A stretch of DNA of 34,976 bases. Origin: Acidimicrobiaceae bacterium (lineage in GTDB: Bacteria > Actinomycetota > Acidimicrobiia > Acidimicrobiales > RAAP-2). Each line of letters begins with the position of its first letter. Positions within the stretch are counted from its first letter, which is position 1. Made by a program: the position numbers and the translations under genes. The stretch is from the NCBI GenBank assembly GCA_003155915.1, contig PMFA01000024.1, positions 1-34,976 of the forward strand, written 5' to 3'. Below the pieces are notes generated by a model, which was not told the origin of the DNA, searched no databases, and saw only the letters and a program-made list of their open reading frames with translations. Positions 1 through 34,976 of the stretch are shown here, piece by piece.

Positions 1-307
1 AAATGGGAATTGATCCGTTGTCGCATGTCTGTGATGGTGGATTTTGTCGATATTTACTGAGTTTTCCGTCGTCTCTTGTCGGTTCTGTTGCGCACCGTCG
101 AATCCTTGTGAGGGATGTTTTGAGGGATGAATTGCGGTGCTTTTCATTTGTCAAGGAGGTCTCTCATCATCATCCTCACAAGAGCGGCAATGCCTCCGAG
201 GGATTTAGCACTCAAGTACCAATTTAAGCGAGCGGTCCACCGGCTCAGCCGGAACCAATGACGACCTTGTCGGACTTGGCTCCGCTTCTCACTCGCATAG
301 GTGATCG
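1..307. other. left edge, no convincing gene
   Basis: No reading frame here looks coding. Short frames on both strands lack a plausible start and resemble no family I know. The stretch is less GC-rich than most of the window. It contains a perfect Shine-Dalgarno-like AAGGAGGT at 153-160 (+), but no start codon follows at a usable distance. It also holds one copy of a 19-bp repeat (109-127) whose partner is at 2055-2073. Confidence 0.5.
109..127 (+). repeat. 19-bp repeat, copy 1
   Basis: TGAGGGATGTTTTGAGGGA. It matches 17 of 19 bases of TGAGGGTTATTTTGAGGGA at 2055-2073, in the same orientation and about 1.95 kb away. The two copies bracket the toxin-antitoxin pair and the secreted-protein gene. 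Each copy contains TGAGGG and TTGAGGGA, so part of the match is internal repetition. Whether it marks an element boundary is inference. Confidence 0.4.
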
Positions 308-724
308 TCAGAGCTTGATGAGATTTCCTTCGAAGCCTAATTTGCTCTTGGGGGGCCACCCTCGATCAGTTGTGACAAGTACGCCGGCTTCAACGTGGAT
401 GGCGGTAGCAATAACCAGGGCGTCAGGCAACTTGACCTTTTGGCCGTGACGAGCTCGAAGTCTCGCTGCCACCACGGCAGTATCAATATCGAGTTCCGCC
501 ACCACAACCGGCAGACGCTCAATGAACTCAAGAATTGCGGTGACTGACGACTCGCCGTGGCGCGACGGGGACACCAGCGCCTCAGCGAGCGCTGAAGCCG
601 GTATTGCTATTTGGTCTCCGCGCTGTTGAGCATTGGCTAATTCTCTCTTCGCCCCGAGATGGTGCGCATCACTCGCGTCAAAGAATCCAATGAGAATACC
701 TGCGTCGATGACGGTTAGTCCCAT
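308..724 (-). CDS. vapC: VapC-family PIN-domain toxin
   Basis: A PIN-domain endoribonuclease of 138 aa, the usual VapC size. In known systems such toxins cleave tRNA or rRNA and are held inactive by a VapB partner. The four acidic residues of the PIN active site are all visible: D7 (VIDAG), E48 (ALAEAL), D101 (LPDALVIATA) and D120 (TTDRGW), so the protein looks intact. The start ATG at 722-724 overlaps the last codons of the upstream antitoxin by 10 nt (ATGGGACTAA), the classic coupled antitoxin-first order. The target RNA cannot be told from the sequence. The locus sits in the less GC-rich segment next to tRNA-Val, which suggests acquisition by transfer. Family assignment is firm; activity is inferred. 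Confidence 0.9.
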   Translation of the reverse strand: MGLTVIDAGILIGFFDASDAHHLGAKRELANAQQRGDQIAIPASALAEALVSPSRHGESSVTAILEFIERLPVVVAELDIDTAVVAARLRARHGQKVKLPDALVIATAIHVEAGVLVTTDRGWPPKSKLGFEGNLIKL

Positions 725-957
725 TCGTTACGAAGTTGCTCGAGGATTCCGTGTTCGAATATGCCCGTCATTAATCCGGAGAAACTCTCAAGAACGTCCT
801 CTTCACGTTCGAGTACCACCCGTCCGGGGCCATCAGCTCTGGCAACGACACGCTCACCCGCCTCCAAGCCCGCGATTCGCATAGCGTCAATCGGAATGGT
901 CACCTGGTGCTTCTCGCTGATTCTCGTGCCGCGCCGCCTTTTCTTTACATTCTCCAT
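715..957 (-). CDS. vapB: VapB-type antitoxin, AbrB/SpoVT fold
   Basis: An 80-aa protein with an N-terminal AbrB/SpoVT swapped-hairpin DNA-binding domain (residues about 8-52, with SEKHQVTIP and AGLEAGERVVARADGPGRVVL). The C-terminal tail (DVLESFSGLMTGIFEHG, LRNEWD) would be the toxin-wrapping part. It lies directly upstream of the PIN toxin and overlaps it by 10 nt. A perfect 9-bp inverted repeat surrounds its start codon (941-969), fitting the autoregulation known for VapBC operons. No Shine-Dalgarno sequence precedes the ATG at 955-957. A TATTCT -10-like box lies 8 nt upstream, so the transcript may start almost at the ATG. The role is inferred from fold, order and overlap. Confidence 0.85.
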   Translation of the reverse strand: MENVKKRRRGTRISEKHQVTIPIDAMRIAGLEAGERVVARADGPGRVVLEREEDVLESFSGLMTGIFEHGILEQLRNEWD

Positions 958-969
958 ATTTGTAAAGAA
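941..969. promoter_or_regulatory. palindromic operator over the vapB start codon
   Basis: TTCTTTACA (941-949) and TGTAAAGAA (961-969) form a perfect 9-bp inverted repeat with an 11-nt spacer. The spacer contains the vapB start codon (955-957 on the minus strand). A dimeric AbrB-type antitoxin bound here would block both transcription and the start region, the standard autorepression layout. The symmetry is seen directly; binding by VapB is inferred. Confidence 0.65.
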
Positions 970-1261
970 TAGCAGTTCCTCGCGCCATACCGTTCGTCAA
1001 CGGACTACTTCACCATCAAGAAGCCTTCACAAGCGCACGATACCCAGGTCTGCGTGATCCGCAGCGGAAGGACTTAATGACCTGAGCGGAGATTGAAGAC
1101 AATCACCCAAGGACCCCACCCCGTGTTCGAGTCGCCCGGCGTCAGCCAGAACTTGGCCGATGATCTCGCATCGCTAAGACACCTCTTCTGAGCACGCGAC
1201 TGAAGCACGTTCACCGCGCAGCGAAACTTGACCTCGATGGCTAGCGACGCCCGCTTCTCGC
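970..1261. other. intergenic, upstream of vapB
   Basis: No gene is supported between vapB and the secreted-protein gene. A TTGACG element (995-1000, minus strand) could be part of the vapB promoter, but it is 23 nt from the TATTCT box, which is too far for a standard pair. A 9-nt GTTCGAGTC at 1125-1133 recalls a tRNA T-loop, but the flanking bases do not form a T-stem. Confidence 0.35.
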
Positions 1262-1720
1262 TTAGGCGGCGTGGGCGATGCAAACGGAGGGACCATAACC
1301 GACCCAAGTCGCAGGAGTTGGCGTGGGCTTCGTCGTCAGGTCGGTTGCGAGCCCGTTGATGATGTGCTTGGAGATGACCGTACCGGCGTATAACCCGTGC
1401 AGCTGAACGCCGTCCGATGCGCGCGGCGCCCAGATGACGATGATGCGGATTTTCGTACCCACTATGGTGCCAGTGAAATGTCCGGTACTGTAACCGGAGT
1501 TCACCGCTTCGTCGGCCGGGATGGTCTCCGGTCCACTGAGTTTGTTCCCGTGCTGGGTGATGATCAACGTCGTGTCGTAATTGTTGCTCGCCACGAACAG
1601 CCACTTGCCGGCGACCTTGTATTGGGTGCATCGCTTCGCAGGCGTGGCGGCGTGGGCTGACGCGCCGAACGGCAGCAAAACTGCAACCAACGCTACGGCA
1701 GCAACAATTCTCGTTCTCAT
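1262..1720 (-). CDS. small secreted protein of unknown function
   Basis: A 152-aa protein. I place the start at the ATG at 1718-1720 because it begins a textbook signal peptide (MRTR, hydrophobic core IVAAVALVAVLLPFG, cleavage after ASAHA) and has a GAGAGG ribosome site about 9 nt upstream. An ATG 54 nt further upstream only adds an unlikely leader. The mature part, about 128 aa, looks like a small beta-rich domain (GKWLFVASNN, TLIITQHGNKLSG, HFTGTIVGTKIRIIVIW). It has two cysteines, one near each end (RCTQY and SVCIAH), which could form a disulfide. I do not recognise the family. It lies downstream of tRNA-Val inside the repeat-bracketed, less GC-rich segment and is probably an accessory gene. 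Confidence 0.6.
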   Translation of the reverse strand: MRTRIVAAVALVAVLLPFGASAHAATPAKRCTQYKVAGKWLFVASNNYDTTLIITQHGNKLSGPETIPADEAVNSGYSTGHFTGTIVGTKIRIIVIWAPRASDGVQLHGLYAGTVISKHIINGLATDLTTKPTPTPATWVGYGPSVCIAHAA

Positions 1721-2033
1721 CGGCAGTCGCCTCTCTAATGATTGATAGTGAACAGTACATTGAAGAGGGAGCAATTGCTACAGTTTGATTCTTTTCGAAA
1801 TGGACAATCTCTGGGGCTAGGACCGTGGCATCCCGTCTGACATACACTCCAGCCAATTGGCACTACCCAATTTTAGTGCCACGACTAGGGAACCTCTAGG
1901 GTCGCTCTGTCCCTCCACCGGGAACGTCGTCACCGCCGAGCCAATAAGCAAAAACTGCTCCAACGAATCAGCAGGCCGACCTCGCTGATTTCGATGGCTT
2001 TTCAAGGGTATTCCACTCAAGGAGTCAGATGAT
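1721..2033. other. intergenic stretch between secreted-protein gene and tRNA terminator
   Basis: About 310 bases with no supported gene. A 67-codon minus-strand frame at 1817-2020 has no ribosome site and no recognisable motif. The promoter of the secreted-protein gene must lie at the low-coordinate end, but I see no clear -35/-10 pair. Confidence 0.35.
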
Positions 2034-2038
2034 CCCTC

Positions 2039-2060
2039 AAAAAAACCTCACGAATGAGGG
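2039..2060 (-). terminator. intrinsic terminator downstream of tRNA-Val
   Basis: Read on the minus strand: stem CCTCA, loop TTCG, stem TGAGG, then seven T (complement of the A run at 2039-2045). This is a classic Rho-independent terminator about 75 nt past the tRNA 3' end. It lies inside a larger imperfect inverted repeat (2033-2050 with 2055-2073), so it may also act in the other direction. Confidence 0.75.
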
Positions 2061-2073
2061 TTATTTTGAGGGA
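2055..2073 (+). repeat. 19-bp repeat, copy 2
   Basis: TGAGGGTTATTTTGAGGGA, the partner of the repeat at 109-127 (17 of 19 identical, same orientation). This copy is also the right arm of the inverted repeat that contains the tRNA-Val terminator, and it lies 60 nt beyond the tRNA 3' end. Confidence 0.4.
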
Positions 2074-2133
2074 AAGTGCGAATCCAGATCGTTGTCATTT
2101 AGAGTAAAATCCAATAATCACTTGACCTCTGAC

Positions 2134-2210
2134 TGGTGGGCGCTGAGGGACTCGAACCCCCGACCTGCTGAGTGTAAATCAGCTGCTCTAACCAACTGAG
2201 CTAAGCGCCC
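2134..2210 (-). tRNA. tRNA-Val (anticodon UAC)
   Basis: A full cloverleaf is visible. The acceptor stem is GGCGCT-type: GGGCGCT at 2204-2210 pairs with AGCGCCC at 2138-2144. The D-arm contains TAGCTCAGTTGGTTAGAGC. The anticodon stem GCTGA/TCAGC encloses the loop TTTACAC, giving anticodon UAC (2174-2176) for the valine codon GUA. The T-arm is CGGGGGTTCGAGTCCCTC-like. The discriminator is A, and CCA is encoded in the DNA (2134-2136). The phosphatase gene ends 22 nt upstream on the same strand, so the two may be co-transcribed; a strong terminator follows. tRNA 3' ends are common integration sites, and the atypical segment lies exactly on that side. Confidence 0.95.
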
Positions 2211-2232
2211 GAGGATGAAAAGCCTAATGGGG

Positions 2233-2964
2233 CTAGATGGTCCCCTCATTGAGCATGAATGCTAAGAGTTCATTCGAGCCAGCGAAGACGGGATGTCGCA
2301 GCACGTCTTCAGTCGTCACGAGCTCGTCACCGTGGTAATCGGCGTCGAATGCACCGGCCTCTCGCACGATCAACAAACCGGCCAAATAATCCCATACGTT
2401 CAGTCCCGTATGTTGGGCGACGCCGTACACGTCGAGGGACCCATCCGCCACGAGACAAATCTCCAGGCTCGCTGCCCCCAGTGATCGATTTTGATACCAA
2501 CCGAGATGGCGTGACGGATAGCCCGAGGATCCGACGATCGCCTGGGCGATCTGCGTTTGCCCACTCGGGGCGATCGGCTCGCCGTCGCGACGCGCACCGC
2601 TCCCCTTCTCGGCTTCGAAGACGGTGCCCGTTGCCTGATTCATCACCAGGGCCGCCACGAGTTCGTCGTCGCGCACCACGGCGAGGCTCGTCGCATAAAA
2701 CGGCACGCCGCGATCACAGTTCGTCGATCCGTCAATTGGGTCAACGACCACGGTGAACTCTCCTTCACCACTCACACCCGACTCCTCGCTTACGACTCGA
2801 AACCCGGCACCGCCGAGCACGCGTCGTGCGACGTCGTCCGCCACGACGTCCAGGTGATACTGCGTCGCTCGATCCCCGGAAAGTCCCCTACCGCGATGCG
2901 CCTTCACGGCCTCGCCAATCTCGCGCGCGCATTCACAAAGGGGGTTCAAGAGTGAGTCATTCAC
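2233..2964 (-). CDS. inositol monophosphatase-family phosphatase
   Basis: A Mg-dependent, Li-sensitive-type sugar or polyol phosphatase of 243 aa. The hallmark metal-binding motifs are present: SEESG (first Glu), VVVDPIDGSTN (DPIDGT-type motif) and NVWDYLAGLLIVREAGA (the WDxxAG motif). The closest families are inositol-1-phosphatase, the archaeal-type IMPase/FBPase and histidinol-phosphatase HisN; the sequence alone does not separate these substrates. I chose the GTG at 2962-2964 rather than an ATG 81 nt upstream. It gives the family's usual length, avoids overlap with the divergent gene at 3005, and follows TACCGT by 6 nt, which suggests a leaderless transcript. tRNA-Val lies 22 nt downstream. 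Confidence 0.85.
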   Translation of the reverse strand: MNDSLLNPLCECAREIGEAVKAHRGRGLSGDRATQYHLDVVADDVARRVLGGAGFRVVSEESGVSGEGEFTVVVDPIDGSTNCDRGVPFYATSLAVVRDDELVAALVMNQATGTVFEAEKGSGARRDGEPIAPSGQTQIAQAIVGSSGYPSRHLGWYQNRSLGAASLEICLVADGSLDVYGVAQHTGLNVWDYLAGLLIVREAGAFDADYHGDELVTTEDVLRHPVFAGSNELLAFMLNEGTI

Positions 2965-2970
2965 GCTGCC

Positions 2971-2976
2971 ACGGTA
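2971..2976 (-). promoter_or_regulatory. -10 box of the phosphatase gene
   Basis: TACCGT on the minus strand, 6 nt before the GTG at 2964. With the usual 6-7 nt to the transcription start, this would give a leaderless mRNA. There is no good -35. Confidence 0.5.
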
Positions 2977-2990
2977 CTGGTCTCGGGGGC

Positions 2991-2996
2991 TAACCT
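2991..2996 (+). promoter_or_regulatory. -10 box of the gene at 3005
   Basis: TAACCT, 8 nt before the ATG at 3005. It lies 15 nt from the divergent -10 box of the phosphatase gene, so the two promoters nearly abut. No ribosome site fits between box and start. Confidence 0.5.
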
Positions 2997-3004
2997 GATG
3001 ACCA

Positions 3005-3562
3005 ATGGCCGCAATTGACGTCGCTGGGTTCGTCGCAGACCTCAAGGACCATGCGGTGACGCACGGATTTCACGTCCATGACGAGCGTCACTTTGTCGAG
3101 ACGTACTCGCTTCGCCAGGCGTGGGAAGTCGACCTGCATCCCGAGGACGGCTGTGGCGGACCCGTCGACCTGCACATCGAGCTCGACGTCGACCCCCGAA
3201 CGCTCCTCGCCTTCGAGGACGCGGTGTTGGGCCTTCCGGATGAGGTCGATCCACCGGACGAGTTTCATTTCCCGTTGGTGCTGACCTGGAGTCTCCCGCC
3301 GATGCCCCACGGCCCTGATCTACTGCGTCTCGCCATCGACCTCGCGCCGATCGGTGGCCTCGAGATGCCGCTCGAAGTCACCGCGACCGACGTATTCGCG
3401 TCGCCGACCGAGAGCAGCGAACGTCGAATTTCGATTGTCGCTCGCCGCGCAATCTCACTCAGTCAAGTCGCCAAGGGAGAAGATCCCCTCTGTGACATCT
3501 TCGAACGCGGGCGCAGTGTCAGCGACTTCTTGTTGCAAGCTGCCGACTCGTGGCTCGGGTAG
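3005..3562 (+). CDS. uncharacterised protein, 185 aa
   Basis: I do not recognise this family. It is a soluble, acidic protein with no signal peptide or membrane segment. The first half holds a His/Asp/Glu-rich stretch (AWEVDLHPEDGCGGPVDLHI) and the second half alternates beta-like strands. The strong third-position GC bias and the clean ATG behind a TAACCT box support coding. The last 13 nt overlap the start of the lipoprotein gene at 3550, so the two are probably translated together. The divergent phosphatase promoter lies immediately upstream. Confidence 0.7.
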   Translation: MAAIDVAGFVADLKDHAVTHGFHVHDERHFVETYSLRQAWEVDLHPEDGCGGPVDLHIELDVDPRTLLAFEDAVLGLPDEVDPPDEFHFPLVLTWSLPPMPHGPDLLRLAIDLAPIGGLEMPLEVTATDVFASPTESSERRISIVARRAISLSQVAKGEDPLCDIFERGRSVSDFLLQAADSWLG

Positions 3563-3924
3563 CTCGAGTTCTCGCCCCCCTCAGCGCACTCGTCCTCGCG
3601 AGTGTCGTCCTCAGTTCGTGTGGTACGAACGGCGCGGTCGCGGACGCGCGCGCGTCATGCGTCTTAGTGAAGCGCGCCATCACCATCCAGTCCCAGAGCG
3701 AAGCACCGAATCTCACCTCGACCCGACGCGACTCGCTCGAGGGACGAGCCATGAGTGAGCTGCTGAAGGCGACGCCGAAGGCGGCCGACGCGACGTCGAT
3801 CGACGGGAGTTGGAACGCCCTGATGACGACGATCAACGAATCTGAGCGGGTCCCGCTGAAGAATTTGGTGCCGTCCTTGACGCGTCTCTGCAAGGTCGCC
3901 GATTCGTCGACGCCCTATCTCTAG
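3550..3924 (+). CDS. small lipoprotein
   Basis: A 124-aa protein with a lipoprotein signal peptide: MARVARVL, then the hydrophobic segment APLSALVLASVV, then lipobox LSSC with the lipidated cysteine at residue 24. The mature part is about 100 aa, mostly helical by appearance, with two further cysteines (ASCVLVKRA and TRLCKVA). It should sit on the outer face of the cytoplasmic membrane. Family and function are unknown to me. The start is a GTG inside the upstream gene (13-nt overlap), the only start giving a complete signal peptide. It ends convergently with the gene at 3921; the two stop codons share the palindrome CTAG. Confidence 0.7.
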   Translation: MARVARVLAPLSALVLASVVLSSCGTNGAVADARASCVLVKRAITIQSQSEAPNLTSTRRDSLEGRAMSELLKATPKAADATSIDGSWNALMTTINESERVPLKNLVPSLTRLCKVADSSTPYL

Positions 3925-4268
3925 TCCTTCGTCGACGGAAAGCGTTGGTGCAACCACGCGAGTGAGTTTGGTTCGAGCATCGCGTCTTCCCAGCCCAACA
4001 GCGTGTCTTCGAGGGCAGCCAGTGAGGCGGACTTGCCGATGATCACGACGGTCAGGTCCGTGACCTCCTCGCCGTGGGTGTAAAAATCACCGAAGGCGTC
4101 TTCGGTCACGACGGCGTCGGGCTCCACCATCAGGTAGAGCTCACCGGTCGCCTCGACCCACGACAGTTCGTATTCGTTGTCCACGACGTCGGTCCACTCA
4201 CCGCCAAACTCAAACTCTGCGCTCTCGCGACGGGCCTCATTTTGCTCGTAAAAGGATTCGATGTCCAT
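3921..4268 (-). CDS. small acidic uncharacterised protein
   Basis: A 115-aa, strongly acidic protein (MDIESFYEQNEARRESAEFEF at the start) with no export signal. It looks like a single alpha/beta domain (ELSWVEATGELYLMVEPDAVV, DLTVVIIGKSASLAALEDTLLGW). Similar short acidic proteins of unknown function occur in actinobacteria, but I cannot name the family. The ATG is preceded by TAGGCT at a distance of 6 nt (4275-4280, minus strand), a good leaderless arrangement. It converges on the lipoprotein gene with a 4-nt overlap and has no room for a terminator. Confidence 0.65.
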   Translation of the reverse strand: MDIESFYEQNEARRESAEFEFGGEWTDVVDNEYELSWVEATGELYLMVEPDAVVTEDAFGDFYTHGEEVTDLTVVIIGKSASLAALEDTLLGWEDAMLEPNSLAWLHQRFPSTKD

Positions 4269-4274
4269 GAGTCC

Positions 4275-4280
4275 AGCCTA
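4275..4280 (-). promoter_or_regulatory. -10 box of the acidic protein gene
   Basis: TAGGCT on the minus strand, 6 nt before the ATG at 4266-4268. The same hexamer precedes kgd (20842-20847). Confidence 0.5.
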
Positions 4281-4404
4281 CGTCTCGGCTATGTGCGCTG
4301 TCATGTGCGTGGCCGGGCGCATCATGAACGGCGTGAGAAACGTACTGCGCTATGGCGCCCGTCGAGGGGTCCGGAAATGCGTCGAGGCACCTGTACTGGT
4401 CGCC

Positions 4405-5106
4405 ATGACACTCAAGAACGACCTCTTAGGACAGATGCGCTACGAATGGCTCCACGTGGGACACTCGTCGCGCGCTCGATTCGCGATGGCGACGTTCGCC
4501 GAGCGACACCAGGACCTGGACCTGGGTGCGCTGGGTGACCTGTACGACGTCGTGACCCTGCTCGAAGCTCGCGGCGGCCGCAACGTGCTCGAGCGTGCCC
4601 AGATCGTTCGCGCGCTCCTCGAAGAGTCGGCCGATCCCGAAATCCGCCGAGCGCTGTTGCAGACGCTCATCCCGGGCATCGTGAGCGTCTGTCGACAGTT
4701 ACGTTTCGGCGACGGCATCGTCGAAGACCCGAGTGAGACCGTGGGCGTAGCTCTCGGACTCGCGAGTGAGCTTTTGGTGGACTGGGCCGGCCAGTCGCGA
4801 CAGTACGCGGCGCCGGACATCCTCTCGGCCCTTCGCGGTCGCTTACGCCGGTGGTTGCTCAAGGAGAAGGCGGCGAGGCGCGTGGTCTCGAACTTCGATC
4901 AACCCGACGCACCAGCGATCGAAGCCTCGCCCTTGCTCGCCCGATTGCACAGCTTTCGCGGCAGCCAGTACGACCGGATTGCGCGACTGACCTACGCGCG
5001 TGTCTACGAGGGCCTCTCACTACGTGAAGTGGCCGCCCAGGACCATTCGGCGCCGGCGACGTTGCAAAAGGAGCTCCAGCACTTCGCCGTCCGCTTCCTC
5101 ATTTGA
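4405..5106 (+). CDS. sigma-region-4-like HTH protein
   Basis: A 233-aa protein, counted from the ATG at 4405 (MTLKNDLLGQMRYEW). The open frame runs upstream to 4261, but that part reads as non-coding. The final 50 residues resemble the helix-turn-helix of sigma-70 region 4 (RIARLTYARVYEGLSLREVA, then QDHSAPATLQKELQHF), the part that reads a -35 element in ECF-type factors. The N-terminal part is helical (DVVTLLEARGG, ERAQIVRALLEESADPEIRR) with no clear region 2, so it may be a divergent sigma-like regulator rather than a working sigma factor. It is followed after 65 nt by the secreted protein and the membrane-bound BTAD factor, all on one strand, so a shared regulatory role is plausible but unproven. 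Confidence 0.6.
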   Translation: MTLKNDLLGQMRYEWLHVGHSSRARFAMATFAERHQDLDLGALGDLYDVVTLLEARGGRNVLERAQIVRALLEESADPEIRRALLQTLIPGIVSVCRQLRFGDGIVEDPSETVGVALGLASELLVDWAGQSRQYAAPDILSALRGRLRRWLLKEKAARRVVSNFDQPDAPAIEASPLLARLHSFRGSQYDRIARLTYARVYEGLSLREVAAQDHSAPATLQKELQHFAVRFLI

Positions 5107-5156
5107 ATGAAACACCGGTCCAAAAATGTCGAATCGCTATTTGAACTCCTCACCGC

Positions 5157-5162
5157 TACCCT
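5157..5162 (+). promoter_or_regulatory. possible -10 box of the gene at 5172
   Basis: TACCCT, 9 nt before the ATG at 5172, where no ribosome site exists. This gives a possible short-leader or leaderless start separate from the upstream HTH gene. Confidence 0.3.
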
Positions 5163-5171
5163 ACGAAAACA

Positions 5172-5747
5172 ATGTCGCGCTCACCCTTTTCGCTGAAGAG
5201 CGCCCATCTCTTGATGTGGTCGAGTCCGCTCCTGCTGATCGTGCTGGTCTTCACGCTGAGCGCAAGCTCCACGCCGCGCGCCCCCGAGGCTTCGTCGCCC
5301 CCACCCTCTTCGACGTCACCGGTCAGCACCCAAGTCCCGAACTCGACGACGTCCACGAGTCCGACGACGACGACCACGTCGACGTCGACGCCAGTGATCG
5401 TGACGGCGAAGACCACGAAGACTACGTCGTCAGTCGCCAGAAACTTCTTGAGCGTGACCACGTCGAGCGTGAAGCCTGTCGCGCCGATATCGAACGCGAA
5501 CGCGCTGAGCGGAGAGTTGTCCGGAACCCTCGGGCCGGGATTCGAATCCGTCAACGTGCCGCTACTCGGACCAGGAAACTGGACCCTGAGCGCGAGCGGG
5601 TCAACGACCCAGTCGCTCAACTGCGGGGCGGACGCCAGTCCGGTCGTCAGTCAAGTGGTCGTGGGCTCCAACCAGAGTTGTCAGTTGGCGATCGCTTCTT
5701 CCTCGGCCGGGACGTCACTCACGTGGCAACTAACACCGAACAAGTAA
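5172..5747 (+). CDS. membrane-anchored Ser/Thr-rich secreted protein
   Basis: A 191-aa protein. A hydrophobic segment at about residues 12-31 (LLMWSSPLLLIVLVFTLSAS) is a signal peptide or anchor. A low-complexity Ser/Thr/Pro linker follows (about 33-100, with runs such as TSTSPTTTTTSTSTP) of the kind that spans cell walls and is often glycosylated. It ends in a small domain of about 85 aa with two cysteines (LNCGADAS and NQSCQLAI), probably a disulfide. I do not recognise the domain. The choice of this frame over the overlapping one rests on its strong third-position GC bias and coherent protein architecture. Its last 25 nt overlap the start of the BTAD factor, so the two are likely coupled and may work together. 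Confidence 0.7.
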   Translation: MSRSPFSLKSAHLLMWSSPLLLIVLVFTLSASSTPRAPEASSPPPSSTSPVSTQVPNSTTSTSPTTTTTSTSTPVIVTAKTTKTTSSVARNFLSVTTSSVKPVAPISNANALSGELSGTLGPGFESVNVPLLGPGNWTLSASGSTTQSLNCGADASPVVSQVVVGSNQSCQLAIASSSAGTSLTWQLTPNK

Positions 5748-7462
5748 ATCGATTCGCCGGACCCCTCCAGGGCTCGGCGCTGGCGATCTATTTCGTGTTG
5801 TTACCGTACGTGGTCGTCACCAAGTGGCACCGCACGCCGCGACAGAACGACGGGACGCTGGTTCGCGCGCTGCTCGTCGCTCTCGCCCTGTTCTGGCTGA
5901 TCTTCCTCGGCCAGGTCATCCGCGACGTGTGGCGTCTTCGCCGCGGTCGAGGTACCGGCACCGGTGGCAGTGCGTGGCTCGCCGGTGGCCTCGTCGCTCT
6001 CTTGTCGTTGCTCATTCCCACCTCAGCGGGCGCGCTCGCGCCCGGCGCCGCACCGCCCCAGTCGACCATTGACCGTTCGCTCGCGCTGACGCCGTCACGG
6101 CCCGCGCCCGTCACGCCACCGAATCGAATCCCGGCCCCGTGGTCTTCCAGTGCGAGCGTCTTGCCGCTCGCCCTCATGGCGAAACGACGCAGCGACTTGA
6201 TCCGACAGCACCAGTTCGCGGATACCGACTACGACGTCGACGAATCGATCGAACTGCTGCGCGCCCTCAATCCGATGTTGCTGAGCCATTTGCGTCAGAT
6301 GATCGGCGAACGACGTGACGGCGTCGTCGACATCCCGAACAGCATCGAGACGACCGAGACGGGTATTGGCAACATCGACGCGTACGTCGCGTGCGCCCTG
6401 ACGCCGTCGCCGCGTGGAACGCTCGTCAGTTTCGCGCGCGAAGGCGGCACCCTAGCGATCCTTCCGACGTGGAGTAGTCGCGACGTCATGGAAATGACGG
6501 TGGCCCTGCATCACGGCACACTGGTGTTCGCCGACAACGAGAACGAACTGTTGCGAGCGCTCGCGACTCGAAGCATGCGCAATACGGTCGTCGTCTACCT
6601 CGGAGACCGCGGCGGACTCGACGATGATTTGATCGCCTGTTCGATCACCTTGGCGCCCTACCTCGAGCAACCCCGAGCGCTCCCGACGTCGTCGTGGTCG
6701 AGCGTCGCCCCGCCAACGCGTCACGGTGGGGTTCGCGTCGAACTGCTCCGAGCCGAGCCGCACCTCGTCGGACTCGTCGAACCGCTGACGCCAACGCTTC
6801 GACGACGCGGCGTCGAGATGCTCGCCTATTTGGCGATGCACCGCCACGAGCCGATCACCGGCGAACGGCTCCGTACTCGAGTGCTAACCCACGCCGACGT
6901 CGACGCGTCCCTACGAACCCTCGCCAACACCGCGAGCGTGGTTCGACGAAGCGCCGGATTCGATGAACAAGGTCCGCGTCTTCACGCCGTCACGTCGTCG
7001 GGTCTCTACGTGACCCACGGCATCACCAGCGACGTTGAGGTGTTCACGACCTTGATCTCGCGGGCCCGTCAACTCGCCAACGCCGAGGCCGCGCCCCTCG
7101 CCCACCAAGCCCTGACGATGGTGAGAGGCGAGCCGCTCGCCAGCGCGCTTCGCGGCTTCGAGTGGTTCCTCGCCGAGGGCTTCGGCGCGCGTCTCGCGCG
7201 TGACGGCGAGTGGGCCGCGCTCGCATTGCATCATGACGCGCTCGCCAACGGCCGCTACGAAATGGCTTTCTGGGCGCTTCAGCAGGGACTGCTCATCGAT
7301 CCGTACAGCGACGTGCTGCTCGAGGCCAGTGCGCGAGTACCGCGTTTACGCGAGTTTGGACGCGATGGAGGTGGCCTTGCGCAACACCTGGCCATCGGCC
7401 CCAGCCGCGCTGTAGCGATGAGCTGGTCGCTGTACGGCTTCAGCAATCAGGTCACCAAGTAA
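5723..7462 (+). CDS. membrane-anchored SARP/BTAD-type transcription factor
   Basis: A 579-aa protein from the GTG at 5723. Upstream codons of the same frame overlap the better-supported gene at 5172 and read as highly charged nonsense. It has three predicted membrane segments (about residues 17-33, 46-66 and 85-105), then a cytoplasmic region. Residues about 335-430 look like a winged-helix domain (LTPTLRRRGVEMLAYLAMH, ITGERLRTRVL) and about 436-545 like a bacterial transcriptional activator domain (DVEVFTTLISRARQLA through WALQQGLLIDPYSD). This is the SARP core, but C-terminal and tethered to the membrane. Such proteins occur in actinobacteria; targets are unknown. The last 117 nt overlap, on the opposite strand, the end of the ligase gene at 7346. 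Confidence 0.7.
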   Translation: MATNTEQVNRFAGPLQGSALAIYFVLLPYVVVTKWHRTPRQNDGTLVRALLVALALFWLIFLGQVIRDVWRLRRGRGTGTGGSAWLAGGLVALLSLLIPTSAGALAPGAAPPQSTIDRSLALTPSRPAPVTPPNRIPAPWSSSASVLPLALMAKRRSDLIRQHQFADTDYDVDESIELLRALNPMLLSHLRQMIGERRDGVVDIPNSIETTETGIGNIDAYVACALTPSPRGTLVSFAREGGTLAILPTWSSRDVMEMTVALHHGTLVFADNENELLRALATRSMRNTVVVYLGDRGGLDDDLIACSITLAPYLEQPRALPTSSWSSVAPPTRHGGVRVELLRAEPHLVGLVEPLTPTLRRRGVEMLAYLAMHRHEPITGERLRTRVLTHADVDASLRTLANTASVVRRSAGFDEQGPRLHAVTSSGLYVTHGITSDVEVFTTLISRARQLANAEAAPLAHQALTMVRGEPLASALRGFEWFLAEGFGARLARDGEWAALALHHDALANGRYEMAFWALQQGLLIDPYSDVLLEASARVPRLREFGRDGGGLAQHLAIGPSRAVAMSWSLYGFSNQVTK

Positions 7463-8449
7463 CTGCGCGAAGGCGAGCGGCGGCTCGACGAAGAGGTGCT
7501 TGGCGAGTGACCCGGGAATCGTGTTGATCTCATTGACGAACAGTTCATCGTCGCTGGCGAGAAAGTCGACGCGCGCCACGCCGCGAACCGACGCCACCTC
7601 AGCGATTCTCGTCGTGATGTCACGCACCGCGTCGGCTTGGGCTTCGGGCATGACCGCGGGCAACTGACGTGGCGCCGACACCATCCCCTCGCCACCCACG
7701 TACTTGTCGCGGTAGTCGAGGATTTCGGACTGATCGGTACGTCGGAGGGGCCGTTCGATCGCCGAGAGGGCGAGCGCGGGATACGTCCGCACGGCGATCT
7801 GAATGTCCGCGAGGTCCGAACGGTACGGCTCGACGACGCAACCCAGTGCGAAATGCGGGTTGGTCCAGAGTCGAGCTGACGCGGTCGCGAGATCGGCCAC
7901 GACGTCAATCCCGATCGATGACCCGCCGAATCGCGGCTTCAATATGTACGGACCGTCGAAGGGCAGCGACGTCGTCGAGGTCTCCAGCAACGCGCGCGCC
8001 AACGTGGGGATGCCGACCGATGCCATGACTGCACCGAAGGACCATTTGTCCATGCCGAGCGCCGCGCCGGCGACCGTGGGTCCGGTGTAACTGACGCCGG
8101 CGAGATCGAGCGCGGCCTGCAGCGAGCCGTCCTCACCAGGCCCGCCGTGCGTGGCGAGGACGACGGCCTCGAGTTCGATCGCGCGATCCTTGCCCATGCG
8201 GGCGCTCGCGAAGAAGCCGCCCTGATTGCCGAGGCGAAGGCTCAGCTCACTCGAACCCTTGGGCAGACCGTCCAAGAACGCTTCGGCCTCGACGCCACGC
8301 GGCACGCTGTAGAACATGCCCGTTTTCGTCCAGTAGATCCCCACGACGTCCGAACCGGACCGCTCGAGTTCGTGAAGGGCCAAGAGTCCGGTCAGTATCG
8401 AGATGTCGTGCTCCGGCGTCGGCCCACCGAACAGCACGCCAACGCTCAC
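7346..8449 (-). CDS. ddl: D-alanine--D-alanine ligase
   Basis: An ATP-grasp enzyme joining two D-alanines for peptidoglycan. All hallmarks are visible: GGPTPEHDIS at the N-terminus (substrate Glu), HGGPGEDGSLQAALDLAG, MDKW, the ATP-binding ILKPRFGGSSIGI, and near the end VDFLASDDELFVNEINTIPG with the Asp, Glu and Asn that bind magnesium. I start at GTG 8447-8449 (367 aa), 5 nt after GAGGA; a TTG 18 nt upstream is possible. The C-terminus runs about 25 residues past the family's usual end (after AEAVQRPAHR), and this extension overlaps the convergent BTAD gene by 117 nt. It lies directly downstream of a MurF-like ligase whose substrate would be its product. D-Ala-D-Ala rather than D-Ala-D-Lac is assumed. 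Confidence 0.92.
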   Translation of the reverse strand: MSVGVLFGGPTPEHDISILTGLLALHELERSGSDVVGIYWTKTGMFYSVPRGVEAEAFLDGLPKGSSELSLRLGNQGGFFASARMGKDRAIELEAVVLATHGGPGEDGSLQAALDLAGVSYTGPTVAGAALGMDKWSFGAVMASVGIPTLARALLETSTTSLPFDGPYILKPRFGGSSIGIDVVADLATASARLWTNPHFALGCVVEPYRSDLADIQIAVRTYPALALSAIERPLRRTDQSEILDYRDKYVGGEGMVSAPRQLPAVMPEAQADAVRDITTRIAEVASVRGVARVDFLASDDELFVNEINTIPGSLAKHLFVEPPLAFAQLLGDLIAEAVQRPAHRYSAAGADGQVLRKATSIASKLA

Positions 8450-8479
8450 CGGGTTCCTCGCAGCCAAGTCATGTGAGCA

Positions 8480-10144
8480 TCAAGGGTAGTGGTCAGGCAG
8501 GTCGTTGAGATACAGCACGCCGTCACCGGGCACCAGCGCCGATCGAACCCACGTCACGGCCTCGTCTCGGGTGTTGAATCGGCGCACCGGCCCATCAAAA
8601 CCGAGCGTGAGCGGCACGGCGTTGGTGCGATTGACGATCACGAGTTCGAGTCCGTTGAACGCGATCTTTCTCGCCAGGGCGAGGTTCTCCCCGTACTGGT
8701 CGCGACCGAGTTCGACCATTCCCGGCGTGACCACCACGCGTCGACCGGACAGCGTCAAGTTCGTGAGCACCTTCAGGGCCGACGCGGCACTCGCCGGATT
8801 GGCGTTGAACGTGTCGTCGATGACCTGGACGCCCGATGCGGCGGTGACGACGTTGGATCGATTCTCGATGGCGCTGACGCGGCGGATCCGATCGAGCAGT
8901 TCACCAATCTCGACGCCGAGCTCGAGCGCGGCCGCGAGCGCGCAGGCCAGATTGGTCGGTTGTACGCCCTGAATCGCCGGGCCGGTGCCGATGACGACGC
9001 CGTCGACGCTCACGATCCAGTTCGAGCCCTCGACGCGCACACGAACCGACGCCGACTCATTTATCGAACCCGCGCTGCGCACGCGCGTGCCCGCATCGGC
9101 GAGCCGTGGGGGCCAACGCGCGAGCACCAGATCATCCACGTTGACAATCACCACCGAGGCACGCTCCGTGATCTCGTACTTCGCCGCCTCGATGACCTCC
9201 AGGCGCTTCATACGTTCCAGGTGGACCGGACCGATCGCCGTCACCACGGCAATCTCGGGTACGCACCACGAACAGAGCGAACGAATCTCGCCGGGGCCGT
9301 AGGTCCCCATCTCGGCGACGAACACCCGCGTACCCTCGGCCAGGTTCTCGTTGATGGCCCGCGAGAGACCGGCGCGATTGTTGAAGCTGCGCGGCGTGGC
9401 GACGACGCCGTCATCGCCCATGAGCTGGGCGAGGTGGTTCTTCGTTGAGGTCTTGCCGTACGAACCGGTAATGGCGACCACACGCGGATGAACGTGCTCG
9501 AGTCGCGCGACGGCCTGGTCGACGAACTTTTTCGAACGGTGTTCTTCGTACGGCTTGAGGAGACGGGTCGTGAGGTCGAGTATCACGGGGACGGCCCACA
9601 CCACGACCGCGGCCGGGAGCCACGGTCGCGACGAGACGAGTCCGATGAGCGCGATGGCGAGCGACGCGATGGTCGCGACGACCGCGATCGTCGTCGCCCT
9701 TCGCGTCCACACCAAGTGACCCGTGCGACCCTTGATCGAAAGCCCCCACGGACTGAAGAGACCGTAGAGGACGGCGACCGCGACGAGTGCACTCTCGTTC
9801 TTGACAAAGAGGGTCACGACGAAGGCCACGATTAGAACCTGCGTCAACGTGATCGGTCGACGCATTCCCCGTTCGGGCTTCGGCCTCAGTCGATCTTGCT
9901 CGTGGCGATGGGCACCCTGAAACTCATCACGTGGAGCCGTCAGGATCGCGACATCGAACTGCGCGGCGCGAACCTTCGACTTGGGAATCGTCGCGATCTG
10001 CGGCGAGGACCAACGGCCCACGAAGCGAGCTATGGCGCTCGCCTCGTAGTGTTCGCGCTGTAAGACCCGCAACCAGCGAAGCAACTGGGCGACGTAGGCG
10101 CCGCCCAGTGCGACGAAGAAGAGAACATCCAGCGCGACGTGCAC
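8480..10144 (-). CDS. membrane-anchored MurF-like Mur ligase
   Basis: A 554-aa, two-part protein. Residues about 1-190 hold several hydrophobic segments (near 3-20, 100-130 and 150-190), unlike the soluble MurF of model bacteria. The rest is a Mur ligase with a P-loop ITGSYGKTSTKNHL, SFNNRAGLSRAIN, VAEMGTYGPGEI, a catalytic-region His (IGPVHLERM) and DDTFNANPAS, the MurF-type signature. The likely reaction is ATP-driven addition of D-Ala-D-Ala, or another D-amino-acid unit, to a UDP-MurNAc-peptide or related acceptor at the membrane. The GTG start overlaps the hydrolase stop by one base (TAGTG), and ddl follows within about 30 nt, so the three genes form an operon. It could be the cell's main MurF or a second, specialised one; the window does not show the dcw cluster. 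Confidence 0.8.
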   Translation of the reverse strand: MHVALDVLFFVALGGAYVAQLLRWLRVLQREHYEASAIARFVGRWSSPQIATIPKSKVRAAQFDVAILTAPRDEFQGAHRHEQDRLRPKPERGMRRPITLTQVLIVAFVVTLFVKNESALVAVAVLYGLFSPWGLSIKGRTGHLVWTRRATTIAVVATIASLAIALIGLVSSRPWLPAAVVVWAVPVILDLTTRLLKPYEEHRSKKFVDQAVARLEHVHPRVVAITGSYGKTSTKNHLAQLMGDDGVVATPRSFNNRAGLSRAINENLAEGTRVFVAEMGTYGPGEIRSLCSWCVPEIAVVTAIGPVHLERMKRLEVIEAAKYEITERASVVIVNVDDLVLARWPPRLADAGTRVRSAGSINESASVRVRVEGSNWIVSVDGVVIGTGPAIQGVQPTNLACALAAALELGVEIGELLDRIRRVSAIENRSNVVTAASGVQVIDDTFNANPASAASALKVLTNLTLSGRRVVVTPGMVELGRDQYGENLALARKIAFNGLELVIVNRTNAVPLTLGFDGPVRRFNTRDEAVTWVRSALVPGDGVLYLNDLPDHYP

Positions 10145-10890
10145 TAGACCAACGCCCCCACGACGTTCGCGAGTGCATCGGGCGCCTCGCTCGGGAGGAG
10201 ATGGCCAATCCCGTGAAGCGACTGGAGCGTGTGCGTGGTGCTCAAGAGCCCGCTCGCCCGCGTCGCGACGTCCAGGGGGACCTCGTGGTCCTCCTCGCCC
10301 CAGAGCAGGGTCACCGGCACTTCCAGCCGAGCGAGTTCTTCCTCGTAACTCTCGTTGACACTCGCCACTAGAACGTCACGCATGACGCCCGTGGCGTCGC
10401 GGTAGTCACGCGAGCCGTACTTCTGACGTGCCGCTTCCAAGCGTGCGTCACGGACGAGCCGGCGAGCGTGGAGCCACCTCAGTGCTCGATAGACCATCGG
10501 CGATGATCGTGACGAAGGACTGCGCAGGAGCGGCGCGCCGGTCAAAACCAATGAGCGCACCACCTCGGGATTATTGGCGGCGATCACGCACGCCACGGTT
10601 CCGCCGAAGGAGTGTCCGACCAGCACGAAGGGTCCGTCACCGATCTCCTTGAGCGCGGGCATCACCAGTTCGGCGTACCGGCGAGCCCCGCCCGCGACGG
10701 CGGGCGCTGTCGACGCACCGAAACCCGGAAGGTCCAGGGCGACCGAGGCGACGCCGCGCCGCGCCAGTTCACTGGCGGCGGCAGCGAAATCCTGACCTCG
10801 GCGCGCCCAGCCGTGCAGCCAGACGATCCGCACCGGACCTTGGCCGTAAGGCTCTCCGAAGATATTTCCGTCGCCGTAGGCACGCAGCAC
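10144..10890 (-). CDS. alpha/beta-hydrolase
   Basis: A 248-aa alpha/beta-hydrolase. It shows the oxyanion-loop motif WLHGWA (24-29), nucleophile elbow GHSFGG with Ser94, an acid in WGEEDHEVP and the final His in GIGHLLP, so the catalytic triad looks complete. The substrate is unknown; the protein resembles BioH and aryl-ester hydrolases in general build only. The start is the GTG at 10888-10890, which follows TAGCCT by 7 nt. Longer frames would run into the divergent helicase gene. It is the first gene of an operon with the MurF-like ligase and ddl, so an ester or amide of a wall precursor is a conceivable substrate. That is inference from position alone. Confidence 0.8.
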   Translation of the reverse strand: MLRAYGDGNIFGEPYGQGPVRIVWLHGWARRGQDFAAAASELARRGVASVALDLPGFGASTAPAVAGGARRYAELVMPALKEIGDGPFVLVGHSFGGTVACVIAANNPEVVRSLVLTGAPLLRSPSSRSSPMVYRALRWLHARRLVRDARLEAARQKYGSRDYRDATGVMRDVLVASVNESYEEELARLEVPVTLLWGEEDHEVPLDVATRASGLLSTTHTLQSLHGIGHLLPSEAPDALANVVGALV

Positions 10891-10897
10891 GTACCTC

Positions 10898-10903
10898 AGG
10901 CTA
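10898..10903 (-). promoter_or_regulatory. -10 box of the hydrolase/murF-like/ddl operon
   Basis: TAGCCT on the minus strand, 7 nt before the GTG at 10890. This supports both a leaderless start and the choice of start codon. Confidence 0.5.
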
Positions 10904-10960
10904 CGACATGGTGTGCGGCCCTCGATCACGTCACGCCGTACCGGTAGCGTCGTAGTGACC

Positions 10961-12574
10961 ATGGACGAGACCACCTTTACGCGCGACTTGCTCGTCGGGC
11001 TGACACCCGAACAGCGCGAGGCCGTCATGTCCCCCGCGCGGCGCCTGCTCGTTCGCGCGACCGCCGGTTCCGGCAAGACCCACGTCCTCGGACTGCGCAT
11101 TCAACGTCGGATTGCCGACGACGAAGTCAGTGCCGATCAAGTCCTCGCAATGACCTTCACCCGCAAGGCCGGCGACGAACTTCGCAAACGACTCTTTCGG
11201 GCCGGGATACGTGACGTGCGTGCCGGCACCTTTCACAAGATGGCACTCAACATCGTGACCCAGTATCGCGAGGATCACCACCTCAAGGCGTTCACGCTGG
11301 AACCGAACCGACGACGATTGGTCGCGGCCCTCGCGGTGCAGTTGCGCGACAGCGGCGACTTGAAACTCGAAGAGTGGCAACTCCCACGCGTCGAACAGGA
11401 GATCGGCTGGGCGCTCTCCCAAGGCTTCACCGGCGCGCTGTACGTCAAGAGCGCACGCCGACTGAAACGCGACGCGCCGCTGCCGGCGTCGCAATTCGCA
11501 GAAGTGCTCGACCGTTACGTCGGACTCTGTCGCTCGCGAGGCGTGCTCGACTTCGACCTCTTGCTCTCGGAGGCGATAGCGCTCTTGACCGACGAGCCGA
11601 ACGTCCTCGCGTCCTTTCGACACCACACCAAATCTCTCTACGTCGACGAAGCCCAGGACATGAACCCATTGCAGTTCTTGCTGCTGCGACAGATGGCGGG
11701 CGACGATCCCGATCTGTTTTGTGTCGGCGACCCCAACCAGTCCATTTACGGCTTCAACGGCGCCAATCCCCAGCTCCTCCAGGAGATCGTGCGTACCTGG
11801 CCCGACACCGTGGTGCTCGACCTCACGCGCAATCATCGTTCGACCGCGCACATCATCGAGGTGGCGAGCACGCTGCTCGAGGACGGTGCGGCCGGCATCG
11901 TGCCCGCGAAGGACGACGGTGACGTTCCGATGGTGCGCGCCTACAACACCGACGCCGAAGAAGCCGAGCACGTGGCCACGTGGCTGGCCGCTAACCATCA
12001 GCCGGGAACGACGTGGCGTTCGATGGCGGTCCTCGCTCGCACGAACGCGCAACTCGAAGTCGTCGCCGGCTACCTCGACGCCGCCGGCGTTCCTAACGAG
12101 CGTCGCGGACCGGAGCACTCACCGGCGTCGGACCTCTTCGTGGCGCCCGACACGTCGGCGCGTCGAACCGACGACGAACAGCACGACGCCGTCGCGCTGT
12201 CGACGATCCACCGCGCCAAGGGCCTCGAGTTCAAACACGTGGCGGCGATCGGCTGGGCCGAAGGGCAACTGCCCAACTACAACGCAACCACGCCAGCCGA
12301 ACTGGCTGAGGAGCAGCGTCTCGCCTACGTGGCACTCAGTCGCGCCGAGGACTCGGTACTGATCACCTGGAGTCGCGGTCGCAATGATCCGCGCTATCCC
12401 GATCGTGCCCCGTCGAGGTTCCTCGCGCCGATTGAAAAGGCCGTCGCGGGAATCGAAGCCCGCAACGCCCCACTCACCGGCGACGCGCGCCGCGCCCGCC
12501 TGGCCGCGATTCGAGCTGAGCTGGAGTCGTCCGACGCTCTCGCGCCGGTCGATCAACCGAGGACCTTGCGCTGA
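10961..12574 (+). CDS. UvrD/Rep-family ATP-dependent DNA helicase (compact)
   Basis: A superfamily 1A 3'-5' DNA helicase of 537 aa. All motifs are seen: Q-motif region LTPEQREAV, Walker A ATAGSGKT (33-40), Ia MTFTRKAGDEL, II VDEAQD, III GDPNQSIYGFNGA, IV NHRST, V STIHRAKGLEF and VI YVALSRAED. It is clearly shorter than UvrD, PcrA or Rep (about 650-750 aa) and the region between motifs IV and V is short, so subdomain 2B must be reduced. It resembles the helicase core of mycobacterial UvrD2 without the HRDC tail. The likely role is DNA repair or clearing of replication blocks. The ATG at 10961 is preceded by TAGCGT (10945-10950); a GTG two codons upstream is also possible. Confidence 0.88.
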   Translation: MDETTFTRDLLVGLTPEQREAVMSPARRLLVRATAGSGKTHVLGLRIQRRIADDEVSADQVLAMTFTRKAGDELRKRLFRAGIRDVRAGTFHKMALNIVTQYREDHHLKAFTLEPNRRRLVAALAVQLRDSGDLKLEEWQLPRVEQEIGWALSQGFTGALYVKSARRLKRDAPLPASQFAEVLDRYVGLCRSRGVLDFDLLLSEAIALLTDEPNVLASFRHHTKSLYVDEAQDMNPLQFLLLRQMAGDDPDLFCVGDPNQSIYGFNGANPQLLQEIVRTWPDTVVLDLTRNHRSTAHIIEVASTLLEDGAAGIVPAKDDGDVPMVRAYNTDAEEAEHVATWLAANHQPGTTWRSMAVLARTNAQLEVVAGYLDAAGVPNERRGPEHSPASDLFVAPDTSARRTDDEQHDAVALSTIHRAKGLEFKHVAAIGWAEGQLPNYNATTPAELAEEQRLAYVALSRAEDSVLITWSRGRNDPRYPDRAPSRFLAPIEKAVAGIEARNAPLTGDARRARLAAIRAELESSDALAPVDQPRTLR

Positions 12575-12585
12575 AAAACCACGGG

Positions 12586-12591
12586 TATAGT
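12586..12591 (+). promoter_or_regulatory. -10 box for the aldolase/ThDP gene pair
   Basis: TATAGT, 30 nt before the ATG at 12622, with a strong GGAGG ribosome site (12612-12616) between them. Unlike many genes here, this one has a normal leader. No good -35 is visible. Confidence 0.45.
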
Positions 12592-12621
12592 TCGCTCGAG
12601 GAACTAATTCGGAGGTAGCGC

Positions 12622-13419
12622 ATGACTGATGTCGTGAACCGTTTCACTGAAAACCAGACCAAACTCGAGTTCAATGTTCCGCCCACTTTTTCGACCATCG
12701 AGGCCGAGCGACAGCACCGCAAGGAGCGTCTGGCTGGCGCATTGCGCGTCTTTGGCAAGCTGGGCTTTTCCGAGGGCGTGGCCGGGCACATCACGGCCCG
12801 GGACCCCGAACTGCTGGACCACTTCTGGGTCAACCCCTTCGGCATGAACTTCCGCCACATCCGAGTCTCCGATTTGATTCTCGTCAACCACGAGGGTCAG
12901 GTCGTCGAAGGCAAGCGCCCGGTGAATCGCGCGGCCTTCGTGATCCACGCGGCCGTGCACGCCGCGCGGCCCGACGTCATCGCCGCGGCGCACGCCCACT
13001 CGGTCTACGGCAAAGCGTTCTCTTCACTCGGACGAAAACTCGACCCGATCACCCAAGACGCCTGCATTTTCTTCGAGGATCACGCTCTCGTCACCGATGG
13101 TGGCGGGCGCATCGTGCTCGACGAGGAGAGTGGCCGAATTCTGGCCAAGGGCCTGGGCGATAAGAAGGCCGCCATTCATCAAAATCACGGTCTCTTCACC
13201 GTTGGTCAGTCGGTCGACGAAGCGGCGTGGTGGTTCATCACGATGGAGCGAACGTGCCAAGCCCAGCTGTTGGCCGAGGCGGCCGGCACACCGATTCTCG
13301 CGAACGCCGACGACGCGCGCTACACCTGTGAGCAGACTGGCTATCCCCTCGCTGGATGGTTCTCGTTCCAGCCGCTGTGGGACGACATCGTAAAGACCGA
13401 CCCCGAACTCTTTGACTAA
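12622..13419 (+). CDS. class II aldolase/adducin-family protein
   Basis: A 265-aa member of the class II aldolase/adducin N-terminal family, zinc-dependent lyases acting on phosphorylated or unphosphorylated hydroxy-carbonyl substrates. Metal ligands are seen at H124 and H126 (AAHAHSVYGKAF) and H189 (HQNHG). Other family landmarks are GFSEGVAGHITARDP and HAAVHAARPDV. The Glu used as acid/base in fuculose-phosphate aldolase, normally just before HAAVHAARPD, is not at the equivalent place (NRAAFVIHAA), so the chemistry may differ from the sugar-phosphate aldolases. It has a strong ribosome site. The ThDP enzyme follows after 36 nt, so the pair probably acts on one pathway; the substrate is unknown. 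Confidence 0.85.
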   Translation: MTDVVNRFTENQTKLEFNVPPTFSTIEAERQHRKERLAGALRVFGKLGFSEGVAGHITARDPELLDHFWVNPFGMNFRHIRVSDLILVNHEGQVVEGKRPVNRAAFVIHAAVHAARPDVIAAAHAHSVYGKAFSSLGRKLDPITQDACIFFEDHALVTDGGGRIVLDEESGRILAKGLGDKKAAIHQNHGLFTVGQSVDEAAWWFITMERTCQAQLLAEAAGTPILANADDARYTCEQTGYPLAGWFSFQPLWDDIVKTDPELFD

Positions 13420-13455
13420 GTTATCGTCGCGTTCGCGCGGCGCAACAATCGTACG

Positions 13456-15021
13456 ATGACTTCGCTCAATGGGGCGCACGCGTTACTCGCCACGCTGAGG
13501 GCCAATGGCCTCACGACCTGCTTCGCCAATCCCGGCACTTCGGAAATGCATTTCGTCGCCGGACTCGACGACGTCCCCGAGGTCCGCGCCATCCTGTGCC
13601 TCTTCGAGGGCGTCGCCACCGGGGCGGCCGACGGCTACGCACGCGTCACCCGTCAGCCGGCCGCCACGTTGTTGCACCTGGGACCGGGACTCGCCAACGG
13701 CTGGGCGAATCTGCACAACGCGCGTCGGGCGAATGTGCCGGTGCTGAATATCGTCGGTGACCACGCGACCTACCACGCGACGTACGACGCACCCCTCCAG
13801 AGCAACATCGAGGCCCTGGCTTCGACGCTCGAGGGCTGGCATCGTAGAACGACGAACCCTGACGACGTCGCGTCTGATACGAGCGAGGCCATTGGCGCCG
13901 CGTACGGACCTCCCGGTCAGATCGCGACGTTGATCCTCCCGGCCGACGTGTCCTGGAATGAACTCTCGACAACGCCTTCGAAGTGGCCCGTCGCGTCGCG
14001 TCCGACTCTGGCCGCACCCGATCAGCGAGAACTTGGCCGAGCGATTGAAGCCCTCCGTACCCGACGAACGGCACTCTTGGTTGGTGGCCCGGCCCTCGAC
14101 ACGTCACAGTTGCACCTCGCCCAGAGAATCGCCGCCGCCACGTCCTCGAAGTTCATGGTCGAAACCTTTCCGACGATCATGGAACGCGGCTCGGGCGTGG
14201 CGACTCCGGAACGACTCATTTACGTCGCTGAGTTCGCCGCCGCCCAACTCAAGGACATCGACGCCCTCGTGCTCATCGGTGCTCGTGATCCCGTGTCGTT
14301 CTTCGCCTATCCCAACGTGGCGAGCGTGATACGTGCGCCGAACTGTGAACTGATCAACGTCGGACCGCTCGGCACCGACACCTCGGCGGTACTGAGCGAA
14401 CTGGCTGACGCACTGGACGCCGGACCATTCGCGACGCCAGTGGGTGACGCACCATCGGTACCGACCGGCGAGCTGACGACGCAGTCATTGGCCGCGGCGG
14501 TCGCCTCTACGTTGCCGGAGGACGTCGTCGTCAGCGACGAATCCAACACCGCCGGCGTGCACTTCTACGGCGCCTCGCAATTCTCGCCGCGTCATTCGTG
14601 GATGACACTGACCGGTGGCGCCATCGGCATGGGACTGCCACTCGCTCTCGGCGCGGCCGTCGGTTCGGAGCGCCGCGTACTGGCCCTCGAAGCCGACGGA
14701 TCGATGATGTACACGCTTCAGGCCCTTTGGACCATGGCCCGCGAGAGTCTCGACGTCACGGTCGTCGGACTCTCCAATCGGAGTTACGCCGTGCTGAACT
14801 TCGAACGCCAACGAGTGGGGGCCATGGGCGAAGGTTCTACGAGCCAACGAATGCTCGAGATCGACGACCCGACACTCGATCTCTGTTCACTCGCGAAGGG
14901 CCTGGGCGTACCGAGCGTTCGCGTAACGACGGCCGAGGAGCTGGTGGTCGCCCTTCGCCGTTCCTACGCCACGCCCGGTCCGATGTTCATTGAGGCGATC
15001 CTGCCCAAGGGACTCAGTTAG
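13456..15021 (+). CDS. ThDP-dependent acetolactate synthase/decarboxylase-like enzyme
   Basis: A 521-aa thiamine-diphosphate enzyme of the acetolactate synthase/benzoylformate decarboxylase superfamily. The N-terminal Pyr domain has FANPGTSEMHF and the activating Glu51 (LFEGVATGAADGYAR). The C-terminal PP domain has GGAIGMGLPLALGAA and the metal/ThDP motif ADGSMMYTLQALW ending in NRSY, where many relatives have NN. It is shorter than anabolic IlvB (about 570-600 aa) and no regulatory small subunit lies nearby, so true acetolactate synthase is doubtful. A 2-oxoacid decarboxylase or carboligase is more likely. It is in the same transcription unit as the class II aldolase. It ends convergently with xth, sharing 4 nt. 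Confidence 0.78.
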   Translation: MTSLNGAHALLATLRANGLTTCFANPGTSEMHFVAGLDDVPEVRAILCLFEGVATGAADGYARVTRQPAATLLHLGPGLANGWANLHNARRANVPVLNIVGDHATYHATYDAPLQSNIEALASTLEGWHRRTTNPDDVASDTSEAIGAAYGPPGQIATLILPADVSWNELSTTPSKWPVASRPTLAAPDQRELGRAIEALRTRRTALLVGGPALDTSQLHLAQRIAAATSSKFMVETFPTIMERGSGVATPERLIYVAEFAAAQLKDIDALVLIGARDPVSFFAYPNVASVIRAPNCELINVGPLGTDTSAVLSELADALDAGPFATPVGDAPSVPTGELTTQSLAAAVASTLPEDVVVSDESNTAGVHFYGASQFSPRHSWMTLTGGAIGMGLPLALGAAVGSERRVLALEADGSMMYTLQALWTMARESLDVTVVGLSNRSYAVLNFERQRVGAMGEGSTSQRMLEIDDPTLDLCSLAKGLGVPSVRVTTAEELVVALRRSYATPGPMFIEAILPKGLS

Positions 15022-15779
15022 AGCGAGAACTCACCGATGACCGGCGCGTGGTCCGACGGCTTCTCGCCCTTACGTTCGTCGCGGTCCACGTAACTGGCGG
15101 ACGCCTTGGCGAGCAACGCCTCATCGACGAACAGCAGGTCAATACGCAGTCCCCAGCCGCGGTGGAACGAACCGTTGCGATAGTCCCACCACGAATAACT
15201 CGGCTCGTCGGGATGGAGCGCTCGGGTGAGGTCAGTCAGTCCCGTCGCTTCCAAGGCGCGTAACGCCTCGCGCTCCGGCTCGCTCACGTGCGTCGCGCCG
15301 ATGAACAGCGACGGGTCGTAGCAGTCGAAATCGGTCGGCGTCACGTTGAAATCGCCACCGACGACAATGGACTGATTGGCGTCGCGCGCGGCCACCAAGT
15401 CGCGCAGCTTCTCGAGCCACTGGAGTTTGTACACGTAGTGCGGGTTGTCGAGCGCTCGTCCGTTGGGCACGTAGCACGACACCACGCGCACGTCGCCGCA
15501 CGTCGCGGCGATGATGCGCGCCTCGGGATCGTCGTCACCGAATCCGCGCGCGACGTCCTCGATACCGAGCTTGGAGAGAATCGCGACGCCGTTCCATTGA
15601 CCCTGGCCGTAGTGGGCACTCTCGTAACCGAGATCGGCGAGTTCTTTCGTTGGGAACTTCGTGTCGTTCTGTTTGGTCTCTTGGATGAGTACGACATCGG
15701 GATTTCGCGTGGCGAGCCACGCCTCGACGCGCGCGAAGCGCGCCGTCAGCGAATTTACGTTCCACGTCGCCACTTTCAT
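15018..15779 (-). CDS. xth: exodeoxyribonuclease III / AP endonuclease
   Basis: A Mg-dependent AP endonuclease and 3'-5' exonuclease of base-excision repair, 253 aa, the usual length. Landmarks are ATWNVNS (N7), LIQETK (E34), YVPNGRALDN, GGDFNVTP (D143, N145), GLRIDLLFV and the catalytic SDHAPV (H244). All key residues are present. The start ATG overlaps the stop of the upstream fabZ-like gene (ATGA at 15776-15779), making it the last gene of the kgd operon. Its link to central carbon metabolism is probably positional only. Confidence 0.93.
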   Translation of the reverse strand: MKVATWNVNSLTARFARVEAWLATRNPDVVLIQETKQNDTKFPTKELADLGYESAHYGQGQWNGVAILSKLGIEDVARGFGDDDPEARIIAATCGDVRVVSCYVPNGRALDNPHYVYKLQWLEKLRDLVAARDANQSIVVGGDFNVTPTDFDCYDPSLFIGATHVSEPEREALRALEATGLTDLTRALHPDEPSYSWWDYRNGSFHRGWGLRIDLLFVDEALLAKASASYVDRDERKGEKPSDHAPVIGEFSL

Positions 15780-16210
15780 GAGGCGTCAGCGAGGATGAAG
15801 AGTAGGTCGGCCTCGACGGCGAGTTTGCCCTCAACACTCGCGCGACCGTGTCCCTTGCCACCACGGGCCGAGAGGTGCGTCATCTCGCATTCCAGCAGCA
15901 CGACGTCACCGGGCACGACCTGTCGGCGAAATCGCGCGTGCTCGACGCCGCCGAAGAGCGGAAGCCTTCCGGTGTACTTGGGATCGGCGAGCACCGCGAC
16001 GCCGCCGCACTGCGCGAGAGATTCGAGCAACAACACGGCCGGCGTCGTGGGTCGACCGGGAAAGTGGCCCGGGAAGAACCACTCGTCGCCTCGCAGGGTC
16101 CAGAGTCCGCTCGCACGCTCCCCCGGTTCGATCGTGAGCATCTCGTCCAGCAGGAGAAACGGCGCCCGGTGCGGCAGCCAGTCGCTCGGTACGAGAGACA
16201 GTTCACTCAT
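15776..16210 (-). CDS. FabZ-like hydroxyacyl-ACP dehydratase
   Basis: A 144-aa single hot-dog-fold protein of the FabZ family, which dehydrates 3-hydroxyacyl-ACP in fatty-acid synthesis. The motifs are clear: LPHRAPFLLLD, the catalytic His in FPGHFPGRP (H49) and the acidic partner in LLLESLAQ (E63, where FabZ has Glu). Length fits FabZ. It could be the housekeeping dehydratase or act on a special lipid; no other fatty-acid genes are nearby. It is coupled on both sides by ATGA overlaps: upstream with the NYN/S1 gene (16207-16210) and downstream with xth (15776-15779). Confidence 0.85.
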   Translation of the reverse strand: MSELSLVPSDWLPHRAPFLLLDEMLTIEPGERASGLWTLRGDEWFFPGHFPGRPTTPAVLLLESLAQCGGVAVLADPKYTGRLPLFGGVEHARFRRQVVPGDVVLLECEMTHLSARGGKGHGRASVEGKLAVEADLLFILADAS

Positions 16211-17238
16211 AGGAGCGCCAACTCCGCGATTCGACGTTCCGCGTCGACCGTCACGAGTCGAAAGTTGCGTCGATCACCGCGCTTCAAGACGTCGCGCGCC
16301 CGAGCCGGTGCCGGATCGCCGAGCGACGTCGTTGGTGCGTAGCATTCGATCGATTGGCCGTTCTTCAACGTCACCTTGATAACGGCGCCGTGCGAGGTGA
16401 AGGCCGTCACCTCCCCTTCGACGCGCGATCCGATCCGGTGGGCGCTTCGAAACAGGGCAAAGTCCGTTTCCGGGTTCACGGGATGACGTCCCCGTCGAAG
16501 AGCGACCGCCGGCGGGGGCGACACCGGCGCCTCGAGCGACTTCGTTGCCTTCTTCGGCTTGGGCGGCGCCTTGGCCACTTTCACGAGTGACTTCTTCACC
16601 GCCTTGACGGTCTTCTTCTCTGCTTCGACAACCTTGAGCGACTTCTTGGCCTTCCTCGGCACCTTCGCGACCTTGGCGAGCACCTTGGCCGGCGCTTTCT
16701 TCGCCTTCGCCGGTTTGACGGGCGTCAACGTCGTTCCAATGGACGGCTTGGCGCCGTCGGACAACGTGACCGAAAGCTTCTTCACCGGTCGCGAGGTCTT
16801 CGTGTTTCTTACCGGTAACCGAGGCGTGAAGACCCAGCCGACCCCCTTCACCGGCTTTCCCCCAATCAGGCGACCCTCGTCAAAGAGCCACGGATATTCA
16901 TCGTGGAACTCCTGGAACGAGTCGTTGCTCAACACCACACCCTTGATGCGATCGGCGATCTTCAAGATGAAGGCGTCACCGCGACCAATCGCCCCGGCCG
17001 GCGGCGTGACGATCTCGCCGGCCAATTCGGCTCCCTTGAAATGCGCTCGTTCGTTCGTCGCCACGCGATGCTCGAAACTCGCGTCGGCGACCACGATCAC
17101 CTCGGCGTTCGGGTGCTCTTCCATGAAGGCCCGTACCGCCTCGTCCAACTGCGCGAGGCTTGGCGTGACTCGTCCTTCGGTCGCGAAGTTCGAACCGTCG
17201 ACGACCACACGGAGGCGCGACGCACGAATAGGACTCAT
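16207..17238 (-). CDS. PIN/NYN (Zc3h12a-like) nuclease with Lys-rich linker and S1-like domain
   Basis: A 343-aa protein in three parts. Residues 8-143 match the NYN/Zc3h12a-like RNase fold: RVVVDGSNF (D14, N17), VVADASF (D52), GRGDAF (D88), VVLSNDSF (D106), and a C-terminal stretch with YPWLFDEGRLIG and WVFTPRLPVR. These acidic residues fit the metal site of regnase-type RNases. Residues about 172-235 are a linker rich in Lys, Ala and Pro (PAKAKKAPAK, KAPPKPKKATK), much like histone H1 tails and the protein at 32177. Residues about 270-343 resemble an S1/OB RNA-binding domain (GSRVEGEVTAFTSHGAVIKV). This predicts an RNA-cleaving enzyme gripping RNA at both ends. The start ATG (17236-17238) overlaps the kgd stop as ATGA. 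Domain calls are by eye; targets are unknown. Confidence 0.7.
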   Translation of the reverse strand: MSPIRASRLRVVVDGSNFATEGRVTPSLAQLDEAVRAFMEEHPNAEVIVVADASFEHRVATNERAHFKGAELAGEIVTPPAGAIGRGDAFILKIADRIKGVVLSNDSFQEFHDEYPWLFDEGRLIGGKPVKGVGWVFTPRLPVRNTKTSRPVKKLSVTLSDGAKPSIGTTLTPVKPAKAKKAPAKVLAKVAKVPRKAKKSLKVVEAEKKTVKAVKKSLVKVAKAPPKPKKATKSLEAPVSPPPAVALRRGRHPVNPETDFALFRSAHRIGSRVEGEVTAFTSHGAVIKVTLKNGQSIECYAPTTSLGDPAPARARDVLKRGDRRNFRLVTVDAERRIAELALL

Positions 17239-20200
17239 CCGAGTGCTCGCGTGAAGAGGTCGGCCTGTTCGGCGTTGTGAATGAGACCACTGCCGGTCGC
17301 CGGGCTGGCCGACTCCGCGCGCGCCACGTGACCGACGGTCATGCCGCGGAACTGCGAATGCATCTGCAAGTGGACGAAGGGCCACGCTCCCATGTTCTCG
17401 GGCTCTTCTTGCAGCCAGAAGATCTCCTGGAGATTCGGATAGCGCGACAACGTCTCATCGATCGCGGCTCGCGGCCACGGGTACAACTGCTCGACGCGAA
17501 TGATCGCGATCGTCGTGGTCCCGGTCTCGTTTCGACGAGTGATTGCCTCGTGCGCGACTTTTCCGGACGCGAGGACCGCTCGAGTGACCAACGACGGGTC
17601 GTCAAGTGCGTCGTCGAGGACACTGCGGAACGAACCCTGCTCGAACTCAACCAGCGCCGAGCGCGTTTGGACGGCGCGCAACATGGACTTCGGCGTGAAG
17701 ACGACGAGTGGCGTCGGGTGCGATCGAAGGACCTGTGAACGCAGGAGGTGGAAGTACTGCGCCGACGTCGTGGGCTGGGCGACGCGAATGTTGTTGCGCG
17801 CGCTCAGCGTCAAGAACCGCTCCAAACGGCCGCTCGAGTGTTCGGGGCCTTGTCCTTCGTAACCATGAGGAAGGAGCATCACCAAACACGACAACTGGCC
17901 CCACTTGTCCTCGGCCGCGACCAAGAAGTTGTCGATGATGATCTCAGCGCCGTTCATGAAGTCGCCGAACTGCGCCTCCCAAGCGACCAGGGTGTTCTGC
18001 GCCTCGACGGAGTAGCCGTACTCGAAGCCCAGCGCCGCGTACTCGCTCAAGAACGAGTCGCGCACGGTGAAGAATGCCTTGGAGTCGAGACTGGCGAGCG
18101 GAATGAACTGCGCACCGTTGTCGTTGTCGATCAGGGCGGCGTGACGTTGCGAAAACGTGCCGCGACGAGAGTCCTGACCGATCAGGCGAACGCTCGAGCC
18201 GGATTTCACGAGCGATCCGATGGCCAACGCCTCGCCCAGTGACCAATCGACTTCGCCCTCATCCAGCAAGACGCGACGTTGGGCGAACTGACGCTCGAGT
18301 TTGGGGTGAATCGTGAATCCTTCGGGCGCACTCATCGTGGCCCGAGCGATCTCAATGAGTGTGGCGCGATCGACACCGGTCTGCGGCGCCGGCGCGTCCA
18401 GCGGGACTTCAACGAAGGGCACACCGGTTAACTCGGGCACCGGAACGGTGCGCACTTCGTCGAGCACGTTCTGGAGGCGTTCGTTGAAATCGTTCAACGC
18501 CGCTTCGGCCTCCTCGATCGAGATATCGCCACGGCGAACCAACGTCTCGGTGTAGATCTTTCGCACCGAACGCATCTGGTCGATGATCTTGTACATCTGA
18601 GGTTGCGTGTAACTCGGGTCATCACCTTCGTTGTGGCCGAAGCGCCGGTAACAGACGATGTCGAGCACGACGTCGCGATTGAAAGTCTGACGGTAGTCGT
18701 AGGCCAGTCGCGCCGCGCGCATGCACGCCTCGGGGTCGTCACCGTTGACGTGAAATATCGGCGCCTGGATCATCTTGGCGACGTCGGTGGGATAGAAGCT
18801 CGAACGGGCCGAATCCGGGGCCGTCGTGAAACCGACCTGGTTGTTGATCACGATGTGGATCGCGCCACCAACGTGATAACCCGAGAGCTGACTCATGTTG
18901 AGGGTCTCGGCGACGACGCCCTGACCGGCGAACGCGGCGTCGCCATGAATCAAGAGTGCGAGATACGGGTAGCGCTCGGTCTCCGGTTCGACTTCGATCC
19001 GGTCTCTCGGTCGAATGATCAGGTCCTGCTTGGCGCGCACGATGCCCTCGACGACGGGTGAGACCGCTTCGAGATGCGAAGGGTTCGAGGCCATCGAGAC
19101 GTCGATCGTGGCGCCGCGGGGGTTCTTGAACTCACCGCGCGCACCCTTGTGGTACTTGACGTCCCCGCTTCCCTGCACGCTCTCGGGATCCAAGTTCCCC
19201 TCGAACTCCGAAAAAATGTCGTTGTAGGACTTGCCGACGACGTTGGCGAGCACGTTCAAGCGTCCGCGGTGCGCCATGCCGATGACGACTTCTTTCGTTC
19301 CTTCGTCGGCCGCGACGTCAAGGATCGTCCGTAGCGCCACGATGGTCGACTCGCCGCCCTCGAGTCCGAAACGCTTCTGGCCCACGTAGCGCGAATGCAG
19401 GAAGCGTTCGAAGACTTCGGCTTCGTTGAGCGCCTCGAGTACGCGGTGCTGCTCGTCGACGCTCAGCGACGAACTGACGCCTTCGACGCGCTGTTGAATC
19501 CAACGTTTCTGCTCGGGATCCATGATGTGGCCGTATTCGATGCCCGTCGTGCGACAGTAGGCCTCGCGCAGAATCGAAAGGATCTCTTCCAGAGTCGCCT
19601 CGCTACGTCCCGCGAGTCCGTCGACGACGAAGGAGCGCTGCAGGTCCCACATCGTCAGTCCGTAGTTCGCGATGTCGAGTTCGGCGTGCAGGGCCGGAGG
19701 TTCACTGTGTAGCGGATCGAGGTGGGCGTTCAAGTGGCCGCGCACCCGGTACATGTTGATCAGCTCTTGGACGCGAATCTGCTTCAAGATCCGCTCGGCG
19801 TCGCCTTCGTTCTTCGAGGGGTTTCGGTCCGAAGCCCAGCGCGCCGGCTCGTACGGGATCCCGAGCGCCGCGAAGACCTCGTCGTAGAAGTCGTGCTGTC
19901 CCGTGAGGCACTCGGCGACGAATTTCAAGAACAGACCGGACTCGGCGCCTTGAATGATGCGATGGTCGTAGGTCGACGTGAGCGTCATCACCTTGCCCAC
20001 ACCCAGTTCAGCGAGCGCGCGCGGGTCGGCCGCTTCGAAGCCCGCCGGCCACCCGAGTGCGCCGACGCCAAAAATCGCACCCTGACCGGCCATCAGTCGT
20101 GGCACGGACTGCACCGTGCCGAGGGTCCCGGGGTTGGTGAGCGACACCGTCGCGCCGACGAAGTCGTCGGCGCCGAAACTCGCCGCGTGGACCTTTCGCA

Positions 20201-20834
20201 CCAGGTCCTCGTAGGCCAGGAGGAACCCGCGAAAGTCCATCGTGTCCGCGTCACGTATCACGGGTACCAAGAGATTTCGCGAGCCATCGGCGCGCTCGAC
20301 GTCCACGGCCAGTCCGAGGCCCACGTGTTCGTGGCGCCGTATGCCCGGCGTGCCTTTTTTGTCGACGGCTTCGACGAAGGACGCGTTCATGGAAGGTATC
20401 TGCGCCAAGCCCTTCACGATGGCGAAGGCGATGAAGTGGGTAAAAGAGACCTTGGCGCCACTGGAACGCGACAGGGATTCATTGAGTGCGGCTCGATTGA
20501 TCTCCAACAGCCTCGCCGACACCGTGCGCACACTGGTCGCCGTGGGAACCGCGAGGCTGGCCTCCATATTGGCGACAATGCGCGCGGCGGCCCCGCGAAG
20601 CGGCGTCGCCTCCGCGTCGATATCGGGCGTCGCGACAACCAGAGCCGGCGGTGCGGACGTCGCAACGCTTGGCACAGCGGAGCGCTGGTAGTCGGCGAAG
20701 AACTCACGCCAGCTTTCGGCGACCGAGTTCGGGTCGGCCAGAAAGCGGTCGTACATGTCGTCGACCAGCCACGCGTTGGGTCCGAACGAGCCCTTGCGCG
20801 AACGAGACGACGATGATTCTGGGGGCGTAGTCAC
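17235..20834 (-). CDS. kgd: multifunctional 2-oxoglutarate decarboxylase/dehydrogenase E1-E2 type
   Basis: An actinobacterial Kgd of 1199 aa (M. tuberculosis Kgd has 1231), acting on 2-oxoglutarate in the TCA cycle with ThDP. Order: a short N-terminal segment (FGPNAWLVDDMYDRFL, 17-32), a linker, an E2-type succinyltransferase domain without lipoyl domain (about 85-320; DHRIIQG with H291), then the E1 part. The E1 part has GMAHRGRLNVLANVVGK (519-535) and the ThDP motif from GDAAFAGQG (631) to NNQVGFTT (664). These fit decarboxylase, dehydrogenase and carboligase functions known in the family. GTG start; upstream GGGAG, and TAGGCT 7 nt before the start. It heads an operon with the NYN/S1 protein, fabZ-like and xth genes, all joined by ATGA. 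Confidence 0.95.
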   Translation of the reverse strand: MTTPPESSSSRSRKGSFGPNAWLVDDMYDRFLADPNSVAESWREFFADYQRSAVPSVATSAPPALVVATPDIDAEATPLRGAAARIVANMEASLAVPTATSVRTVSARLLEINRAALNESLSRSSGAKVSFTHFIAFAIVKGLAQIPSMNASFVEAVDKKGTPGIRRHEHVGLGLAVDVERADGSRNLLVPVIRDADTMDFRGFLLAYEDLVRKVHAASFGADDFVGATVSLTNPGTLGTVQSVPRLMAGQGAIFGVGALGWPAGFEAADPRALAELGVGKVMTLTSTYDHRIIQGAESGLFLKFVAECLTGQHDFYDEVFAALGIPYEPARWASDRNPSKNEGDAERILKQIRVQELINMYRVRGHLNAHLDPLHSEPPALHAELDIANYGLTMWDLQRSFVVDGLAGRSEATLEEILSILREAYCRTTGIEYGHIMDPEQKRWIQQRVEGVSSSLSVDEQHRVLEALNEAEVFERFLHSRYVGQKRFGLEGGESTIVALRTILDVAADEGTKEVVIGMAHRGRLNVLANVVGKSYNDIFSEFEGNLDPESVQGSGDVKYHKGARGEFKNPRGATIDVSMASNPSHLEAVSPVVEGIVRAKQDLIIRPRDRIEVEPETERYPYLALLIHGDAAFAGQGVVAETLNMSQLSGYHVGGAIHIVINNQVGFTTAPDSARSSFYPTDVAKMIQAPIFHVNGDDPEACMRAARLAYDYRQTFNRDVVLDIVCYRRFGHNEGDDPSYTQPQMYKIIDQMRSVRKIYTETLVRRGDISIEEAEAALNDFNERLQNVLDEVRTVPVPELTGVPFVEVPLDAPAPQTGVDRATLIEIARATMSAPEGFTIHPKLERQFAQRRVLLDEGEVDWSLGEALAIGSLVKSGSSVRLIGQDSRRGTFSQRHAALIDNDNGAQFIPLASLDSKAFFTVRDSFLSEYAALGFEYGYSVEAQNTLVAWEAQFGDFMNGAEIIIDNFLVAAEDKWGQLSCLVMLLPHGYEGQGPEHSSGRLERFLTLSARNNIRVAQPTTSAQYFHLLRSQVLRSHPTPLVVFTPKSMLRAVQTRSALVEFEQGSFRSVLDDALDDPSLVTRAVLASGKVAHEAITRRNETGTTTIAIIRVEQLYPWPRAAIDETLSRYPNLQEIFWLQEEPENMGAWPFVHLQMHSQFRGMTVGHVARAESASPATGSGLIHNAEQADLFTRALG

Positions 20835-20841
20835 GACTCCC

Positions 20842-20847
20842 AGCCTA
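20842..20847 (-). promoter_or_regulatory. -10 box of the kgd operon
   Basis: TAGGCT on the minus strand, 7 nt before the kgd GTG at 20832-20834. GGGAG lies between the two, so either leaderless or SD-led initiation is possible. The divergent promoter at 20896 is 50 bp away. Confidence 0.5.
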
Positions 20848-20895
20848 GGGGTCGAGCGGCTTTACGCCGTTGGTTCATTACCATCGAACGCAGGG

Positions 20896-20901
20896 TAGGT
20901 T
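20896..20901 (+). promoter_or_regulatory. -10 box of the hydrolase gene at 20908
   Basis: TAGGTT, 6 nt before the GTG at 20908, with no room for a ribosome site. A weak TTCATT stands 16 nt upstream as a possible -35. Confidence 0.55.
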
Positions 20902-20907
20902 CGCTTC

Positions 20908-21717
20908 GTGAGTACCCCTCCCACGCCCCACGGACTGCACTTCGTCGCTGACTCGCCGATACCAGGTCTCACGGTCGCCGAACGACGAGTCGAGCATCCC
21001 GAGGCCACGATCATTTGCATCCACGGCGGGCTGGACCGCGGCGGCTCGTTCGCGCGACTCGCGCGACGGACCGATCGATTCGATCTCGTCACGTTTGACC
21101 GTCGCGGGTATCAAGGTTCGCGCGAACTGGGCCCGCTCGGACTCGAGAGCCACGTCAGTGACCTCACCGCCCTCGCCCACCACGAAGGCCGAGGCCGAGC
21201 GATCATCTTCTTCGGCCACAGTTACGGCGGGGTCGTGGCGATCGGCGCCGCGATCGCCGACGAATCCCTGGCGCGACTCGTCATCACGTACGAGGCGCCA
21301 CTACCGTGGATCCTTCGCCGCGACGAAATCGGGGTACCACTCGGCGACGATCCGCAACTCGAAGCCGAGAAGTTCTTTCGCCGCATCGTCTCCGACAGTG
21401 CGTGGGAGCGATTAAGTGAACTTGAACGGGACTCGCGTCGAAAAGACGGACCGGCCTTGTTTGACGATCTCTCCAGTCTCCGCGCGAAGACGCCACCGTT
21501 CGACCTCGCGTCACTGAAAGTGCCGACGGTGTACGTGTACGGCGACAGTCGTGCGCCGGACTTCTACGGCTCCCTCAGCGCCGAACTGGCGTCGCTCAAT
21601 CCACTCATCCGAAGTCGACGGGTCACGAACGCCGCTCACGGTGCGCACCTTTCGATTCCCGATCAACTCGCCGCACTGATCGGCGAACTGTGGGACGAGA
21701 CATGCGCGTCGGCGTAA
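20908..21717 (+). CDS. alpha/beta-hydrolase
   Basis: A 269-aa cytoplasmic alpha/beta-hydrolase with IHGGLDRGGSF (oxyanion loop), nucleophile elbow FGHSYGGVV (Ser105), an acid in VYGDSRAPD and the His in NAAHGAHLSIP. The triad looks complete. The substrate is unknown. The family includes esterases, epoxide hydrolases and haloperoxidase-like enzymes, and nothing here separates them. It starts with a GTG 6 nt after TAGGTT. Its last 16 nt overlap the epimerase gene, so the two are co-expressed. It is divergent from the kgd operon. Confidence 0.82.
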   Translation: MSTPPTPHGLHFVADSPIPGLTVAERRVEHPEATIICIHGGLDRGGSFARLARRTDRFDLVTFDRRGYQGSRELGPLGLESHVSDLTALAHHEGRGRAIIFFGHSYGGVVAIGAAIADESLARLVITYEAPLPWILRRDEIGVPLGDDPQLEAEKFFRRIVSDSAWERLSELERDSRRKDGPALFDDLSSLRAKTPPFDLASLKVPTVYVYGDSRAPDFYGSLSAELASLNPLIRSRRVTNAAHGAHLSIPDQLAALIGELWDETCASA

Positions 21718-22604
21718 CCGGCTCTTCGGGCTTCATTGGCACGGCGTTGGTGGCGGCACTCGTCGAGCGCGGCGACGACGTCGTGCGGTTCGTGCGACCA
21801 GACTCGCCCGGCAACGGCGAGTTGATTCGTTGGGATCCTTCACGGGGTCTCGTCGACGACAACGATGTGCGTCGCGTCGGAGCCTTGGAGGCGGTAGTCA
21901 ACCTCGCCGGTGCGGGCATCGCTGATCGTCGATGGACGAACGAGCGCAAAGAGGAGATACGTCGCTCACGTGGCGACGCGACGGCGTTGCTGGTGCGAAT
22001 CCTCAGTGATTCGTCGGGCACGGGGTTTCTCGCGAGTGGCTCGGCAATCGGCGTCTACGGGTCTCGCGGCGCTGAAGTGCTCGATGAGTCATCAAGCATC
22101 GGTGATGACTTCCTCGCTCGCGTGTGCGTCGAGTGGGAACAGGCGACGTCACCGCTCGAGCGATCCGGAACGAAAGTGGCGCACCTTCGCACCGGCATCG
22201 TCATGTCATCGCGCGGCGGCGCTCTGAAGAAACAGCTGCCCCTCTTTCGACTCGGACTCGGCGGGGTCTTAGGAGCCGGAGAGCAGTGGTTGAGCCCGAT
22301 CTCTTTACGCGACGAAGTGCGCGCCGTCCTGTGGCTGCTCGACACGCGCCCGAGCGGTCCGTTCAACCTCGTCGCCCCGGCGGCCCAGACGAATCGCGCA
22401 TTCACGAGCGCCCTGGCGCGCCAATTGCATCGCCCCGCGCGACTCCGTGTTCCCTCGACGGCGCTGCGCATCGCGCTCGGCCGAGACCTCGCCGACGGCG
22501 CGGTCCTCGCCAGTCAGCGTGTCGTGCCCGCCGCGCTGACCGAGAGAGGGTTCAACTTCGAGAATCCGACCATCGAATCGATCGTGTCATCGTCCTTCGC
22601 CTGA
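21702..22604 (+). CDS. TIGR01777-family NAD(P)-binding epimerase-like protein
   Basis: A 300-aa atypical short-chain dehydrogenase of the TIGR01777 (YfcH-like) family. The N-terminal nucleotide-binding GVTGSSGFIG is clear, followed by NLAGAGIADRRW, SGSAIGVYGSRG, the EWEQ segment and WLSPISLRDEVRAVLWLL, all typical of the family. The biochemical role of this family is poorly defined; in cyanobacteria and plants relatives act in cell division. I start at the ATG at 21702, which gives the canonical N-terminus MRVGVTG. It is probably translated by coupling from the overlapping hydrolase gene. Confidence 0.85.
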   Translation: MRVGVTGSSGFIGTALVAALVERGDDVVRFVRPDSPGNGELIRWDPSRGLVDDNDVRRVGALEAVVNLAGAGIADRRWTNERKEEIRRSRGDATALLVRILSDSSGTGFLASGSAIGVYGSRGAEVLDESSSIGDDFLARVCVEWEQATSPLERSGTKVAHLRTGIVMSSRGGALKKQLPLFRLGLGGVLGAGEQWLSPISLRDEVRAVLWLLDTRPSGPFNLVAPAAQTNRAFTSALARQLHRPARLRVPSTALRIALGRDLADGAVLASQRVVPAALTERGFNFENPTIESIVSSSFA

Positions 22605-22667
22605 CTACATGGCCCGAAAGTCCGGCCTGTAACGTAGCGATGACCCGTTTGTTGCGGGTGCCGTACC

Positions 22668-22673
22668 TATGGT
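22668..22673 (+). promoter_or_regulatory. -10 box of the first binding-protein gene
   Basis: TATGGT, 7 nt before the ATG at 22681. No ribosome site precedes either this ATG or the later ATG at 22702, which favours leaderless initiation at 22681. Confidence 0.4.
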
Positions 22674-22680
22674 CATCTTG

Positions 22681-24513
22681 ATGGCACGGGCTGAAACCTC
22701 TATGAACGCTGGACACTCCCTTCGCCTCGCCGTCGCCACGCTCCTGGTGTTGGGCACGGCCGTCTTCGGTCCGTCGGCGATCGCCGCGGTCCCCGCCGCT
22801 CCGTCAGGAACAGTTGCGTACGCCGAGGCGCCGGGTGCCAATCCGAACTTCATATTTCCCTACCTGGGTTGCGCCTATTCCTCGGTCAACAACATCAACC
22901 AGTTCCAAATGCTGATGTACCGACCGCTGTACTGGTTCGGTTTAGGCGGATCGGCCAAATTCGTGCCGTCGCTCTCACTTGCCAATCGACCGGTCTTCTC
23001 CCACGGCGACCGCACCGTGACGATCACCATGAAGGGTTGGCGCTTCGCCGACGGACAGGTCGTCAATGCGCGCTCGGTCATGTTCTTCCTCAACATGTAC
23101 AAGGCCGATCCAACCGCCTACTGCGGCTACAACGCCGGATACGGAATACCCGATCAGGTGAAGAGCGCCGCGGGGCACGACGACACGGTTCGCATCAACT
23201 TCACGACCTCGGTCAATCCGAACTGGTTGCTCGGCTCCTACCTCTCTGAAATCACTCCGATGCCCGATAGCTGGGACCGTTCCTCGGGTTCGCAGGCTTC
23301 GACGTGCGCGAGCGGAGCCTACGGCGCCGCGAGCACCGACGCGGCGTGCAACGCCGTGGTGACGTACCTCACGAAGGAAGGATCAACGACATCCACCTTC
23401 ACCGGAAACCTCTGGCAGGGCGGCGTCGACGGTCCGTGGCGCCTCACTAGTTTCAGTTCCGCCGGCAACGCCACCTTCCAACCCAACGCCAAATACCAAG
23501 GTCCCCGGAAGGCGCAAGTCCGTTTCGTGAAGGAAGTCGCGTATACGACGGTCCAAAGTGAAGAGAGCGCTCTGCTCAACAGTGGCCTCTCTATTGGTTA
23601 CATCGACCCGAGCGTTCTCACGAGCCCGGCTCCAGCTCCCGGTCGGGTCGGGCCCAACTGGGTTCCCCTGGCGTCGCACTATTCACTCGTCAGCGGTTCG
23701 TCGTGGAGTTTCAACTACGCCGCGTTTAACTTCACGTCGTCGGACCCGAACGGCGCGACCGTTGATCAGCTCTATATCCGTCAAGCACTTCAGTACGCGG
23801 TCGACCAGCGCAGCATCATCGAGAGCGCGGACAAGGGCTACGGCTCAGCTATCGACAGCCCGCTTCCCCCGAGTACGCCGAGTTCACTCAGCAAACCAAT
23901 CGCCAATCCCTACCCGTTCAACTTCGCGGCCGCTCGCACTCTGCTCAGCGCGCACGGCTGGACGCTGGTGAACAACGTACAGACCTGTACCGACGCGGGC
24001 ACCGGCACGGGACAGTGTGGCGCGGACATCGCCCAGGGCTACCAACTCAGTTTCAACGTGGTGTGGCCGACGGGCTCCACCTCACTCGAAGCGACGATGT
24101 CGGCCGAGGTCGCCAACTGGCAGACACTGGGAATCTTGATCACGCATAGCACCGACACCTTCAACAACGTCATCAGTGACTGCACCGGCGCCAAGCCCTT
24201 CGAGATCTGTGCCTGGGGCTACGGATGGTCCTACGTGCCGAGCGACTACCCGTCAGGCGAGTCACTTTTTCTGCCCGGTGGGGACTTCAACGTGGGTACG
24301 TACACCAACACTCAGTTGTCGTCGCTGATCAAAGCAACGATCTACGGGACGTCCAATCTGGGTGCGTACGCCACCTTCGCCGCCCAACAACTGCCGGTGC
24401 TCTACCAGCCTCAAGCCAACTCACTCGTAGAAGTCGCCCGGTCACTCAAGAGTTCCGTCGGATTCGCCCCGAATCCACTGGGCGACTTCATGCCGGAATA
24501 CTTTCACTACTGA
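22681..24513 (+). CDS. peptide-type ABC transporter substrate-binding protein (family 5), copy 1
   Basis: A 610-aa extracellular solute-binding protein of the DppA/OppA class. A signal peptide (core LRLAVATLLVLGTAVF, cleavage near SAIAA) has no lipobox cysteine, so the protein would be released or held by other means, unusual for this class in Gram-positive bacteria. Family landmarks are LYWFGLGG, RPVFSHGDRTVTITMKGWRFADGQ and YIRQALQYAVDQ. Cysteine pairs (STCASGAYG with AACNAV; QTCTDAG with GQCGAD; SDCTGA with FEICAW) recur in copy 2 and suggest disulfides. The start at 22681 follows a TATGGT box. The ATG at 22702 aligns with the start of copy 2 and is a real alternative. Oligopeptide specificity is assumed from the family. 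Confidence 0.88.
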   Translation: MARAETSMNAGHSLRLAVATLLVLGTAVFGPSAIAAVPAAPSGTVAYAEAPGANPNFIFPYLGCAYSSVNNINQFQMLMYRPLYWFGLGGSAKFVPSLSLANRPVFSHGDRTVTITMKGWRFADGQVVNARSVMFFLNMYKADPTAYCGYNAGYGIPDQVKSAAGHDDTVRINFTTSVNPNWLLGSYLSEITPMPDSWDRSSGSQASTCASGAYGAASTDAACNAVVTYLTKEGSTTSTFTGNLWQGGVDGPWRLTSFSSAGNATFQPNAKYQGPRKAQVRFVKEVAYTTVQSEESALLNSGLSIGYIDPSVLTSPAPAPGRVGPNWVPLASHYSLVSGSSWSFNYAAFNFTSSDPNGATVDQLYIRQALQYAVDQRSIIESADKGYGSAIDSPLPPSTPSSLSKPIANPYPFNFAAARTLLSAHGWTLVNNVQTCTDAGTGTGQCGADIAQGYQLSFNVVWPTGSTSLEATMSAEVANWQTLGILITHSTDTFNNVISDCTGAKPFEICAWGYGWSYVPSDYPSGESLFLPGGDFNVGTYTNTQLSSLIKATIYGTSNLGAYATFAAQQLPVLYQPQANSLVEVARSLKSSVGFAPNPLGDFMPEYFHY

Positions 24514-24812
24514 CAGTGATCCCGCGAACGTCGACGTCGCCGTCACTCCGCTTCGCTCATCTCAGTCGTAACGCCGTGGCGGGGACCTTCCTCAGTCGGA
24601 ATACTGGGTGCGCCCATCTTTGTACGGGCCCAAACGACCGACAATCAGGAGTTTCGACCGCGAACACTGAATTATCGGCTTTTTCCCTTTATTAACGGGG
24701 TGAGAACTCCTCAGAAAATGCCGTTTTTCGCTCGGGCTGCACATTCTCCGCCTCATTATTGCGGATACAGTTGCCACTAATCCATGTGTGATGGAATGAC
24801 AAATTAAATGTG
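24514..24812. other. long leader/promoter region of the second binding-protein gene
   Basis: About 300 bases with no gene. The region turns A/T-rich between about 24660 and 24810, unlike the surroundings, as expected for a strong promoter, but I cannot choose a clear -35/-10 pair. TTGCGG and TTGCCA (24755-24775) are possible -35 elements. I see no strong terminator for copy 1 and no known riboswitch fold. Confidence 0.4.
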
Positions 24813-24826
24813 ACCACTTCGGTGGT
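24813..24826 (+). promoter_or_regulatory. UUCG hairpin just upstream of the ribosome site
   Basis: ACCAC-TTCG-GTGGT: a 5-bp stem closed by a C-G pair on a UUCG loop, one of the most stable RNA tetraloops. It ends 3 nt before the GGGAGG ribosome site (24830-24835), which is 9 nt before the ATG at 24845. The position suggests a role in mRNA stability or in keeping the ribosome site open. The fold is seen in the sequence; function is inferred. Confidence 0.55.
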
Positions 24827-24844
24827 ACTGGGAGGATATTAAAT

Positions 24845-26662
24845 ATGCATTTTGGACGCAAACTTCGACTAGCCGTGACGGTGGGCCTTTCGGCCTGCGC
24901 GTTATCGCTAGGTCTCATTGCTCCGACCGTGAGTGGCGCGAGTGCCCCTGCAGCATCAGGAACTCTTACTTTTGCAGAGGGAGCAACCGCTAATCCGAAC
25001 TGGATCTTCCCCTTCGAAACGTGCCAGTACTGTTCGGTTGACAACATCAACCAATTCCAGGACGAGATGTTCCGACCTCTCTACTGGTTCGGCCTAGGTG
25101 ACAGTGTCACCCTTGTGTCTTCGTTGTCACTTGCGAAGCTTCCTGTCTATTCACGCGGCGACAAGACCGTGACGTTGTCGTTGAAAGGTTGGAAGTTCGC
25201 TTCGGGCCAAACGGTGAACGCCCAATCGGTCATGTTCTTCTTGAACATGTACAAAGCGTTGCCCGCCGACTTCTGGGGCTACAACCCCGGCTACGGTATC
25301 CCTGACCAGGTCTCTAGCGTCACCCACACGGCTATGGCGGTCACGATCAACTTCAAGACCGTCGTCAACCCACTGTGGATTACGAACAACTACCTCGACC
25401 AGATCACGCCGTTCCCTGACACGTGGGACCGTACTTCTTCGGGTCAAAAGTCCTCGTGTGCCACCGGTGCCTACGGCGCTGCGTCGACCAAGGTCGCGTG
25501 CACGAACGTCTACAACTACCTGAACAACCTCTCGAGCCAGACCACCAGCTACACCGGCTCGCTTTGGCAGAGTGGTGACACGGGTCCGTGGCGTTTGACG
25601 TCATTCGACAACCTGGGCAACCTGACGTTCCAGCCGAACCCGCACTACTCGGGCCCGGTAAAGCCAACGATCAAGTACGTGAAGGAAGTTGCCTACACGA
25701 CGGACCAGGCTGAAGAGAACGACCTCCAGGCCGGCAAGATTGACCTCGGATACGTTGACCCGGGTGTCCTCACCGCTCCGGCGCCTGCGCCGGGCAAGGT
25801 TGGACCGAACTGGGGCAACCTAGCCTCCAAGTACAACCTGGCGACGGGCATCATCTGGGGCTTCAACTACATGCCCTTTAACTTCTCTTCGGGCGACCCG
25901 AAGCTCGAACTCGTCAACCAGTTGTACATCCGCCAAGCGTTGCAGGAGTCAACCGACCAGACCGGCGTTGTCAAGAATGTCTTCAAGGGTTATGGATTCC
26001 CGTCCTACGCACCACTACCGGCGATTGTCCCGGCGGTGCTGTCCAAGACGATTGCCAACCCGTATCCGTTCAACCTCACGACCGCGGAGGCATTGTTGAC
26101 CTCACACGGTTGGACCATGCAAGGTGGCGTTATGACCTGCACGAGCCCAGGCACGAGCGCGACCCAGTGTGGTGCGGGCATCACATCGGGCGAGGCGCTG
26201 AGTTTCAGTGTGATCTACGCGAGCGGCACACCGGCTCTGACCCAAGAGGTCACCGCCGAAGTCGCTGACTGGGCTTCGATCGGTGTCAAGGTTTCTACTG
26301 CGACCGAAGGCTTCAACGCCGTGATCGGCGACTGCGCCGGAACCACGTACTCGCTCTGCTTCTGGGGCGGCGGCTGGACCTTCGTGCCGAACTACGACCC
26401 AACCGGTGAGACGCTCTTCGCCGTCGGTGGTGGCTTCAACGTCGGTGACTACAACAGTCCGACCATGACGGCCGACATCAAGGCGACTGACTTCGGTCAC
26501 TCCAACCTGACGGGCTACGCGACGTACGCCGCGCAGAACCTGCCGGTCCTGTACGAACCAGAAGCGACGCCGACCGGAGAGATCATCAAGACGCTGCACA
26601 GCAAGATTGGTTTCGCTGGCAGTCCTATCTTGAACTTCATGCCGGAGTACTACTACTGGTAG
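24845..26662 (+). CDS. peptide-type ABC transporter substrate-binding protein (family 5), copy 2
   Basis: A 605-aa paralogue of the preceding protein, alignable end to end (MHFGRKLRLAV against MNAGHSLRLAV; MFFLNMYKA in both; ends FMPEYYYW against FMPEYFHY). Signal peptide without lipobox, cleavage near VSGASA. Paired cysteines are conserved, with an extra TCQYC near the N-terminus. Signs of high expression: a strong GGGAGG site, a UUCG hairpin in the leader, fewer rare-looking and less GC-extreme codons than copy 1, and a long perfect terminator directly after the gene. The product is probably the abundant, main binding protein of the importer encoded downstream. The ligand is unknown. Confidence 0.92.
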   Translation: MHFGRKLRLAVTVGLSACALSLGLIAPTVSGASAPAASGTLTFAEGATANPNWIFPFETCQYCSVDNINQFQDEMFRPLYWFGLGDSVTLVSSLSLAKLPVYSRGDKTVTLSLKGWKFASGQTVNAQSVMFFLNMYKALPADFWGYNPGYGIPDQVSSVTHTAMAVTINFKTVVNPLWITNNYLDQITPFPDTWDRTSSGQKSSCATGAYGAASTKVACTNVYNYLNNLSSQTTSYTGSLWQSGDTGPWRLTSFDNLGNLTFQPNPHYSGPVKPTIKYVKEVAYTTDQAEENDLQAGKIDLGYVDPGVLTAPAPAPGKVGPNWGNLASKYNLATGIIWGFNYMPFNFSSGDPKLELVNQLYIRQALQESTDQTGVVKNVFKGYGFPSYAPLPAIVPAVLSKTIANPYPFNLTTAEALLTSHGWTMQGGVMTCTSPGTSATQCGAGITSGEALSFSVIYASGTPALTQEVTAEVADWASIGVKVSTATEGFNAVIGDCAGTTYSLCFWGGGWTFVPNYDPTGETLFAVGGGFNVGDYNSPTMTADIKATDFGHSNLTGYATYAAQNLPVLYEPEATPTGEIIKTLHSKIGFAGSPILNFMPEYYYW

Positions 26663-26684
26663 AGATTCAAATGGACCACTGAGT

Positions 26685-26726
26685 CCAATGAAAAAGGGTC
26701 CCCGGAAGGGGACCCTTTTTCATTGG
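26685..26726. terminator. strong bidirectional terminator after copy 2
   Basis: A perfect 19-bp inverted repeat (26685-26703 with 26708-26726), loop GGAA, core GGGTCCCC/GGGGACCC flanked by A5 on the left and T5 on the right. It works as an intrinsic terminator in either direction and separates the abundant binding protein from the permease genes. Confidence 0.92.
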
Positions 26727-26790
26727 CTCCACGAATCAAGTGGACCACCTTCGACAGCCTGATGCCAATATTTCACGCATGAGGCGCTGG

Positions 26791-26796
26791 TAGACT
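26791..26796 (+). promoter_or_regulatory. -10 box of the permease genes
   Basis: TAGACT, 6 nt before the GTG at 26803, with no ribosome site between. It provides a separate, leaderless start for the permeases beyond the terminator. Confidence 0.55.
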
Positions 26797-26802
26797 TCAC
26801 TC

Positions 26803-27774
26803 GTGTTCGCCTACGTCGTTCGAAGAATCATTCAGGCCTTCTTCGTTCTCCTCATAGTGATGCTGCTCACGTTCAGCCTTCCCTACTTTCAGGTCCACGG
26901 CATTCGCGCTCCCGCCTACACCGTGCTCGGTACCAAAGCGACGCCGTACAACGTGGCGATTTGGGCGAAACAGCACGGAATGGATCATTCGTACTTCGAC
27001 CGGTTCTGGACGTACGCCACCCAAGTCCTGTTCCACTTCAACTTGGGACGGTCCTACAAGGAGAACTCTTCGGTCTGGGGCATCATCAGCCTCTACGTCC
27101 CGCGCACGATCTGGCTGGCCGCTGTTTCATTGGCCCTGACAACAATCATCGCGATTCCCCTCGGGATCTACCAGGCCGCTCGTCGTAACACCGTGGGTGA
27201 CTACACCGCCACGGGCGTCGCCTTCGTGCTCTACGCCATGCCGTCATTCCTTCTCTGCATGCTGTTGCTGGACGCATTTAGCTTTCACGGGCCACACCTG
27301 CCCAATTCGCCCCCGCAGGGCGTGCAAGCGTGGGCGATGTTCACGAGCCCCGAGGGTTTCATACTGCCCGTTGCCGCATTGACCATGCTCTCAGTGGCTG
27401 GGCTCAGTCGCTATATGCGCGGCACGGTTCTCGAAGTCCTGGTCCAGGACTACGTGCGCACGGCGAAGGCGAAGGGCTGCTCTAGTCGTCGAACACTCTT
27501 CAAGCACGCCTTTCGCAACGCGCTCGGTCCGATCATCGTGCTGTTAGGTCTGTCTATTCCCGCCCTCTTGGGCGGCGCACTGATTATCGAAAGCGTCTTC
27601 AACTATGCCGGATTGGGTATTCAGACGGTCTTCGCGGCGGAGAACCTCGACGTGCCGACGGTGCTCGGCATCACCCTGTTGGTTGCAATCCTGACGCTGC
27701 TCGGCAACCTCCTCGCAGACATCGCCCTCGGCCTCGTCAATCCACGTATTCGAATTGAAGGGACGAAAGCGTGA
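26803..27774 (+). CDS. peptide-type ABC transporter permease (DppB class)
   Basis: A 323-aa integral membrane protein of the DppB/OppB class. It has an N-terminal membrane helix (VVRRIIQAFFVLLIVMLLTFSL), a long external loop of about 70 aa including FNLGRSY, and then five more helices. The EAA-type coupling loop that contacts the ATPase is visible (DYVRTAKAKGCSSRRTLFKHAFRNAL). It works with the second permease at 27771 and the fused ATPase at 28753. The GTG start follows TAGACT by 6 nt. The next gene overlaps its stop as GTGA. Confidence 0.93.
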   Translation: MFAYVVRRIIQAFFVLLIVMLLTFSLPYFQVHGIRAPAYTVLGTKATPYNVAIWAKQHGMDHSYFDRFWTYATQVLFHFNLGRSYKENSSVWGIISLYVPRTIWLAAVSLALTTIIAIPLGIYQAARRNTVGDYTATGVAFVLYAMPSFLLCMLLLDAFSFHGPHLPNSPPQGVQAWAMFTSPEGFILPVAALTMLSVAGLSRYMRGTVLEVLVQDYVRTAKAKGCSSRRTLFKHAFRNALGPIIVLLGLSIPALLGGALIIESVFNYAGLGIQTVFAAENLDVPTVLGITLLVAILTLLGNLLADIALGLVNPRIRIEGTKA

Positions 27775-28709
27775 CCGATCTGACCGAACGCGAGCGGGTC
27801 TCCCCGATCGAGCCGCCGGATCCACCAACCACGTTGTCCACGGACGACCAGATCGTTCCGATGTGGCGCCAGCGACTACGCATCTTCTTCCACAACAAGC
27901 TGGCGGTCGCGTCGGTCGTCTTTTTGTTCCTCACCATCGCGGCGTGTTTCCTCGTCCCGGTCCTCCACCCGACAAATCAGACCAATCAGGCGGCCACTTT
28001 CGGCCTGCCCTGGAACGCCGCACCCTCGTGGCACCATTGGCTCGGCACCGACAGCTCCGGTTTCGACGAATTGGGCCGCATCTTCTACGGCGGCGAGTAT
28101 TCACTCACGCTCGGTTTCGTCGCCGGTTTCATCACGATCGTCGTCGGTACGACTTACGGCATGATCTCCGGCTTCGCCGGTGGCATTACTGACACCCTCA
28201 TGATGCGTCTCATCGACGCCTTCCTATCGATTCCCTACATCTTCCTCTTGATCACCTTGATCGCCATCTTCAATAGATCAACGGTCTTTCTCATTTGCAT
28301 CATCGGCTTCACCCTGTGGTGGGGCAACGCGCGCATCATTCGAGGTGACGCCCTCCTCATACGAAACCTCGAATACTCCCAAGCGGCCACCGCCATGGGC
28401 GCGCGCAAGTGGCACATCATCCGCCGTCACGTCTTCCCGAACTCGATCAGCAACATCGTGACCGTGGCGACGTTCTCGGTCGCCGACGCGATCCTCTTCC
28501 TCTCGGCCCTGGGCTTCCTGGGACTGGGTATCCAGGCGCCGCAGACCGACTGGGGCACGATGCTCCAGGCCGGCACGTCACAGATCCAGAACGGCTTCTG
28601 GTGGGAGATCTACCCCCTCGCGCTGGTCTTCATCCTCGTTGTCGTGTCGATCAACTACATCGGTGACGCGCTACGCGACTGCTTCGAAGTCCGACTCCTC
28701 GAACGCTAA
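27771..28709 (+). CDS. peptide-type ABC transporter permease (DppC class)
   Basis: A 312-aa DppC/OppC-class permease. A cytoplasmic N-terminus of about 40 aa is followed by the first helix (LAVASVVFLFLTIAACFLVPV), the family's WHHWLGTDSSGFDELGRIFYG motif and five more helices. The coupling loop reads LEYSQAATAMGARKWHIIRRHVF. The end GDALRDCFEVRLLER is typical. It starts with a GTG whose last two bases belong to the TGA of the upstream permease (GTGA), so translation is coupled. It ends 43 nt from the stop of the convergent ATPase gene. Confidence 0.93.
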   Translation: MTDLTERERVSPIEPPDPPTTLSTDDQIVPMWRQRLRIFFHNKLAVASVVFLFLTIAACFLVPVLHPTNQTNQAATFGLPWNAAPSWHHWLGTDSSGFDELGRIFYGGEYSLTLGFVAGFITIVVGTTYGMISGFAGGITDTLMMRLIDAFLSIPYIFLLITLIAIFNRSTVFLICIIGFTLWWGNARIIRGDALLIRNLEYSQAATAMGARKWHIIRRHVFPNSISNIVTVATFSVADAILFLSALGFLGLGIQAPQTDWGTMLQAGTSQIQNGFWWEIYPLALVFILVVVSINYIGDALRDCFEVRLLER

Positions 28710-28721
28710 ATCATTCGATTC

Positions 28722-28738
28722 TTGGCGGCTGACGCCAA
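28722..28738. terminator. weak hairpin between convergent permease and ATPase genes
   Basis: TTGGCG (28722-28727) pairs with CGCCAA (28733-28738) across a 5-nt loop. There is no T run. It is the only obvious candidate for ending transcription from both sides in a 43-nt gap. Confidence 0.35.
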
Positions 28739-28752
28739 TCAACCGGAGGTTG

Positions 28753-30780
28753 TCAACGAACCCGTGCGCCGATTGCAACGGGCGTCTGCAACGGGAAGTG
28801 GCACGCCGCCCGTTGGTTCGCCCCGAAGTCGGTGTACATCGGCTCTTCGTTCGCACAGATGTCTTGGGCGTACTCGCAGCGCGTTCGAAAGCGACAGCCG
28901 GACGGCGGGTTCACGGCCGAAGGTAGTTCGCCGGTGACCTGCTTGCCGTGGCGCGCCCTCGCTTCAACCGGGTCAGGCACGGGCACCGCGTTGAGCAGAC
29001 CCTGGGTGTACGGGTGAGCCGGGTGGCGAAAGACCGATTCGGCGTCACCGATCTCGACGATCTTGCCCAGGTACATGACGCCGATCGTGTCGGCCATGTA
29101 ATAGACGACCGCGAGGTCGTGGCTAACCATGATGTACGAAAGGTTGTGCTCGCGCTGTAACTCCTTCATCAGGTTCAGAATTTGCGCCTGAATCGACACA
29201 TCCAGGGCCGAGACCGGTTCATCAGCCACGATCAAACGCGGGTTGAGCGCGAGCGCGCGAGCAAAGCCGATTCGCTGGCGTTGGCCGCCGGAGAACTCGT
29301 GCGGGTAGCGGTCAGCGGCGACTGGTTCGAGGCCGACCGCGAGCAGTAAATCGCTCACCCGGGCCCGGCGCTGGGCCCTCGTCCCGTCGCCCTGCACCAG
29401 CAGCGGCTCGCCCAGGATCTCTGAGACCTTCATGCGCGGGTTGAGCGACGAGTACGGGTCCTGGAACATCATCTGACGTTCGCGGCGTTCGGCGCGCTTT
29501 GGTTTGTGCTTGTTCGATGAGACGACCTTGTCGTCAAAGAGCACGGAACCACTGGTCGGTAACTCGAGTCCCACGACCATTCGCCCGATCGTCGTCTTGC
29601 CGCAGCCCGACTCGCCCACGAGACCGAAGGTCTCGCCCTCATTGATCGAGAACGTGACGTTGGAGACCGCGTGGATCGCGCCGACCTTGTGGCGGATGAG
29701 TCCCGCCTTGACGGCGAACTCCTTCGTGAGTCCCTCGACGCGCAGCAGCTCTTTGGAACCGACCTTGGCCGCAACCTCGGCGCGGGTTTCGGTTCGCACG
29801 ACTAAAGCCTGTGGACCGTCCACCGGGTGGAAGCACCGGTATTCGTGGTCAGCGGTGCCGGTCAGCTCCGGTTCGACCGCGCGGCACTCGTCAGTGGCGA
29901 ATCGACAGCGTGGCGCGAAGCGACAGCCGACGATCTCCTTGGAGAGGTCCGGCGGCAGTCCGGCGATAGAGGCCAATTCGTGCTTGGTGGCGTTCTCGAG
30001 GTTCGGCATCGAGGCCAACAGCGCCTGGGAGTAGGGGTGGCGCATCGAACGAAAGAGGTCGATCGTCGTAGCCTCTTCGGCCTTCTTGCCGCCGTACATG
30101 ACGACGACGCGGTCCGCGCGCCCGGCGATGACACCCATGTCGTGCGTAATCAGGAGGACGCCCATCTTGAGTTCTTTACGTAGCGAGTCGATGATGTCCA
30201 GGATCTGGGCCTGGATGGTGACGTCGAGCGCCGTCGTCGGCTCGTCGGCGATAAGAAGCTTGGGCTCACAGACGAGGCCCATGGCGATGATGACGCGCTG
30301 GCGCAGTCCCCCGGAGAGCTCGAAGGGATACTGGTCGAGTCGTTCGGCGGGACGGGGCATCTCGACCATGTCGAGGACTTCCAGGGACCTCTTTCGAGCC
30401 TCTTCGTCCGAAGCGCCGTTGTGGATCCGCAGGCCCTCACCGATCTGGCGACCGATCTTCATGGTCGGATTGAGCGAACTCATGGGGTCCTGAGGGATCA
30501 AGGCGACCGAGCGTCCTCGATGGTGCTGCATTTCTTTCTCGCTCAACGTCGAAAGGTCGACGCCCTCGAGTTCGATCGTGCCCGACGCGATGTGACCGTT
30601 GCCGGGCAAGAGACGCATGACGGCCAGGCCCGACGTCGTCTTGCCACAGCCCGACTCCCCGACGAGACCGACGCATTCACCAGGGTCGATGTTGAGTGAG
30701 AAGTCGTCGACTGCGGTAACGAAAGACTTCCGAGTGGCAAATTTGACTTGAAGATTCTTTACGGAGAGCAGTGAAGCCAT
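28753..30780 (-). CDS. fused double ATP-binding protein of a peptide ABC transporter (DppD-DppF type)
   Basis: A 675-aa protein with both ATPase domains in one chain. Domain 1: Walker A GESGCGKTT (41-49), signature LSGGLRQ (155-161), Walker B LLIADEP (175-181). Domain 2: Walker A GESGCGKTT (389-397), signature FSGGQRQ (496-502), Walker B LIVADEP (516-522). Each domain ends with the Opp/Dpp C-terminal extension carrying four cysteines (286, 292, 299, 316 and 629, 635, 642, 660); in the family such sets can hold a [4Fe-4S] cluster. It should power the permeases encoded convergently at 26803-28709. Being on the opposite strand it has its own control; TATGAT lies 9 nt before the ATG. Mycobacterial OppD is fused in the same way. 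Confidence 0.93.
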   Translation of the reverse strand: MASLLSVKNLQVKFATRKSFVTAVDDFSLNIDPGECVGLVGESGCGKTTSGLAVMRLLPGNGHIASGTIELEGVDLSTLSEKEMQHHRGRSVALIPQDPMSSLNPTMKIGRQIGEGLRIHNGASDEEARKRSLEVLDMVEMPRPAERLDQYPFELSGGLRQRVIIAMGLVCEPKLLIADEPTTALDVTIQAQILDIIDSLRKELKMGVLLITHDMGVIAGRADRVVVMYGGKKAEEATTIDLFRSMRHPYSQALLASMPNLENATKHELASIAGLPPDLSKEIVGCRFAPRCRFATDECRAVEPELTGTADHEYRCFHPVDGPQALVVRTETRAEVAAKVGSKELLRVEGLTKEFAVKAGLIRHKVGAIHAVSNVTFSINEGETFGLVGESGCGKTTIGRMVVGLELPTSGSVLFDDKVVSSNKHKPKRAERRERQMMFQDPYSSLNPRMKVSEILGEPLLVQGDGTRAQRRARVSDLLLAVGLEPVAADRYPHEFSGGQRQRIGFARALALNPRLIVADEPVSALDVSIQAQILNLMKELQREHNLSYIMVSHDLAVVYYMADTIGVMYLGKIVEIGDAESVFRHPAHPYTQGLLNAVPVPDPVEARARHGKQVTGELPSAVNPPSGCRFRTRCEYAQDICANEEPMYTDFGANQRAACHFPLQTPVAIGARVR

Positions 30781-30789
30781 GGTCTGTCA

Positions 30790-30795
30790 ATCATA
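30790..30795 (-). promoter_or_regulatory. -10 box of the fused ATPase gene
   Basis: TATGAT on the minus strand, 9 nt before the ATG at 30778-30780. One base from the TATAAT consensus; the best -10 match in the window. The leader would be only 2-3 nt. Confidence 0.5.
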
Positions 30796-30853
30796 CCCGT
30801 ATGGGCAATATTCAACGATGCGCCAGACCCGCCCGAGGGCCTCATCTGACCCC

Positions 30854-31528
30854 CTAGTTGGTGATCATCTCCGGCAGATGCCACGAATGACGGTGGTGGA
30901 CGGTCTGGCCGAATCGTTGAATCGCCTCCATGTGTCGTTTGGCCCCGTAGCCCTTGTTGCTCGACCATCCGTATTCGGCGAAATGGCGATCCAGTTCGAC
31001 CATCAATCGGTCCCGACGAACCTTCGCGAGCACCGACGCGGCCGCGATCGACGCGCAACGTTGGTCGCCTTTCACGATCGTGGATGCGCTCAACGTGCGA
31101 TAGGTGAGTTCGGGCGCCGCCTCGACGCCGAAGCGGATGTCCTGGGGGGCGCGCAACAGATTGAAGGAGCCGTCAATCAACGCCACGCTCGGGCGAACAC
31201 GAAGCGCGTCGAGCGCTCGAGTCGCGGCGACCGCCAGGGCGAGTCGAAGTCCCCACGCGTCGATTTCGGCCGCACTCACTGAGCCGACAGACCAGTCGGC
31301 GGCCCATATCCGCAACGGATCCTCTAACGCCTCACGCTGCATCGGCGTCAGCAGTTTCGAGTCGTTCAACGACGCCGGCGGCGCTGTCGCATTCGTCAGC
31401 ACCACGGCACCCACGATCATCGGCCCGGCGAGCGCGCCACGTCCGACCTCGTCAATACCAACGACGACCTCGCCGCGTTCCAGCAACACTCGCTCGTGGA
31501 CGAGCAAGTCCGAGTGCACCGTCGTCAC
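30854..31528 (-). CDS. rnhB: ribonuclease HII
   Basis: A 224-aa RNase HII, which cuts RNA in RNA-DNA hybrids and starts removal of misincorporated ribonucleotides. The motifs are GIDEVGRGALAG (D26, E27), NDSKLLT, ALIDGSFN (D120), SIAAASVLAKVRRDR (D174), and YGWSSNKGYGAKRH ending in HHRHSW. All four catalytic acids are present. It starts with a GTG 6 nt after TACTGT, without a ribosome site, so it is probably leaderless. It is divergent from fbiD/cofC, with 43 nt between the start codons. Confidence 0.93.
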   Translation of the reverse strand: MTTVHSDLLVHERVLLERGEVVVGIDEVGRGALAGPMIVGAVVLTNATAPPASLNDSKLLTPMQREALEDPLRIWAADWSVGSVSAAEIDAWGLRLALAVAATRALDALRVRPSVALIDGSFNLLRAPQDIRFGVEAAPELTYRTLSASTIVKGDQRCASIAAASVLAKVRRDRLMVELDRHFAEYGWSSNKGYGAKRHMEAIQRFGQTVHHRHSWHLPEMITN

Positions 31529-31534
31529 GTTTCA

Positions 31535-31540
31535 ACAGTA
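31535..31540 (-). promoter_or_regulatory. -10 box of rnhB
   Basis: TACTGT on the minus strand, exactly 6 nt before the rnhB GTG (31526-31528). It lies 17 nt from the divergent -10 box at 31558, so the two promoters must share most of their upstream DNA. Confidence 0.5.
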
Positions 31541-31557
31541 CCCAAGGGCGCTGCCCG

Positions 31558-31563
31558 TAATAT
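31558..31563 (+). promoter_or_regulatory. -10 box of fbiD/cofC
   Basis: TAATAT, 8 nt before the GTG at 31572. No ribosome site follows it. Confidence 0.45.
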
Positions 31564-31571
31564 GCACACTC

Positions 31572-32117
31572 GTGAGCCCTGACGCATTCGTGATTCCGTT
31601 GAAGCGCTTCGACCTCGCTAAGGAACGGCTGCGCGTCAACAACGCCACGTCGGTCACCGAACTGGCCCAGCGGCTCGCCACTCGAGTAATCGAAGCGTGC
31701 GCGCCGCGACATACGATCGTGCTCAGTGAGAGCGACGAAATCTCTGAGTTCGCCTCCTCACTCGGTTGCGACGTTCTGCGTTCTGACGCAACTGATCTCA
31801 ATGACGCCGTGCAACGGGCCTACGGAGCCCTCCAGGACCGATTTGAGCGACTCATCATTGTCCACGGCGACCTACGCCACCCCGAGGGACTCAGTTCCTT
31901 CGAACCCGGAGAGGGCATAACGATCGTCACCGATCATCACGGACTCGGCACCAACGTGATGGCGTTGCCGACCGGGCTGGACTTCCACTTCGCCTACGGC
32001 GGGCACTCGGCGTCGCTGCATCAACGAGAGGCCGAGCGCGTCGGCGTCGAGCTCACCGTGGTCACCAACAGCCCCTGGCGCTTCGACGTGGACGAACCCG
32101 CGGATCTGGACTCGTAA
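31572..32117 (+). CDS. fbiD: CofC/FbiD-type guanylyltransferase of coenzyme F420 synthesis
   Basis: A 181-aa nucleotidyltransferase of the CofC family. In archaea it activates 2-phospho-L-lactate with GTP; in mycobacteria FbiD uses phosphoenolpyruvate. The product then feeds the F420 side chain. Landmarks are the N-terminal VIPLKRFDLAKERL (nucleotide-binding loop with conserved Lys), HTIVLSESDEI, IVHGDLRHPEGL (metal-binding Asp), TDHHGLGTNVM and the C-terminal FDVDEPADLD. These indicate an F420-making organism, which is typical of actinobacteria. A GTG start gives the right length; longer frames run into the divergent rnhB. The symbol follows actinobacterial usage; substrate choice is inferred. 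Confidence 0.85.
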   Translation: MSPDAFVIPLKRFDLAKERLRVNNATSVTELAQRLATRVIEACAPRHTIVLSESDEISEFASSLGCDVLRSDATDLNDAVQRAYGALQDRFERLIIVHGDLRHPEGLSSFEPGEGITIVTDHHGLGTNVMALPTGLDFHFAYGGHSASLHQREAERVGVELTVVTNSPWRFDVDEPADLDS

Positions 32118-32122
32118 CGGCA

Positions 32123-32152
32123 TTCGAGGGGGGCCAAAGGGCCCCCCTCGAA
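32123..32152. terminator. bidirectional terminator hairpin
   Basis: A perfect 13-bp inverted repeat (32123-32135 with 32140-32152), loop AAAG, with a very GC-rich core (GGGGGGCC/GGCCCCCC). It lies between the convergent fbiD and histone-like genes. There is no T run. Confidence 0.8.
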
Positions 32153-32176
32153 CCACAAATCCCTGATGGGACTCGA

Positions 32177-32455
32177 CTACTTCTTAGCGGCAGCCCTCTT
32201 AGCAGGACGCTTCGCGGCCTTCTTCGCAGCAGGACGCTTGGCGGCCTTCTTCGCAGCAGGACGCTTCTTAGCGGCGGCCTTCTTTGCAGGGGCCTTCTTC
32301 TTTGCAGCAGGACGCTTCGCGGCCTTCTTCGCTGCTGGGCGCTTCTTAGCGGCGGCCTTCTTTGCAGGGGCCTTCTTCTTTGCAGCAGGACGCTTCGCGG
32401 CCTTCTTCGCTGGAGCCTTTTTGGCTACAGCCTTCTTCTTCGCGGCTGGTGCCAC
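32177..32455 (-). CDS. histone H1-like Lys/Ala/Pro-rich protein
   Basis: A 92-aa protein made almost only of Lys, Ala, Pro and Arg (units such as KKAPAKKAAAKKRPAAKKAA). It is strongly basic, with no globular domain, signal or membrane segment. Such tails occur free or fused to HU (HupB) in actinobacteria and bind DNA without sequence preference, so a role in nucleoid packing is likely; RNA binding is possible. GTG start with a strong GGAGGG site 4 nt upstream. A 72-bp stretch occurs twice with a 78-bp period, so the length probably varies between strains. The linker of the nuclease at 16207 has similar composition. Confidence 0.85.
   Translation of the reverse strand: MAPAAKKKAVAKKAPAKKAAKRPAAKKKAPAKKAAAKKRPAAKKAAKRPAAKKKAPAKKAAAKKRPAAKKAAKRPAAKKAAKRPAKRAAAKK
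32263..32412. repeat. 78-bp tandem repeat inside the histone-like gene
   Basis: The 72 bases at 32263-32334 are repeated exactly at 32341-32412, a 78-bp period that encodes a 26-residue unit. Exact identity at the DNA level indicates recent duplication. The reading frame is kept. Confidence 0.85.
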
Positions 32456-32460
32456 TTTCC

Positions 32461-32742
32461 CTCCTTGGGACTCAACGTTGAATCAATTTGGGACCTCGAG
32501 TTCACCACCGTGGCGTTCTCGAAATCGGTACCGCATTGACAAACGTGTACTCGCTCATGTGCCACCCAGCTTCACAGCTGTACGGCGACTGATCGCAGTG
32601 CACGGTCCGACACGGAAAAGCGCTTCGCAAATAACGTCACACGGACGTTTCACTCAACGTTCACCTCCTCCGCAGAAGGACATCTAAAAGTTCACTCGCT
32701 TTACACACCAATGTCAAGCATTTCGAAGTTTTTCTGCGACAG
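32461..32742. other. intergenic, possible element boundary
   Basis: No gene is supported in these 280 bases. They hold the promoter of the histone-like gene (minus strand; no clear boxes), a 10-bp palindrome TCAACGTTGA (32470-32479) and a second ACTCAACGTT at 32652-32661. GC falls here and stays low into the first third of the coupling-protein gene. I see no tRNA and no clear attachment repeat. Confidence 0.35.
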
Positions 32743-34041
32743 ATGTATTTCGTGAATAACGACGTCGGCGTGTACTTAGGTCGTGGTGCACACGGTGATG
32801 CATCGAGTGGTGACGAACGTTCGACACTCGTACTCGGTCCGAGTCGCAGTGGAAAAACGTCGTCGATCGTTGTACCGAATCTCCTGATCACAAATCGTTC
32901 TTGCGTTGTAACGTCAACGAAGAATGATGTTGTGTCGTTGATGTCGCGTAGTCGTCGCGATGGTGCAACGTTGCTCTTCGATCCGTCAGGAACAGTGCGC
33001 ACACCGCCCGGTGTGCATCGAATTGGTTACTCACCGATACGACAAAGTTTTTCTTGGGATGGTGCAATTCTTGCTTCGAGGAGCCTTATTGACATCGCGC
33101 GACGCGGTCGCGGCGATCGCAGCGACGATCATTGGACCGAACGTGCGGGCGCGCTCGTGGCTCCGTTGTTGCACGCGACCGCTCTTCGCAACGAGTCATT
33201 GGGACAACTCGCGTCACGAGTCGATGAACGACGCTGCGATGACATCGTGCACGAACTCACCGAACGCCACGGCGAACACCACCCGTCGGTCTCACTACTT
33301 CGCGGTGTACTCGCCACCGAAGAGCGCGAACGATCAAGTATTTGGTCGACGACCTCGGGTCTGTTCGCGGGGGTACGCACCGAAGCGGCGAGGGCCTCGT
33401 CCCGCGAGGCCCCGCTCGACCTCGACGCATTCTTGAGTGCTCCGCACCAGCTCCATATCGTGGCGCCCAGTCGCCATCAGGCGGTCACGATTCCGTTGGT
33501 GGTCGGGCTCATCGAAGAGCTGGTCCACGCCACCTATGACCGTCACGAGCAAGGCGCTCGGCTCCTGCTGGCCCTGGATGAACTGGCGAATGTCGCTCCC
33601 CTGCCGCGCCTCGCGAGCATCGTCTCCGAGGGCGGTGGACAGGGCGTCGTGACCCTCGCGTGCCTCCAGGACCTCTCTCAGGCCCGGAGTCGTTGGGGCA
33701 CCTCGGCCGAGGGCTTCCTCTCGCTTTTCCCGACCACCGTGGTGCTGCCCGGTATCGCCGATCGCCCCACGCTCGAGATGTTGCGCAGCCTCGCCGGACG
33801 CGCGCTCTATCCAACGCCGACTCTCCAGTTCGGACCGAGAGGCAAGCGTGCCGGCCGCTCGACCAGTTGGGTGGAGCGCGATCGCGCCTCGATGAGCGAA
33901 CTCGCCCACGGTCGTCCCGGCTACGCCATGGGTCTGGACGCGAGCAAACAGATGAAGTGGATCGAACTGACCCCGGCTCACGCACACCCGCGCTTTCGGG
34001 GCTACCTGGAGCGCGAGCGCGACTCGTCGCGTGAACGCTGA
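32743..34041 (+). CDS. type IV coupling protein (VirD4/TraG-like)
   Basis: A 432-aa ATPase of the VirD4/TraG/TraD class, which in conjugation brings the relaxase-DNA complex to the secretion channel. Walker A is GPSRSGKTSS (32-41) and Walker B LLLALDELANV (D279, E280). Other family landmarks are VVTSTKNDVV, LLFDPSGTV and GIADRPTLEMLRSLAG. It has no N-terminal membrane helices, so it is either a shortened soluble form or needs a partner. The first 300 bases are clearly less GC-rich than the rest, with a change near 33070, as if two sources were joined. The ATG at 32743 lacks a ribosome site; the frame is open to 32635 without another usual start. The last 40 nt overlap the relaxase gene on the other strand. 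Confidence 0.82.
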   Translation: MYFVNNDVGVYLGRGAHGDASSGDERSTLVLGPSRSGKTSSIVVPNLLITNRSCVVTSTKNDVVSLMSRSRRDGATLLFDPSGTVRTPPGVHRIGYSPIRQSFSWDGAILASRSLIDIARRGRGDRSDDHWTERAGALVAPLLHATALRNESLGQLASRVDERRCDDIVHELTERHGEHHPSVSLLRGVLATEERERSSIWSTTSGLFAGVRTEAARASSREAPLDLDAFLSAPHQLHIVAPSRHQAVTIPLVVGLIEELVHATYDRHEQGARLLLALDELANVAPLPRLASIVSEGGGQGVVTLACLQDLSQARSRWGTSAEGFLSLFPTTVVLPGIADRPTLEMLRSLAGRALYPTPTLQFGPRGKRAGRSTSWVERDRASMSELAHGRPGYAMGLDASKQMKWIELTPAHAHPRFRGYLERERDSSRER

Positions 34042-34976
34042 CGCCATCGCTCGAGGTCCGGCGTTTCGAGGGGTCTCGCGCCGCGCTCACGAACCTGCGC
34101 GGTCATCCGCGCCTCGCGAACACTGATCGACGGTTCTCGCACTCCCCTCGCTCCGGTCAGTTCCGGATAGAGGGTGTCGACCGCGCGGGCCACGGCGGCT
34201 GGATCTTGACCGAAACGCGCGGCGTTGCTCCACGCCGCGATCACGTGGCGCCGCGTCACGTCACGTCGACCCTCGAGCGCACCGGCGAAGCCGTGCTCGT
34301 CGAGCGTCGATCGGTGCCGCGTCGGCGGATCGATCACGCCGAGGGAATCGAATCGGGCGCGGTCATCACGCCACTGCTCGATCGCGTCACGGCGTCGCCA
34401 GTGCAATTTCTCACCCCGGTCCGCGTGATGACCTCCCCAGAGCGCCCGATATCCCTCATCGAGACCGACGACGTGTTCGACACCCTCGAACGATCGCCAC
34501 GCTGACCACGATGTGCGCTCTTTGAGTTCGTGACGAAGTGACGTTCGGTAGAGGGCGTCGGCCGCCTCGAGGTGGGCGAAGAGACCCCGACTGTCGAGCA
34601 CGGACCGCGAACCTTCGGGGAGCGCACCGACCAACACGTGGTCGTGCAAATGCGGTTCGCCGTGGCGATTCACGCCGTGTGTGAATCCCACGATCCCGGT
34701 CCAACGACCGGCCTGATCGCGGTCCTCGCCACCGCGGCGATCTCGAACCACGAGCGCGTGCTCTTCGAGATAGTCAATCGCGGCGCCCACCGACGTGCGA
34801 TGCGCGGCCACCACACCCGATCCGTGTTCGGCGTCGATCGCGAGCAGTATCGAAGTGGGACGAGGTGCGGCGACCACGATGTCGTAGCCGAGTATCGAGG
34901 AGCGTTGGGACGTCCGCAGCACTTCGGCCACGCAACGAGGATCACCAGAGTCGCCCGCGCCGCGTAACCACCAACC
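34002..34976 (-). CDS. MobF (TrwC/TraI-type) conjugative relaxase, 5' part outside window
   Basis: The last 324 codons of a relaxase, the enzyme that nicks DNA at oriT and stays bound to the strand. The frame is open to the window edge, so the start and the catalytic tyrosine(s) near the N-terminus are not visible. The TrwC domain is recognised by GYDIVVAAPRPTSILLAID and the histidine cluster HGEPHLHDHVLVG that binds the metal. After the domain, only about 190 residues follow and the gene stops. The large helicase part of TrwC/TraI is missing, so this is a relaxase-only protein. It faces the coupling-protein gene and overlaps it by 40 nt. The two together mark a mobilisable or conjugative element extending past the right edge. 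Confidence 0.82.
   Translation of the reverse strand, partial: GWWLRGAGDSGDPRCVAEVLRTSQRSSILGYDIVVAAPRPTSILLAIDAEHGSGVVAAHRTSVGAAIDYLEEHALVVRDRRGGEDRDQAGRWTGIVGFTHGVNRHGEPHLHDHVLVGALPEGSRSVLDSRGLFAHLEAADALYRTSLRHELKERTSWSAWRSFEGVEHVVGLDEGYRALWGGHHADRGEKLHWRRRDAIEQWRDDRARFDSLGVIDPPTRHRSTLDEHGFAGALEGRRDVTRRHVIAAWSNAARFGQDPAAVARAVDTLYPELTGARGVREPSISVREARMTAQVRERGARPLETPDLERWRQRSRDESRSRSR

Follow-up and report, generated by a model that had tools for sequence, protein, structure and literature searches.

The locus studied here raises the question of whether three consecutive genes form one signalling unit, and of how two of them come to share the same DNA. The window, that is the whole stretch of 34,976 nucleotides analysed, is contig PMFA01000024.1 of an Acidimicrobiaceae bacterium assembly (GCA_003155915.1), the source of which is described as a peat-bog type actinobacterium. 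The first-pass annotation had seen in one row a sigma-region-4-like protein, a membrane-anchored Ser/Thr-rich outer protein and a SARP-type winged-helix/BTAD factor with three membrane helices, here termed SIG, SEC and REG, the last two with an overlap of 25 nt. An ORF check of the window bears out three consecutive plus-strand reading frames, which are listed with their features in Table 1. Among the titles and abstract starts listed by searches of the open-licence literature, none describes the trio or its overlap.

Table 1. Features of the SIG-SEC-REG row, in positions of the window.
Feature	Position	Strand	Description	Basis
Conserved region upstream of SIG	4354-4397	+	G-rich repeats in 12-nt steps; candidate	73 aligned loci
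-10-like TGTACT	4392-4397	+	7 nt before SIG ATG; candidate	73 aligned loci
SIG	4405-5106	+	233 aa, all-helical, divergent sigma-like protein	
REG-long	5126-7462	+	778-aa membrane regulator reading; charged N-terminal extension, 199 codons over SEC	
-10-like TACCCT	5157-5162	+	9 nt before SEC ATG, inside REG-long; candidate	67 aligned loci
SEC	5172-5747	+	191 aa, membrane-anchored or secreted, Ser/Thr-rich; nested out of frame in REG-long	
REG-short	5723-7462	+	579 aa from internal GTG	
Three TM helices of REG	5765-6034	+	Short-REG residues 15-33, 44-62, 86-104	Hydropathy, AF2 helices
Weak fourth membrane segment	6146-6190	+	Ends in AKRR	Comparison with L079, L080, L153, L159
SARP-like winged helix and all-helical BTAD-like domain	6731-7342	+	Residues 337-540	AF2, Foldseek, hhalign

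The AF2 model of SIG (pLDDT 90) is helical over its whole length. With this model as query, most of the 50 Foldseek matches listed are sigma-RNAP or sigma/anti-sigma entries, at E 0.14 or worse (best match E 0.14, probability 0.80). The SIG of the window matches no sigma family of Pfam or NCBIfam. That of a distant relative, L071, weakly matches NCBIfam sigma70-ECF over residues 105-259 (E 2e-4, under the cut-off), and profile-profile comparison connects the window SIG to those of other genera and families (probability 99.9). SIG is regarded here as a divergent sigma-like protein, with a sigma function suggested by weak matches; the restriction to region 4 made in the first-pass annotation may be too narrow, given the helical model and the L071 match. 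An ATG is aligned with the SIG start in 73 of 73 loci, and the open SIG frames of L035, L039 and L040 (236-241 codons) are too short for a longer, 281-residue reading. The frame 5' of this ATG is also open in many nearer relatives, so that the start at 4405 is supported rather than proven.

SEC is indeed laid out as a membrane-anchored Ser/Thr-rich protein, with a single N-terminal transmembrane helix (residues 13-31) followed by a Ser/Thr/Pro linker. The alignment contains 7 invariant columns, and the last third of the protein holds two invariant cysteines and two invariant tryptophans (17 aligned rows). Comparison with sequences outside the genus gives no significant match (hhalign probability 1.3), so that the correspondence of SEC to genes outside the genus is drawn from position and layout only.

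In REG the three membrane helices stand by hydropathy, and relatives suggest a short fourth segment ahead of the AKRR sequence. Between the third helix and this fourth segment the relatives carry a LysM domain, which exceeds the cut-off in the REG of L040, L079, L080 and L071 and can be recognized by eye in L153 and L159; the L071 protein matches both LysM (3.6e-10) and BTAD (3.6e-7). No LysM match is found in the window REG. The C-terminal part is predicted to consist of an OmpR-type winged helix followed by an all-helical BTAD domain. Structural comparison of the AF2 model shows this SARP-like fold, the best solved Foldseek matches being AfsR (E 4e-6) and EmbR (E 1e-3), and residues 335-539 align with the LysM-BTAD family of Tad loci at an hhalign probability of 99.9 (E 2e-32). 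The SARP-type assignment, and with it a DNA-binding fold, is upheld by model and profile-profile match but not by Pfam BTAD, which matches neither the window REG (E up to 1) nor anything in the whole genome (E up to 0.001). Trans_reg_C reaches 13.7 bits in the window REG, short of the curated cut-off of 26.2, and searching the solved structures by the REG sequence yielded no useful match.

The order of winged helix and helical BTAD is that of AfsR and EmbR by fold match. REG differs from both in being membrane-bound, in the C-terminal place of its SARP part, in an additional α/β domain and transmembrane region and in falling below Pfam BTAD. A winged helix tethered to the membrane, as modelled for REG, also recalls the one-component regulators of the ToxR/CadC type. 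These have an N-terminal DNA-binding domain and one transmembrane helix, whereas in REG the DNA-binding domain is C-terminal, follows several transmembrane helices and is joined to BTAD.

Comparison of genomes shows the linkage of the three genes, and the co-occurrence of the families expected by the first-pass annotation is found. Sixty-five loci near the genus extend far enough 3' of SIG to be judged: REG comes after SIG in all 65, a profile places SEC between them in 62, and in the remaining three a similar ORF can be recognized by eye. REG is present in 94 of 99 genus genomes. With this linkage and the SARP-like fold of REG, neither of the two findings that the first-pass annotation named as contradicting it was obtained. 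The flanks are syntenic in the genus too, from a phosphatase-like gene through a MurF-like gene, and co-occurrence within the genus is therefore weak evidence of joint function. It might be that three unrelated genes merely remain together in a conserved chromosomal segment; we judge this unlikely, although it would account for the syntenic flanks and for the failure to find REG in 12 of the 25 SIG stretches from beyond the genus, some of which end at contig ends. L082, from another family and with different flanks, has the same row of SIG, a SEC-like gene and REG, and is better evidence for joint function than the linkage within the genus. SIG and REG adjoin each other in L086 and L091 too, Tad loci contain both, and the overlap of SEC with REG physically ties these two genes.

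The Tad loci also speak against the earlier statement that no described system with this exact set is known. In Tad-pilus loci of the order REG carries LysM and BTAD, and 6 of the 25 SIG stretches from beyond the genus contain CpaF and REG as well; these six come from 4 genomes. The Propionibacterium acnes plasmid pIMPLE-HL096PA1 is likewise described with a sigma-70 gene upstream of a Tad locus and a LysM/BTAD protein within it, the examples given being PAGK_2357 and PAGK_2369 (PMC3666418). The likeness is that one locus combines a sigma-like gene with that of a large membrane protein whose end is a BTAD region. Within the order, profiles show SIG and REG to be homologous to Tad-locus genes; P. 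acnes is likened by description. In contrast to these regulators, the trio has no adjoining Tad genes, the window REG is without LysM, and SEC is present and nested. TadE was not found in any of 32 genus genomes searched (0/32), many of them incomplete; the trio is therefore read as an orphan regulatory cassette, and comparison with the relatives shows LysM to have been lost, on this reading at a later stage.

The 25-nt overlap of SEC and REG proves too small. The REG frame is open from 5111, its first ATG (5126) lies 46 nt 5' of the SEC start, and SEC is wholly enclosed, so that about 576 bases would be dual-coding. Among 67 SEC genes of relatives the REG frame is open across SEC in 62, against 11.8 expected. 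In these 62, the window's included, REG-frame stops number 0 against about 126 expected; in all 67 there are 17 against 142, all within 5 loci. The N-terminal part (first 36 codons), the linker and the C-terminal part have 0 each, against 26, 33 and 54, and of 1533 codons preceding AA/AG/GA codons none ends in T. The other alternative frame of SEC serves as a control and has 484 stops against 436 expected; the same relative frame in SIG, the REG body and five neighbouring genes holds 0.79-1.01 of expectation. The constraint on SEC is by this comparison frame-specific.

Further evidence comes from codon content and divergence. REG-frame cysteine codons are depleted (37 against 192, ratio 0.19; SIG and REG 0.58-0.60), with the limit that the shuffles behind the expectations keep no codon-boundary pairs and that Cys, Pro and Tyr deviate in control genes too. 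Divergence at fourfold sites is 0.386 in SEC against 0.476 in REG, SEC being lower in 40 of 45 pairs. Against dual coding stands the mean identity, which is 0.24 in the REG frame and 0.34 in the SEC frame. Conversely, given the REG-frame protein, SEC-frame stops number 0 against 47 expected, a count that is partly circular because the SEC genes were collected as ORFs. On the sequence evidence the SEC stretch is under coding constraint in both frames. Given the stop depletion with control frames near expectation, the cysteine depletion and the slowed silent sites, SEC therefore seems to be nested out of frame in a 778-residue REG, the long form of which would be translated.

The signals at the long start are mixed. 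In 52 of 60 loci an in-frame ATG or GTG lies at -60 to -15 relative to the SEC start. Of these 52, only 21 have a Shine-Dalgarno-like match of at least 4 bases 5' of this codon (shuffled rate 0.186), and that of the window is weak. The short stretch 5' of SEC that belongs to REG only shows a slight codon-position bias (0.151, 0.113, 0.165).

REG might instead start only at GTG 5723, translationally coupled to SEC through the 25-nt overlap, the open frame upstream arising incidentally from Ser/Thr codons in DNA of high GC content. In the window alone 160 of 2000 synonymous shuffles (8%) are also open in the REG frame, ATG, GTG or TTG stands at the internal position in 56 of 67 loci, and relatives with a closed frame manage without the extension. 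The openness in relatives, the stop-free state of each of the three SEC parts, its absence from the other frame and the seven control gene sets, the cysteine depletion and the slowed silent sites of SEC argue against this, and it is considered quite improbable. An explanation of the open frame by composition was rejected on the relatives and control genes. The conservation of GTG 5723 was also set aside as proof of a start: its G is the last base of the SEC codon before TGG, so that its conservation is weak evidence (G in 47 of 60 loci; other TGG codons are preceded by G in 90 of 164 cases). Since the REG frame is kept stop-free across SEC, GTG 5723 would be an internal start. The REG frame is closed in six loci (L138, L143, L145, L157, L177 and L174), and in these the long REG is dispensable.

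An open frame along all of SEC would also let a slip anywhere yield a fusion, and programmed frameshifting might thus join SEC to REG, with the SEC helix as an extra membrane anchor. Frameshifting, however, needs openness only 3' of the slip site; the first 36 codons are constrained as well, in-frame start codons lie 5' of SEC in most loci, and this alternative is considered very improbable.

The nested arrangement has a counterpart in Thermus rnpA-rpmH, where the protein of the longer gene gains an N-terminal extension in this way. A complete gene is reported there inside a longer one in another frame (Feltens 2003), the longer gene starting just upstream with one nucleotide between the two ATGs (PMC9841429). 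SEC likewise lies entirely inside the longer REG frame, which starts just upstream. In contrast, 46 nt separate the SEC and REG starts, the gene of an outer protein is nested in that of a membrane regulator, and the pair is known from sequence.

Candidate promoter elements precede both SIG and SEC. Self-similarity upstream of SIG is raised at lags 12 and 24 and not at lag 11 (0.275). Direct repeats of SARP sites are reported 11 or 22 bp apart, close to a -10 element, in contrast to the 12-nt step upstream of SIG. The TACCCT element is a possible leaderless promoter of SEC.

Overall, the locus is probably a membrane-bound transcription-control cassette of the Tad type that the genus kept without TadE and whose window member is without LysM, REG being a membrane SARP-type activator with an extension that overprints SEC. 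The N-terminus of REG would lie inside; after the transmembrane helices would come a linker facing the wall, then a short final helix and, in the cytoplasm, the winged helix and BTAD domain. SIG would be its sigma-like partner, in contact with it. A wall or surface state may be sensed through SEC and the outer REG linker, and might let REG bind to direct repeats while holding SIG or a housekeeping sigma factor, by analogy with AfsR, which is described as contacting sigma region 4 (PMC10936776). REG and SIG may also regulate their own expression. Two frames of the same DNA would encode SEC and the N-terminal, cytoplasmic extension of REG; the extension would be the younger of the two, having arisen by overprinting of SEC no later than the base of the genus.

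More tentatively, and short of an even chance in our judgement, the roughly 576 bases may do double duty, coding for an outer sensor and for the cytoplasmic tail of the membrane-bound transcription factor to which that sensor belongs. The regulator would have overprinted the sensor gene, and one genus would have kept the pair together. Expression may then alternate, the SIG operon giving long REG and an internal leaderless promoter giving SEC with short REG.

Annotation programs are described as usually disallowing long same-strand overlaps (PMC8665328), and the SEC/REG pair, with its many relatives, is therefore a good test case. The older gene (SEC), the newer frame (the REG extension) and natural reversions can all be named. 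Regulators of the Tad-locus type also occur in genomes in which TadE was not detected, which raises the question of what membrane-bound SARP proteins of this sort sense and control.

The window contains the three open reading frames that the first-pass annotation had described: SIG, encoding a divergent sigma-like protein, SEC, encoding a membrane-anchored Ser/Thr-rich outer protein, and REG, encoding a membrane regulator with a SARP-like C-terminus. That observation is mostly right, the exception being the overlap between SEC and REG, which had been put at 25 nt. This was badly underestimated, as the REG frame opens before the SEC start. The source genome is 2.5 Mb in size. Judged by SIG, its closest named relatives are Acidimicrobiaceae metagenome-assembled genomes, and many of the record titles of the 75 loci found by a SIG scan mention palsa or bog isolates. 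An ATG is found at the place aligned with the SIG start in 73/73 loci. A 281-aa reading of SIG is too long for the open frames of L035, L039 and L040 (236–241 codons); in nearer relatives of the window the frame is open further upstream. In SEC, one transmembrane (TM) helix and a Ser/Thr/Pro linker are followed by a C-terminal part, in which G118, L120, W137, C151, C170, W185 and L187 are invariant over 17 aligned rows. The short form of REG contains TM helices at residues 15–33, 44–62 and 86–104.

Features of the window and of two relatives, L046 (same genus) and L076 (another family)
Feature	Position	Strand	Description
Conserved protein	3005–3562	+	185 aa
Upstream element	4335–4397		upstream of SIG: GAGAAATG and G-rich repeats spaced by 12 nt; conserved, aligned over 73 loci
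SIG	4405–5106	+	starts at ATG
REG frame	open from 5111	+
REG, predicted long form	5126–7462	+	first ATG, upstream of SEC start
SEC	5172–5747	+
REG, short form	5723–7462	+	would start at GTG
Ligase-like and MurF-like genes	7346–10144	−	D-Ala-D-Ala-ligase-like; convergent to REG
Second SIG-like ORF	L046:1406–3393		beside an ORF like the REG C-terminus, on opposite strands
Two SIG-like genes	L076:9060–12772		on one strand; no REG in the fetched stretch

REG-frame stops were counted in 67 SEC genes and compared with shuffles keeping the SEC protein and codon usage. Seventeen stops are observed against 142 expected, and the frame is open in 62/67 genes against 11.8 expected, all 17 stops falling in five loci (L138, L143, L145, L157 and L177). 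The other frame over SEC has 484 stops (436 expected). Control genes read in the corresponding frame, namely SIG, the body of REG and five neighbours, reach 0.79–1.01 of the expected stops. Within the open genes stops are absent from the N-terminal 36 codons (0 vs 26), the linker (0 vs 33) and the last 90 codons (0 vs 54). T-ending codons before AA-, AG- or GA-codons number 0/1533, with ~97 expected from REG control rates. Compared with controls, T is depleted as well ahead of GC codons (2.0% vs 7.5% in REG) and GT codons (1.0% vs 5.9% in REG), where it would give Cys in the REG frame; ahead of C- or most T-starting codons it is not. REG-frame Cys over the open genes amount to 37 against 192 expected (0.19), with 0.58–0.60 in the SIG and REG controls; the Cys shuffles lose codon-boundary pairs, and only the contrast with the controls counts. 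The five closed genes show 17 stops against 16 expected and 12 Cys against 21.

Divergence at fourfold sites is 0.386 in SEC, 0.476 in REG and 0.482 in SIG. It is lower in SEC than in REG in 40/45 pairs, which share ancestry and are not independent, though SEC proteins diverge faster. In the two closed pairs, both with L143, SEC divergence is the higher (0.74 and 0.71 vs 0.66 and 0.67). SEC-frame stops given the REG-frame protein number 0 against 47, a partly circular comparison, since only ORFs had been taken as SEC genes. In 52/60 loci the REG frame has an ATG or GTG 15–60 nt upstream of the SEC start; among the other eight, the six listed have TTG, or a GTG further upstream. Of 78 near-full-length REG matches in the genus, 73 lie in frames of 640 aa or more and five in frames of 545–579 aa, many of these genomes being probably shared with the 75 SIG loci, so that the set is not independent.

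REG is present in 94/99 genomes of the genus. The co-occurrence check proposed with the first-pass annotation, run on loci near this genus, did not refute it: where at least 2600 nt are available downstream of SIG, REG follows in 65/65 loci, with SEC between by profile in 62/65. At the remaining three (L172–L174) an ORF with a TM helix and two Cys is seen by eye at the place of SEC. Because the flanking genes are also syntenic within the genus, linkage there alone is no proof of joint function. The protein at 3005–3562 is of no assigned family, without a Pfam or NCBIfam match, and is conserved to an unusual degree (94–99% identity in 13/17 matched genus loci, 70–89% in the other four), in contrast to the neighbouring lipoprotein-like ORF (32–69%) and SIG (42–75%). 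At its end REG shares 117 nt with the ligase-like ORF on the opposite strand, and comparable overlaps exist in relatives, L021 among them. Further matches to REG residues around 359–532 occur in several of the genus's genomes.

SIG, SEC and REG have no Pfam or NCBIfam match over cut-off, and Pfam BTAD has no match anywhere in the window's genome. The AlphaFold2 model of REG (46 sequences; pLDDT 82, pTM 0.48) runs from three N-terminal helices through a low-confidence stretch, an alpha/beta domain (199–312) and a winged helix to an all-helical end. Among solved structures it matches AfsR best (E 4e-6), followed by EmbR (E 1e-3). The SIG model is good (pLDDT 90, 51 sequences), and most of the 50 structure matches listed are sigma–RNAP or sigma/anti-sigma entries, though weak (best E 0.14, prob 0.80); the distant SIG of L071 matches sigma70-ECF over 105–259 below cut-off (E 2e-4). 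By hydropathy, the first 150 REG residues hold three helices in 49/65 sequences and two in 16/65. L153 and L159, the first branches within the genus (FastTree tree, printed without support values), keep LysM, the former via L040 on the same contig and the latter by eye. In both, the last hydrophobic stretch precedes a basic motif; a TM helix is clearer there in other genera and weak in the window. From this stretch in relatives we infer that REG crosses the membrane four times, its SARP part lying inside, although the helix counts above reach at most three.

Upstream of SIG, self-similarity over 73 loci is raised at lags 12 (0.366) and 24 (0.373), with 0.243–0.324 at other lags (0.275 at lag 11). 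SARP proteins are described as binding direct repeats spaced by 11 or 22 bp, of which the last lies 8 bp from the −10 (PMC10936776). The G-rich repeats as putative REG sites are thus a lead, not a result, because their 12-nt step is not that reported. AfsR holds sigma region 4 (PMC10936776). The 73 loci also share a TGTACT located 7 nt before the SIG ATG, and a TANNNT-like element lies upstream of SEC. Together with the repeats, these elements suggest that REG may autoregulate, perhaps together with SIG, and that the SIG and SEC transcripts may start leaderless.

A SIG profile matched 31 of 298 genomes of the order. Outside the genus 25 SIG stretches (L071–L095) were considered, one further match (G129:C88) being left out. 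SIG, CpaF and REG occur together in six of them, from four genomes (L071, L072, L073, L075, L087 and L094), and SIG with REG, no CpaF being seen, in seven (L074, L077, L079, L080, L082, L086 and L091); no REG was seen in 12/25, some of which end at contig ends. L082, from another family, has the row SIG, Ser/Pro-rich TM protein, REG with flanks that differ from the window's, and L086 and L091 have an open frame with a TM helix and a Pro/Thr-rich stretch between SIG and the REG domains. REG relatives contain LysM (L071, 3.6e-10; L079, L080 and L040, about 2e-4) and BTAD (L071, 3.6e-7; L042, 1e-12). Profile–profile comparison joins the genus REG to this LysM/BTAD family, and the genus SIG to the outside SIG, each with prob 99.9. 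The L071 REG matches 89 plasmid records, 60 from Streptomyces, most of those listed spanning the TM/LysM part only; the best 15 of the 89 comprise 12 named LysM proteins, two bacterial transcriptional activator domain proteins and one hypothetical.

TadE was found in 0/25 and then 0/7 more genomes of the genus, in 0/3 from two further genera in the family, and in other families in 16/16 and 14/16 of two sets sharing G039, many of all these genomes being incomplete. T2SSF, a marker of other pili as well, occurs in the window's genome. PAGK_2357 (sigma-70) and PAGK_2369 (LysM, BTAD) are described at a Tad locus (PMC3666418). The interpretation as an outside-to-inside signalling module is right in part, and it has a precedent. 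Given these Tad-locus relatives, the TadE result in the genus and the PAGK case, the most fitting reading of the trio is as regulatory genes of the type found in Tad loci, retained in the absence of the pilus; Tad may have been lost in the genus or may never have stood beside them.

In L080, from another genus of the family, the REG frame opens only at the SEC end, and in L079 and L077 it extends only partly into SEC. L153, L159, L172 and L173, of the genus itself, have an open frame; it is closed in L174, L177, the L138/L143/L145 branch and L157, which is absent from the tree. What deserves following up is the nested SEC/REG pair, which appears to be dual-coding. On the simplest reading of these frames, at the base of the genus REG would have overprinted a pre-existing SEC, with some lines closing the frame again.
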